DNA from: Quercus robur
Taxonomy: Eukaryota > Streptophyta > Magnoliopsida > Fagales > Fagaceae
DNA: 64,000 nucleotides
Assembly: GCF_932294415.1 (NCBI RefSeq)
Contig: NC_065535.1
Span: forward strand, 82,667,862 to 82,731,861
Direction of reading: 5' to 3'
The position numbers and the translations under genes were made by a program. Shown here in pieces: positions 1-64,000 of this stretch. Each line of letters begins with the position of its first letter. Position 1 is the first letter of the stretch. Below the pieces are notes generated by a model. The model ran no database searches. It was not told the DNA's origin and was given only the letters and a program-made list of their open reading frames with translations.

Positions 1-1812
1 AGGTTAGGAGGAAAATGAAAAGCTTAAAGCACCTTATAAACAAAGCTCCATTCTAATCTGTCATAAGCTTTCTCCAAGTCCACTTTAATAGCCATATACC
101 CTTCCTTTCCTTTCTTTCTATCCAAAGCATAGAACAGCTCTTGAGCTAACAACACATTATCAATACCTTTCCTACCCGGTACAAAAGCTGTTTAGACAGG
201 GGCAACCGATTTACCTATGTGGGGTCTAATTCTGTTTACAATAATTTTTGAAACCACTTTATAGATCGAATTACAAAGACTGATCGGTCTATAATTATTC
301 AAAGATTCAGGGCTTTGGCACTTCGGAATCAGAGTAATAAGGGTCTCATTAAGATATTCAGGCACTTTCCCATACTCAAAAATATCCAAAACTTCTTTGC
401 AAACCGAATTCCCCGCATCTCCCCAGAATTGTTGATAGAATCCAGCATGCAAACCATTTGGACCTGGTGCTTTAAATGGCCCCAGGCTCCACAAACCATC
501 CTTAACCTCCTTCTCCGACATCTCTACCAATCCAATCCCTTTCTTCTTCAGTTAAGAAGCAGCAAACAAATTCTGATATCAGGGATTGCCGTGAGGACAT
601 ACACATCTCAGTGGAGTAAAGTTCTTCAAACCCCACCAAGATGTGCTTTTTAACCGCCTCTTCATTATCCATCCATTCCCCAACACTATTCTTCAAGCAT
701 CTAATCTTACTCCTCTGCCTCCTAACAATAGTAGACATGTGAAAATAGGAGGTGTTATGATCCCCAAACGCAGCTGCATTAATTCTTGATTTTAGTGCCC
801 AATATTCTTCTTCCTGGAGGAGGATAGAAGAGTATTCCTCAATTAACCATTTCTCAAGCTGAAGTAGTGACTCACTAGGATTATTCGCTAAAGCTCTTTG
901 AGTGCCACTCAGTCTATTTAGGACTCTCCTCTTTCTAGCAAAGAGATTCCCAAAAACCTCAGAATTCCATTTCTTCACCTTCCTTGTAAACCCCACAGTG
1001 GCTGAGTGCAAGGAACCTCCTTCAGACCAAGCTTCTTTGACCACCCTCGGAAATTCTGGATGTAATAGCCACATACTTTGAAAGCGAAAAGGTCTGCTAG
1101 CCCTATCAGTCTCGGGCTTCTAGAGTTCAATCAAAACTGGGTGATGATCAGTTCTGGGTAAATGAGTTACAGCTGATTTAGGATAGAGAACTCTCCAGAG
1201 GGGGTTACCAAAACATCGGTCTATCCTTTCCAATATTAAGTCTGTTAATTGTCTCTTATTCGTCCAAGTATATTTGGGCCCCGCAAATCCCAAGTCAACA
1301 AAACTACAGGAATCTAGACAAGCTTTAAATTCCATAGCTCGATTAATGTTAATTTGGTTCCCTCCAAATTTATCCTCATCACAAAGGACTTCATTAAAAT
1401 CCCCTATCATAAGCCATGGCATTGAGTGCAACCAACCCACCTCCTCAATATTAGACCATAATATTCGTCTTTCAGCCAGATGAGGACTAGGATAAATAGC
1501 AGAAAATAACCAAGAAAGGTTTGAAGCATGTACCTTAAGAGTAGCATGTATCTCCTGCTCCGTATTCGCCAACAGAGAAATTTCCGCACCCTCTCCACAG
1601 GATCCATAAGCCACCAGCATACCCAATAGTGTCCGTTGTAATAAAACCATCAAAGGGCAATCCCTCTATGATTTTTTCAGCTCTCTCACCACCAACTCTG
1701 GTCTCCGTAATAACCATAATCGAGGGGCGATGATTCGCAACCAACTCACAAACCCTTCTCTTAAATTCCAGATTAAGAGCTCCTCTACAATTCCACATGA
1801 GAATCTTCATTC
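1..1812 (-). pseudogene. LINE ORF2 (endonuclease + reverse transcriptase), frameshifted
   Basis: Seen: the endonuclease starts with MKILMWNCRGA near 1810 and carries the motifs MWNCRG, ITETR, IGDFNE and TDHHPV, the usual metal-binding and catalytic blocks. The reverse transcriptase shows FKAPGPNGLHAGFYQQFW, ITLIPK, NYRPISLCNSIYK, then AFVPGR and DLEKAYDRLEW close to the window start. The frame changes near 1640 and near 515, and stop codons lie at about 1120 and 192, so no intact polyprotein can be made. The FADD motif, RNase H and tail would lie to the left of the window. An old, immobile copy is the simplest reading. Confidence 0.85.
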
Positions 1813-2104
1813 TGACTAACTGAGCAATAAGAACTTTGGCCTTATTTACAATGGCTATGAGGGATCTTTTCGACTCAGCTTGAACTAGGCCATGACAAAG
1901 CCAAGCAAGGAGAATCAAAGCTTGCCGAAATTGTATCATAAACAAAAAAGAAGGCAGAGACTCAGCAATAAGGGGTGCCGATCCACTCACTGGCTGTGGA
2001 ATTAGTGCTATTCCCGCAACCAGGATCCACGAAAGGCAAAACACAGAGGCAACCAACCAAACCCACTGAGGAGCAGTGATGGTCTCCTCCCTAAGCAACC
2101 TCAT
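1..2104 (-). mobile_element. L1-type LINE, 3' part outside the window
   Basis: Non-LTR retrotransposon read from right to left. It contains an APE-type endonuclease (about 1810 to 1120), a linker (1074 to 502) and the first half of a reverse transcriptase (530 to 1); the rest lies beyond the left edge. An open stretch upstream of the endonuclease reaches 2104 and has hydrophobic segments I cannot assign. The 5' end of the element is not defined; the homology I can argue for stops near 1810, and 2104 is the end of the open frame. Confidence 0.85.
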
Positions 2105-2687
2105 GCAATTTGGGTATGAATTTATGGGTATGAAAACAGAGATTTGGGGAAAGATTGATGGGAAGATTCTGATTTAGATGGAAAGGACCACAAAGAGAGT
2201 GGGGAGAGAAAATCCACACACTAATGGTGGAGAAGAGCCACACGGATGGTGGAGAAAGACCACACAAAGGTGGTAGATATAGACCACACAGCAGTGGTAG
2301 AGACGACCCACTACAGAGGTGGGAGAGAATTTAAGATGGAAAATTTAGAAATTATAATTGAAAATTTACAAAGGTGAAATTATAATTTAAAAAAACCAAA
2401 AAGAAAAAAGAAAAAAAAAAAGCGTGGGCTGGATCACATATATAATATATTACTACTTCTTCCTTTTTCTATAAAACCTATGCTACCCGCCCACTCATCC
2501 CCAAATTGTGAATGACCGTCTTGAGTTATGTACAAAATAATTTAATGAAAAAAAGTGGGGCAGCATGTGTTGTTTACCATGTAAATCTAAAACAAAGTTC
2601 CATAATCCATTTACCATTGCATAAAAGCATGTTTCTTTCATTTGTGTCCTATCACCAGCAACTACGAACTGTCATTTGTGGGTAGAC
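2105..2687. other. Gene-free stretch with a degenerate repeat
   Basis: No coding signal. Positions about 2196-2330 contain five or six imperfect copies of a 25-35 bp unit built around 'ggtggagaaagaccacac'. The remainder is AT-rich. The last bases before 2688 are the left flank of the MULE insertion. Confidence 0.5.
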
Positions 2688-2696
2688 GTGATGCAG
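2688..2696. repeat. 9-bp target-site duplication, left
   Basis: GTGATGCAG directly precedes the left terminus of the MULE and is repeated without change at 13946-13954. Nine base pairs is the standard duplication length for Mutator-like elements. Confidence 0.93.
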
Positions 2697-2775
2697 GGGA
2701 TTTTTTAGAAAATAACCTTGAAACCGAAACTATTTCATTAGTTAGGAAACGTTTGAAACTAATTTGGAATATAGC
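2697..2775 (+). repeat. Left terminal inverted repeat of the MULE
   Basis: About 80 bp. Blocks shared with the right end (inverted) are the first 20 bases, then CATTAGTTAG, AAACGTTT and AAACTA. Small differences between the ends show some decay. Confidence 0.88.
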
Positions 2776-2826
2776 AACTCGAGTTCAGTATCCACGATTT
2801 CCTGGGTTTATTAGTTTATTATTGCT

Positions 2827-3036
2827 AGAAATCGAGTTAAAAGAACTCGACTTCTAAGGCTGGAAAACGAGTCCAAAGGACTTGGTTTTAAAGCATGGAA
2901 ACCGAGTCCCTTGCACTCGGTTTCAAAGCCTGGAAACCGAGTCCATTGGACTCGATTTCCAGCCTTAGAAGTCGAGTTTAACGAACTCGTTTTTCAGGCT
3001 TAGGAACCGAGTCCTTTGGACTCGATTTCCTTTTAT
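2827..3036. repeat. Left subterminal array of six palindromes, 35-bp period
   Basis: Six imperfect palindromes of the form AAAYCGAGT-N7-ACTCGRTTT. The CGAGT core starts at 2833, 2868, 2903, 2938, 2973 and 3008, an exact 35-bp step. The spacer between units is of the 'ttctaaggctgg' type. The array lies between the TIR and the leader region of the transposase gene. See the finding for the matching array at the other end. Confidence 0.9.
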
Positions 3037-3189
3037 AAACCAGCATCAGTTCCATCAAACAGCAACACTCCCATCCCACAGCAGCTTTCACGTGGGCATC
3101 ACAGTTCCCCCACAGCAGCTTCAGTCCCCAGCCCTCCATGTGTCTGTGGGTCCCAGCTCCAATAAGTTCTCTCTTGCCGTGGGAATAAG

Positions 3190-3445
3190 TTGTATTGTGA
3201 ATATCAGAAACTCAGTCTCTATATGCTCTCTCAACTGTTTCAACTCAGTCTCTATATGCTCTCTCTGTATTGTGAATATAAGTTATCTTAAACACTCTTT
3301 CAACTCTTTCAACTCAGTCTCTATATGCTCTCTCTGTATTGTGAATATAAGTTATCTTTCAACTCTTTCAACTCAGTCTCTATATGCTCTCTCTGTATTG
3401 TGAATATAAGTTCTCTTGAACACTCTTTCAACTCACAGTCTCTAT
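3190..3445 (+). repeat. 60-70 bp tandem repeat in the transposase leader region
   Basis: Four full or partial copies of a unit containing 'caactcagtctctatatgctctc' followed in most copies by 'tgtattgtgaatataagtt'. This pyrimidine-rich tract sits between the left palindrome array and the transposase coding region and probably belongs to its promoter or 5' UTR. Short open frames across it are artefacts of the repeat. Confidence 0.8.
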
Positions 3446-3506
3446 ATTCAACTCACTCACAGAACACTCATCACACAACATTCTCAGGTAATATTTTTAC
3501 AATGTT

Positions 3507-3740
3507 GTGATTATTTTGCTAGATTTTTTTTAAAGAAAAATTTAGAACATATTAGGAAAAGTTTTGTTTTTTCTTATTTGTTAGTGTAAATATTGTGATC
3601 AATTTATTTGTTAGTATATTGTGATTATTTGCTAGGTTTTTTTTAAAGAAAAATTTAGAACATATTAGGAAATGTTTTGTTTTTCTTATTTGTTAGTGTA
3701 AATAGTGTGATTAATTTATTTGTTAGTATATTGTGATTAT
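3507..3740 (+). repeat. 113-bp tandem duplication, followed by related AT-rich copies
   Basis: Two near-identical units containing 'tttaaagaaaaatttagaacatattagg' lie at about 3507-3618 and 3619-3731. Shorter versions of the same AT-rich motif ('attgtgattattgggaatatttagtac') recur at about 4017 and 4491. This is probably intronic or UTR sequence of the element. No gene is visible from 3450 to 5050. Confidence 0.75.
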
Positions 3741-5055
3741 TTGCTATTTTTTTTTAAATTAATGTTATAACACATTTATATAAGATCATAAATCTACTTA
3801 AGAAAAAATATCTATAATGAGTAGTAATTTAATGATTAATTGTTGGGAATATTTAGTAAATAATTGTGATTAAATTACAACATATTGGGGAATTTTTTTT
3901 TGTTAGTGTAAATATTTTGATTAAATTACAACATATTGGGGAATTTTTTTTTTTTTTTTTTTTTTGTTAGTGTGAATATTGTGATTAAATTATTTGCTAA
4001 GTTTTTTTTTAAGAAAGTTAATATTGTGATTATTGGGAATATTTAGTACCAAATATTGTGATTATTATGTGAAAATTTGAGTACTCTAGATATGCAATTT
4101 TTTCCTTTTTATTTTTATTTTTTCATTTAAGAGAATATATAAAACTTTTTTGGCTAAAGGTTCGAAGCTCAAAATCTTATAAATCCAATTATTTTTTATT
4201 TTTTTTAAGGAAGTTGCAACAGTAAAATTGTAACATGAAATGGTCATGACCATGACCATGAATGAATGTGTAAGGATGGTGCAGCCCGAGCACGTATAGT
4301 TTGTGAAAAATTTACAAATATTTGGTGTTATTACCATTTGTAACATTCCAAGTTAGGAAAAAAGGAGCAGACTTTAAAAATAGAAAGAGAGCAAACGCTG
4401 TCCATTTCCATAGCCCTTTAGGATTTTAGGGGATTAGATATTGGCAAAAAGAATGGAGTCATTAGGGTTTTTTTAGAAAATAACTACAAATATTGTGATT
4501 ATTGGGAATATTTAGTACCAAATATTATGATTATTATGTTATTACAACATATGGGAATATTTGTTTTGTTTGTTAGTGTAAATATTGTGATAATATGCTA
4601 AGTTAAAAAAAAAATTAATATTGTGATTAATTATTGGGAATATTTAGTACTAAATATTGTGATCAATTGTTAGGAATATTTAGTACTTTTAGGTCTTTCT
4701 CATGGATATATCATAACATTATGAGTTTGATACCTAAGATAGTAGTCTTTTTACCATAAATTATTTCAAGATATATTTGTTTAAGATTTGTAACAGAGAT
4801 TTCAATGGATAACTGGTTGGTATATAATATTTTTGTTCATCATAACTTATTTGAATGGGTTTTGAAAGTCATGCCCCTAGAATGATTTAGAATTTTTAAA
4901 GAATATGAAATTGGTAATGACTATTTTTGTAAGATTACTAAAGGTGAGTATATGCAAATTTGGTTGAGGTTAGTATTGTTGGCATTTCATACGCAAAGTT
5001 TTGTGATTGATGTTGATTGAGCGTTATAAATTTGTCACTAACACAATTGCACTTG

Positions 5056-6966
5056 ATGATCTATAGGTTGACAATGATCTATATAAATATATACTACGGT
5101 GGACCCCTTAGCAATGCCAACCCTTATGATGGAGCCTCATTTCAAGTTTCGGGTATCCAGTGCTACTATATGATGATACGCCGTAAGCTAAAGACCCTGA
5201 ATGAGCTGAAAGTAAAAATTATGGAAGAGTTGCAAGTGAACCCTGCTTTGCATGACATACATATTACTTTCCGTTCTCCATATGAAGTCCTCAATCAATG
5301 CATTAATTACAGATATATGGCGATAACAGAGGACAAACATGTGAAATTCATGTTTAGTAAGATGGACAAATGGAAACAAGCAGCAGATTTTGAGTTATAT
5401 GTCACTTTGGAGCCTCGTGCAGAAGTCGGCGTAGAAGACGAAATTGTACAAACAACTACATCTCTACAGTTTGCAGTCCTAGATGATCAATGCACCACAT
5501 TGGGAGGCTATACACCCCCTTTTCAAGAGACACCAGTAACAATTGAGAGTGAACCTGGAAATAGATATGAAGATCAATTTTGTACACATCGAGATGAATC
5601 CTCTACAGTTCCAGTAGTTGAAGATGAAGATGAAGACGAAGACTGTTCTAGGGAAGATTGTGAGGATAGAGATGAGTATGAAGAGAGGATTGACGATGGT
5701 GACTTTGACAGGGGTCTTGATGACCATGAAATTACTCACATTCCTCATGTTGATGATATGGCTGAATGTGATGAAGATGATGAGGACGCTAATGCTAGAG
5801 TTCAGCATGTTACAAATACGGCCCTCGTTTATGAACCTCCTGCCTCATCATTTTATGAAAATACTTGGGAAAATATGGTTGATCCTGAAGTTGTTCAGCA
5901 ATCATTTGGTTCTTGGAATGCAGACATGAATTTTGCGAAAGGGTTGATTTTTGCTAATAAAGATGCGGTGAGACGTGCATTAACAATTTACGCCGCAAAG
6001 CATAACAGAAACTTTGTGACTAGTAGGTCGACCACAAGTAGACTGTCTGTGAAATGCAGCGATGAATCATGCATGTGGTACGTTGGGGCAGTTGTGAAGC
6101 CTGAACTCGGACTATGGATGGTCACATCTTATAGGGGTCCTCATAGTTGTATGCCCCTTGCCACGGCCCTTGATGGTAGAATGATGGATTGTAATTTTCT
6201 AGCAGAAGAATTTGTTCCATTGTTGAAAGAGAAACACACGACAACAATTTATCACCTCAGACATTTCATTAAAGGGAAGTATTATGGGCATATTCTTTCT
6301 TACTATAAGATATGGGATGCGAAACAACGAGGTATTGCAAAGATACTTGGGGATTGGGAAGAGTCTTACGAAAGGTTGAAAAAGTTATTGTTTGCATACT
6401 GGGATCAAGAACCTGGCACCCGTTTCTGGTTTCACACCATACCCAGGGACGAGTTCGGTGATACAATATTGCGCTATATATTTTGGGCTTTCGCTCCATG
6501 CATTGCAGGATTCAGACATTGTAAGCCAGTGATCAGTATTGATGGGACCCATTTGTATGGTAAATATCGAGGGGTGTTGTTGATTGCAATGGCCACCGAT
6601 GCCAACAACAAGGTTTTGCCTTTTGCCTTTGCTGTTGTGGACAAAGAGTCAGGGTCTAGTTGGGGGTGGTTTTTAGAACGCCTCAGGAATGCACTGGGGG
6701 ATGTGATAGCAGATAAGGACATCTGTATAATTTCTGACCGACATAAGGGTATTCAAAGTGCAATTGCAAACTGGCCTAGACATGATGATGGACGACAACG
6801 AGTAGTTCACAGATATTGCCTTCGACATGTTGCTAGCAACTTCAACACGCAGTTCAAAATGTTGGCAAAACTTGAGGTTTCAAAGAGGGATCATTTAGCA
6901 AGGACTCAAGCTCCCCTTCATTCAGTACGGGGCTGGACAAACCTGCTCCATGGCAAAAAATTATAA
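5056..6966 (+). pseudogene. MULE transposase, C-terminal part missing
   Basis: Mutator transposase, the nuclear enzyme that would cut and paste the element. Seen, in order: an N-terminal region starting MIYxxxIYYGG (ATG at 5056 or 5074); an acidic linker rich in Asp and Glu (about 5610-5800); a MuDR-type DNA-binding region with VRRALTIYAAKHNRNF and a Cys/His cluster (about 5935-6150); then the MULE catalytic core. The first catalytic Asp is in SIDGTHLYGKY (codon 6541-6543), the second in ISDRHKGI (6736-6738), and the CLRH motif follows. Homology stops near 6858 and an unrelated tail runs to the stop at 6964-6966. The region expected to hold the third acidic residue of the DDE triad and the SWIM zinc finger is absent, so the product should be inactive. 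Confidence 0.88.
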
Positions 6967-7314
6967 CGTGCAGTTCAAAATTTGAAAACTGAAAGCATTA
7001 CATTATCATTTTACCTAAAAGTCAATTCAAATTAATTGTTAAAAACACCATTAATATGGCAGAAAGAGAGATCCTAACAAACCTGTGAAGCATTTTCAGG
7101 TCCAACCTAGAAAGAGTGAGGTGTTTTCTAAGCTAAGTGCTGATCATCACTTAGGGTCAGAAACTCCAATTCTCGAGTGTCCTCCTTTGTTTCTTGATAA
7201 ACCCACATCAAATAATTAGGAATGTTTTGAAAGCATTAAAAGAATTAAATAAATAAAAAAAAAGTGATTTCAGAGAGCGAGAGAGAGAGAGCGAACCTCT
7301 ATGGGATGCTAATC
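6967..7314. other. Junction between the two convergent MULE genes
   Basis: No coding sequence recognised. The 12-mer GCAGTTCAAAAT of the transposase (6849-6860) recurs at 6968-6979, just past the truncated frame, which may mark the rearrangement that removed the transposase C-terminus. A short GA repeat lies at 7274-7292. Confidence 0.5.
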
Positions 7315-10300
7315 CTAATGCATTTTACGCTTATGCTGTCTCGTATAGTGTCTGGTATGTGGGGGAGGGGGTACTGCATCTCCTTCGTGAGGCTCCTTAC
7401 GTTGCTGCAAAGATGAAGTTACAACCAAACAATGGATTACATGAATTCCAATACCAACCATAACAGTAGTTACTCGATATTTATTACATTAAATGATTTG
7501 TCATACCGTGGGGCCAGCGTTGTGTCCTGCTTTGTGACCACCTGTCCCACAAGGAGGTGCTTTCATTGTACGTTTAGGTCGACCTTGTGGGGGTGACTGT
7601 AACCCAACAACCTGCTCATTCTCAACATGCACAGCTGGTTGTTTTGCTTGACTCCCAACAACTGCGGGGGAGGATGGTGTAGCAAATGAAATGTGAGTGC
7701 CCGTACTCATGGGATCTATATGCAGTCTAGGAGTGGGCATGAATGACATGGAGTGACTATGGGGCGGTACATGGTCTATATGACCAATGTTGTATGATGG
7801 GGATTGCGTGTGCATGACAGGAGGGGTTTGATTGAAATCAGGGCCGAGATCAAAGGATGGTGGAGTAAATGAAAGATGAGCAGGATCAAAAAATGTATGT
7901 GAGGTGTGTGAAGGGATCTCGGGGTGAAAAGATGCAGGAGTAGTGGGTAGAGAGATATCTAGGTCAGAAACTGCATGAGCAGTATGTGGAGGGATCTCTA
8001 GGGAAGGAGATGCATGTGGAGGTGGAGGGAACTCTGGGGCAGGAGATGCACGTGGGGGTGGAGGGAGATCTGCCCTACTGACAACCTGATGGGATGCAGC
8101 ACGCTGACCATGGCTATGGCTGGCACGAGTTGAGCTCGTGCTTGGTCGTCCAGTATCTTCTGGCACTTCTGGATTTGCCCCATCGATATCTTCCAACGGA
8201 AGTCGAGCAGTTATACGGTGAAGGCGTTCCACTGTCTTAAGTACAGCTGAAATATGCTTGTACTCAAGACTGCCTACTGTATAAAGTCTCAACAACTTCT
8301 TGTGACTGGCAACCTGAAAGTAAATAAATACAATTAGTACATCATACTGAAGTTCCTGATACGCAACAAAAATTGAAAAGAAAGGTCGAAGCAATTACCA
8401 TAATAATAAGTGAAGCCGAAGTGTGGTCGACGAACCTCTAAGTCACCCTATCGTACCAATCGAAGTATGGATGAGCAGGCGACATATCACCCTCTAGTCG
8501 TGCTCCAAGACATAGAGATCATGCTCGAGTATTCCATACTCGGATATGGCCATCATGTCTGTCCCTCCAATTCACCTCCACCTTCCCCCTCAGGTCTATG
8601 GCATGAAGGGCTTCGTCAGTATCAACATATGGGGGGGGTTCTTGTACCATCCCGAACTGACGAACAACACGGTCCGGTGTATGTTTCTCTACTAGCCAGA
8701 AACATACAAGCGGTACCCTTGCCGTCCATACATCCCTTCCGGCGACACAAAACGCAGGCAGGTGGTCTAATTCAGCTTCATATGGTTGCCACACCACCTA
8801 AAATAGTCAAATCAAAGGGCAGCACATTATGCAATGTTCCATATCTATGAGCTCTTTTACATTTATAAATACAATAATCATAAACAATAGTCATAAACAA
8901 TAGAATAAACACAATGTTGGTACCTGCTTTGGATGCATACAATCTAAAAGCTGACGGTACCGGACCAGACAGATTTCGGCGGGGCTATTCAAGGTGTTCA
9001 CAACCCACACAGTCCTACAATTGCGAAAGAGGGAGTCAATACTTGGAATTGAGAATATGAAGTAATCAACAACAATAAGTGATGGGCAATCGTAAATTTA
9101 ATAGTACATACCACTAAGATTATACTAATAAATGATTATCTAAACATATGATTAGAGGTGGAGCTAAAAATTAATAAGACTTATATTATACATCAATCAT
9201 AACATATGACCTCCGTGGTTGTCAAGGTTAAAATTTTATTTTCTATGTCTAACAATGTGTTTAAAATTATGGATTTATTTCCAATAGAGAGAATCGGTCA
9301 AGGAAGAGACTTACTTAATAGACAATGGAGAAGGTGCAAATGGTGGGCCATATGCACCATCTGGTGGGAGGTCCATCCTTGGGCACAAAAAAGGGAATCT
9401 GACCCATGCCCAATACTGAACTAGCAACAAGGCCCCACCAATCTGACTAGCACCTCTGTCGGTTGCCTTGCATAACTCTCTGTACAGCCATGCAAGGCAA
9501 GCGCTCCCCCAACTGTACTGAGGTGGATTTCGAAGGTTCCTCAGCATCTGCAACCACATCGTATGCACCCTATCACCAGACTTGTCGGCGAAAATTGTGT
9601 CTGCCAGGAGTGCTAGGATATAACACCGTGCATATTGATGCACAACCACCTCTGTTGCATCATCGGGCAACCCTTCGTCAATTTTTTCTAGTAGCTTCTT
9701 TATTTGGATCCTTTGTCCTTTAAGCGTGGTGTCATTAGTAGCAATTCCAAGCAGACTCTGACATTCATCTTTCCATGTCAAGTCAGTTGTTCCAACAATT
9801 GCCTCACCATCGATTGGAATCCCAAAAAGAACCTCCACATCTTGTAATGTGATCGTTGTCTCACCATGTGGCAGGTGGAAGGTGTGGGTTTCAGGCCGCC
9901 ATCGCTCAACGAAGGCCGTGATCAGGTTATGATCAATCTCTCTACCTGGGGTCCTATACAGCCCCTCTAATCCAACTCTCTTCACAATGTCGACGATACG
10001 ATCATCCACCACTATCCGGCGTCGTTTTCGGAACTCGTCATTACGACCGCGGCATTTCAGTGGCCCTGGATCCTGCACATGATAGAATTATGGTGATGAG
10101 ATGCAATATGCCATAACCTTTGTATATATGATTGTAGTTATTGATCCCAAAAAACAAAAATAAAGCAATTATGAAGGGACCTTAAAATATCAACCCCAAA
10201 AAGAAAAAAAAAACCAAAAAAAAAAGCAACAACGGGAGAAAAATAAAAGGATGCAATGCACTTTATACATTTGTCTAGTAATGAAAGGCTTCCCATGCGA

Positions 10301-11219
10301 CCAGCCTATTGCTGCCTCTAAACCAGGAAAAGTCAAAAGGCTTCTTAAAGCTATTTCATTAATTTAAGAAGCTTTAAGTAACTATCTTGGAATTTGGTTG
10401 TATTTCGTTGTCATAGTTGCTGATTTGTGTTTGTTTTCCCTTAAGCTCTGTTGTTGTCCAACCCTTGAATTTACTTAACTAAGTATTTTAATGCAAGTAA
10501 GAAACTCAAGTGAAAAGGGTCCTTAAGGATTTTATTTGATTTATGACAAAAGCTTGTCTTCAATATGATTCATTAAGCTAGGTTTGTTAGACAAGTTGTA
10601 ATTCCAAATGGATTCCTAAATATAAACTTCTATGTTTTGCTTTTGGAACCTAAGGATCATATTTTATGCATGTACCATTGCTTCCAATCTCAAGCACATT
10701 TTTTTTAAAAAAATTTAGCTCTGTTTGACATGATATGGAAAATAAACAACCTAAATAGAGGAAAGTAAAAGAAACTAGAGGCAAAGGCTAGCGTTCTCAA
10801 TAATAACAATAAAAATTACTGCAACAACCACAACCTGAACAACTTCTTGCCAAGCAACAATAAAATTATCACAGGTCACATTGCTTCAAACAAAAATAAC
10901 TCTTATGAACCTAGGATTGCTTTGTTCATGTACACCCACACTAACAGTCAACCAATCTAACTTAACCCAACTAATGCGCATGACCATGCATTGAAAGCTA
11001 GTAATACCATTGACACTTAGAATTTCAGAAATGGGAAGAAAAAAAAATCAACATAATGTAAAAGGATAAGAAGAGAATATTCAGCAGGTGGTCGGTTTTC
11101 ATTTTTACCTTGCCTTCCCAAACAGCGCACGCTCGATGTGTTTTTATAAACCTTAACACTGAATCGTCAGTGGGCTCAGGACCAAACTCATCAGGGAGCT
11201 GAGCAGGAACAGCAGCCAT
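7315..11219 (-). pseudogene. Plant mobile domain (PMD) protein, six coding exons, two in-frame stops
   Basis: Belongs to the family often annotated 'serine/threonine-protein phosphatase 7 long form homolog' (MAIN/MAIL-like PMD, transposon-borne type); the molecular function is not settled. Coding exons fitted with GT/AG borders and consistent phases: 11109-11219, 9315-10072, 8924-9014, 8399-8797, 7507-8313, 7315-7404 (2256 nt, 752 codons). Hallmarks are DPGPLKCRGR, GLEGLYRTPG, RWRPETHTFHLPHGE, TLQDVEVLFGIPIDG, TVWVVNTLNSPAEICLVRYR, a Pro/His-rich low-complexity tail, and PPCGTGGHK near the end. Exon 4 contains TGA at 8519-8521 and TAG at 8438-8440; the first looks like a pair of compensating indels. 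The gene is carried by the MULE and converges on the transposase. Its start is the ATG right behind an acceptor CAG, so the 5' UTR is spliced. Confidence 0.88.
10073..11108 (-). other. Intron 1 of the PMD gene
   Basis: About 1.04 kb, AT-rich. The donor GGCAAG|GTAAAAATG and the acceptor TGTGCAG|GATCCAGGG keep the reading frame (phase 0). No separate gene is seen inside. Confidence 0.75.
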
Positions 11220-13490
11220 ACTGCACGAAGTTTAGGGAGTCAAGAGTAATATAATCACATGTTAAATTGGCAAGGAAAGTGATGAACAAGAAAATGATTC
11301 AGTTTATTTTGACAACAAGCAGATGGTCCTCTTTACTCATAAAATTAATTTGGGCTACAATGAAGTTTTACAAAAGGTGACAAAAAGAATGAAGGAAAAT
11401 CATATCCGCGTTGATTAATTTGGGCTACCCACATAGTTGGCCTTACTATTTTCCCTCCTACCAAATGGACCCTACAGTTACGTGCTACATAAAAGATCTG
11501 AAAAAATTAAAAAGGGGGGAGGAGTTTGTGGGGTGGGTTCTTAAAAGACTTTCTAAAATTGATTGTCTGAACTCACAACAAAACATCCAAACCAGGGTAC
11601 AATGGTGAACAAAGCCTTTACCCTACCACCCCAACACAACTAGGTACGAAAAATCTCATTTCTACACTTCATCCTACCAAACATAATGTAAGAAATCATA
11701 AAATCATTTCAACATTGCAGCATTGCCTGTGTAGATTCATGTGAAAACTATGCAGAAGAAGTGAAGAACCAGATGTTAAAAATAAGACAATATAATGCAA
11801 AATTTAAATACCAGGACAAAAAATAAATAAATAAATAAATAAAAAATCTTCAATAACAGCAATGTATAGTAAAGCAGATGAACAAAGGTAACAAAGCAAA
11901 CATGGCAGCCAAGATTTGAAATGCAGCAACATAGTAGAATCATTACCTGCAATATCACTATGCAACTACCTTCTCTAAAAGCTTATGTTGTGAAGCCTTT
12001 TCAAGCCTATTCCTGCAAGGTATAAAATGCAATTAGCACCTCAAATACGTATATATATGGATGAACATCATTTCTATGCTTATATAAAGAAGGAAGAAAG
12101 GAAAATAAATTTCTAGACAGACATTTTAATATATATGATGAATTTCATATTGTAATATTTAGGAGAGCCTTTTTTTTATAAGAATAATTTTATTGAAAAA
12201 AAGACTACATACAAAAAGCACAAAGCAGCCAAAACAATTACACGAAAAAAAAAAAAAATTATGTTCAATAAGAAAGAGACTATAAATGCAGGAATGGCGT
12301 CACTAGTTGTGAAACAAAGACCATAAAACCAAAAGACCATAAAACAATATAAAAAAAGGAATAAGACATTTAATGAAAGTTAAAGCATCATGATATATGT
12401 GGAACTGCCAAAAATGAAGAAATATGCTGATTTGAGAACTAAAACGATTAATTGGAAAGAGGAGCATTAATGGCAAAGTCCATTTACACTTGTATGAGCA
12501 GTTAATAACGTAATTTTTTAATTTCCAAATGATGAGAAATCTATCAATAGATTCTTTACATATGTACATATGTATAAAGAAAATCCCTGCCCTCTCGTTC
12601 AATGCCTAACAGAAAACCAAGATTAAAGAGATGTTTTTATTCAGGCCTTTTCAATGCCTCCTATATTTCTACAAATACGTTAGACCCAGTTAGATGCTAG
12701 TCATGACAAGAAAAAACTATCAGAGCAATTTATTTGCTAGGAAGGAACATATATCGTGATTATGGCAACTTCACACAAGATGGTGAAGAGTTAAAAGTTC
12801 ATTGAAAAGGCCACATGATAAAAACCCTAGGTTCAAACAGCAATTCAATAAATAAGAAATCATGTCATCCCAGCAATCAATGCTACCTATTTACTGGTAA
12901 GCATAACTTGTGCATTCAAATCACAGAAATAATAAACATTTTATAAAAATAAAAATCCAAAAACCCATTAATAACTCAATTCACATTACACCCAAAAAAT
13001 AAAAAAAATAAAAGAACATATAAGCAAAAATCATACAATGATATAAAAACCCAAAAAGAAGAGATCAAATGAGAATGATACCCTGCGGTTTGTTGGGACG
13101 GCGACGGCGACGGAGACGGAGACGCTGACGGCGAAGGCGACGTTTCTATGACGGCGACGGCGACGGAAAGTGAGAGACCGAAGCGAGATGGAGGGCCGAC
13201 GGCGACGGACAAGGACGGAGCTGAAGAGAGGGAATGAATGCGACGGAACGGCGACGGAGCTGAAGAGAGATCGAGTGCGACGGAACGGCGACGGAGCTGA
13301 AGAGGACTGAGAGTGAGAGAGAGAGACTGAGTTTTTTGAGTGATGCACTGTGAGTGTGGGAGGGAATGAGAGTTTTTTGAACTAAAGAGTATTTTTTGAG
13401 AGAGTACTGTAAAGTGTGGGAGGACTGAGTTTTTTTGAGACTGTTTTGAATGAGAGTTTTTTTGAGAGTTTTGTTGAGAGACACGTGTGG
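11220..13490 (-). other. Spliced leader and promoter region of the PMD gene
   Basis: No protein gene. On the minus strand a CT-rich, then CGTCGC-rich leader (about 13490 to 13085) ends in a plausible donor, CGCAGG|GTATCATT, near 13080; an acceptor CAG sits directly before the ATG at 11219, which would give a leader intron of about 1.9 kb. The tract 13085-13300 is made of GACGGC repeats, with three copies of a larger unit containing 'ggaacggcgacggagctgaagag'. A small AT-rich LINE-tail-like sequence (minus) is at about 12160-12260. Confidence 0.6.
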
Positions 13491-13501
13491 CAAAAGAAAA
13501 T

Positions 13502-13866
13502 AGAAATCAAGTCCAACGGACTTGATTTCTGTGTAGAAAAACCGCTAGTCGGTTTTTATACATACAAACCGAGTCTAATAGACTCGTTTTCTACACACAG
13601 AAATCGAGTCCAATGGACTCGATTTCTATGTGTAAAAACCGAGTGTATTGGACTTGGTTTGTATGCATGGAAATCGAGTTTATTTAACTCGATTTCTATG
13701 TGTAAAAACCAAGTGTATTGGACTCGGTTTGTATGCATAGAAATCGAGTTTATTTAACTCGATTTCTGTACGCCCATTTCCCACGTCGTTCACTGCAAAA
13801 AAGGAAAATCGAGTATACTAAACTCGATTTTACAACCCACAAATCGACTCCAATAAACTCGAATTG
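13502..13866. repeat. Right subterminal array of about ten palindromes, 35-bp period
   Basis: Palindromes of the same AAAYCGAGT-N7-ACTCGRTTT type as at the left end. Cores start at 13508, 13570, 13605, 13640, 13675, 13710, 13745, 13810 and 13845, with a shorter variant (ACCGCTAGTCGGT) near 13543. Seven of the intervals are exactly 35 bp. AAATCGAGT units alternate with AAACCGAGT units, and the opposite arm often changes with them. The spacer differs from that of the left array ('ttctatgtgtaa'). Confidence 0.9.
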
Positions 13867-13945
13867 TTAGAAACCAAAATAGTTTAAAACGTTTGCTAAC
13901 TAATGATATTGTTTAGATTTTATAGTTATTTTCTAAAAAAATCCC
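13867..13945 (-). repeat. Right terminal inverted repeat of the MULE
   Basis: Reverse complement starts GGGATTTTTTTAGAAAATAA and aligns with the left end for about 80 bp, including CATTAGTTAG and AAACGTTT. Confidence 0.88.
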
Positions 13946-13954
13946 GTGATGCAG
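13946..13954. repeat. 9-bp target-site duplication, right
   Basis: GTGATGCAG, identical to 2688-2696, directly after the right MULE terminus. Confidence 0.93.
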
Positions 13955-14263
13955 TGTTGAATGTGACTCCAAAATAGTTTCAGACGTGGTATCGCTGTAT
14001 CCGGCTATAGTAATCAACCAGTGGCTATTGATAATGTTGTTGTGGGGATTCCTTTGAAGCTACAAGAGATTAGAATGGTGCAAATTTCACACGTAAAGCA
14101 GCAAAATAATCGTCTAGCACATATCTTGGCACATATGCCAAAAGAATTTATATTTATGTAATTTGGATAGATGAAAATATTAATATGATTGAGTCTACAT
14201 TGGCTCAAAATGTATTAAATTTATCTTCCTTTTAATGAAAGTTAGTATCTTCTTATAAAAAAA
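13955..14263 (+). pseudogene. 3' remnant of a LINE: end of the RNase H domain and tail
   Basis: A plus-strand frame at about 14010-14161 reads IRMVQISHVKQQNNRLAHIL, the C-terminal helix motif of the RVT_3 RNase H domain of plant LINEs. It is followed by a stop, a short 3' UTR with 'ttttaatgaaagtta' and a poly-A stretch ending near 14263. The MULE lies just upstream, so it may have inserted into this remnant. Confidence 0.65.
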
Positions 14264-14430
14264 TTCAAGTACCAAGATAAGAGTAAAAGTTAAAACAACC
14301 ATAAAGTAAAGCAAGAAAGAAACCAAAGTTTTAGAGAAAGTGCCGAACCTGAAGCAGCTACAAATAAGGGAATAGACTCAACAAAGAATAAGGTCCGAAG
14401 CTCCAATGAAGCTTAAAGAAAATCACTTTT

Positions 14431-14853
14431 TCATGTTTCAAATGGAGAGATGAGTACCAAAAAAAGATTGAGGTTTGAGATTGATTTTTTTTGTGTGTGT
14501 GTTTTAATTTCAGTTAGAGAGAGAGAGAGTTTGCAGTTTTTGTAGGTGTGGGAGAGATCATGAGAACTAGCAAAGGGTTTGCTATTGGAAATGGTAGGTA
14601 GTTTGTGAGAGAGATATGATAGGTAGCTTGGGCATATATAAATGAAGATGGGAACAACAAGGGCAATCGCTATTGGAAATGGAAACCAACTGTAGCAGCT
14701 ACAAAGTAGTGATGAGTGCTGTTGTGTGGATGCTGCAGATGAATCCTTCTCAGGTTTTGGTCGAGATACAGCATCATTAGAACCTGAGCAAAGTGATTCC
14801 AAGGAGCCATCCCTCATGGAACTATTGTTGTCATCTCTAATTAGACAAGCCAT
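14431..14853 (-). CDS. Unassigned open frame of 140 codons, doubtful
   Basis: The first 50 residues are Ser/Asp-rich and of plausible composition, then comes a hydrophobic stretch (about residues 50-75) and a tail translated from a GA repeat. I do not recognise it. It has no clear partner exon and is flanked on both sides by LINE remnants. It may be a fragment of a host gene or chance. Confidence 0.15.
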   Translation of the reverse strand: MACLIRDDNNSSMRDGSLESLCSGSNDAVSRPKPEKDSSAASTQQHSSLLCSCYSWFPFPIAIALVVPIFIYICPSYLSYLSHKLPTISNSKPFASSHDLSHTYKNCKLSLSLTEIKTHTQKKSISNLNLFLVLISPFET

Positions 14854-14984
14854 TTGAAATTTTTTTTTTTAGTTGCCTAGTGCATTGAGCCTTCCTACTA
14901 TAGCCAGATCCACTTTTTTGCTTTGTGGATCTTTTATTAATTTATTTTTTACAAGGTGAAGAATTTTATTCAGGAAAAAAAAAA

Positions 14985-15345
14985 AACCACTACAACACTA
15001 CAGGGCAGCCTGCCTCCCTCTCCCTCCCGATGACATCAACAATGTCAAAAGAACCATAAAAATTAAACTACAAAACAATGACCATTTAGCAAGAGAGTGA
15101 GCGACCACATTAGATTCTCTAGGTACCCACCTTAAAGATAGAAAAGGGAACTGGGAACTTTGAATGGCATTCTCAATTGTCCAAGGGATGGATATCTCTG
15201 CCCTGTTCTGTGATGGATTGGCAGCAGACTTGAGAATCGCCTTCCAAGATGATTAATTGGTGCTGAGTTTAATGACACAAAGTTGTAAAGCCCAAAGAAT
15301 TGCCTCTGGTTCTGCCGAGAGAGGGAAGGTGTTGTTCACTTTCTG
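14985..15345 (-). pseudogene. LINE RNase H fragment
   Basis: Translated on the minus strand it reads EAILWALQLCVIKLS at the start and RWVPRESNVVAHSLAKWSL near the end, typical of the RVT_3 RNase H domain of plant LINEs. A stop codon interrupts it near 15250. It is 5'-truncated like most LINE insertions. The unit ends about 30 bp upstream of where homology between the two NPF copies begins. Confidence 0.75.
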
Positions 15346-17337
15346 GGTCTTTCATATATTAAAATGAGTACTTCATAAATATATGTATATATATAACCTG
15401 CCTGAATTAAAGTGGCCGTTCAAGTAACATAAAACACTAGTGAAAAATCTCGATCTTAAAGCACAGAGGAAGGGAAAATGAATACCTTTGTCAAAGATGC
15501 AGTTGATCACAAGGGTAATCCAGCTGATAGGACCAAAACAGGTAGTTGGTTGTCTGCGGCTCAAATCCTAGGTACATTACACTCTCTAGTATTGTGTGTG
15601 TATATATTTATATTTTATGTATGTTTTTTAGCTACATTAATTTTCCCAAATGTTCTTATTTGAATCTTACGGTAGTTTATATTCTTTGTTCTGGGCCAAA
15701 ACAGGTGCTTCACATTTCTATTTCCTTTTCTTTCTTTAAAAAAATAATAATAATAATTCGATACTCACAGACTCACAATGAGGAGGAGAGATTTGAATCT
15801 TAGACGTCTCAACATGCAATGATTTCCATTTCTATTTTTAATGCATATATATGGATTGATTACAACATTTAATTATCATGAAAAACTATTAAAATGATTC
15901 AGTTTATTTTCTAATTGGTTTTAGTCTTAACTCTAAACTAAAAATTCAAATATTTTATAATACTTGTATTGATTTCAATCATTTTTCATGGTATTGAAAC
16001 GTGCGAGAGACTTTCCTCAATGGCAATAATTGTGAACATGGTGACATATTTAGTTGGCACAATTCATCTGCCTAGCGCAAGTGCTTCAAATTTTGCATCA
16101 ACATCAGGGGGCACATCATATTTTCTATGCTTGTTTGGAGGCATTGTTGCAGATTCTTTCATAGGCCGATATTGGACAATAGCCATTGCTGCTGCAATTC
16201 ATGCAGGGGTGGGTATTCTTTTAGCATGTCAACTTGCAATCCTAATAGGATATTTATATACTACACTTTTTCTTTTCTTTTTTAATAAATTTTAATCTAA
16301 GTATTCTGCTTTCTTGCTTGCCAAGTTCTACATTTGATGATATTTGTACTAATAGATTGTCAACCGGGATGATAAATTAGGGAACATGTTTGTTAGCCAT
16401 ATCCACTGCTTTGCCAAATTTAAGCCCACCTCCTTGCAATCCTGCTTTATTCAACAAATGTACAAAGGCCAACAGTCTTCAAATGGGCGTTTTCACCATG
16501 GCTTTGTATTTAACTAATATAGGAGTTGGTGGAATAAAGTGAAGTGTAGCAGGGCTTGGAACAGACCAATTTGATCAGAAAGTTGACAAGGAAAAGGCTC
16601 AAATGGCGCATTTCTTCGATACGTTCTACTTTGTTACCAGCTTGGGTACCTTTTTGGCAGTTACAGTATTTGTTTATATACAAGATCAAGTGGGATGAAG
16701 CTGGGCATATGGGATTTGCTCGGCCTCAATGACACTTGCTCTCTTGGTCTTTCTACTGGGGACTAAAATATTTAGGTACAAGAAACGTTTAGGAACCCCT
16801 ATAGTTCAAATTCTTCAAGTTATAGTGGCCGTTGTAAAGAAAAGGAAGGCAGTGTTTCCATCTAATGTTAATGCCTTATTCGAGGACCCTTCTCAGGAAT
16901 CAAGAATATATCATACAAATAAGTTTCGGTATGTGACCATTAGAATTGCTGCTTATTTTTAGAAGTTTGCCGACAATATTGTTTTCTTCCTCTAGGAAAA
17001 TAATCGCTTCTCTTAGATTATGCTTTTCCTTTCCTTTTTTTTTCCAAACCCCTTAACAAGTTTTCAGAACATTGATCAGAATCGTAATAACTAAATTTTG
17101 CATATAGTGCCCTCTCAAAAGGGGAAGAAAAAAAATGCATATAGTGCACTCCTATTAATTTCTAAGTGTAAGTGGTACAAAACATATCCTCTTGTGATTT
17201 GGAATAGAGGGGCACAATGATTTTGATAAGTTTCTATGATCAAGATTTTCCTATCAAAGAATTTTTTTTTTTTTTTTTTTTAAAGAGGGTAGCAAGTATT
17301 TTCTTAGACAATGGGGCTGTAAATTTCTTCTTTCTCT

Positions 17338-17757
17338 CTTTTTTTTTTTTTTTTTTTTTTTGGTTAAAAGGACATAGATAAAACAAACTAGGAAGCCAAA
17401 ATGGCTAGGTTCACGGCAGACAGCCTACAAAAATTAACCCCATTAACATCAGAGCATAACAACTCCTTAACAAAGTTTGGGGCTGAATCAAAAGTACAAA
17501 ATTCTTCCTCCATTATGCTACCATTCCTTGCAAGCGCATCAGCACTGCGGTTTGCTTCCCGAAACACATGACTCACTCTGGCATGAGGAATTCGGCTTAG
17601 CAGCAACCTGCAATCCACCAGAAGAGTAGTATACGCTGCATTAGTTTGAGAGTTAGAGTTGATCAAATCCACAACAACTTTTGCATCCAATTCAACTTCA
17701 AGATTTTGGATGCCGAGTTGAATAGCTAAAAACAATCCATCCCTAAGAGCCCAACAC
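17338..17757 (-). mobile_element. 5'-truncated LINE insertion (RNase H end and poly-A)
   Basis: Minus-strand open frame with ECWALRDGLFLAIQLGIQNL, VELDAKVVVDLI and VSHVFREANRSADALAR, an intact-looking RNase H domain, followed by a 3' tail and a poly-A seen as poly-T at 17340-17362. It is flanked by the 12-bp duplication TCTTCTTTCTCT (17326-17337 and 17758-17769). The paralogous intron has the unoccupied site at about 31999-32015. It lies in intron 3 of the NPF pseudogene, antisense to it. Confidence 0.92.
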
Positions 17758-17907
17758 TCTTCTTTCTCTATATTCAATTAATTGATTCTCTAGTACAATG
17801 TGTTTCTAAAAAAAAGATTCTCTACTACACGTCTACACCAATAACATGGATTTTTTTTTCAAACATAAATGGTAGCCTTTAAACTTGTCCACCATACACA
17901 CATATAG

Positions 17908-18082
17908 GGTCTCTTTGGAATCCGCTTATTTTGTTGAAACTGAAAACTTTTTGTTGAAAGTACTGTAATTAAAGGTAAATGTTAGTTGAAATAGTACAGT
18001 GAGACCCATGAATAGTAGCAAAAATAAGTTGAATAGTAAAATAAGTTGGAAAAAAATAAGCTAGCCAAACAAACAAATAGTT
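17908..18082. mobile_element. Small MITE-like element
   Basis: About 175 bp, bounded by 'gggtctctttggaatccgc' and the inverted 'gcttattttt' / 'gctagccaaacaaac' ends. The interior has the phrase 'gtactgtaattaaaggtaaa' and an inverted 'atagtacagtgagacccatg'. I did not resolve the target duplication. Confidence 0.6.
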
Positions 18083-18982
18083 ACATGCAAATAAATGATC
18101 CTAAAGAACAAGAGATTAAAATACATAAGAAACTACCACATGCATAGAAAAAAAAATACAAACTACTCATTTTCACTACCTACAGGCCTAATTAACAACT
18201 GTCCTAGAAGATTTGTTAATAAACTATTTTAGAAAAGTTTTGACATACTTTTATGAAAATTATAAAATATCGTAAAAAAAATTACTTCTTGGATCTATTG
18301 GTGTACTGAGTGCCCTATCATTTAAATTTTTAATGAACATGATAATAAATACATATTTAAATTTGTAACAATAATGCTGTGAGCATAATGATTTCACAAC
18401 AAAGCATAAGTGGCAAGCTATAAATGGTAGGTATAAAATTGACGTTAGTGGTAGGCTTAAATGAGGCAAAAAATTTGTTTACACCCAACGTATACAACTA
18501 CAAGGTCCACATGCCATTTTCACATAGGTTTTATATGCTAGGCGTCAGGAGCAGCGTTACATGGCAATGAGGGGGTTCAAATGGACCCCTTGACTTTAAC
18601 CAAAAAACAATTAAAAATATTTTTGTATACCTCGACTTAAATCTTGCACACCCTGATCACATCAACTCAGCCTAAAATCAAACAACAACACATATCACAA
18701 ATTACAAACCTCTCTCCCTCTTCTTTATTTGAGTATCTTAATATCTCTGACTCTAAGAGTAAAGAGCAAATGTTTGTGAGTTGTGAGTGTGTCTCTCTTT
18801 ATTTTAAATTTATGTTATATATATGTGAGTGTGTGTTGGATACTAATTGTGTGTGTTATTTATTTTTTACAATGTTAATTTGTGTGAATTGTGATGTGTG
18901 AATAGTATAAATATAATATAACTTCATATAATTTAATAATTAGGAAATACAAAGAATTTGTTACATTTGTGTGTATTGTTAT

Positions 18983-19704
18983 TGTGGGGGGTAAAATCTG
19001 TCAGCTGATGTTGGGCCATAGTACATGTACCAAGCCCAGCCACGATAAGAAGAAAAGGCATGGGCGTAGGATATCCCATCCCAACCATGACGGGCCGGGC
19101 CTGCTTAGGGGCGTCCGAGGAGGAGTACCTCCTCGGACTCGCCAAGTGAGTGTCCAATTCGCACTCCATACCTGGCGAAAGGTCACCCAATACGAAGGAA
19201 TAGTGCGTGACGTTCAGGAAGGGGGGCAACCACAACTGCCGCATTAAATGCCAAGGAACTACTTTTCCAGCCGCATTAATGTGGAAGGGACAGGAACGCA
19301 GAATCATCTTGGCCAGTGCAACTCACAGAAAAGAGGAATGATGACCTATGGGACAGGCACTCAAGTAGAGGGTCAGATGGTTGACAAGTGTAGGGTCATG
19401 ATCTTAGGAAGAATGCTATATAAGAGAAGGAAATCCCCATGGAAAGGGGATCGCAAGCAGAAAGAAGAAAAAGATAGGAAAAGAGAAAGGAGATAGAAGC
19501 AGAAGAAACAGCCCCAGGGACCGTTATTCCAAAAGTTTGAAGGAATATCCTTACGTCCAACTGATTGCATGGCTTGGACATAACTACGTTTCCTCTGTCA
19601 AAGACCTAGTTCTGTAACCTACTCTCTACAAATTCATTGTTGAGGGACTTTTGGGCCAGAACCACCCGCCTGTTGGGCCTGAGCTCCAAAACCGCCCCCC
19701 TACA
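18983..19704. mobile_element. Solo LTR, 722 bp
   Basis: Begins TGTGGGGGG, ends CCCCCCTACA, and is flanked by the perfect 5-bp duplication GTTAT (18978-18982 and 19705-19709). A TATA-like 'gctatataagag' lies at about 19424. GC-richer than its surroundings. Lies in intron 3 of the NPF pseudogene and is absent from the paralogous intron. Open frames inside it are not genes. Confidence 0.93.
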
Positions 19705-20903
19705 GTTATCATGTTATAATAATTTTTGTTATAAAGTTAGTGATTCAAGAAAAAAAAAAAAAAAACTAGTAAAGTTTGTGATTGTTTAAGCATTTGATTG
19801 ACTAAGTAGAAACTTAGTGTATTATTTATATATAAATGAGTGTGGTTGTATAATCAATAATTAATATAGTGCTAAGTTTTGGTTATGTAGTTTAAAATAT
19901 TTTTATATAAATCAATAACAAATAGAAAATGACAACTGCATAAAAATAAAAATGTTATACAAACTTAACAAAATAAAATGGTCACATTTATCTACGTTGA
20001 CAATAGATAATAATAACAGATAATGAACTAACATATAACTATATAAGGATTTTGAAATATGAAAACTCGTAAAAGAAAATTATAAATTTACATGTGTATG
20101 TTTTTTTTTTTTTTGCTTTTGTTTTTTGGAGCCAATAACTCAATAAATTTAATTTCTCTTTTTATTAAATTTTATTTAACTTAAGTTCTTAATAACCTTC
20201 CTAAAAAAATTCCTATAGCCACCACGGCCAGGCATATATTATACTTTCCCTCAAATGAGAGTTTGTAATAATTTGCCACCTACAATTTGTGAAATTATTG
20301 TAAAAATATTGTGTTTGTAGCATTAATTACTCAATTTTAAATTTTAATAGGAACTTTCGGATAGAATACTCCAATAAAAAAGCTGACAATAAAGATTGTC
20401 AGAATTAGTCGTGTCAAAGATATTTCAGGAACGATCATTTCAAAGTTAACAAGTGATACTTCCATGACAGTTGCTTGGACAAGGCGGCAATCATAACCAG
20501 CAAAGACTTTGAAACTCCAAATCCATGGAGACTTTGCACAGTTACAAATGTGGAAGAAGTTAAAATGTTAATCAAATTATTGCCAATTTGGGCGACAACA
20601 ATTATCTTCTGGACGATACATGCACAGTTAGCTAGCTTCTCAGTGCAGCAAGCTGCTACCATGGATAGATCAATAGGAAATTTCCAAATTCCTGCGGCAT
20701 CACTCTACGCCTTCTTCGTTGTGGCCATAATGATCACTCTTGCTATATATGACCGCCTGATTATGCCTCTCATGAAAAAATCTAGAAATAGTCAAGTTAC
20801 ATAAATGGTGAACTTAAGATTGGTGTTCTGGCATTCCTAAATGAAAAAATTGCATCTATTTGTAATAAAAGTAGTAATAAATAATTAAATATACTTCAGG
20901 GTT

Positions 20904-21002
20904 TAAGAGAAGAGAGACAGAGATATGAGTCTGCCGGTATCTAAGAGAAGAGAGATAGAAATATGGGTCCATCAGGATCTGAGAGAAGAGAGACAGAGAT
21001 AT
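20904..21002 (+). repeat. Purine-rich tandem repeat, about 43 bp unit
   Basis: Two and a third copies of a unit with 'aagagaagagagacagagatat' in intron 4 of the NPF pseudogene. It is absent from the paralogous intron. Confidence 0.8.
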
Positions 21003-21581
21003 ATATTTTTTGAATTGGTTTTAATAGGGGTAAAAAGGAAAACAAATGGTGTTAATGACATTTGCTCCGTTAAGTAGTTATAGACAAGTGACTGATTTTG
21101 AAAAGGGTACTACGTCTAACTCAGTTAAGAATGTGATTCAAGTCATAAATTACAATTTTTTTTGTGTCCAAAATAACAAATTTTTGACAATTAAAAATAT
21201 TTATTTATTTAATTCCTTTTTTTTCCTCTTTTCAGGTTTAACAAATTTGCAAAAGGTAAAACAATATATTATTACTAGCAAGTTCTCAAGAAAGAGCAGT
21301 TTGGCTTCTCTGTGGCAGTTATGCTTCTCTTCCTTGTAGTATATGGTTTCCCTTCTCTTTGAGAAGGATGGTAGGTTCTCAAGTATAAATTTTTTGCTTG
21401 GAGATTTGTTTTTGCTTCTAAGTGTGTCAGTTTCTATTTTGCTTTCCTTGTTTTACTTCAAACCGTGTCAGTATCTGTTCCTTTGTTTTCAAATTGTGTC
21501 AGTTTGTACTTTGCTTTCTTTGTCTTATTTCAAGTCGTGTCTGTTGTATCTGTCTCTTTGTCAACTTCACTTGTCTTAATG

Positions 21582-23240
21582 ATGGATTTATCAACTCGCT
21601 GGAAGAAGTTATCTTTGTCAGAATCTGAAGAAAATCAGGTTGCACTGAGAATGAATAGGAAGAAGAGAGATTTTATACTGGTAGGGAAATTCCTCACCCG
21701 TAGATCATTAAATATAGAGGCTGTTGCAAAACATTCAAACCTTTATGGTGCACAAAAGGAGGATTCAATGTCACAGTGGGTGGTGAAAACATTCTGTTGT
21801 TTGCTTTTGAATTAGAAGTTGATGCGGAAAGAGTTATTCAAGGTGAACCGTGGGCTTTTGACAAACAATTTGTGGTTTTTGAAAATTTTGAGGGTTTTGC
21901 TCCTATTCACACATTGGGTTTTAAATCAACAGCCTTTTGGGTGCAAATTCATAATTTGCATTTTCCCCGCCAAACTGTTGAAACGGCTTTTAGTATTGGA
22001 AAGACTATTGGACCTATGATCAAACCAAAAGATTTGGGAGAAATGTTGGGGCCGAATTTCATGAGAGTGAGAGTGGTTGTTGATGTCTCAAAGCCTTTAT
22101 GTAGGGGAAGGAAGATCTATTAGGATAAGGATAATGAAGGGTGGGCTGCTTTTATTTTATGTATGAGAAATTGCCGAATATCTGTTACTGGTGTGGGTCT
22201 GTTTCTCATGATAATAAAGACTGTTCTCTCTGGCTGCGAAGTAAGGGTACTTTGACTGTAGCAGAACAGCAATTTGGTCCGTGGATTAGGGCTTCTCTTT
22301 TCAATCAAGCAAAAAAGACTTTTGTTGCAGTTAAAGGATATGATCATGTGAACAGTGGTGCTACAGATGGCGTTGCTGGTGTAATGAACGATTCAGTTAC
22401 TAGTGTTCCGGGATTGAATGAGGGCTTTGAAAACACAATCACCTCTGATTCCCGTGCTACAAATGAGAATAGCTTGGTGCCTTGATGTGTGGAGGGGTTT
22501 ATGGATGATGATGAACACGTTTCCTCCTCCTTGAAGCCATCTGGATCGCTGCAAACAGGGAAGGATGATGCAAGGGCGGTTCCGGATTTTGAGGGGCAGT
22601 TACAACTCTTAGATAGTGCGATTAACTCCTCTCCAAACCTTTCAAAATTGAAAACTGATAATCCTGATGCTGTTTCAGTCGCTGTCCCTATATTTTCTCA
22701 TGCCAAGTCATGCATTAATGTGTCAACAGAAAATCAAGAATTAAATAAGGTGGAAGTCTGATATGATGTGGACGCTACTCCTATTTTTTCTCAAGCCAAG
22801 TCCTGCATTAACGTGTCAACAGCAGCTCAAGGTTTAAATAAGGAGGTAGTCAGATATGATGCGGACTCTTTGGAGGCAATCCGGATTGAGGAATTTAATG
22901 TTGGCCAAACTTCTACTCCTAAAGAAAAAAAGAGCACACGTGGAAGACCTAGGAAATTCACACAGGGGGAATTGTTGAATACTGAGAATACAAATCAGGT
23001 ATATTCGGGAAACTCTTCACAGATAGCCCATACTCCAAAAAAAACATGGAAACGTATTGCTGTTAAGAAAGAAACTTCTGCAGAGAAGGCAGTAGCAGGT
23101 CTTGACATTGGTGAGAAGAGAAAAAGTGCTGATTTAGATAGAAAGGAAGATCATTCTGTTGAAGGGGAAAAAAGGAAAAAGCTTCAGGTATGTCCTACTA
23201 CTCCAACGGCGGAGGTTGCTCAGCAACCCCGCCGAGCAGT
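21582..23240 (+). pseudogene. LINE ORF1 (DUF4283 + zinc knuckle), broken
   Basis: Nucleic-acid-binding protein of the LINE. Seen: a DUF4283-type region (LSLSESEENQ ... GEPWAFDKQFVVFENFEG ... FWVQIHNLHFP), then the knuckle CYWCGSVSHDNKDC (C-x2-C-x4-H-x4-C) at about 22180-22221, then a Lys-rich tail. The frame shifts near 21780 and is interrupted by stops at about 22121, 22483 and 22759. The tail contains a 90-bp internal duplication: PIFSHAKSCINVST and PIFSQAKSCINVST at about 22687 and 22780. Confidence 0.82.
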
Positions 23241-25560
23241 AGTAGGTCTTGACATTATTGTCTTTCTTATGGAGACAAAGCTGAAAAAAGATTGGCTAGA
23301 TTTGATTAAGGAAAAATGTAAAATGAAAAATTGTTTTGTTGTTCCTAGTATTGGAAGCAGTGGTGGTCTTATTTTGTTATGGAAAGAAGAGTTGAAGGTA
23401 GATATTAAGACTTTTTCTCAAAATCATATTGATGCATAGGTGAATGGTGGGGAAGTTGGTTGGTGGCATTTTACGGGTTTCTATGGTCATCCGGATACGG
23501 CTAAAAGGCATGAATCTTGGGCAAAATTGAAGCATTTAAAACAAAAGTCTTCTTTACCATGGCTGGTCATTGGTGATTTTAATGAGATTATGGGTCTCTT
23601 GGAGAAGGAAGGTGAAAGTATCCGTCCAAGAAAACAAATGGCAGACTTTGTATCTACTATTGATCATTGTGGGTTGTGTGATCTAGGTTTCATTGGATCT
23701 AAATTCAGTTGGCTATATCAAACAACTAGTGGGGTTCAAATCCGAGAAAGATTGGATAGGGCTTTGGCTACATTGGAGTGGAGGTCTCTTTATCCAACAA
23801 GTAAGCTTCACCATTTATCCTCTTCGGTTTCGGATCATTCTCCACTATCACTTCATTTGTTTCAACAACGGAAGAAAAGGAGACACAAATTTTTTTTTAG
23901 GTTTGAATCAATGTGGTTGAAGGACTTGAGATGTGAAAAGGTTGTAAAGGATGCATGGGAAAGTGGTCAATTGATAGAATCAGATTGGGTTCTTCACAAT
24001 TGTTTGGAGAGTTAGGGAGCTTCAAACCAAATTAGAATGGTTAGAGATGCAGCCCACATCCACGGAAGTAGTGGAAGCATTGAGACATACTCGAATTGAA
24101 TTGAATTGTTGGTTGGATAGAGAGGATGACATGTGGAGACAGCGATCAAGGATTGATTGGTTCCAAAATGGTGATAGGAATACAGCTTTCTTTCATGCCA
24201 AGGCTTCGGCTAGACATAGAAAGAATTTAATGGAGGGTTTGCTAGATAATGATGGGGTATGGCAGATTGAAGAAGATAAAATGGAGGAGATAGCAATTGG
24301 GTACTTCGGGGATCTTTTCTCTACTAGTAATTTGGTGGATTTTTCTGATTTGCTCTTGGTTGTGCAACCTAAGGTGACTCATGCAATGAATGAATGGCTG
24401 GTTCGGCCTTTTGTGGAGTGTGAAGTGAATGTAGCTTTGAAGCAAATGTATCCACTTAAGGCATTGGGTCCTGATGGGATGCCTCCTCTGTTTTTTCAAC
24501 ACTTTTGGAGCACTTGTGGCGCGGTCGTCACCAAAATGGTACTTGATTTTCTGAACTTTGGTATTTCACCACCCAATTTTAATGAAACTCACATTACTCT
24601 TGTCCCAAAAATTAAAGAGCCAAAGAAGATAACAAATTATAGGCCTATTAGCTTATGCAATGCTGTTTATAAAATTGCTTCAAAGGCTATTGCAAATAGG
24701 TTGAAAAAGTTTTTACCTTCAATTATTAGTCATACACAAAGTGCTTTTGTCCATGGAAGATTGATTACTGATAATGTGTTGGTGGCTTTTGAAACCATGC
24801 ATCATATTAGCCAAAAAAAAGGGGGGGGGGGGGGAAAGGTTGGGGAAATGACTCTTAAATTAGACATGAGTAAGGCTTATGATAGGGTAGAGTGGGTTTG
24901 GCTTGAAAAAGTTATGGAGAAATTGGGTTTTGTTGACTGGATTAGGGATTTGATCATGAGATGTGTTTCTACGGTTACTTATTCAATTAAAATTAATGGG
25001 ACTCCGATAGGACATATTATTCCATCTAAGGGAATCTGTCAAGGAGACCCTTTGTCACCTTACCTCTTCCTCTTATGTGCAGAAGGTTTGTCTGTTTTGA
25101 TTCAATCAGCAGTGGATAAGGGTCAAATGGAGGGTGTTAAAATTTGTAGGGGTGGTCCTAGATTGTCTCATTTGTTTTTTGCAGATGATAGCTTGATTTT
25201 TTTGCAAGGCAACGTTAAAGGAGTGTGATGAACTACAACGATTGCTTGCTTTGTATGAGAAAGCTTCCGGTCAAAGTTTAAATCGTGCAAAAACATCTTT
25301 GTTTTTCAATAGCAACACTTCAAGGGAAGTTCAAGAGGAGATAAAAAATCGGTTTGGTGCCCAAATAATTAAGCTACATGAGAAGTATCTTGGCCTACCT
25401 TCTTTGGTGGGGAAAAATAAAAGACTTACCTTCAATGCCATCAAGGAGAAATTGGGGAAAGTGTTGGCGGGTTGGAAAGAAAAATTGTTGTCCAAAGTGG
25501 GAAAAGAAGTTTTGATCAAAGCCGTGGCTCAAGCAATTTCGGCTCAAGCAAATTTTATTT
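23241..25560 (+). pseudogene. LINE ORF2 (endonuclease + reverse transcriptase), broken
   Basis: Endonuclease blocks METKL, IGDFNE and VSDHSP are present, but the N-terminal WNCRG block is absent: ORF1-like sequence runs straight into IVFLMETKL. The reverse transcriptase has LGPDGMPPLFFQHFW, NYRPISLCNAVYK, AFVHGRLITDN, LDMSKAYDRVEW, GICQGDPLSPYLF and the catalytic FADDS at about 25179. A TAG interrupts the endonuclease at 23437-23439 (probably a former Trp codon); frameshifts occur near 24013 and 25225. A G13 run at about 24821-24834 encodes an odd Gly stretch inside the reverse transcriptase. The frame is lost near 25540. Confidence 0.88.
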
Positions 25561-25776
25561 TTATATCAGAATATTTATTATAGTTTAGTGTCAATATCAT
25601 CCATCTTAATCGGATTTTTAGTTTCATCAAGTGAAAGTATCACACTGTGTTACAAAAATTTGTTAAAATTTGAGATTTAAACATATACACTCTACAATGC
25701 ATGAGAAATTAATGTTAAAACAGAATTACCTAAGATATGAAAATGTCTATTAGATGAAGTTGATGAACTGTTAAAA

Positions 25777-25801
25777 TTATATATATATATATATATATAT
25801 A
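25777..25801. repeat. (AT)n microsatellite
   Basis: Uninterrupted AT dinucleotides. The paralogous 3' flank (about 37990) has only 'attatatagcgc', so the repeat expanded after the duplication. Confidence 0.9.
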
Positions 25802-25954
25802 GCGCAAGAAACAAACCAAGACAATGAAAAAAGCTTGAATTCCTGTAAGTCCATGGGAAGTAGATAGAAAGGTTGAAGACTGAAAGATTCAAAAAAAAAA
25901 AAAATAAATAAATAAAATCTATGCTTGGGCATCCAACTTCCAAGTTCCAAGTAA

Positions 25955-26443
25955 GGGTACGTTTGGTACACTGAATGTGGATTACAACAGGAATGGTAAT
26001 CTTTATTACCAGGAATAAAGGGTGTTGTAATGGAATAATTAAACCTATTCATTAGTTTAGTTGTGAGTTGTAACATTAGAATAAAACTTATGATCTATTT
26101 TAGGAAATATCTCATTCATACAAATATATTTCCTAGAAAACAATGTATTTTAAATTTTAGAAAGATGAGTTATTTTTTGATGATTTTTTATTTCCATAAT
26201 TGTTAGGCGGATATGGAAAATTTATTTATTTGGAAATATATTAATGTTAGAAATTATTACATATACTAAGGAATAGCTATTACAATCCTTTTAGAGAGGA
26301 ATAGTTATTCCTCATTTTAAAGAATAGCTATTCATAAGGAATGACTATTCCCTATAATAAAAACATAACCAAACTATTGAATAGCTAAACCATAGAAATA
26401 ACTATTACATTACAGTGTCTATTACAGTCTACCAAACGTGCCC
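25955..26443. mobile_element. PIF/Harbinger-like MITE, 489 bp
   Basis: Terminal inverted repeats GGGTACGTTTGGTA and TACCAAACGTGCCC, flanked by TAA at 25952-25954 and 26444-26446. The paralogous site near 38140 reads 'cttccaattaacgg', with one TAA and no insertion. No coding capacity. A relative lies at 61237-62877. Confidence 0.92.
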
Positions 26444-26446
26444 TAA

Positions 26447-27014
26447 CATTTTTTTCGTTTGACCCAAAAATAAAAAATCTATGCTAGTATATCTCAGTAT
26501 GTTCCATTTCATTCATTTCTTTTCTATTGTTTACACTCATTTCAAAGCATATATTAAAAAAAAAAAATCATCAAAATCCAAATTAATAACTATTTAACAT
26601 TAACAAAAAATCAATAAAAATGGGAAAGTTGACGAATATCCTAAGGATATTGGTTTAGAAAATCATTTTAGAAATTTCTTATGGGAAAATAAAAAAGTAA
26701 TTGATATTTTTATAGCATTTTGTATTCCTTATAAAGTGGTATAAATTTTTTTTCCTAAAATAATACATTAACAAATGCCATAAAGGCATATGTTAACTAG
26801 ACCCTTAAAAAAAAAAAATGAAAAATAACATTTTGAAATTTTTTTTTTTTTTTGGTAATAGTCAGATATTATAGTTGACTTTTCTATAATCTACTGACAA
26901 AAACCTCACAAAGATATTTGGGTGGTGGCCTCAATTATCCATTCATATTGTTTCTGTCGTGTCTTATGGACAAAAAGTAAAATAGTCTGATTAAAGGCTT
27001 GAACACCACTTTCT

Positions 27015-27046
<32 letters not shown>

Positions 27047-29089
27047 AAAGAGAAATGCTGACGAGTGCGCTTAGGCTTTGTTTAAGAGTTCATAAGGAAT
27101 GGAATTGAATGATCATAAGGGAATGGAAAGGAATAAAGTGGAATGAAATATATTTAAGTAAGGGGAAAGAATGGAATTAAGTAACCTTAATTGGATGTTT
27201 TAAAATAAAAGAATAGAAATGAATGAAAATAAATGGAATGTAAGTAATCTTATTTGAGAGTAATATGAAGGGAATAGAATGGAATCATTTTATGACAATA
27301 TTACTATTAGACCCCTATTTTAAAATAAAGAGTTGAATATATAGGAGTATTTTGGGAGTTTTAGTAAAAAATTCATTAAATCTAATTTCATTCCCTCCCA
27401 TTCCTCCCAATTTTGAAGGGAATGAAAATTTGAGGTTTTAAGGGAATAGAGAAGAATGAGTGTTCCTTCCTACTCATTTTATTCATTCCCACTTAAACTT
27501 CCCAACAAGGGAATGGACTTTTCATTCCCTCCATTAAAACTCCCAAATAAGAGAATGAAAGAATATTCTAAAATTATTTTTTTCATTCCTTTCCATTCCA
27601 TTCTATTCACTCCTTCCAAACGAGGCCTTAGGACATTAGTTAACAATTCATTATAGGAAAGTTTTTACATCACTTTTATAGAAAATGAAAAAAATTGTCA
27701 AAACATTAATTGTTTTTTTTTTCTTTTATTATAAAAATTTTCTTTAATTGAATTGTTAATCAATGCCCTAAAGGCACTTGTTAGCATGACCAAAAAAGAT
27801 AATAATAATAAAATAAAAAAACAAACAAAACAAAAGATTTATGAATCAAATAAAAGCCATATTTTATATTTGACTGTCATGTTGAAACCAAAGATTTGGA
27901 TGGTTCTTAATTAAATTTGTTGTATTTTATAGATTAGATTCATTTCCCCCACTGCCCACTTTCTATGAAGTGTCTTGCATTTGTATTGTATACCCGTAAG
28001 TGTACGGATGCATAGCATGATACTGGAGTAATTAATACTAGCCTCTGAGCATGCGCTCACGCGCGTGCTCAAAGGCTCTTCTATTTTTTGAGTAAAGATT
28101 AATAATTTGCATTTATTATAATTTGAGATTTCTACTTTTTCTAATCACAAAAAAAAAAAAAAAAAAAAAATACGTGAGGTGAGTTTTGTAGATTGGAGGA
28201 GTTTTAAAACTAACAAAAGAGTGATTCTATTTTGTAGAGAGTTAGATAGTAGAAGTGGGAATTTAAATTAATGTAAAAGTAGAAGTTTATTAGAAGCAGG
28301 AAGGCGTTTCAACGTAGAAGTATGAATTTATTATTTTTGTCAATTTACTATTTTAACCCCATTTTTAAATTTTAGGTAGAGGCATTTTTGACAGTAAAAA
28401 AAGTAATAATTAATTTTCTTTTGCCAATTTACTATTTTAACCCCATTTTTAAGTTGTTGGTTAATTAATTTAGGGGTATTTTTTACAGGAAAAAAAGCAA
28501 TAACTAACTTTTTGAATCCTTTTAATATATACAGATAAAACGCAGCAAATTAATTAAGCTTCCTTTTTCATGTATAGAGGGAAAATTTAATTAGCAGCCT
28601 CATTAATCAGTTACCCGATTTAGAGCATTACCTAGGTTACAGATGCATTTCTAAGAACATAGCTTTTACGAGAAAGGAAAAATCCCAAGATCAAGCAGTA
28701 TCTTATCATTTTCCATTTCCTTTCTTAGGAAACCTCTCAGCCACTTATCTTCTTTTATGGCATGTACATATGCATACAATCCAGACCGATTCATCAAAAA
28801 CTGGGTCTTGCCTAAAATATAGAAATTACAATGGGTGATTTATTTAACAACATATTAAACCAACAATGATTTTAATTACAAACAGTGTATTCTTTTTTCT
28901 TTTCTTTTCTTTTTATTATTATTTTTTTTTAACGTTGAAATGTAACAGGTACAGTGCATTAGACCCAACTGGACCCAAGCCAAACACCATATATGTATAT
29001 AACCAGCCTGAATTATATATAGTGGTCGTGCAAGTAACAAAAAACACTCTAGTGAGAAATCTTCACCTTAAAGCACAGAGGAAGGGAAA
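26447..29089. other. Spacer between the two NPF copies
   Basis: No gene. The first about 100 bp are still homologous to the 3' flank of the second copy. Apart from the MITE at 27074-27627 it holds a (TA)n tract (27017-27040), a poly-A run near 28148, and a roughly 85-bp duplication around 'caatttactattttaacccc' (28340 and 28425). Homology to the first copy resumes near 28985, with TATA-like 'atatatgtatataacc' about 95 bp upstream of the ATG. Confidence 0.6.
27074..27627. mobile_element. MITE, TTA-flanked, 554 bp
   Basis: Ends GGCTTTGTTT and AAACGAGGCC (inverted) with TTA at 27071-27073 and 27628-27630. The interior is full of 'ggaatggaat' and 'cattccattcc' motifs. The same family is found beside the eIF3b-like gene at 46309-46809. 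Confidence 0.87.
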
Positions 29090-32000
29090 ATGAATTCCTT
29101 CGTCCCAGATGCAGTTGATCACAAGGGTAATCATGCTGATAGGAACAAAACAGGTGGTTGGTTGTCTGCTATTCAAATCCTCGGTAAATTCCATTTTCTT
29201 ATTGTGCATAATTTTTTATTTTTTATGTATGTTTTTTTAAATTTTTAGCTACTCCAATTTTTCTCAAATTTTCTTAACCGTAATATATATTCTTTGGCTG
29301 GGAACAAAACAAGTGATTCCCTTTATAAAAAAATAAAAAATAAAAACAAAATAAAATAATTTGATAGTTATAATTAGGGAGATTTGAACTTTGGATATCT
29401 CTTTTAAAAAACTAGGTGATTTCTTTTTTCTTTTTTTTTTGGGAAAGGGTCCTATTTCTTTTATTAATGCATATATAAAGATTGATTACAACCTTTAATT
29501 ATCATGAAAAAACTAATAACGTGATTCAGTTCATTTTCTAATTGGTTTTAGACTTGACTCTAATTAAAACTGAAATTTTAATTAATTCATATTATACTCG
29601 TACTGGTTTTGATAATTTTCACAGGAATTGAAATATGCGAGAGATTTGCCACAATGGCAATAATTGTGAACCTCGTGACATATTTAGTTGGCACAATGCA
29701 TCTTCCTAGCGCAAGTGCTTCCAATTTTGCATCAACATCAGGGGGCACAGCATATCTTCTAAGCTTGTTTGGAGGCATTGTTGCAGATTCTTTCTTAGGC
29801 CGATATTGGATGATAGCCATTGCTGCTGCGATTCATGCAGGGGTGAGTATACTTTTAGCAAGTTAACTCCTAATGTGATATTTATATGCTACACCTTTTT
29901 CTTTTTCTTTTTTGAATTTTAATCCAAGTATTCTGCTTCCCTGCTTGCTAAGTTCTATATTTGATAATTGTACTAATAGATTGTCAACCGGGATAATAAA
30001 TTAGGGAACGTGTTTGTTAGCCATATCCACTTCTTTTCCAAATTTACGCCCGCCTCCTTGCAATCCTACTTTATCCAACAAATGCGTAGAGGCCAATAGT
30101 CTTCAAATGGGCATTTTCACCATGGCTCTGTATTTAACTAATATAGGAGTTGGTGGAATAAAGTCAAGTGTTGCAGGGCTTGGAACAGACCAATTTGATC
30201 AAAATGATGATAATGAAAAGGCTCAAATGGCACATTTCTTCAACAGGTTCTACTTTGTTATCAGCTCGGGTACCTTATTGGCAGTTACAGTACTTGTGTA
30301 CTTACAAGATCAAGTTGGAAGAAGCTGGGCATATGGGATTTGCTCGGCCTCAATGACACTTGCTTTCTTGGTCTTTCTACTGGGTACTAAAAGATATAGG
30401 TACAAGCAACGTTTAGGAACCCCTATAGTTCAAATTCTTCAAGTTATAGTGGCTGCTGTAAAGAAAAGGAAGGTAGCGTATCCATCTAATGATAGTGCCT
30501 TATATGAAGACCTTTCTCAAGAATCAAGAATATATCATACAGATAAGTTTCGGTATGTGACCATTAGAATTGCTGCTTAATATTTTAGAAGTTTGCTGTC
30601 AATATTGTTTTCTTTCTCTTGGAAAATAATCTGTTCTCTTAGATTATGGTTTTCTTTTTCTTTTTTTCTAAGCCCATTAACAAGTTTCCTAAACATTGAT
30701 CAGAATTGTTATAACTAAAGTATGCATGTAGTGCCTTTTCAAAATAAAGGGGAAAAAAGTATGCATATAGTGCATTCTATTTATTACTAAGCAAAAAACA
30801 TGATCCTTTTGTTGGCTTTGGAACAGAGGGGCACAATGATTTTGATAAGTTTCTCATAAGATGTAAGTCCATGTTTTTTCTTGTTAATGTTGGCTTAATT
30901 CTATGACAAAGTTTTATATATTTCCTATCATTTTAATGTATTTTCTTTTGGGCAATATTGTATTTGGGTAGAAAGTACTTGAGCCGAGTTAAACAATGTG
31001 ACCGCCAGCCTTAATGCGACTGGCCTAGCCCACGAGTAACACGTGGCAGGAGATTCCAGTAGGCAGCTGTCTGGATAGGCCCTGTTGTGTTGACTTTGCG
31101 ACCTGACAAGTCGAGAACCACATGCACACAAAATTTTCTATTTTATCCTGATTTGCATTTTCTGCTTTTCTCCATATAGTCCAACACACACATCCTGTGC
31201 ACGTTCGATGTGGCTTGTGATTGAATCTGAGTATACACACTTTGAAGCTCTCATTTCACTACTTAAGCCATCCATCCCACTTTGTAGAGAAAGAGAGAGC
31301 CTTTATCTTAGAGCTAAAAAACTCCTAACCTCTCTTCTCCATTTCTCTCACCATTGATATACCCTTGAGAGAAATATTTTTACCACCTTCACCATCTACA
31401 CATTCCCTAAGTGTTATAAGAAAGCGTTGAAGCTTAAGAAACCGTAGAAGTCATTACAAAATTCATATTCATTGGTGGCTTTCCGTTGGTGACTCAACGG
31501 TGGTATCTCCTGCAAGTAGTTGAAGAAAGGACTCTAGAAAGTTGGTTGCTAGCATGAGCTTGAAGGATTCAAGTACATAGGGGGATATGGGCTTGCAAGC
31601 TCATAGTCTTACTTGTACTACAACTATCCATCTAGTGTAAATTTTCTGACAATATGGTAGGTAGAGAGTTTTTTTCGTCTGGGTGCTCTAGTTTTCCTAT
31701 TCGTAAACACTTTTTGATGTTTGGCTTTGTTTTTATTTTTTTTTTTTTTTTTTTTTTTTGCATTTTCATATTGCTATTTATGTACTTCGGCTTATATTTG
31801 TTTATGTTGGCAATGTGAAACTTGGTTAATAACTTACATTAGATAAATTGTTAGTTTTTGGTTAAAGTGATTAAGCCATTAAAATTTGATAATGGGGTTC
31901 GTATTATTAGCATTTCTCATAAGATTTTACTATCAATTTTTTTTTTCTAAGAAGACAAAGGTATTTTTTGAATAAAGGTGAGATAATGGGGTTGTAAATT

Positions 32001-35000
32001 TCTTCTTCTCTATTCAATTAATTGATTCTCTACTATACCAATTACATGGATATCTTTTAAAAACATAAATTACAGCACTTATACTTGTCCACCATGCACA
32101 TACCTAGTAAGCAAATAAATTGAATAAATCAACGTCACCCAAAAAAAAAAAAAAAAAAAATGCAATCAAATACTTGATGTATTACAATTTATTTCTACTA
32201 ACAAAGTGAAAAAGAAACAAAGGACTGATAAGAGATAAAGTGGGAATTGATAATGCTGAAATGAGAGTAATAAAATGAAAGAGAGTTGAAATGATAATAC
32301 AGAATAGAAAATTGGGGGATGGGGGAGAGAGAGAAATAAATGATATTTGCTATAATTACGAGTCGAGCCGCTAAGGAGAGCAAAATTATTGAAACTACAA
32401 AGCTAAAGAGAGTATAACTGCTAACACCACCAAGATGAACTCATGATTACTGTATTTCTTTTGATACTTTTTTAAAGGAACAATGAAATTGGGGATTATA
32501 TTTATTTTATGGGTTGAATGAAAGAGTTACAAATTTGAATTATTAGGGATTTTTATTTTTATTTATTTTGAATAGGCTTTTTGTTGAATAATTTGTTCAC
32601 TTGTTGTTCTTTGGTCTAGTCGTGTTTTTGTTTGGGTTATTTTTATTTTTATTGGACTAATTTTTATTGTTGTTATTAATTTAAGGCTTTTTTTTTAAGC
32701 GATTAAGGATTATGTTTGAGGGGTTAAAATTATTTTTGAAATTATGTTACGTCTACAACATTTTCAAAACAAATCTTGTACAAAAGTCTGTTATTGGTGG
32801 GTTAAAAAGTAATGTCAATATTGGGCTCAAATTAGAATTAATAACAACTTATCATATAGAATTTGTTGTGAAATTATTATGAAAATGTTGTGAATGTAGT
32901 ATTACTTTTATTTTTGTTGAACCTAAATTCTTGTGATTCTCAAGTTAGGGTGTTCAACATTTTTATTAGGGTGTTCAAAATAGGTTAGTTTAGTATAATA
33001 TTTTTTTTGCAAGTATATATAAACATTTTTTTTCCAAGTCATGGTGGTCACTGAGTTACACATGGAGCTACCCCTATACATGCAAGTAAATGATCATAAA
33101 GAACACAAGTTTAACATACATAGGAAATTACTACATGCATACAAAAACTTCAAAGTATTAATTTTTAACACCTCTTAATTTCATACAATGGAGAGAGCTT
33201 ATTTCATGGTTCAAATTTTATTTTTTGGATCAAATGGTGTACAAATTAAGTGTCACACTATTTAAAATTTTAAATGATATGGTAGTATATATATTTTTAA
33301 ATTTGTAACAATAAAGCTATATGTATAACATTTTCACAACAAAACCTAAATGACATGCTAATAATGGTAAGTAAAAAAATAATATCAATGTTAGGCTCAT
33401 ATGAGAGCCAGTACGTAATAGCTTATCAACTAATCTTTGTTGTCTTTCTCAAAAAAAAAACAACTAATCTTTGTTGTGAAAGTATTATGGCCATAGCACT
33501 GCTTAATTTGTAATTTTAATAGGAACCTTTAAGGATCTTTTCAAAGCTAACAAGTGATACTTCCATGACAGTTGCTTGGACAAGGCGGCAATCATAACCA
33601 GCAAAGACTCTGGAATTCCAAACCCATGGAAACTTTGCACAGTTACAAAGGTGGAAAAAGTTAAAATGTTAGTCAAATTATTGCCAATTTGGGCGACAAC
33701 AATTATCTTCTGGACGATACATACACAATTAGCTGGCTTCTCAGTGCAGCAAGCTGCTACCATGGATAGATCAATTGGAAAATTCCAAATTCCTCCGGCA
33801 TCACTCTACGCCTTCTTTGTTGTGTCCATAATGACCACTCTTGCTATTTATGACCGCCTGATTATGCCTCTCATGAAAAAATATAAAAGAAGTCAAGGTA
33901 CGTAAATGTTGAACTCAAGAATAATGTTTATTTTTGTAAAGTTGTAATTTACAACTATGTTTTATGTTGGCTTTTATTTCATGTCAAATTTGATTGTATT
34001 TTGTTCAATTTTTTCCCTGTATGTTAGTGGGATTTAATGTGAGGGTAGAGTGTGAGAGTTTGGTGAAGAATTGTGAAAATAGTGAAGTTCGTGACTAGCT
34101 CGCAATTAGACAACCCATGAAAGGCCACGTGAGAAGCACATACTGAACTCCGAACAATCTTTTGTTAGGCTGTATTTCGTGAGTCACTTCACGACTCAAC
34201 CCAAGTCGCAAGTGACGAAACTCTCAGCTTGGAACTTTTTAAAGTGTGTTTTTCTCATTTTTATAACAACACTATATAAGCCCACTTTAACCACGAAATT
34301 GTAGGAGACTTTCAAAGAGAAAACCTTAGCAATACACTTGAGAGTTAGAGCTTGCAAACCCACAATCATCTACGTAATTTCTCTTAGTTTTCCTCTATTC
34401 CTAACTCTCTAATCTCAAATCCTTGAGAGTTTCATAGCTCAAACACTTATCTCACCCAATCTAAGTTTTGAGATAAGTTTTGGTGCGTGTTGGAAGCATT
34501 GAAAGAAGCCATCGATTGGCGGATGCAATTTGGAGCTAATTGCAGAATCCAGATAACTAGTGAAAACATGGTTCGGTGAAGCCCATTGGTAGCTGGAACT
34601 TGGAGAGTTCAAGTATATTGAGTAGATTAGGCTTGGAGGGTCTTTTTGATATTCATGTATTCCAACTTTATTCACTAGTGAATCGATTGGGCTTGGAGAG
34701 CCGCGGAGAGGTTTTTCGCGTCGTACTTCGGTTTTCTCTTCGATAACACGTCTCGGTGTTATCTTGTGTTTGCATCTCTCTTTCCTTACTCTTTAAGCTT
34801 TACTTTTTTTGTTTATAGTATTTGCTTATGCCTTAGATAGTTGTTCCGGTTTCATTGCGTTACACTTACTCTTATTCCACACTTAGTTAAGTAGGGTAAA
34901 AGCAATCTAGTTGGCCATAAGTTTTAATTTGAGGGTCTAAATAAGTAATAGTGTTTTCACACTATTTGAACTTTCAATTCTTACATTAACAAATTGCATT

Positions 35001-36517
35001 TACTTTTAATATAAGAAACTTCTTTAACCTACTTCATTGGGGCATGAATACGTCTGACCTAATTTGTTTTTACGTTGCATATATATATATATATATACAT
35101 ATATACATAATGAAAAGTGGTTAATATTGGATAGGAAGGGATTTCTTTGTGTATTTAGGTCTATAAATAAATTAAGCTATCGGGTTCAGCTTGAGAAAAA
35201 AAATACTTGTTTATATTTATTTAGCATAAGAGTCAAACTCAATTCTAAGTTTAAGTTTGACCACTAAACAAGCAAGTTCAAATATAATTACGTGTTCATA
35301 AATAAGTTCGTGAGTGTGAGTCGATTTGAGTATATATAATATTATATGTTTACAAGTACAAAGTACAGTTATTATTGAGAATTAACATTGGATTTTGTTG
35401 GCAAGTTTAAAATTAGTTCATAAGATATAAAATTATTACTTGTAAATTATTTATAATATAATTAAGCTAGTTTTTAGTAAAAATTATTAAAAACTTTTAA
35501 CAATATGATGTTGGTGAATCTAATTTCTATATGTTCATAAATAAAAATCATTATATCTAATTATTTCAAATAATATAATTTCAACTATAATTTAGCTATC
35601 AACTATTAGAATAGATTTGTGAAAGGATAAAATAATTTAGTTCTAATATTTATTAAATATGTAGTACGGGAAGAATAAGTTAATCGAGTAACTTGTGAAT
35701 AAGTTTAAGCTTGTTCGACAAGAAAATAAATCAAACTTAAACATATAATTTAGTTTGGTGATGAACTCAAACTTTCTTGTGTTCGAAATAAAAATTAAAA
35801 GAACAATTTTTGAACTTTTAATACGACTCATTCACAACCTTATGTCTATTGTTCTTTCTTGTGAGGTATTAAGAATCCAGATTCAAATTAGTTAATTATA
35901 ATTTTTTTTATAAATGAAAACATTGCTACTTTTATTTATTTATTTAGTTTCCTTTTTTTTTTTCTTTTTCAGGTTTAACAAATTTGCAAAAAGTAGGGCT
36001 AGGCCTATTGTTCTCCATATTAGGAATGACAGCGGCGGCACTTGTAGAAAAGAGAAGATTGTCAGTTGTTAGAGCCAATAGAGGCACCATGACAAGGTCA
36101 ACAACCCTACCAATAAGTGCTTTCTTTTTGCTTCCACAGTTCATCTTGGTTGGTATTGGAGAGGCCTTTATATTGTCTGGAGAAATGGCTTTCTTCACAA
36201 ACAATGCACCCAAAGGAATGAAAGCAATTGCCACTGGTCTCTACCTCACAACCACCTCGTTTGGTATGTATCTGAGTACAATTTTGGTCACCATAATAAG
36301 GAATGTTACTGGACGCAATGGTGGGCACGATTGGCTTTCTCCTAGGATTAATGATGGCAGATTGGATTATTTTTATTGGTTTCTAGCACTATTGAGTTTG
36401 ATCAACTTGGGATTTTATATTGTGTGCGCCATAAGGTTTAGACCAAATTCTACTGAAAATTCTCCAAAGATGAACGGTGCTGTTGTTGATACTCCTCCTA
36501 AAGAAGAAACTGTGTAA
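29090..36517 (+). CDS. NRT1/PTR FAMILY (NPF) transporter, intact second copy
   Basis: Proton-coupled transporter of the plasma or vacuolar membrane; the family carries nitrate, peptides, hormones or other solutes. Five exons with GT/AG borders: 29090-29183, 29625-29842, 30005-30552, 33572-33897, 35973-36517; 1731 nt, 576 residues, a normal length. Seen: ExxER (EICER) at the first membrane helix, GLGTDQFDQ, FNRFYF, VYLQDQVGRSWAYGI, FWTIHTQ, FQIPPASL, YDR and the C-terminal FYW block. Twelve hydrophobic helices are expected. Similarity to the NRT1.1-type clade (NPF6) is my impression: the His of WTIHTQ corresponds to the nitrate-contacting His356, while the Thr360 position is Ala. The substrate is unknown. 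Introns 3 and 4 are swollen by insertions that leave the splice sites intact. An AT-rich 5' flank with a TATA-like tract precedes the ATG. Confidence 0.92.
30862..31912. mobile_element. LTR-like TG...CA element with a 12-bp duplication
   Basis: 1051-bp insertion in intron 3 of the intact NPF gene, absent from the paralogous intron. It starts TGTAAG, ends TTAGCA, and is flanked by TTTCTCATAAGA at 30850-30861 and 31913-31924. The interior resembles the two solo LTRs further right ('gaaggattcaagtac', 'ctagtgtaaattttc', 'gagtttttttcgtctggg'). A T23 run lies at about 31738. It has no coding capacity. Confidence 0.8.
32743..32910. mobile_element. Palindromic MITE, 'acgtctacaacatttt' family
   Basis: Left arm 'gttacgtctacaacattttc' and the inverted right arm 'gaaaatgttgtgaatgtag', with the inner motif 'ttattggtgggtt' and 'aataacaacttatcat'. 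Related copies: about 33310-33510, 59532-59702 and 63813-64000. Lies in NPF intron 3. Confidence 0.78.
33310..33510. mobile_element. Degenerate palindromic MITE shared by both NPF copies
   Basis: Arms 'gtataacattttcacaacaaaacc' and 'tttgttgtgaaagtattatggccatagca'. The paralogous intron has related halves at about 18365-18470 and 20255-20325, so this copy seems to predate the gene duplication. Confidence 0.6.
33935..34976. mobile_element. Solo LTR, 1042 bp, in NPF intron 4
   Basis: Starts TGTAAAGTTG, ends GAACTTTCA. The flanks ATTTT and ATTCT are a duplication with one mismatch. It contains 'actatataagcccac' as a TATA region and a transcribed leader with 'agattaggcttggagggtc'. Clearly the same family as 36808-37915. 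Confidence 0.83.
34977..35972. other. Rest of NPF intron 4
   Basis: AT-rich, with a (TA)n tract near 35078-35105. No open frame of interest. It ends in the polypyrimidine tract and acceptor TTTTTCAG|G of exon 5. Confidence 0.6.
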
Positions 36518-36807
36518 CAGCAGAATCTTTGTTGTGTAGTGGTAAAATTGCAGCACAGGTCTTTCATTTGGGTTCTCATATGAATTATGAATTTTTGCTT
36601 TCCAATTTTCTGTTTGATCTTCAATGGGAAGCAGCCCTTTTCTGCTTTTCGCCTTCCAAGAGGTCTAGGTCTTTTTCATGAAATATTATTCATTAATTTT
36701 CATTATAGTTTAGGGTCAATATCATTCATCTTAATCTGATTTTCAGTTTCAGCAAGTGAAAGTATCACACTATGTTACAAAAATGAGTTAAAATTTGAGA
36801 TTTAAAC

Positions 36808-37915
36808 TGTAAGGTTGAATTTATTCAACCATCTAATTGGCTTTATTCCGTGCTAAATTTGCTTGTAATTCAGCATTTAGTAACCCTGTATTTAGGTGGG
36901 TTTGTTGTAAGGGTAGTGAGTGAGATAGAGTGAAGTTTGCTCAAGAGTGTGTAAGAAAACAGAGACTCGCGGCTGGGACTCGCGGGTGACTCGCGGCTGC
37001 AAGCCGCCAGAAGCAGCACACGTGCCAAGCATGCTGGAAGATGAACAGTCATGCTAGCTGGAGCACTACAGGACAAAACAGGACAACTGGCCATACGATT
37101 AACTCGCGACTGGATCTCGCGACTTAGTCAAGCCGTGAGGTCAAGCCGCGAGCCACCCCTGTTTTGTAAAACCTGACGTTTCACATTCCTCTCCCACTCC
37201 AGTATAAATACCCCTTTTACCCACAATTGAAAGAGAGCTTCCAGAGAGAATTTTGAGAGAGAAACCCTAAAGAAAAACCAGATTGTTTCACCCACAATCT
37301 CTACCTTAGAGTCTCTTCAAATTCCTCAACTCTCTTCCTCTCCATTGTCAAATCCTTGAGAGGCATTATATCAAACCTGGTTCTCACCATCATCATCACT
37401 GTGAGACAGTTGTTTGGATTTCTGGGAAGCAGTTAGGAAGGAACCAATCTTCATTGGTTGATGCTACGGTCTAGTAGCGGAATCCGGGAAGCTAGAAAAG
37501 AAAAAGGTTCGGCGCAACCTCGTTGGAGCAAGAAACTTGGAGGGCTTAGGTGCACTGGGTAGATTAGGCTTGGAGGGTCTATTGCTGTCCTTGTATCCCA
37601 ACTGTATTTTCTAGTGGATTGCTTACCGCTTGGAGGGCGGATAAGAGGTTTTTCGCCGAGGACTTCGGTTTCCTCTTCGATAACATATCACGTGTTGTCT
37701 TTGTGTTTGCATCTTCCTTCCTCTCTATCTTTGCCTTTTTATTATCTGCTGTGGTTTTATTTTGTTATGGCTTAGATAGTCTTTAACCAATTTCGTATTA
37801 TAGCATGTGTTAAGTTTCCGCACACTAGTTGTTTGACATATTGCTTGTATTGGTTAAGTTGTATTTTGGGGGTCTAAACGTTCAAAGGTGTTTTGTACAC
37901 GTTTTTGAACTTTCA
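36808..37915. mobile_element. Solo LTR, 1108 bp, 3' of the NPF gene
   Basis: Starts TGTAAGGTTG, ends GAACTTTCA, and is flanked by a perfect TAAAC duplication (36803-36807 and 37916-37920). A promoter-like 'ccagtataaatacccc' lies at about 37200, followed by an untranslated leader-like region. The paralogous site at about 25678 carries no insertion. Lies about 290 bp after the NPF stop codon. Confidence 0.94.
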
Positions 37916-38350
37916 TAAACCTTGAGAAATTAATGCTAAAAATAGAATTACCTCAGATATGAAAATGTCTATTCGATGGACTGTTAAAATTATATAGCGC
38001 AAGAAACAAACCAAGACAGTGACAAAAAATTTCTATATGTCCAAGCGAAGTAGATATAAAAGTTGAAGACTAAAATATTTCAAAAATCAAAAGATAAGAA
38101 AAATCTATTCTCGGACATCCAAGATCCAACTTCCAATTAACGGTTTTTGTTTGACCCAAAAAAAAAAAAAAAATCTATGCCAGTACATTTACTCTGTTCT
38201 ATTCCATTCCTCTTCTTTTTTTCTTTTTCTTTTTTCTTTTTTTTTTCTTTTTTATTCTTTATACTCATTCCATTTCTTTAAAATTTATTCACTCCATACA
38301 CACTTTCCTACACAATTTCAAAGTTTTCACTGAGGCTGTCATCTCCTCCA

Positions 38351-39480
38351 TGTTAAAGAACATGTTGTAGAGAGGGAAAATTCCCAACCTATCACAAGCT
38401 AATATATCATACTATCAAGTCCACAAAATACAACCAATTACAAAGCGCCACGTACTGCTGCTAGGTTTTGCTATCACCACTCAGAAACCAACAGAAATTT
38501 GCCAAATGTCATTGAAATAGAGGCATAAAATGCATGCAAAAACCAACCACATATTAGCGCGTGTAAGCGATGACATAAGCAATCCAGCACGTGTAAGCGA
38601 AGACATATGCAATCCAACACATGTAAGCGATGACATAAGCAGACCAATCAGGCTATGACATGTGTCACCAATCAAACTCTACCATGTGTCGCTCACCCAC
38701 CCCTAAATTCCTATAAATAGGCATTTCAAGAGACCAAACCATCTAGAGCACAAGCAGCATAAAAGAAGATTTAGAAGTACTGAAACTCTATTGGAATCAA
38801 GCCCTAAAGCCTCCAAGAACTTCAAGAACTTTGACCTCAAATGCAAGGAACATTCAAAGCAGAATCATCTAAACTACCTACCTAGATCTCAAAGGTCACT
38901 GGAATCAAGCTCAAAAGCCTCCAAAAACCTCAACAAACCACAAATCAGCGAAGCTCTACAAATTCAAGCCTCCAAAGCCCCGAAGAACTTCCACCACAAA
39001 CCTTCAAATACGAAGAACATTCGAAGAGGAATCATTCAAATCATATTCCTAGATCTCAAAGTTCACTGGAATCAAGCTCAAAAGCCTCCAGAAATCTCAA
39101 CAAACCACAAATCAGTGAAGCTCTAAGGATTCAAGCCTCTAAAGCCCGGAAGAACTTCCACCACAAACCTTCGAAGACGAAGAACATGAAGAACAAAGGA
39201 TTTCTAACAACCTCAAAGCCAAAGATTCATTGTAATTCTGTTTCAAAGATCTTCAATCCATTCTTCAGTCAAATTGAAGTATATTTGGTATTCGAATCAA
39301 AATCACATTAATTACCACAATTCCAATCAATAAGTCTTAGAAGGAGATCGAATCAAAGGGTCATTCTTTTGTAATCACAGAGAATTGTACCACACATTTA
39401 TCAATATAAATTCGCATTTGTGAAACTATTTTACTTGTTTGACTTTATTTCAAACTCGAAATTTAGTTGTCCACACGTCA
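38351..39480 (+). mobile_element. LTR-like sequence with internal tandem repeats
   Basis: About 1.1 kb with a TATA-like 'ttcctataaataggc' (about 38707), a repetitive transcribed-looking part and an AT-rich polyadenylation-like end ('caatataaattcgcatttgtg'). Two repeats are inside: three 30-bp units (38556-38645) and an imperfect unit of about 175 bp beginning 'tggaatcaagc' at 38794, 38899 and 39068. The exact ends and target duplication were not resolved, so the class is an inference. Confidence 0.6.
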
Positions 39481-40306
39481 TGTATCAAAACTAGGTCAAA
39501 CTCATCCAACTTGCCACCTTCATTTGATGAATCTTTTAATCCCCAAAAAGGTTTCCTTAATTTTGAGTTTGATTGGGGATATACCCATTTGTCAACGGGT
39601 CAGTTCAAACTAAATTGGCTCCTAATGGGTTGATTTTTTTTTTTTTTTTTTTAATGTGTCAAATTTTGGATTTTAATTTTTTAATATCAAATTTGATACC
39701 ACATCACTCAAAATTTGTCAAGTTGTACCTTTGTTAGTTATGTAGGTATTGAGACTAATGGTTGTTAACAGAAGAATCAATTGAACTCCCTTTTGGAACT
39801 TTACGGACTAATAGCACTTATTTCAAATTTGAGAGGCTAATAACGCTTAATAGGCAAACTTGGGAGGGAGGGAGGACACTGGACATTGTTGACTAGGTCC
39901 TTTCGATGGATTAATGATTTCTCCAAAAACACATACAAAATTCAATTTGCTACATCATTTGTCTAATGGCATTGTACGAACAATGTGATTGTCGGTCATC
40001 CAGTGCAATAAGAGGGACCTATCAATTCCCAGAAAGTGCTGCCCCTAAATGTGCAAGTATGTTTAAGTAGAGTGAAAGCATTAGCACGCACAAAAGTAAA
40101 AGGAATCCAGACTTCGGTCGAAACTTAGTAATTTCTAGTTACATGGGTGCAAGTGGACTGGGATTTATTGGTATGTTTAGTCGGGCAACGGCCATTAGAT
40201 CACCTATTTTGAATTATGGACTCACAAGGCCAAAACATATGTGTGGGGTGTGCAAACCATCAACAAGAAAGCAAGAAATTAACCACACACACACACACAC
40301 AAAAAA

Positions 40307-40337
<31 letters not shown>

Positions 40338-41366
40338 TTCATATTAATCTTATGGTGTTCTACCTTTGCATAATCTCGGCCCACGGTGGAAGGCTCTGCA
40401 CTTGAGCCTCCTGGGCAATCTTACCAACTCTTCCTCTTCCTCATCCTCATCCTCTTGATACCCTTCTCCACAAGCCTACTAGATTATCTCAAATTCTGAT
40501 TTTTGGGTATACTTATGAGAGGTGATTGAATTTGGAGAAATTTTTGAGAGGGAGAGAGACTTGATTTTAGTGAAATTGGTTTGATTGAAATTTGAAATTT
40601 TAGGATGTCAGGCTTTTCTTTAAATTCAAATAGTTGCTCACATTGTTCATGTTGGGTTTACACATGTAAGTGAAGTCTCACATTAAATAATGATGAAGAG
40701 AATGTGCGGTTAATATAACATAGTTAAGCTCATACACATTGTGCTTAGGCCTTTTGGGTTAAGTGCTGGTGGTCAAATTGCTTGTTCTTGAAGAACTAGA
40801 GTTTTATGTGCTTGTTTATGTGTTTGTTTTGTGTTTCTGATAGATTAGTTTTGTGAACTTGTTTTCTGTGTTTTTGATAGATTTGAAGGTTTTAAAGTTT
40901 GAAGAAAATTCTTAGGTGCCATGGGAGAAGAATCTTTAACAAATAACAAGAGAGAAGATGAAAAGCAACTTATAAGTTCTGCTTCTGATGAACAAGTAGC
41001 ATGATGGAAAATAATGATTGAAATGACACACAATGTAACAAAGAAATAATAGGACTTGTTTTTCAAGATTTGGATCCTTGTACAAAGCCTTGCACTGGTC
41101 AGAATTCATTGATACAACTAAGATTTTTCTTTTATTTCCTTTTTTTTAATCTTAATCGTGAATTTCTTTACTTATAAAATTGTAATCACTGTTAACATTA
41201 CAAAGTCCTCTTAATTGAGACAATTTTGAATCCACTTGGAATAAAAATGATAAATTTGTGCAACATACTCTTACACTTTCTTTACCATCACTTTAACCAA
41301 TTCAATCAAAAATCTTGAAAGAAACCAATCATACTGAATGTTTATATATTAGTTGTCAATCAACAT
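39481..41366. other. Gene-free interval
   Basis: No credible coding region. It holds a poly-T run (39627), an (AC)n-(TA)n microsatellite (40286-40330) and AT-rich sequence. A 27-codon frame starting MGEESL at 40921 follows a possible splice acceptor but has no partner. The last 200 bp are probably 3' flank of the eIF3b-like gene. Confidence 0.5.
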
Positions 41367-44300
41367 CTATCCGTCCAGCTTCTCTTCCTTCCTCTCAGGC
41401 TCCTTCAGTGCTGCATTCCGATTTTTATTCATCATACGTCCAATCTCTGTCCACCACTGATCCCAGCCCTCTGGTGCTTTCCAAGTGGAAAGCTGCTCTG
41501 TAGATAATGTGAAAACTTCTTTGTCCTTGTTATCAACGTCATTAAAATGAATAAGGTTATCAAGGTCGTTGTCAAGGTCAATATCAAGTTCGTTCACAAC
41601 CTCTAGCACATCTTGCATTTCTTGGGTACTAGAGGAGGGAGAGGGCCTCGGACGCCACCAAAACTGCAAAGTAACATGAGAACGATGAACAATCTTTAGA
41701 ATTAGAACATTTGCTAGAACTTTAGAAAGGAACTCCTGTTATGCCATTTTATATTGTCTTGCTAGGAGCTTAGGACACATTCACAAAGCAACTGTTCAAA
41801 AAATATAAACAAGTATTGCAGTTTTATTCTCTTTAAACCTCAATAAATTGATTTCTAAAATTATTATAGGGATAATTGGTTTCAATATATAATTTAACAT
41901 CACTTTAATTATAAGAAAGCATTTGGAAATAAAGTTGTGATGAGTAATTATAGAGTCAGTCTCTCTGTGCTAATACTATAAAGCCCTGCACATATTACTT
42001 TCATAAGCTTCAAGCTATGATAATACTAAGGAAGGCTCACATACAGCAAAGAATAGCAACATAGAAAGGATCAAGGTTTAAAAAAACTACACAAATTCTA
42101 AGTCAAACAAATCATCCAGCTATCTCTGACTGTAGGGACCGGAGCAGTACCATGCCTATAACTTTGCTCCTTTTTATAGTAATAAATGCAGGTAGAGCTG
42201 TGCTAACTAAGTTGCAACCTCAACCCCAGCCCTACCACATTCCCTCAAAGATACATTTATCTTAATGATAAAAAAAAAACTGAATAAAGGATGTTAAATA
42301 GCCAGATACAACTGATAACGATCAATCAATGTTAAACCTAAAAAACATTTAAAAAATTATGGTATCAAGAATTTTCATGGACTAAACAATGGAAGAGTTT
42401 AAGTAAACAGATTATATCTGTATCTTGGACTTTTAACTGAAATATGTCTTTTTATATTTTGGTTCCACTCACATGATATCTCTAGCTATACCTGTGTTAA
42501 ATGCCTCCTTGGAATCTGATACAATAGCACCCCAAAGAAGGACCAAATCATGACCCCTTCTTGAAATTCCTCTTGCCTGACATCCAAATCATCAGATAAA
42601 GTCCTGATAGTTGCAACATACCTGCAGAAAGGGTTGACATGATTAGAACAGTCAAATTAATTGTATTTTCATCAATTTTAGCTCACTACCAACCAATAAA
42701 AGTCAATTACAGCAAACAAGAATACGATAAATGAGAAATAACTTACCCCAAATCCGTTAGAAAATAGAGGTGGATAATGTATCCAAGAAAAGAACTATAA
42801 TGGTGGATAGTAAGGATGCCTTAAGTGAGAAATAACTTACTAGATTGCTTACCATTTAATAACAAACAATATAAAATATTGCTATTGAAATATTTATCAC
42901 TTACCTTCCAGTAGGAGACCACTCAATGTTTGTTGCCACAAAACGTTCGATAGCTAAGGTTCCCAGAGCATCAACATCATAAAATATCAAGTCTCCACCA
43001 CAACCCCTCATTGCTGCTAGTAGAATGAAACGCCCAGCAGGTGACCAGTGAAGAGAACCTGCCTGCTCAACTTCCAGAGTTACAAGCTTTGAGAATTGGA
43101 ATCTGTTCTGAGCTTTTATAACCGAGTAAAAACTCACATTCTGCCTTTGATCTAAAGCATGGATGACTGCAAATCTTTGGCCATTTGGCTCCCAAGAAAA
43201 TGCAATAATCATGTCATTCTCATTCTCAAGTTCAAAGTCCTCAACAGGGATACCTGGATCTTTGATACCAAAGATCACAAAACGTTGATAAGTAGTACTC
43301 CTTGTTCCATTGAACTGGTTGAACAGAACAGCAAGATATTCCCCATTGCTTTGCCAGAACATTTTGCAATCTCTAACACCATTGAGATTCTTCTTCTTTA
43401 ATTCCTCTTTATTGGGAACATGTATCAGACTGACCTAAAATAGAAAGGGAAATAAAACATTATATGGTTTTTGTGTGTATAGAATTTAGTGAGGCATTAT
43501 TTTAAGCTTCCCAAAAATATGATTTTTTGAGGGATTGGGATTCTCCATGACTGAATGCATCTAGAGAAGTTGGGGGAGGGTTTTTGATATCCATAAGAAA
43601 GGTACATACTTACCCTGGCAGGCTGCATCTCATCAGCATCTGTAGGAACAAATAGAGCTATTACAGGATCGGTAGGTGACCAACAGAAATCCATAACATT
43701 TTCAGCCTTTAAGGTTTCATTGTCAATGAGACCAAAGGTATTGGTTTCATATATGTATATTGCATTTTTTCCGATTCTGGCAAAGTACTTGTCATCATTT
43801 CTGCCACTCCATCTACAAGAACAGCAACACAATTCATGAAAAAAAAAAAAAAAAAAAAAAAAATCTAGCCAACAATGCTTAAGAAGGTTATTTTTTCTTA
43901 ACATAAATTTAACTAAATTTATACCTAAAAATAGGCCAGGCTACTTGAGATATGCCTGCAATTCCCCCAGTCGCATGCTCACCCTGACTTCTTCCGATAA
44001 CCATCTTTACTTCTCCACTTTTTACATCAAAAATTTTAAGCACAGCCCCCTAATAATGAGTTAACATTAGAACTGGCTTATTCATGCTACTAACATACAA
44101 CCAAAATAATAAGAGAATAAAGAAACTCACTTTTCTATCATGCTCGCTGTAGCTGACCAAATATTTCTCCCCAACTGAGAAATTAATTAGCTTAATCTGC
44201 AATTACTTGATTAATGCCAAATCATTACAAAAGGTAAGTAAAAAGTTAAAGAAAAAAATATGAAATTGAGCCCAAGAAGAAAACCATGTTGTGATCACAA

Positions 44301-46220
44301 AACATTAAGGGTTTAAAAAAAGTTGCGCCTCCCCAGATGACAGAACCCGTCTTGAGAGTGGTGGCCAAGTAAGTCCCAGAAGGGGACCACATAGCAGATT
44401 CTAGAAAAATCTGCAATGCAAAGGAAAATTTTGATCATTCTTTAACCATTAGAAAGATTTTTATGTTTCCATTTCCTTTCAAGAGCAAATTTAACTGGAA
44501 TAACAAGGAAATGGATCCAAGGAATAAAATTACTAAAATTAATAAAAATTATTAGACATTCTGGTTCCAATAGATATTTGAGTTGCTTTTCACCATAAGT
44601 CTGCAAATAACAAGGTTCTTTTCTCATGTTCCTTCTCTTACAGTTATTTCTTGTTTAACTATGTATTTATTTATATTTAAAGTGGAAGAGAACCAGTCAG
44701 GATAAAGTAATCAATCCCCATGCCTTTTCCCCTAGTTTGCATCACAAAGTTTGAACTGTAATTTGAAGATCAAGTATGAGGGTGGGGATGGTGAAGAGAA
44801 TGGGTATGGCAAGGCATACATACTAGTTTTCCCCAAGAAAATGCCTTTACTTTTAGAAACTTCCTTAATGTCTAATAAATCTAATCATCATAATGCATCA
44901 AAGGTTTACTACTAAAAACAATATATGTATGTATGACAAACAAACAGAGAGGATGTAGATCAATAGCTAGAGTTTGAAACTTGCAAGCAAGAGCAATTGG
45001 GAGGTGAGAGGTTTCTCCCTTAGATTATGTATAAAACTTACTGTACGATGATCAAAAAGCTCAGGCTTCAAATGTCCTGCACCAATATTCCAATAAATCT
45101 CAAGGTCCACAGAACATTGAATGAGAAACTGATCTCGAGCTCTTTTGTCAGTAAGCCAATGTTGAAGATGCACCTATGCGATACATGCATGTAAAGAACC
45201 ACATAAAGCATCATTTTGTGTGTCAATTTGTATATAAGAAAGATACAGGAAGTACGTAATTATGAAGGGGAAAGGACTAGCCTATACCATCACAATTAGT
45301 CTATCAAGCATAGCATACATGCCAAAATCTATAATTCACATTTTCTCAAATTAATAACGCAAGACATATTAATAGAAAGATGCTTATCAGACTATACAAA
45401 TCAATGACAATCAGTCCATGTTGCATAAAAATCCCTTGTCTCTAAAACTCTGTATGAGCAAACGCATACACCAAGCTCCAAAACTACATATTTCTGATAG
45501 GAATAAGTACTTATAAATTATCTTGTGCATTTACATAGAGCATGTACTTTCTTTTGGGTATAAAAGATTATGCTCATTGAGCTCATGATCATACATCACT
45601 ATCCAAACAACGAAGAAGTACTTTTAATTTGTCTCATGCATATACATGGGGTGTACATTGTTGGAGTGTAAAAGATTATGCTCATTAAGCGTGACCATAA
45701 TCATACATCCATATCCAACAAATAGAAGCAGTCAATGAATGAAAATTTTTAAGCTATCTACATCTAGATTCATATGAAGGAACTTGAATTGGGGTAGTTA
45801 AAATTTGAATAATTTGCATCCTCTTCTTTCATTCTTTTCTTTTCTTTTCTTTTCCCTTCTCTTTAACTATCAGAAGTAATACAATCACCCGGATAACTCT
45901 TATGACTGCTTCACCAATAGCACTAGTAACGTAATTCACAGAAAAAAAGTGAAGAATTGTGAACATAATTCACAGAACAGAACCAATCCAACTTTCAAAT
46001 AAACCATTGAATTGAAGTAAGCACTCACTACCATGAGTATTATCATATAGGACAAGATATGCTTGGTACACTATCATCACCATGTGGTGAGTGATATAAT
46101 TTATCAATTTCAATGGGTGTGGTGACTTATGTTGTAAAAATTGGAAGGCAAAAAATATAAAAGTATAGGGAAGAAAATTACCCCAAAAGAGGATGAACCA
46201 GAGCCAGCAACAACTTCCAT
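41367..46220 (-). CDS. eIF3b-like protein without the N-terminal RRM, nine exons, intact
   Basis: Paralogue of translation initiation factor 3 subunit b, the WD-propeller scaffold of eIF3 in the cytosol. Exons: 46182-46220, 45042-45173, 44285-44410, 44131-44196, 43925-44049, 43614-43812, 42905-43434, 42492-42621, 41367-41663. All have GT/AG borders and matching phases; 1644 nt, 547 residues, against about 710 for plant eIF3b. Seen: HWLTDKRARDQFLI, MWSPSGTYLAT, INFSVGEKYLVSY, DDKYFARIGKNAIYIYETNTF, NVMDFCWSPTDPVIALFVP, MFWQSNGEYLAV, IIAFSWEPNGQRFAVIH, HWSPAGRFILLA, NIEWSPTGRYVAT and FWWRPRPS. The RRM that normally precedes HWLTD is replaced by a 13-residue exon (MEVVAGSGSSSFG), and a TATA box lies just upstream. 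The C-terminal helix region is short and diverged. Open frame and splice sites suggest it is expressed, possibly with a changed role; a young pseudogene cannot be excluded. Confidence 0.87.
45174..46181 (-). other. Intron 1 of the eIF3b-like gene
   Basis: 1008 bp. It contains an imperfect tandem duplication of about 110 bp (45505-45612 and 45613-45730, sharing 'aaaagattatgctcatt'). No RRM-coding sequence is visible in it. Confidence 0.75.
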
Positions 46221-46285
46221 GGTAATCCTGTATTACTCTGCCGAAAAAGAATACACACTTTATATTTACGTGTGCGTTAGGCGGG

Positions 46286-46298
46286 ACACTATATATAC
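46286..46298 (-). promoter_or_regulatory. TATA box of the eIF3b-like gene
   Basis: TGTATATATAGTG on the minus strand, about 70 bp upstream of the ATG at 46220, good spacing for a plant core promoter. The border of the neighbouring MITE (46309) is only about 10 bp further upstream. Confidence 0.6.
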
Positions 46299-46308
46299 AC
46301 ACATGTTA

Positions 46309-46809
46309 GTGTGTTTGGATTTATTTATTTATTTTTTTTTTTTTTTTATAGAAAGAAGTTAAGAAACGAAATGAAATTAAGTAATCTTATTTTGATTTTT
46401 AAAATAAATAAAGTGAAAGTAAGTAACATTATTTGAGAGTAACATAAAAGAACATGAATGATATCATTTTACAACAATATTACTATTAGACACCTATTTT
46501 AAAATAAATAGTTGAATATATATAAGTATTTTTGGAGTTTTAGTATAAAAAAAATCATTAAACCTAATTTTATTTACTTCAATTCCTTCCAATTTTAGGG
46601 AGATGAATATTTGGAGTTTTGAGGGAATAAAGAGGAATGAGGTCTTCTTCCTACTCATTCCATTCCCTCTCACTTAAGTTCTCAAACATATAAATGAATT
46701 TTTCATTCCTTTCATTAAAACTCTCAAACAAGGAAAGATAATGAATATTTTAAAATTATTCTTTCCATTTATTTCCATTTTGTTCATTTTCCTCCTCCCA
46801 GACGAGCTG
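46309..46809. mobile_element. MITE next to the eIF3b-like promoter
   Basis: Same family as 27074-27627: shared interior 'acaatattactattagac', 'ttttaaaataaatagttgaata' and 'tcattaaaactctcaaacaa'. Flanked by TTA at 46306-46308 and 46810-46812; the ends GTGTGTTTGG and CAGACGAGCTG are diverged inverted repeats. Confidence 0.8.
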
Positions 46810-47448
46810 TTAAAGTCCTCAATATTAGTTTGTTTGGAATTGGGAATGTTTTCTCTCATAAGTTGCTCTCAAAAAAATTAATTAAAAATTATACTACAAA
46901 TAAAGTTTTATTTATTTATTAATCACTCTGAATTTAATTTAAGTAAAATTTGATTATGAAAAATTTAAAATTATACTCCAACTAAAATTCTATTACAAAA
47001 AATTTCAAGAATAAAAGTTGAGTCCTATATTCTCCTCTTTTGAGGAAATAGAGAGGAATGAATACTCCTTTCTACTCATTTTATTCCCTCTCACTTAAAT
47101 TCTCAAACAAATAAATGAATTTTTCATTCTTTTCATTAAAACTCTCAAACAAGGAAAAATAATGAATATTTTAAAATTATTCTTTCCATTTATTTCCATT
47201 TTGTTCATTTTCCTCCTCCTAGACGAGCTGTTAAAGTCCTCAGTATTAGTTTGTTAAGAATTGGGAATGTTTTCTCTCATAAGTTGCTCTAAAAAAAAAT
47301 TAATTAAAAATAAAGTTTTATTTATTTATTAATCACTCTGAATTTAATTTAAGTAAAATTTGATTATGAAAATTTTAAAATTACACTCCAACTAAAATTC
47401 TATTACAAAAAATTTCAAGAATAAAATTTGAGTCCTATATTCTCCTTT
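46619..47448 (+). repeat. Direct tandem duplication, about 410 bp unit
   Basis: Unit 1 is about 46619-47040, unit 2 about 47041-47448. They differ by scattered substitutions and a 14-16 bp indel near 46885/47305. The unit combines the 3' third of the MITE with its right flank ('gaattgggaatgttttctc', 'aattctattacaaaaaattt'). Confidence 0.9.
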
Positions 47449-49981
47449 TTGAAGTGGAGTTGTGGTGTGATTTTGTGTTAGAATCTCTTTCTCTCTTTCT
47501 TGTGTGTGTGTTTGTTTCTCAAAAAAAAAAAAAAAATGTTACAAGTGTGTGAGTGTGTCTATATATAGTTTTTAAAAGTTTTGTCAACTGACGCATTTCT
47601 TTAAAAGGAAATTGATTTTATTCATTTAGCATTCCACTCACCAAAAATTTGTATTTATGTCAAAGTATTAAAGTTTAATTACTATTTTGGTCCCTCACCT
47701 TTCCCTCATGTTTCAAAATCTTTAACACTATGACATTTTGTCAAAATAGTCCCCATCATCTAATGGTGGATATAAAAATTTAAAATGGAACATCAAAAAA
47801 AAAAAAAAAATCAAATATGGTAAAAGGTGAAATTAAATTATAATTTTTATGTTGGCTTGATGTCGCCTGTATTAAATTTTTTTTTTTAAGTGAAAAAAAA
47901 AAAAAAAAAAAATCATGCAATCTCTAATCCCACCCATTCTATCGAGCAAATGAAGAGGGTTAAGAGTGGGGGAGATCAAAATTGAGAATAAAGCATGCGA
48001 CGGTGGAGTTCAAAGACGACTTTTTAAGGTTTTAAAAAATAACAAATAAAACTTAGCTCATTTAAGTGGAATAACAGTGTCTTTGGGTTTAATTAATATA
48101 GGGTTAAGGTTTAATTTGTTACTTTTTGAAAATTTTGAGTATATTTTGTTACTTTTGAAACTTTAAGTATAAATTTGTCACTTTTTGAGACCTTGGGATT
48201 TAATGTATTACTTTTAAAATTACAATAGAATTTAATCTGTTGCAAACCTTCAAATAATGGATTTAAAATCTAATTTTTCCCTAAATTTTTTGAAAGTAGA
48301 ATAATTTTTACAAAATTAAAAATTCATCCTTCTTATTATGTCTCATTATTTAATACTTATGATTTTGTTTTTCATAAATATACAAATTAAGAAAATGTAT
48401 CAAATTAAAATGGAAAATTCTCATTTTTGGGAAAATATTATCAAAAAATATTAAGGGCTTTGACCTTATCTCATTTAAAAATTATATATGGAGTAAAAAA
48501 AAATTTTAAGAAGCAAAAGTGAAAGATATATGGAGTAAAATGAGTACTCTTTTGCCAATACACTTGTAGGTTCGTGGCATGGGAGAACTATGGTTCAAAT
48601 ATTGCATTCAACATTATTGTAACCCAATTTTCCTAATTTTTATCAAACCAGTATATGGTCCATTTCCCGGTTGAGCTGATTAGTCCAATCTGGTTTTTAA
48701 AATAGTGATTGAAATTATCAAAAAATAAAAACTTCATTTTTTTTTCTTAATAATGAAAGCCTCTCCAATGTTCTCTTCATGTTATTCTCCTTTACCATTA
48801 TATTTTTCCCTTTAACAAATGTTACTAAAATTAAGATCATATGGTTTTTTTTTTTTTTAATGAATGAAAAAGGATGCTCACATGTGTGGTCATTGCCTCC
48901 TCCCCACTCACATGAGTAGTCATTGCCTCCTCCCCACTTACACCTTATTTATGAATAGCACGGAACCACTCAAGCAATGGCAGAGTAAGATATTGATGTT
49001 AGGGGGGGATAAAATTTATAAGCCACAAAAACATGCTCAAAGATACTTGAGGCCGATCTAAATCATAAAAATTTTGATCACTTGGTGATTTAATGTTTTT
49101 TTCCAATTGAGAAGTTACTATTAAGAGAGGTTCTTTAATGTAAGTTACTGATTCGGTGAACATGTAACATTACCACCACAAAAACAAAACAAAAAAACCA
49201 CACTTTACCAGTTAATCCTATAAAAAAAAAAATTAAATCATTAACTTGCATTTTCTGCAATTCCAAATACCATAAATATAATAAAATAAAATAAAAAGAA
49301 AAGAAAAGATTATTCGAATTTTGAAAGTTCTAGGTTCACTAATCGTATTAATCTCAGGAATTTGATTCTTTGTTTCACTTATACATTTATACTCGTTTTG
49401 ATATTGTTTCATTTATACATGTTTAACTAGCCTATAAGAGGAAAGAAGACAATGATACAAGTGTCACCTACATACAAACTATGCATCTTATGCAAATTTC
49501 GTTGCTCAACCATAATCTTTTATAATCGATTTCAATTTGAATCATACTTATACCAAAACATTAATTGGTGTTTTGGCTTGATGATTAAGAGCAATTATCA
49601 TAAAATGAGCATCAAATGTTCAAATTTTTTATAATACAACATAGCATAATGTTATTATTGAAGTTTCAATAAAAAGCATAATGTTATTGATGCCATTGGT
49701 TTTTTTTTTTTTTTTTTTGTTAAATGCAATGTAAATTATGTTTGCATCAGCAACATACGGTACAATTGGTATTTACTTTTTTTGTAAATTACAGTCTAAT
49801 GACTCTAATCTAATGATAATAATAACTGGAAAATATGGTAACCTTCGGTTCAAACTGAAGGTGCCCAACAAACTCGCTCTTGGGGACAAGGTCATTGCCC
49901 TACAACACACGCAGGCCAAGACTTCAGAGAGATTTCGCTGGTCTTGAAAGAGTCAATTGTTTTACAAGTCTTGACGTAGTG
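47449..49981. other. Gene-free interval
   Basis: AT-rich with several poly-A/T runs (47520, 47797, 47893, 48847, 49701). A 25-bp repeat 'catgagtagtcattgcctcctcccc' occurs twice near 48880-48935. No coding region that I can support. Confidence 0.5.
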
Positions 49982-50011
49982 ACCGTTTGGATTGGGCAGA
50001 TTTGCGTGTGT

Positions 50012-50044
<33 letters not shown>

Positions 50045-50215
50045 GAAGCACATTTTTGTCTTTGGATCTTATGCACGGAACTCACAAACCTCTTTTTTTA
50101 CCAAAACTTTCATTAAAAATGGGTCTCACAGTACTATTCACACATTTAAAAATTATTTTGTTATAATGTTTTCAATTTTTAGTTTTCAGCAAGATAAGCG
50201 ATATCCAAACACACC
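49982..50215. mobile_element. Small MITE-like element
   Basis: Bounded by 'accgtttggattgggcag' and the inverted 'atatccaaacac', with the internal phrase 'tctcacagtactattcacac'. A poly-T run follows the left end. The duplication is not resolved. Confidence 0.6.
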
Positions 50216-50850
50216 TGTTGTGATTGTTGCAGTGAAAGCCAACACAGCGTTGTAGATAAGAAAACTGCATTATTCCAGTCCAATTAAAGAATGTTTCATG
50301 CTAATAGGTGCTCTTAGGGCAATGGGTAACAATCCATTTTAGAAAAAATTTGACACCACTTTTATGGAAAATAGAAAAACTGTCAAAATATTAATTGTTT
50401 TTTTTTCTCATAAAAACTTTTTTTAAAATTGATTATTAACAAATGTCATATTAACAAATGTCCTAAGGGCATTTATTAGCATTTCTCTTAAAGAATTTAT
50501 AATTTATTATCATAAAATTTCAACCAGTTGATACTTTATATAATTCCAACGAAATACTTTTAGGATTCAAATCCCCCTGTTGTAATTATTGAATTAAAAA
50601 AAATTAAAAATTATACATATGAAAGACTTGTAACTCCGTGTAACCGCACTTTCAATTAGTCATTAAACTCATTAAACATGACCCTGTTGCTGCTTTTTTT
50701 TTTTTTTTTTTCCCAACTTGTTTCAATGAAAGCTTCTTGATTATTAAAAAAAAAAATAAAAGTTATAAAACTCATTAGTCATTAACAAGGCTGATCCACA
50801 TGGCCACACCAAATGAACTCCCAACTGTTGTGCACAAGCTTAACTCCTTA

Positions 50851-51652
50851 GAGCATCCACACCAGCTCGTGGATACTCATCTAAAATACAAAAAATGCTC
50901 CAATTTACACATTTTACCCCAAAATCCTCCCACATCAGTTCATGTAAAAATGTCTAAATATACAAGATGTCTTGCAAAATGAACAATAACCGTGCATATA
51001 TATATACGGTTACTGTTCACCGTGTAAACAATTTTTTAATATTATTTTCTCTCCTCTGTCAAACCACTTCCCTTCCCAACCATTGCAACAACCTAGCACG
51101 CCAGAATAACCACCAAACCTAGAGCCACCAGCAAACACCGCAATCTAGCACAAAGTATTAATCAAACTCAACTGAAAATTAATCCAAAATCAACAGAAAA
51201 CCCAAAATCAACTGAAAATTAACCCAAACACATCCACAGAGATCAACATAGAGATACACTTGCTCAAAAGTGGAAAAAAAAAAACCCACAAAGATACACT
51301 TGACTGGAACGATCGGAGCTCGTGGGTCTCGCTTGATCGGAGCTCGTGGGTATGGGTCTTGCCTGATCGGAGCTAGGAAGATACAATAACTGAGCGGTGC
51401 TTGTGGATCGGAGCTAGGGAGATCTCGGTCAAATCTGATCTGGTCGGATCTGATCGGTGCTTGTGGATCGGAGCTAGGGAGATCGGTGCTTGCCTGATCA
51501 GAGCTGTGGATCGGAGCTAGGGAGATCGGTATAGAGATGATCGGAGCTAGGGAGTTGTGGATCAGAGCTGTGGATCGGTATAGACCGAGAGGGAGAGTTG
51601 ATTTAGAGAGAGAGAGAGCTTTAACAGAAAAAATGATAAAGAAAAATGGGTT

Positions 51653-51692
<40 letters not shown>

Positions 51693-52078
51693 TATCAGAA
51701 AAATGAGAAAGAAAATGGGTTCAGAGAGAGAGAGAGAGCGAGAGAGAGCTTTAACAGAAAAATGAGAAAGAAAATGGGTTCAGAGAGAGAGAGAGAAAGA
51801 GAGAGAGCTTTATCAGATAAATGAGAGAATGAGAAAGAAAATGGGTTCAGAGAAAGAGAGAAAGAGAGAGAGGGCTTTATCAGATAAATGAGAGAATGCG
51901 CGCGTAGGTTGTTGAGGAAATAATAAAAAAATTGAGAATATCGATTATTTTAATAAAAGAGGTGTTAAAATAGATGAACTGATGTGGGTATTTTGTAAAA
52001 GTGAAGGTGTAAAATAGAAAAAGTAGGTTTTTAGTGTAAAAATAGATGTGTAAAATGCATGGACTGATGTGGTTGCTC
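50851..52078. mobile_element. Harbinger-type MITE, 1.2 kb, with repetitive interior
   Basis: Ends GAGCATCCACACCAG and (inverted) GAGCAACCACATCAG, flanked by TTA at 50848-50850 and 52079-52081. The interior has 'gatcggagctagggag' tandem units (about 51310-51575) and a GA-rich block (51600-51890) with four to five copies of a 60-80 bp unit containing 'agaaaatgggttcagaga'. A 158-codon proline-rich frame on the minus strand is a translation of this repeat and not a gene. Confidence 0.85.
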
Positions 52079-52081
52079 TTA

Positions 52082-54523
52082 ATGGTATGTTTACTGTTTA
52101 GTTGGGATGATTTCAAGGAGGATGGAAAAAAAATGAGAGAGGAAAATATGAGAGAAAATGGTTAGGAGGAGGGGAAAGAGAAAAGTGGTGGGGCCTGAGA
52201 GTTTTCACCCAAACCCACCAAAACTCAATCCCCCCCACCCACCCAGCCCGCACGGGGGCGGGAGAATATAGAGGAGGAAAATAGTTGCTATCAAATGATT
52301 GAATTACCCTCTCTTACGAGCTGGATGTGGTTGCTATTTTACTTTTTTTTTTTGTTTTGTGGACGAGTGATACAATTAAGTGGGTGCTTCTTCCATTTTG
52401 CTCTTCTTCTTCTTCTTCTTTTCTCTTCATTTTTTCTCCTTTTTTTTTAAGGTTTATTGGATTTTTTTTTTTTTTTTTTATAACTTTGCTCTTCTTCTTC
52501 TTTTCTCTTCATTTTTCTCTTTTTTTTTGTTTTTTTTTTTTTTAAGGTTTAATTGGATATAATTTTTTTTTTCTAGATATGATTTTTCTTTTTTAATAAG
52601 TTTGAGTGATTACTTATTTCTTTTTGTTGGTTGTTTGCCACTTTTTTTATAATAAAAAAAATAGGTATCATTTTTTAATATGGGCATATGAGTTAATTTA
52701 TACAAACACTTTTTTTTCATCCCTTAACTTTTCCACCCTTAACCAAATACAAATGAGGCTAACTAAAATCTCTTCTATCCTCCCACTTTTTTATCCCCTT
52801 CCTATCTTTTATCCTCCTACTTTCCATCTCCTCAACCAAACAGAGCTAAAAAGATTGATGATTCAATCTCCAATCAATGCACACAATTCACATATGGGAA
52901 AGATTTCCAACTTTTTCCCAACGTGCTCAAGTGACAGATTGTGACACTCACATTTATATAAATCCGCGACTAATATTACTTTTATTTCTTTGGCAAAAAA
53001 AAAAAAAAAAACCCCACTTTTATTTACCCCTTTCACAAGTTGCAAAGGACCAGCTCCCCCCATAACCATATTTTGCAAAGACCAACAAGACTGAAGATAC
53101 AAGACGTGGGGACAGAATCATATAATGAAAACGAGTGAGCCTAATGAAATAAACAAGATCCTCTCCATTTTAAGATTTTATTTACTGGATCTGCCAATGT
53201 ACAAAGTGCCACATCAATTTAAAATTTTTAAATAACCTGACACTAAATAAACCTTTAAATTTGTAATATATAGCCTGAACCAAAAAATGAATCATTTGAG
53301 AATGAGAAATAGAACGTATAAAAGGAGAAGAAAATGCAAACACTCTGCAATTTTTCAAAGTAACAATATAAAGCACATTGCCAATTGACCTTGAAATCAA
53401 AATAAACTTCCAACAGAGAATTCATGGGGAGGGGCAGACGAAATCTCCAAAAACAAAACTTGCCACAAATATGACAGAGAGAAAAATGACATAGTAGGCT
53501 TTATGAATCCTTTTTTCCTTCACAAACAAAGCAACATAGCATGGATGAACAGGAAAACAAATAAGAAGAATCCTGAGAGAGGTAACTTAGGATCTAACCC
53601 AAAGACAACGGTATGCAAGGCAAGATTAAAAACAAATCAAAAATCTCTAATAGCTGCAATGAATGTGACTCATTAGAAAATCTCAAGGTTTAAACTACAA
53701 TCATTTAGAAGCCCCAAAATAAAAGCGAGAACAAGAGTGAATTGACAGAACTTAGGATGAGAAAGACTCAAGAGAGAAAAGCATTGCCCTTTTCTTATCA
53801 AAAAGAAAAAAGAAAACAAAGGCATTGCCCTTTTTGACATTACAAACAGTGAATAAATTCTCACTTCATTGCAATAGAATAAATAAAGTAACAAATTCCT
53901 TGAAGATGGAAATTGATCACAGCCTATAGCTTCTAGTTAAACATATATCAAAGCATACAAAGCAACTGACTCTCCTTTTGAATGTAAATTGAAATAAGAT
54001 ATCACATTCTATCACTGCTAGCTTCCTAAATATCAAAATATATCTTATTAATAATGCATTTCCTCTCAGAATATGGCACATTGATAAATTTGGAGTATTG
54101 CACATTGCTTAGCAAGAAATGCTATAGAATCCACCTAGTTTTCTTGAAAAGAATGTATCCGTAAGGCACTGTAGGTGACATTATCCATGGAATTCTAAGC
54201 AATCAAACAACAAGAAGACATTATAAAACTCTGAAAAGTGAATGAAAGCAGTTCAAAGTATCCATAAGGCACTATAGGTAACATAAATTAACTCTGAAAT
54301 CCCAATAACACGTAGTAACCCCTACTAAAACTAAAATGAGTGCAAAAAGAAATAGACATAGAACATAAATAAATAGTTCAGAATAAGCCTAATAACACAT
54401 ATCCAATAAACAAAAACTGCCTCTCAAGTCTCACCACACTCAATTTTCTCGATCTCTTTGATCCCAATCCAATCGCCCTTTCCTTTCCTTCCTTCTAAGC
54501 AAACAAAATAAAACAAATAAGAA
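52082..54523. other. Gene-free interval and 3' flank of the translocator gene
   Basis: Long pyrimidine tracts (TTC/T runs) at 52345-52570. The remainder, 52900-54500, is AT-rich and without a supported gene. The last few hundred bases are the likely 3' UTR and downstream flank of the minus-strand gene that ends at 54524. Confidence 0.5.
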
Positions 54524-55564
54524 TCAATCTTGTGTTTCAGTCTTCTTTCCAGTTCCTTCCCCTTCTTTCTCCTCCAACAATCTGCCGGCCTCCTCATCAG
54601 CCTGTTGCACCTTTTTCTGCGCCTCGGCCGCCTTAAGAGCCTGCAACTTGGAATGATTGTAATACGCCACACCCAGAAATGCCAATCCATACCCAAACAA
54701 ATTAATAGGGGTCACAGTGTCCTTAATCACCGACCAAGAGAAAGCGATCAACAGCCAGTCCTTAACAACACCGGCCACATTCATTGTCAAAGCCGAAGTC
54801 TTCCCCACCAGCAAAAACACAGCCAAATTCAGAGCAAAAGCGCAGAGCGAATTTGTCCCGAAGATAACAAAATCGAGATGGAAACTCGAGGTGTCTCTCA
54901 ACAAAGGGTACTCCATAACCACCCAAGGGAAACACAAGAAAACAAGACAACAAGGCGCAACATAGTAAAGCGAAGTGATGGGGTTCAAACTAATACCTCT
55001 GGAATTCAACAAAATCTGGATCATCACCAAACGGGTGGCCTCAAAAGCCACAGCCAACAGCTGCAACATGACCCCAAAAGAATCGAACTTTGCCTCCCCA
55101 TAAGCCGCGATTGCGACACCGACACTGATCGAGAGCATGTTGACCATGGTGTCGGATTTGAAAGAGTCCTTTTTGAACAAAACCCCGATGGAGTAAACCG
55201 CGACGGGCATGAGAGCCTTGAGCATTTGGATGAAGGAGACGGAGAGGTAGATGTAGGTGGAGTTGGAGAACCAGAGGGAAAGGGAGTAGAGAGCTCCAAT
55301 GGGTACCACAGATTTGAGGTAAAGGTCACGAGTCATGGTGGATGGGAGTTCCACGACCTTGAAAACTTTGACGAGAAGGTAGGCGAGGAAGGAACAGAAG
55401 GACATGTGGATCATGGTGAGTGAGATCGGGAATGGCCAGTTGTAGAGCTTGCGGTCGAGGATGTACTTGTTGTACACGATGACGGAGAAGCTGAGGAAGA
55501 TCCAGATTGCTACGTAGGTGTAGGAGAGAAGGACCTTTTTCACAACACTTTCGGAAAGTGCCAT
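54524..55564 (-). CDS. Nucleotide-sugar/phosphate translocator, KT group (UDP-arabinofuranose transporter-like)
   Basis: Golgi/ER antiporter of the drug/metabolite transporter superfamily, TPT domain. Single exon, 346 residues, the usual length. Seen: an N-terminal [20 protein letters not shown] helix, [49 protein letters not shown], the conserved [26 protein letters not shown], the KT motif in [18 protein letters not shown] and a cytosolic Lys/Glu-rich tail with [12 protein letters not shown]. About ten membrane helices. The sequence is closest in my judgement to the Arabidopsis UAfT group (At5g11230, At5g25400, At2g25520, At4g32390), which moves UDP-arabinofuranose into the Golgi for wall polymers. 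The exact substrate is an inference. The CDS is GC-richer than its surroundings, as expected for a conserved intronless gene. Confidence 0.93.
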
Positions 55565-55850
55565 TTTTTTTTGTGTTTGAGTTTTGTAAGATTTGGGAAA
55601 AATGGGAAACCCTTACCTGAAAATTGAGAAAATTTTGAGGTTTGGGGATGTGGGGGTGGGGGGTGAAGGGTTAAGGTTTGCTTTTTAAGATGGTTTGTGG
55701 AGATTTGAGAGATTTGGGTTAGGTTTGTGTCTTTGTAGGGGTGAAGACTTTGAACGAGATGAGATCAGAGAAGACTTGTTGGGAGAAGAAAGAGGTGTGA
55801 AGGAGAGAGGAGTAAGGAGTAACAGTTTGAGTAGAAGAATATGGGCTTAA
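55565..55850 (-). promoter_or_regulatory. Probable 5' UTR and promoter of the translocator gene
   Basis: CT/CA-rich on the coding strand, with few ATGs, ending in CACAAAAAAAAATGGC around the start codon. I do not see a confident TATA box. Confidence 0.35.
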
Positions 55851-58375
55851 AAGTTAATGGGCTTTTATTGTGCTCATTAACCTAGTACTTTTTTTTTAAT
55901 CAAAAAATTAGAGTACTTAATTTTAGAAAATCTATTTTTTTTTAAATGAATAATAAGACAATTTTAGGAAAAATCTATTTAATTGGAAATAACCCTTTTT
56001 TGGGTATGTCATCAAGCGACTGATTTCTTAATAAAGATAATCACTAAGATATAGCTAAGCATGAAGACAGATTTAGAAAGAGAACATCTAGGTAGAATAA
56101 AATATCATAATAACTTCACAATATCTTTATTTTTAATTAGGATGGATTTCAGTCTCTTTTTTTTTTAAAGAAATTTACACCTTAATTATTATGAAAATAT
56201 ACCTTATCACTTTCTTTACCGGTTGAATTCATTTGGATCCCAACTTGATACAAAGTTACAAACAGCCAAGAGTAAAGACATTTAGTGGTTTATGAATTTT
56301 TTTCGATTAATTTTTATGTGCTTTCAAACTTCTTTTAATGCAAAACGGTGTCGCAATTAAGAAGAAAAATCGTTAAAGAAGTAGTCACAGACTTAACTGC
56401 AAATTGTTTGTATAATTTAATAGCATATTTAATAAAGAAGACCTTTTTTTTTTTTTTTTTTTTGGAGAAATAAAAACAAACATAAAATTAGATGTAAATG
56501 CACGAACCAGAAAAAATAAAGAAGTAATGAATAAAACGTATTAGATCTTGCAAATAAAGTCAAAGAAGCTGGCGACTCGATCGTACCAGATTTTTTTGCA
56601 AGCCCAATCCAAAATAGCCACCTAAGACGTTGACAGATCAACAAAATGGAGGTGAAAAATCGACCACATGATAATAAATCCCTTCTGCCGAGAAATGCTG
56701 TCGACAAAAATTTTTATAATAATTTAACAACAAATTTTATATGGTATATTATTATTTACTGTTGTTAGTGAGTAAAAAAATGTTTTCAATAATAGATTTA
56801 CTGTTATTAGTGTTTATAAAAATAATATAGACATAACACTTCTCTTGTTATATAATACAGAGTACTATTTTATATTGGGTCCGATAAAGATGCCGAATAT
56901 TTGTTAACAAACCATTTTTAAAAAGTTTTGATTTTATTTTTAGAGAAGATCTAAAAAAAATAATTTAAAGAATTAGTTTTTTTTTCTTATAAAATGTTTC
57001 TAAAACTATTTTCTTTTCTTTAACAATAAGCCCTTTTCTTTTAGAAACTTAAAGATAAGCCCTTGATAGAACTACACCTGTCCCATATTTTTGTTTTTTG
57101 TTTTTTTTAGAGAAGTCCCATATTTTTGTTTGGGGGCCTCAATTAGGCAAATTAAGACCTTTTTTTTCTTTTTCTTTTTCTTTTTCCTTTTTTTTTTTTT
57201 TTTTTTGGATGAATAAGTTAGGAATGATTGAAAGTGTAAACAAAGCCAGCTTGAAATATTGGGCGGAGAAAGGTGACAGTTTTATTGCGTGATTGACATT
57301 GTTTCTTCTCACATGAGACTTGCTTTGAATTTCGCAAGTGAAATGTTAACGCCCCTTTGCATAGTTTTGCAAAAGTAGTAGATTGGAATTGCAGAAAGTG
57401 TACATGGAAGAAAATAAAAATTAATTGAAGAAGATCACATTTACTTTGTTTGTGATGACTAAAACGTAATGAGTCTTCCTTAGTTTAGTGCGTGTTTAGC
57501 GCGCATAGAGGTGTGTCCCACAAGTTCATCTAGCCATTGATTAAACAATGTGTATATATATCTTGAACTCCACTAATACATTGACATTTTGCCACACTCA
57601 GAACGAGGTGGAAGAGTCTTCCCTTTCATCTAAAACGATCTCACTACTTTTCAACTCATCCAATGGCTGTGGATGGGATGCTCATGCCCACCAAAATGGA
57701 CAACTAAAAATAGTGTGAGAAGCAAGTGTAGAAGAAACAAGTAATATGTAGCTTTCTTTGCCAAACTTGTACCCAAAAAATAAATAAACAATTATGGCAC
57801 TTGTATCAAATATGTGACCAAAAAAACTAAGAGTCCTAATGGCCGTCTATGAAGTATGGATCGGGGATTTAGATAGGAGGAATTACCGTAAGGAGTAAGG
57901 ACTCAATCGGACGAGAATAATAAAGTGTTTGGTCATAATTTACTTACAAGAAATGAAGAACCTACTTTCTAGATTGATGATCAACTTGTGGGGGTTTGTC
58001 TCAATTCCTCTCTAAAGGTTAGGTTAGAATGTTTTAAATGAAGAAGAAACTAGCTTAGTGATTTTAAGTATTGAGAATATATTGTTTAAAGATTGAGTAT
58101 ATATATATTTTATAAGCAATTATTGGTGGGGTTCATCTACACTTTCCTACAAAGGGGAAGTTTTGACAATCTATTATCCCCTCAAGTCGGGGATGTGAAT
58201 GTAGGGTAGGCTCTTCAAGGCTACAAGTGAAAGTTCCCTATCTTGTAATTTTGAATTTTAAATTACTAGTAGGTATGTAGAAGTAAATAGTACATGTGAT
58301 AGGTTTTCACATTAAAACGTCATTTTGCCCAACCTAATATTGAATAAAATATTACATTCAAACACGTTGTGGTAG
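55851..58375. other. Gene-free interval
   Basis: AT-rich. A degenerate relative of the palindromic MITE family may lie at about 56694-56845 ('aaatgctgtcgacaaaaatttttataataa' ... 'agacataacacttctctt'). Poly-T runs at 56445 and 57190. No coding region supported. Confidence 0.45.
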
Positions 58376-58895
58376 TAAGGTTGTGCATTAAACTCACGAA
58401 CCAATTGCAACCAATTCGACCCAACCTAACTTGATGTCTCGAGTTGGTTTTTGTGAGTTGATGGATTAGGTTAGGTTGAAATTTTATTTTGAATCTTGGG
58501 TCAGGTTAGATTTGGGTTTACATTTTTTTTAACCCATCGACATAACCCGACCCACCATGTAAATAAGTTTATTTTTATTATCTTTATTTTAGTTTTCTAG
58601 TTTGATTAATTTTGTTATTTTAAGAATTAGTTTTGATAACTTTGGAATATAAATTAAGCATATTATATGAATTGTAATAGTTTATTGATACAAGTGTTTA
58701 AATAGTTTATGAAAACCAAATTTTTACAATGTATAAAACATGTATGCACAATCCTCCTACTCATATGGGTTTGGTTCGATTGGTTTCTATACATGTGATA
58801 AGTTTGATTGAATTAAAAATTTCTCAAGACAATGATAAGTAGGGTTGAAAAAACCTACCAACCAAATCCAACCCATGCACACCTCTAATTATGGG
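58376..58895. mobile_element. Probable hAT-like non-autonomous element
   Basis: Left end 'ggttgtgcattaaactcacg' and right end (inverted) 'aattagaggtgtgcatgggt', with an interior repeating 'aacccgacccaacc'-type words in both orientations. No coding capacity. The ends are approximate. Confidence 0.5.
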
Positions 58896-59531
58896 TGGCC
58901 CTGTCCTAATTAGCTTACTATTCATATGTTCGCTTACTACCAATCTCCAAATTTCAGCCCTCATTCTAGGAAGATGTAACTGCTCCTAGCTTCCACTTTC
59001 TTGGGCAAAAGAAGTGGAACTGTAAACTTTTTAACCGAATCGGACTATTTGACCATTTTGATAGGATGCTACCTCAATTTTAGCACAAAAAGTTACGATG
59101 AAGCAACTGTTCAATTTCTTAGATTTGCATTGCTATAAGAGAAATACATTTGCCACAACCAACTTGGATTGCAAGGGCCTGTAAGTCCTCCTTCCTCCTT
59201 GAGCTCTTAATATTCTGTGTCTTTCCTCTCCCGCACAACTGATAATGTTATCAGCATGCTAGGAAGTGTGAGATTTGCAAGTAATGAGATGACTAGAGAA
59301 GCAAAAATGACTTCATTATACATTTTACTACATAAACCTTAGAAACTAATATATCACTGATCACTAAATTTTTTTTTTTTTTTTTAAATCAGGCATTTAT
59401 TTATTAATTGTTGAAGTAATACAAATCACACACACAAAATAAGACATTTATCTTGAAACCAATTACATTCATTGTCATGTCAACTTATAAGTTCTTTTAT
59501 GAAATTCGTAGTAGTTTTAGCATTTTCTTAT

Positions 59532-59702
59532 GAGAGATGCTACGTCTACAACATTTTTATAACAAATCATAGATGGTTAGTTGTTATTGGTTCAAATTTC
59601 AAACTAACGCTAAGCTTACTTTTTTTCCCCAACAATAACAACTAGTAATAACTTGCCACTTAGGATTTATTGTAAAAATGTTGTAAACATATCATTTCTC
59701 TT
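59532..59702. mobile_element. Palindromic MITE, well-preserved copy
   Basis: Arms 'gagatgctacgtctacaac' and (inverted) 'gagaaatgatatgtttacaac', with the inner inverted pair 'gttgttattgg' / 'caataacaac'. The whole 170 bp can fold into one hairpin. Same family as 32743-32910. Confidence 0.85.
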
Positions 59703-61236
59703 TTCTTATATAATTTAATTTCTTGCTCATAGAAACATATTTAGACTATCAATTGCCTTGTAATCCATTGGTACAAGCTTGCAATTAATAGATTGGAATG
59801 GGTGAAGAGTTTTAACAATCTTAAATGATAGTAATTACAACAAATCAACAATTAATCAATTATGATGATATTCTCGCGTTTACCCCCATTTTGTTAGAAA
59901 TTAAAATTCTCATGTTTTATCTACGAGTTTTGTCACTTTTGTGGCCATTCAGCGGAGCAGCCTGGCCTGGCCCAAAAGCCCCCAAATCAAACATGGTGTG
60001 GGCTATGATTGACTTATTGGATCTCTTATTCTATTTTAAGATCAAAGCCTCAAATGTGTGCTCAGACCCTCAAGGCCCAGCTTGGAAGTTGCAATCCCAC
60101 TCCTTCCCCCTCATTGTTGCTTTTGAGTTTTGACTTGATTTTGCTACCTTTTTTTGTGGCCCGTTGAGACTACAGAGGCTAGAAAATAACATTGTTAACA
60201 AGAATATTTACTTTCTTTAATGGAGAGCTTTAATCTGAGTGAGTAAGTGATAGACAGACAGGTGGTTTGGGAGCAAGAACATGATGTTGAACATTTTAAC
60301 TTTTATATCATATTTCTGTACAAAACATCTTTGTGACAGTTGCATTAGAATAGCTTATCTTACGCAACCTTTTTCTTTTGCTTTAGTTGTGCTATGTTAT
60401 TCAATATATTAAAATCTTTTAGTCTTTTTTTATGTCACAATTGAATAGAATTGGTGTTTTATCAATTTTCATGCCAAAAGTATTGGTAGACTACAATGAA
60501 GCCTCAACCATATCACACCAAATTAAGGGCCATCCTTCTATCTCAAGGCCACCCCACAAAAAAAATGATTCCTTGCGGTTGGATTCCAAAGTCACTTTTG
60601 ACAATTTTGGAATCTCAAGGCCTAAAAGAACAGAAAAAGCCTGGAATGTGCCCAAGTCTTTCTCATCATCAGGATTCAGGCAGAAAAGAAAAAACAGCGA
60701 AACATTTATAAAATAATTGATCATATAAAATGTTATATAATATCACCACCCCAACACAAAGGCCAATTGCCATAAAAAAAAATAAATAAATAAAAATTAT
60801 AAAAATAAATAAATAAATAAATAAAACCCATTCAGGAGTCAATTCAGAAACCACAAGACACGTTCTCAAAAAAAAGAAACCACAAGACACGAACAACGCG
60901 CTTCTCACCTAACAGGCCAACAGTGATTGCCATATGCATAAAGTTGACGTCATTTCACACTAACGTGTTACGTGGTGCGCACCTTCTTTATTTGCTCCGT
61001 ACAGGTGTGTGAGCTAACTTTTGCATTTCCTGTGCGCCGCACCCACATTCTTTTTTCTTTTTTTTTTTAAATTTCTCTCTCTCCCTGTCATATTTTGCAT
61101 ATTGTAAATAAAAATGAGTGTGGAATAATTTATGGTCCTCCAAATTTTTTCTTTCTAGAAGATTGGGTTTATAATTATCAAATTACCGAAAAAATAAAAA
61201 TTTTGTTAACAAGTACTTGTTTAGGAAACACTTTTA
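59703..61236. other. Gene-free interval
   Basis: No gene supported. The open frames at 59825-60133 and 60432-60716 have no recognisable domain. AAAT repeats lie at 60775-60830. Confidence 0.45.
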
Positions 61237-61379
61237 GGGCACATTTGGTAAACTGTAACAGTAATTACATAAAAATATGAATAAAAATATGTGTGGGAGG
61301 GTTTCATAGTTTTAGCCCCAATTAGCAAGTATAGTCCGCTTTAGGCTCAATATGTTCGTGACCTTCACGGTTTTGTTCA

Positions 61380-61422
61380 ATCCCACATCTAGGAGAGACG
61401 CCTCCCACATGTGCCTTATAAG
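61380..61422 (+). promoter_or_regulatory. USE-like and TATA module A
   Basis: ATCCCACATCT (61380-61390) and TTATAAG (61416-61422), 25 bp apart. The last USE base differs from the plant snRNA consensus RTCCCACATCG. Confidence 0.45.
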
Positions 61423-61551
61423 CCTGAGCCCAACACACATGTGTACCATTACTACACTTTAATGTGGGAGGGTTTCATAGTCTCAGCCCCCAATTAGCAG
61501 GTATTGTCCGCTTTAGACTCGATTTGTTCATAGCCTTCACGGTTTTGCTCA

Positions 61552-61594
61552 ATCCCACATCGGGGAGAGACGCCCCCCACATGTGCCTTATAAG
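61552..61594 (+). promoter_or_regulatory. USE and TATA module B
   Basis: ATCCCACATCG (61552-61562) fits the plant snRNA upstream sequence element RTCCCACATCG exactly. TTATAAG follows at 61588-61594 after 25 bp. Confidence 0.5.
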
Positions 61595-61714
61595 CCTGAG
61601 TCCAAGACACATGTGTACCACTACTACACCCGCGAAGGCCACGAACAAATCGAGCATAAAGCGGATAATACCTGCTAATTGGGGGTAGTGGTACACATGT
61701 GTCTTAGGCTCAGG

Positions 61715-61757
61715 CTTATAAGGCACATGTGGGAGGCGTCTCTCCCCGATGTGGGAT
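61715..61757 (-). promoter_or_regulatory. USE and TATA module C, inverted
   Basis: On the minus strand ATCCCACATCG (61757-61747) is followed after 25 bp by TTATAAG (61721-61715). Confidence 0.5.
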
Positions 61758-62185
61758 TGAGCAAAACCGTGAAGGCCACAAACAAATCGAGCCTAAAGCG
61801 GACAATACCTGCTAATTGGGGGCTGAGACTATGAAACCCTCCCACAATATGTATTATAAGGAATACAAGATAATGTAATATGATAGAATCCTGAAGACAA
61901 TAGAATGAAATTATTTTAAAACAAACTTAAGGTATATTTTAGGAAATATCTTACTCGTATAATTATATTTCCTAAAAATAATATTTTTTAAATTTGAAAG
62001 AGAGATTAGTTATTTTCTATATTTTTTATTTTTATAATTGTTACTTGTATATGGAAAGTTTATTTATTTGGAAATATATTAATTTTAAAAATTAATACAC
62101 TTACTAAGGAATGGTTATTCCTCATTTTAAATAATAACTATTCATAAAGAATGACTATTCCTTATAATAAAAACATAACCAAACT

Positions 62186-62825
62186 GGGGATGGTAATGGG
62201 GCAGGGCAGGTCCGAAAGATAGGGTCTTCGCCTCCATCCCTCAAGATTTTGTCTTGCCCCGTCCCCATCTCGCCCCACATGATGGGGAAATTTTTTTTGC
62301 CCCATCCCCACCTCTTGGGGTCTCGCAAAGCTCCGCCTCATCCCGTAAAACTCTATTTTTTGTTAATTTACACTATAACTAGTACAAATTTTTTAATGAA
62401 ACCTATTTCATTAATAAAAATATACTTGAAATTACAACTAAATTTATCATATAAAATCAAATTAATTTTTAGAAAAAATTGAATAATATATCCAAGCGTT
62501 TAACAAGATAATCATTAATTTTTTTTTTTTTTAAACTCATAGTATAACACACGACAAAATAAAGGTAGAGAACCACATTGGATTGAATAGCTAATATTAA
62601 TATGTTTGTTTAAATAGTAGGGTTTTAGGATATGAAAATTTTATAATTATAACCCTTAGCAACATAGGACGGCGAGGACAGGAAAGGGTGGGGCGGGGAT
62701 GAGTCTAAAAAGTCAAACCTATCCCCGCCCCGCCTCGTGGTGCGGGGCTAAAATCTTACCCCATCCCCATCCCACCACATTTACGAGGCGAAGTGGGGAG
62801 GGGCGGGGAAAAATTGTCATCCCTA
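62186..62825. mobile_element. Nested hAT-like non-autonomous element
   Basis: Ends GGGGATGGTAAT and (inverted) AGGGATGACAAT, flanked by AACCAAACT at 62177-62185 and 62826-62834 (8-9 bp, hAT-like). GC-rich subterminal 'ggcggggatgag' / 'ccccatccccat' words and an AT-rich middle. The unoccupied site is seen in the related MITE near 26370. Confidence 0.85.
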
Positions 62826-62880
62826 AACCAAACTACTGAATAGCGATACTGTCCATTATAGTCTACCAAACTTACCTTTA

Positions 62881-63812
62881 ATACTTTTTGAAAAAAATGA
62901 TTAATTTTCTTTAAATGATTTTTTTTTTGAGATTTTTCGTAAAAGTAGTATAAATTTTTTTTTAAACAAATGTTTTAAAGGCACTCGTTAAGCAGACTCA
63001 AAAAAAAAAATAAAATAAATTAATATTTTTGCTAATGAAAAACAAGTCTAGTTTACTAGCTATATCCAACTTTTGTTTAATTAGTATTATCCTTGCTATG
63101 TACAGTATATTTTAAGTTGCATTGTAAGTTTCTAACTCACCGCAGAGCAAGGGGGGAGAAGCATTCAAATTTCAAAGTAAGCGTGGCTGTCAAAGGCCTT
63201 GTAACTGAATTGGCACCTCTCCATATACAAAGTGTTTGGGGGTCTAAGGGAGAAAGAGTTCGAACTGCGGGATTAGCAGCATGTTGTAATTATTTCTCAA
63301 AAAAAAAAAAAAAAAAAGTAAGTGTGGCTAAATTATTTTTGTAATAAAGTTAGAATAAAAGAAAAAATTTATAAAAATTTCATAACACCGTCCATTTACC
63401 TACTCATATCTCACTTGAAGCCAGACTATTATCTACGAGAAATTATAAGGTTTTCATAGTGGACATGTAACGTGATCCACCATTCCACTAAAAGACTCTC
63501 ATCTATTTAAAATTGCTGAGTTATAAAAATTTTTAAAACAGAAACTGATTACTGACTTAACAATTTTAAACAAGTGGAAGTTTTTTAGTGAAACAGTGGA
63601 CAAGTGACATGGTCCACCAAAAGACTGTATCATTTCTCATTATCTACAATATATAAATTTGAAATTTTTTTAGAATTATTATGAAGTTTTTTGTCATCCT
63701 ATCTTTATTAATGTTTTTTTAAAACAAAATGACTGGTAATAATTTAATTATGAATTTAACTTTGGACAATAGATAACTTTCTCTTATGTGAAATATTTGT
63801 AAAAAAATTAAA
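62881..63812. other. Gene-free interval
   Basis: AT-rich with poly-A (63300) and T runs. The 83-codon frame at 63093-63344 shows no domain. Confidence 0.45.
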
Positions 63813-64000
63813 GAGAAGTGTTATGTCTACAAAATTTTCACAACAAATTATATGTGGTAAGTTATTATTGGTTCTAATTTGAACAATAATTTAAATTACA
63901 TTTTTGTTCACCTGTAACAACCAATAATAACCTAAGGACAAGACTTAGGTACAGTACTTAAGTACTATTCCTTAAGTTTCCCTCTTAAGATTCTGTTATA
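63813..64000. mobile_element. Palindromic MITE, cut by the window edge
   Basis: Left arm 'gagaagtgttatgtctac' and the inner pair 'gttattattggttc' / 'aaccaataataacc' match the family at 59532-59702; the right arm is incomplete or diverged. Confidence 0.55.

Follow-up and report, generated by a model that had tools for sequence, protein, structure and literature searches.

Phased palindrome arrays at both ends of an oak MULE that carries a plant mobile domain gene

Results

Overview

A MULE in a 64-kb window of Quercus robur DNA (i.e., the whole stretch that was analysed) carries near each of its ends an array of the palindrome AAAYCGAGT-N7-ACTCGRTTT in which exact 35-bp steps recur, and this dyad is the conserved part of the arrays. 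We tentatively interpret the arrays as clustered dyad-symmetric sites for a DNA-binding protein that the element encodes, most likely a dimer of its MuDR-type transposase, an interpretation to which we give slightly less than an even chance.

Structure of the element

The element spans positions 2697-13945 between paired TIRs and is flanked by a 9-bp target-site duplication, GTGATGCAG, the right copy of which (13946..13954) is identical to the left copy (2688..2696) at 9/9 positions. On the + strand of the window, GTGATGCAG was found at 2688 and 13946 only. Target-site duplications of MULEs are typically about 9 bp (8-11). The left TIR (2697..2785, + strand) is about 89 bp in length and shares about 82% identity with the right TIR (13856..13945, - strand), the inner edge of which is a half-site at 13857-13865.

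A stop-to-stop ORF of 649 aa (5017..6966, + strand) matched the MULE transposase family PF10551 (E 1.8e-17) and the MuDR DNA-binding domain PF03108 (E 4.9e-07), while a SWIM domain was not found in this ORF by Pfam. The ORF stops at 6966, shortly past the PF10551 match, and the gene may have introns; a later frame (7257-7460) gave no Pfam match and the remainder up to 7650 was assessed by eye only. A whole transposase does not appear to be encoded by the examined copy, which is probably decayed. A PMD (plant mobile domain) gene is indicated on the - strand by a main coding piece at 9311..10087 (PF10536, E 6.4e-52, profile positions 5-194 of 347) and a second piece at 8519..8797 (E 3e-15, profile positions 240-321 of 347), where a stop closes the frame. 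Located between the TIRs on the strand opposite to the transposase, the PMD gene is not part of a PMD-transposase fusion. Pfam matches on six of the 41 listed frames were limited to MULE, MuDR, PMD and sub-threshold matches. The TIRs, the 9-bp duplication, the transposase gene and the convergent PMD gene on the other strand identify the element as the MULE described in an earlier note on this DNA, and the arrays lie, as that note held, upstream of both genes. The element has further tandem repeats in its leader and introns.

Number, position and phase of the palindromes

With up to three mismatches allowed, 16 matches to the motif were found in the window as opposed to 0.07 expected, and the maximum among 100 shuffled controls was two. 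All 16 were between 2776 and 13865, i.e., within the MULE, and an ordinary satellite was rejected on these grounds for the 64-kb window. In the left array (2829..3028), six 25-bp palindromes separated by 10-bp linkers start at 2829, 2864, 2899, 2934, 2969 and 3004, in exact 35-bp steps. The right array (13504..13865) consists of nine palindromes, which start at 13504, 13566, 13601, 13636, 13671, 13706, 13741, 13806 and 13841, and a truncated unit at 13539 (13504 + 35) that reads AAACCG..CGGTTT and is 8 bp shorter. Six of the right units (13566-13765) are in exact 35-bp phase and the step from 13806 to 13841 is also 35 bp. The 62-bp gap between 13504 and 13566 amounts to 35 + 27, since the truncated unit sits at 13539; phase is also broken between 13741 and 13806 (65 bp) and, on the left, between 2776 and 2829 (53 bp). 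Thus, the phasing first noted for the six left units and for five steps on the right is confirmed as exact, and the "about ten" right-hand units reported at that time are the nine matches and the truncated unit.

The outermost left unit (2776..2800) is degenerate, with three mismatches, and straddles the edge of the left TIR. The arrays had been placed just inside the TIRs, which needs correction: alignment of the TIRs reaches 2785 and 13856, so that each TIR takes in one half of a degenerate unit. These half-sites, at the inner edge of both TIRs, begin at bases 80 (left) and 81 (right) from the ends of the element. The units to which they belong have three (left) and two (right) mismatches, and only about 10 bases of each are within the TIR; beyond them, towards the interior of the element, there are six units on the left and nine, including the truncated one, on the right.

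A looser scan (centres of 4-11 bases, up to four mismatches) returned seven sites beyond the MULE, the best of which was at 54870 with three mismatches and a 5-base centre, as well as weak sites at 2590 (outside the MULE) and 12961; a hit at 13705 was an offset reading of a counted unit. Lone half-sites with no more than one mismatch were common (56 in the window, 23 of them outside the arrays). The anatomy and array figures come from a single copy of the element.

Arms, linkers and symmetry

Identity between the left and right arrays was 87% for the palindrome arms, comparable to that within the left (84%) and right (87%) arrays, as opposed to 39% for the linkers and 45% for the N7 centres, with 26% expected from composition. 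Thus, the dyad is the part that has been kept, in agreement with the earlier description of like palindromes and unlike linkers at the two ends. The further claim that T/C changes in one arm are matched by A/G changes in the other applied, at the variable arm position, to eight of nine right units but to only two of six left units; arms of the left array match at 7-9 of 9 positions, a weaker symmetry than that of the right array. Over 15 units (i.e., with 2776 and the truncated 13539 omitted), 140 of 165 arm cells matched, compared with 129.7 (sd 3.75) when right arms were redealt; 140 matches were reached in 106 of 20,000 redealings, a frequency that is no true probability since the units are tandem relatives.

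Left linkers 4-5 are inverted relative to linkers 1-3, linker 1 and the reverse-complemented linker 4 agreeing at 10/10 positions, and right linker r1 matches r2 and r4 inverted at 8/10. Units at the turning points of linker orientation are near-perfect palindromes. Both features, and the other tandem repeats in the leader and introns, would fit a functionless minisatellite, in which slippage together with strand switching at the palindrome cores amplified a palindromic unit and hairpin-templated repair equalised its arms. Neutral local amplification should, however, homogenise arms and linkers together, whereas the arms are as alike across 10.5 kb as within an array and the linkers are not, and we regard this origin as distinctly unlikely.

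Folding of the arrays

When folded as RNA, the left array gave a z-score of -14.0 and the right array (13500-13770) a z-score of -20.3 relative to dinucleotide shuffles. The fold of the left array was -114.7 kcal/mol as opposed to -54.1 kcal/mol for the summed hairpins of lone units, and that of the six phased right units was -107.3 as opposed to -57.6 kcal/mol. Hairpin potential, which had been proposed earlier, is therefore real by computed folding, and the inversion of some linkers lets each array form one long hairpin as well. At each end, all 200 trials in which the linker letters were shuffled gave a less stable fold. Values equally low were nonetheless obtained with randomly oriented linkers (103/200 left, 65/200 right) and with permuted units (75/200 left, 41/200 right). 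Because these controls were as stable as the real arrays, there is no sign of selection on the long hairpin itself, and selection for one long hairpin was discarded as unsupported.

The strong z-scores and the excess of long-range pairing over lone unit hairpins would suit transcribed hairpins that supply small RNAs and so silence the element, but the real hairpin was no better than these controls. In addition, a TATAAA at 3034..3039 (+ strand), which starts 6 bp past the last left unit and is a candidate promoter of the transposase gene, has the left array upstream of it, so that initiation there would leave this array untranscribed. We therefore consider a small-RNA role highly improbable. 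This TATAAA is the sole + strand copy between 2697 and 3600, among 75 on that strand across the window. Its position adjoining the left array, and the presence of CACGTG close to each array (3089 and 13482), might instead reflect host transcription-factor sites acting as an enhancer for both genes of the element. CACGTG occurs nine times in the 64 kb, however, so its pairing with the arrays is weak, and an enhancer would not require half-sites at the TIR edges; we know of no plant transcription factor whose motif fits the dyad, and find an enhancer quite improbable.

Possible roles of the arrays

According to the preferred reading, a transposase dimer would bind the dyads, the site at each TIR edge would be recognised as the end of the element, and the inner repeats would act as secondary sites through which transposase is loaded next to each end. 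Since the arrays are upstream of two convergent genes, the bound protein might also regulate transcription of the element. Binding, the identity of the protein as transposase and the effect are all things that we infer. Consistent with binding are arms that are as alike between ends as within arrays while linkers are not, the confinement of all 16 sites to the element and the half-sites in both TIRs, and consistent with transposase is the MuDR DNA-binding domain that the element encodes. The multiple transposase sites of Galileo and the subterminal repeats of Muta1 and Muta5, described below, serve as precedents for this reading. The earlier proposal of sites for a dimeric protein is favoured by the contrast of kept arms with free linkers and by the half-site at both TIR edges, binding itself being predicted. 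Degenerate TIR-edge units, frequent lone half-sites and weaker symmetry on the left weigh against this reading, as does the apparent lack of a whole transposase in the examined copy. Symmetry and phase are no proof of binding, because tandem duplication alone spaces the units of an array evenly and hairpin-templated repair can homogenise palindromes.

Recognition of the dyads at both promoters by the PMD protein or a recruited partner, which would keep the ends of the element unmethylated in the manner of VANC on VANDAL tandem motifs, is a bolder alternative that we consider unlikely. The PMD gene lies inside the MULE and has an array upstream, and Ikeda et al. speculate on an anti-silencing role for MULE-captured PMDs (PMC5418596). 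In addition, the arrays are CpG-rich (observed/expected 1.13 and 1.58, compared with 0.60 for the element and 0.47 for the window), and 25 of the 30 half-site CpGs of 15 units are retained. This retention is explained by constraint alone, however, because the CpG is inside the conserved motif. Nor did the arrays contain the MAIL1-associated or VANC motifs. The motif CATGCAGTTT, which is associated with the PMD protein MAIL1, occurs once in the element (reverse complement, 7968) but not within the arrays, and matches to the VANC21 and VANC6 motifs (three and four, respectively, in 64 kb) were at chance level with none in the element; arrays composed of any of these motifs were accordingly rejected. 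An improbable idea is that plant MULEs evolved sequence-specific anti-silencing a second time, independently, with a captured PMD acting through phased 35-bp arrays at both promoters; if true, this would give PMD its first known class of DNA target.

In the portions of the literature cited, the action of PMD proteins and any interaction of their complex with chromatin are described as open (PMC9899485) and the reason for MULE capture of PMDs as speculation (PMC5418596). The dyad is short and regular, lies next to a PMD gene and occurs within the window, at the threshold used, only in the element; it offers a concrete DNA probe for both PMD protein and MULE transposase. If transposase binds the dyad, clustered transposase sites would gain a plant example, and if PMD binds it, the open PMD question would become directly testable.

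Comparison with known systems

The comparisons that follow apply to the passages cited of each source. Of 12 mosquito MULE families with long TIRs, 10 are reported to have subterminal tandem repeats, and in Muta1 and Muta5 the TIR contains a 12-bp or 15-bp repeat nine times (PMC5225508). Like the oak MULE, these Aedes aegypti elements have an 8-9-bp target-site duplication and, at either end, subterminal tandem repeats. Their repeats are common to both ends because they are part of the TIR, whereas the 35-bp palindromic units of oak lie mostly on the gene side of the TIR and have linkers that differ between the two ends; as described there, no protein is shown to bind the Muta1 repeats. The DNA-binding domain of Galileo transposase gives a footprint at about 70 bp from the end, and additional sites that it binds lie in tandem repeats of the TIR (PMC3688188). 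Galileo, however, is not a MULE, its transposase is P-element-related with a THAP domain, and its sites were defined by footprint and EMSA rather than, as in oak, from sequence alone.

VANDAL MULEs carry tandem-repeated protein-binding motifs (PMC5735166, PMC10398659), but those of VANDAL21 (YAGTATTAY) and VANDAL6 (AGTTGT(C/A)C) are absent from the oak MULE; VANDALs have degenerated TIRs, and the extra gene of the oak element is PMD. The MULEs of Ikeda et al. likewise have a plant mobile domain aboard, although the fusions described there, in Amborella and several grasses, join PMD-C members to MULE transposases, whereas the oak element has PMD as a gene of its own on the other strand (PMC5418596). 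MuDR and Abermu type II share with the oak MULE a transposase and an oppositely oriented extra gene between TIRs (PMC9168764). The main text of that source mentions neither tandem, palindromic or subterminal repeats nor plant mobile domain or PMD, and thus reports neither arrays nor PMD. The earlier statement that no MULE so arranged was known is only partly right: it is too broad for subterminal or tandem arrays as such (PMC5225508, PMC5735166, PMC10398659), while palindromic units like these beside a PMD gene were found in none of the matches listed. Relevant passages on tandem or palindromic repeats were not found in PMC13359780, PMC6446971 and PMC2528002. Literature matches to half-site strings included some plant papers, but by title no plant-repeat paper among the matches listed; those in PMC8585034 were three passages within NAC-gene sequences.

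Matches in other sequence collections

The PMD piece had no match in viral contigs and no relative in PDB, where the transposase had one match at E 0.86. In the other sequence collections, the transposase gave one pattern match and no relative by tblastn. A stricter two-unit pattern had no match in genome contigs or viral contigs. The one-unit pattern was found in two viral contigs and a 19-base two-unit pattern in one Verrucomicrobiota contig, matches that are at about the chance level estimated from pattern and collection size.

Palindrome arrays in the element

The element, an 11,249-bp MULE at 2697-13945, was flanked by a perfect 9-bp target duplication (GTGATGCAG, 2688-2696 and 13946-13954) and bounded by terminal inverted repeats (TIRs) of about 89 bp with about 82% identity between left and right. 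Within it, a transposase open frame on the + strand (5017-6966; Pfam PF10551 MULE transposase, E 1.8e-17, and PF03108 MuDR DNA-binding, E 4.9e-07) was convergent with a plant mobile domain (PMD) gene on the - strand, recognised in two pieces (10087-9311 and 8797-8519; PF10536, E 6.4e-52 and 3e-15, respectively). MuDR, as outlined in an excerpt of PMC9168764, likewise carries two genes in opposite orientation.

A scan of the 64-kb window for the 25-bp palindromic unit AAAYCGAGT-N7-ACTCGRTTT (dyad) found 16 units at three or fewer mismatches versus 0.07 expected, and all 16 were within the element. Thus, the two arrays phased at 35 bp that the earlier note had described are real, organised and far beyond chance. 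The left array (2829-3028) advanced in five steps of exactly 35 bp, while the right array (13504-13865) contained six units in exact 35-bp phase and a last pair also 35 bp apart; a truncated unit at 13539 accounted for one gap and, when included, brought the right-hand array to the approximately ten units reported. Most units were just inside the TIRs, as had been claimed, but at each end the outermost, degenerate unit was not, one half of it being the inner TIR edge (half-sites starting at base 80 from the left end and base 81 from the right). Half-sites, the 9-bp arms, would be weak evidence on their own since lone copies at one or no mismatch were fairly common (56 in the window, 23 of them outside the arrays); the left edge unit, however, matched the entire dyad at 3 mismatches (0.07 such matches expected per window). 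In a looser scan (variable centre, up to 4 mismatches), weak sites also appeared elsewhere, the best at 54870.

Conservation, symmetry and growth of the arrays

Pairwise comparison of six left with nine right units (54 pairs; the units at 2776 and 13539 excluded) gave identities of 87% for arms, 45% for the N7 centre and 39% for the flanking 10-bp linkers, as opposed to 26% expected from composition alone. In the left array (15 pairs) the corresponding values were 84%, 46% and 52%, and in the right (36 pairs) 87%, 51% and 45%. Choosing the better strand for each left-by-right pair gave the same picture (87%, 51% and 44%). Arms were therefore equally alike between and within arrays whereas linkers were more alike within one end than between ends, in agreement with the earlier description of a shared palindrome with unlike linkers. 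This contrast amounts to an internal footprint and provides the best evidence that the dyad, rather than the repeat as such, is kept.

Arm symmetry within units was also noted, with 140 of 165 cells matching versus 129.7 after permutation (140 reached in 106 of 20,000 permutations); omission of the near-duplicate units 13706 and 13741 gave 122 of 143 versus 112.9 (122 reached in 129 of 20,000). The matched T/C and A/G changes reported between arms were borne out at the variable position in the right array (8/9 units, strong) but hardly in the left (2/6, weak). Half-site CpGs were intact in 25 of 30 cases in 15 units, and the five losses, although small in number, were all CG to CA in half-site orientation and none CG to TG.

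In the left array, linkers 1-3 had one orientation and linkers 4-5 the opposite, linker 4 being the exact reverse complement of linker 1. Similarly, right linker r1 was inverted relative to r2 and r4 (8/10 positions), while the palindromy of r3 and r5 was too strong for safe orientation. The turning points, units 2934 and 13601, were both near-perfect palindromes. These features suggest that the arrays grew by duplication and strand switching at palindrome cores, with the long hairpin formed by each array a probable by-product. Folding as one long hairpin gave z scores of -14.3 (DNA) and -14.0 (RNA) for the left array and -20.3 (RNA) for the right. Since randomly oriented linkers folded equally well (103/200 left, 65/200 right), the hairpin itself bore no sign of selection.

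Possible function of the arrays

The location of both arrays upstream of genes, noted previously, was upheld. The last left unit ended at 3028, and the only + strand TATAAA between 2697 and 3600 started at 3034; the left array therefore has the position typical of promoter-proximal elements. For the PMD gene, encoded on the opposite strand, the upstream array was the right one. Beside each array, towards its gene, was a CACGTG (G-box, at 3089 and 13482); the whole window has nine.

In this single element of a single window, the arrays most likely represent clusters of protein-binding sites belonging to a MULE. Binding by the element's own transposase is placed first among readings, with a probability somewhat short of even, because the dyad layout resembles the sites of Galileo, a non-MULE transposon with a P-element-related transposase, and the subterminal repeats of mosquito MULEs. 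As described in part of PMC3688188, the footprint of the Galileo DNA-binding domain lies approximately 70 bp in from the end, and the domain also binds additional sites in the repeats. Subterminal tandem repeats comparable to the oak arrays are described for mosquito MULEs in an excerpt of PMC5225508. The dyads at both ends, of which one reaches the TIR edge with a half and the others lie deeper in the element, would be putative clustered transposase sites, and such binding would likely have a second role in regulating the element's genes.

The chief rival is that the arrays may be anti-silencing targets read by the PMD protein, in analogy to VANC, the anti-silencing proteins of VANDAL MULEs (excerpts of PMC5735166, PMC10398659), and in line with speculation on captured PMDs in part of PMC5418596. 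However, contact of PMD proteins with DNA is not established in the literature as excerpted from PMC9899485, and a motif search found the known VANC and MAIL1-associated motifs absent from the arrays. The arrays are distinctive relative to known transposon ends in their palindromic 35-bp unit, their placement upstream of both genes and the company of PMD. Palindromic units beside a PMD gene were not found among the literature matches listed, a scope that excluded Repbase reports and most subscription journals.

State of the copy and other features

The transposase frame terminated at 6966, soon after the MULE domain match; no continuation was seen by eye in frames up to 7650, and one later frame gave no Pfam match. 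PMD piece 8797-8519 (-) ended in a stop, followed 26 codons further in the same frame by a second. Read by eye, the stretch between these stops appears to be still PMD; it had no Pfam match, so that the first stop may alternatively mark an exon end. The pieces searched did not contain PMD profile positions 195-239. The copy is probably not autonomous.

Short repeats were also present: a 59-69-bp tandem repeat at 3226-3447, downstream of the left array in the presumed transposase-gene leader, and GACGGC-rich short tandem repeats at 13097-13142 and 13214-13304 in the presumed PMD-gene leader. Between the former leader and the transposase frame, a 26-bp copy of the element terminus (4465-4490, +) matched the right TIR end at 24/26 positions, and its score against the left TIR was reached by 0 of 300 random stretches. 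Elsewhere in the window, a candidate non-LTR retrotransposon at 21375-25228 contained several separate open frames preceding a reverse transcriptase (PF00078, E 3.2e-27, within 23978-25225), and a 172-bp unit occurred as two tandem copies with 89% matches at 61292-61629.
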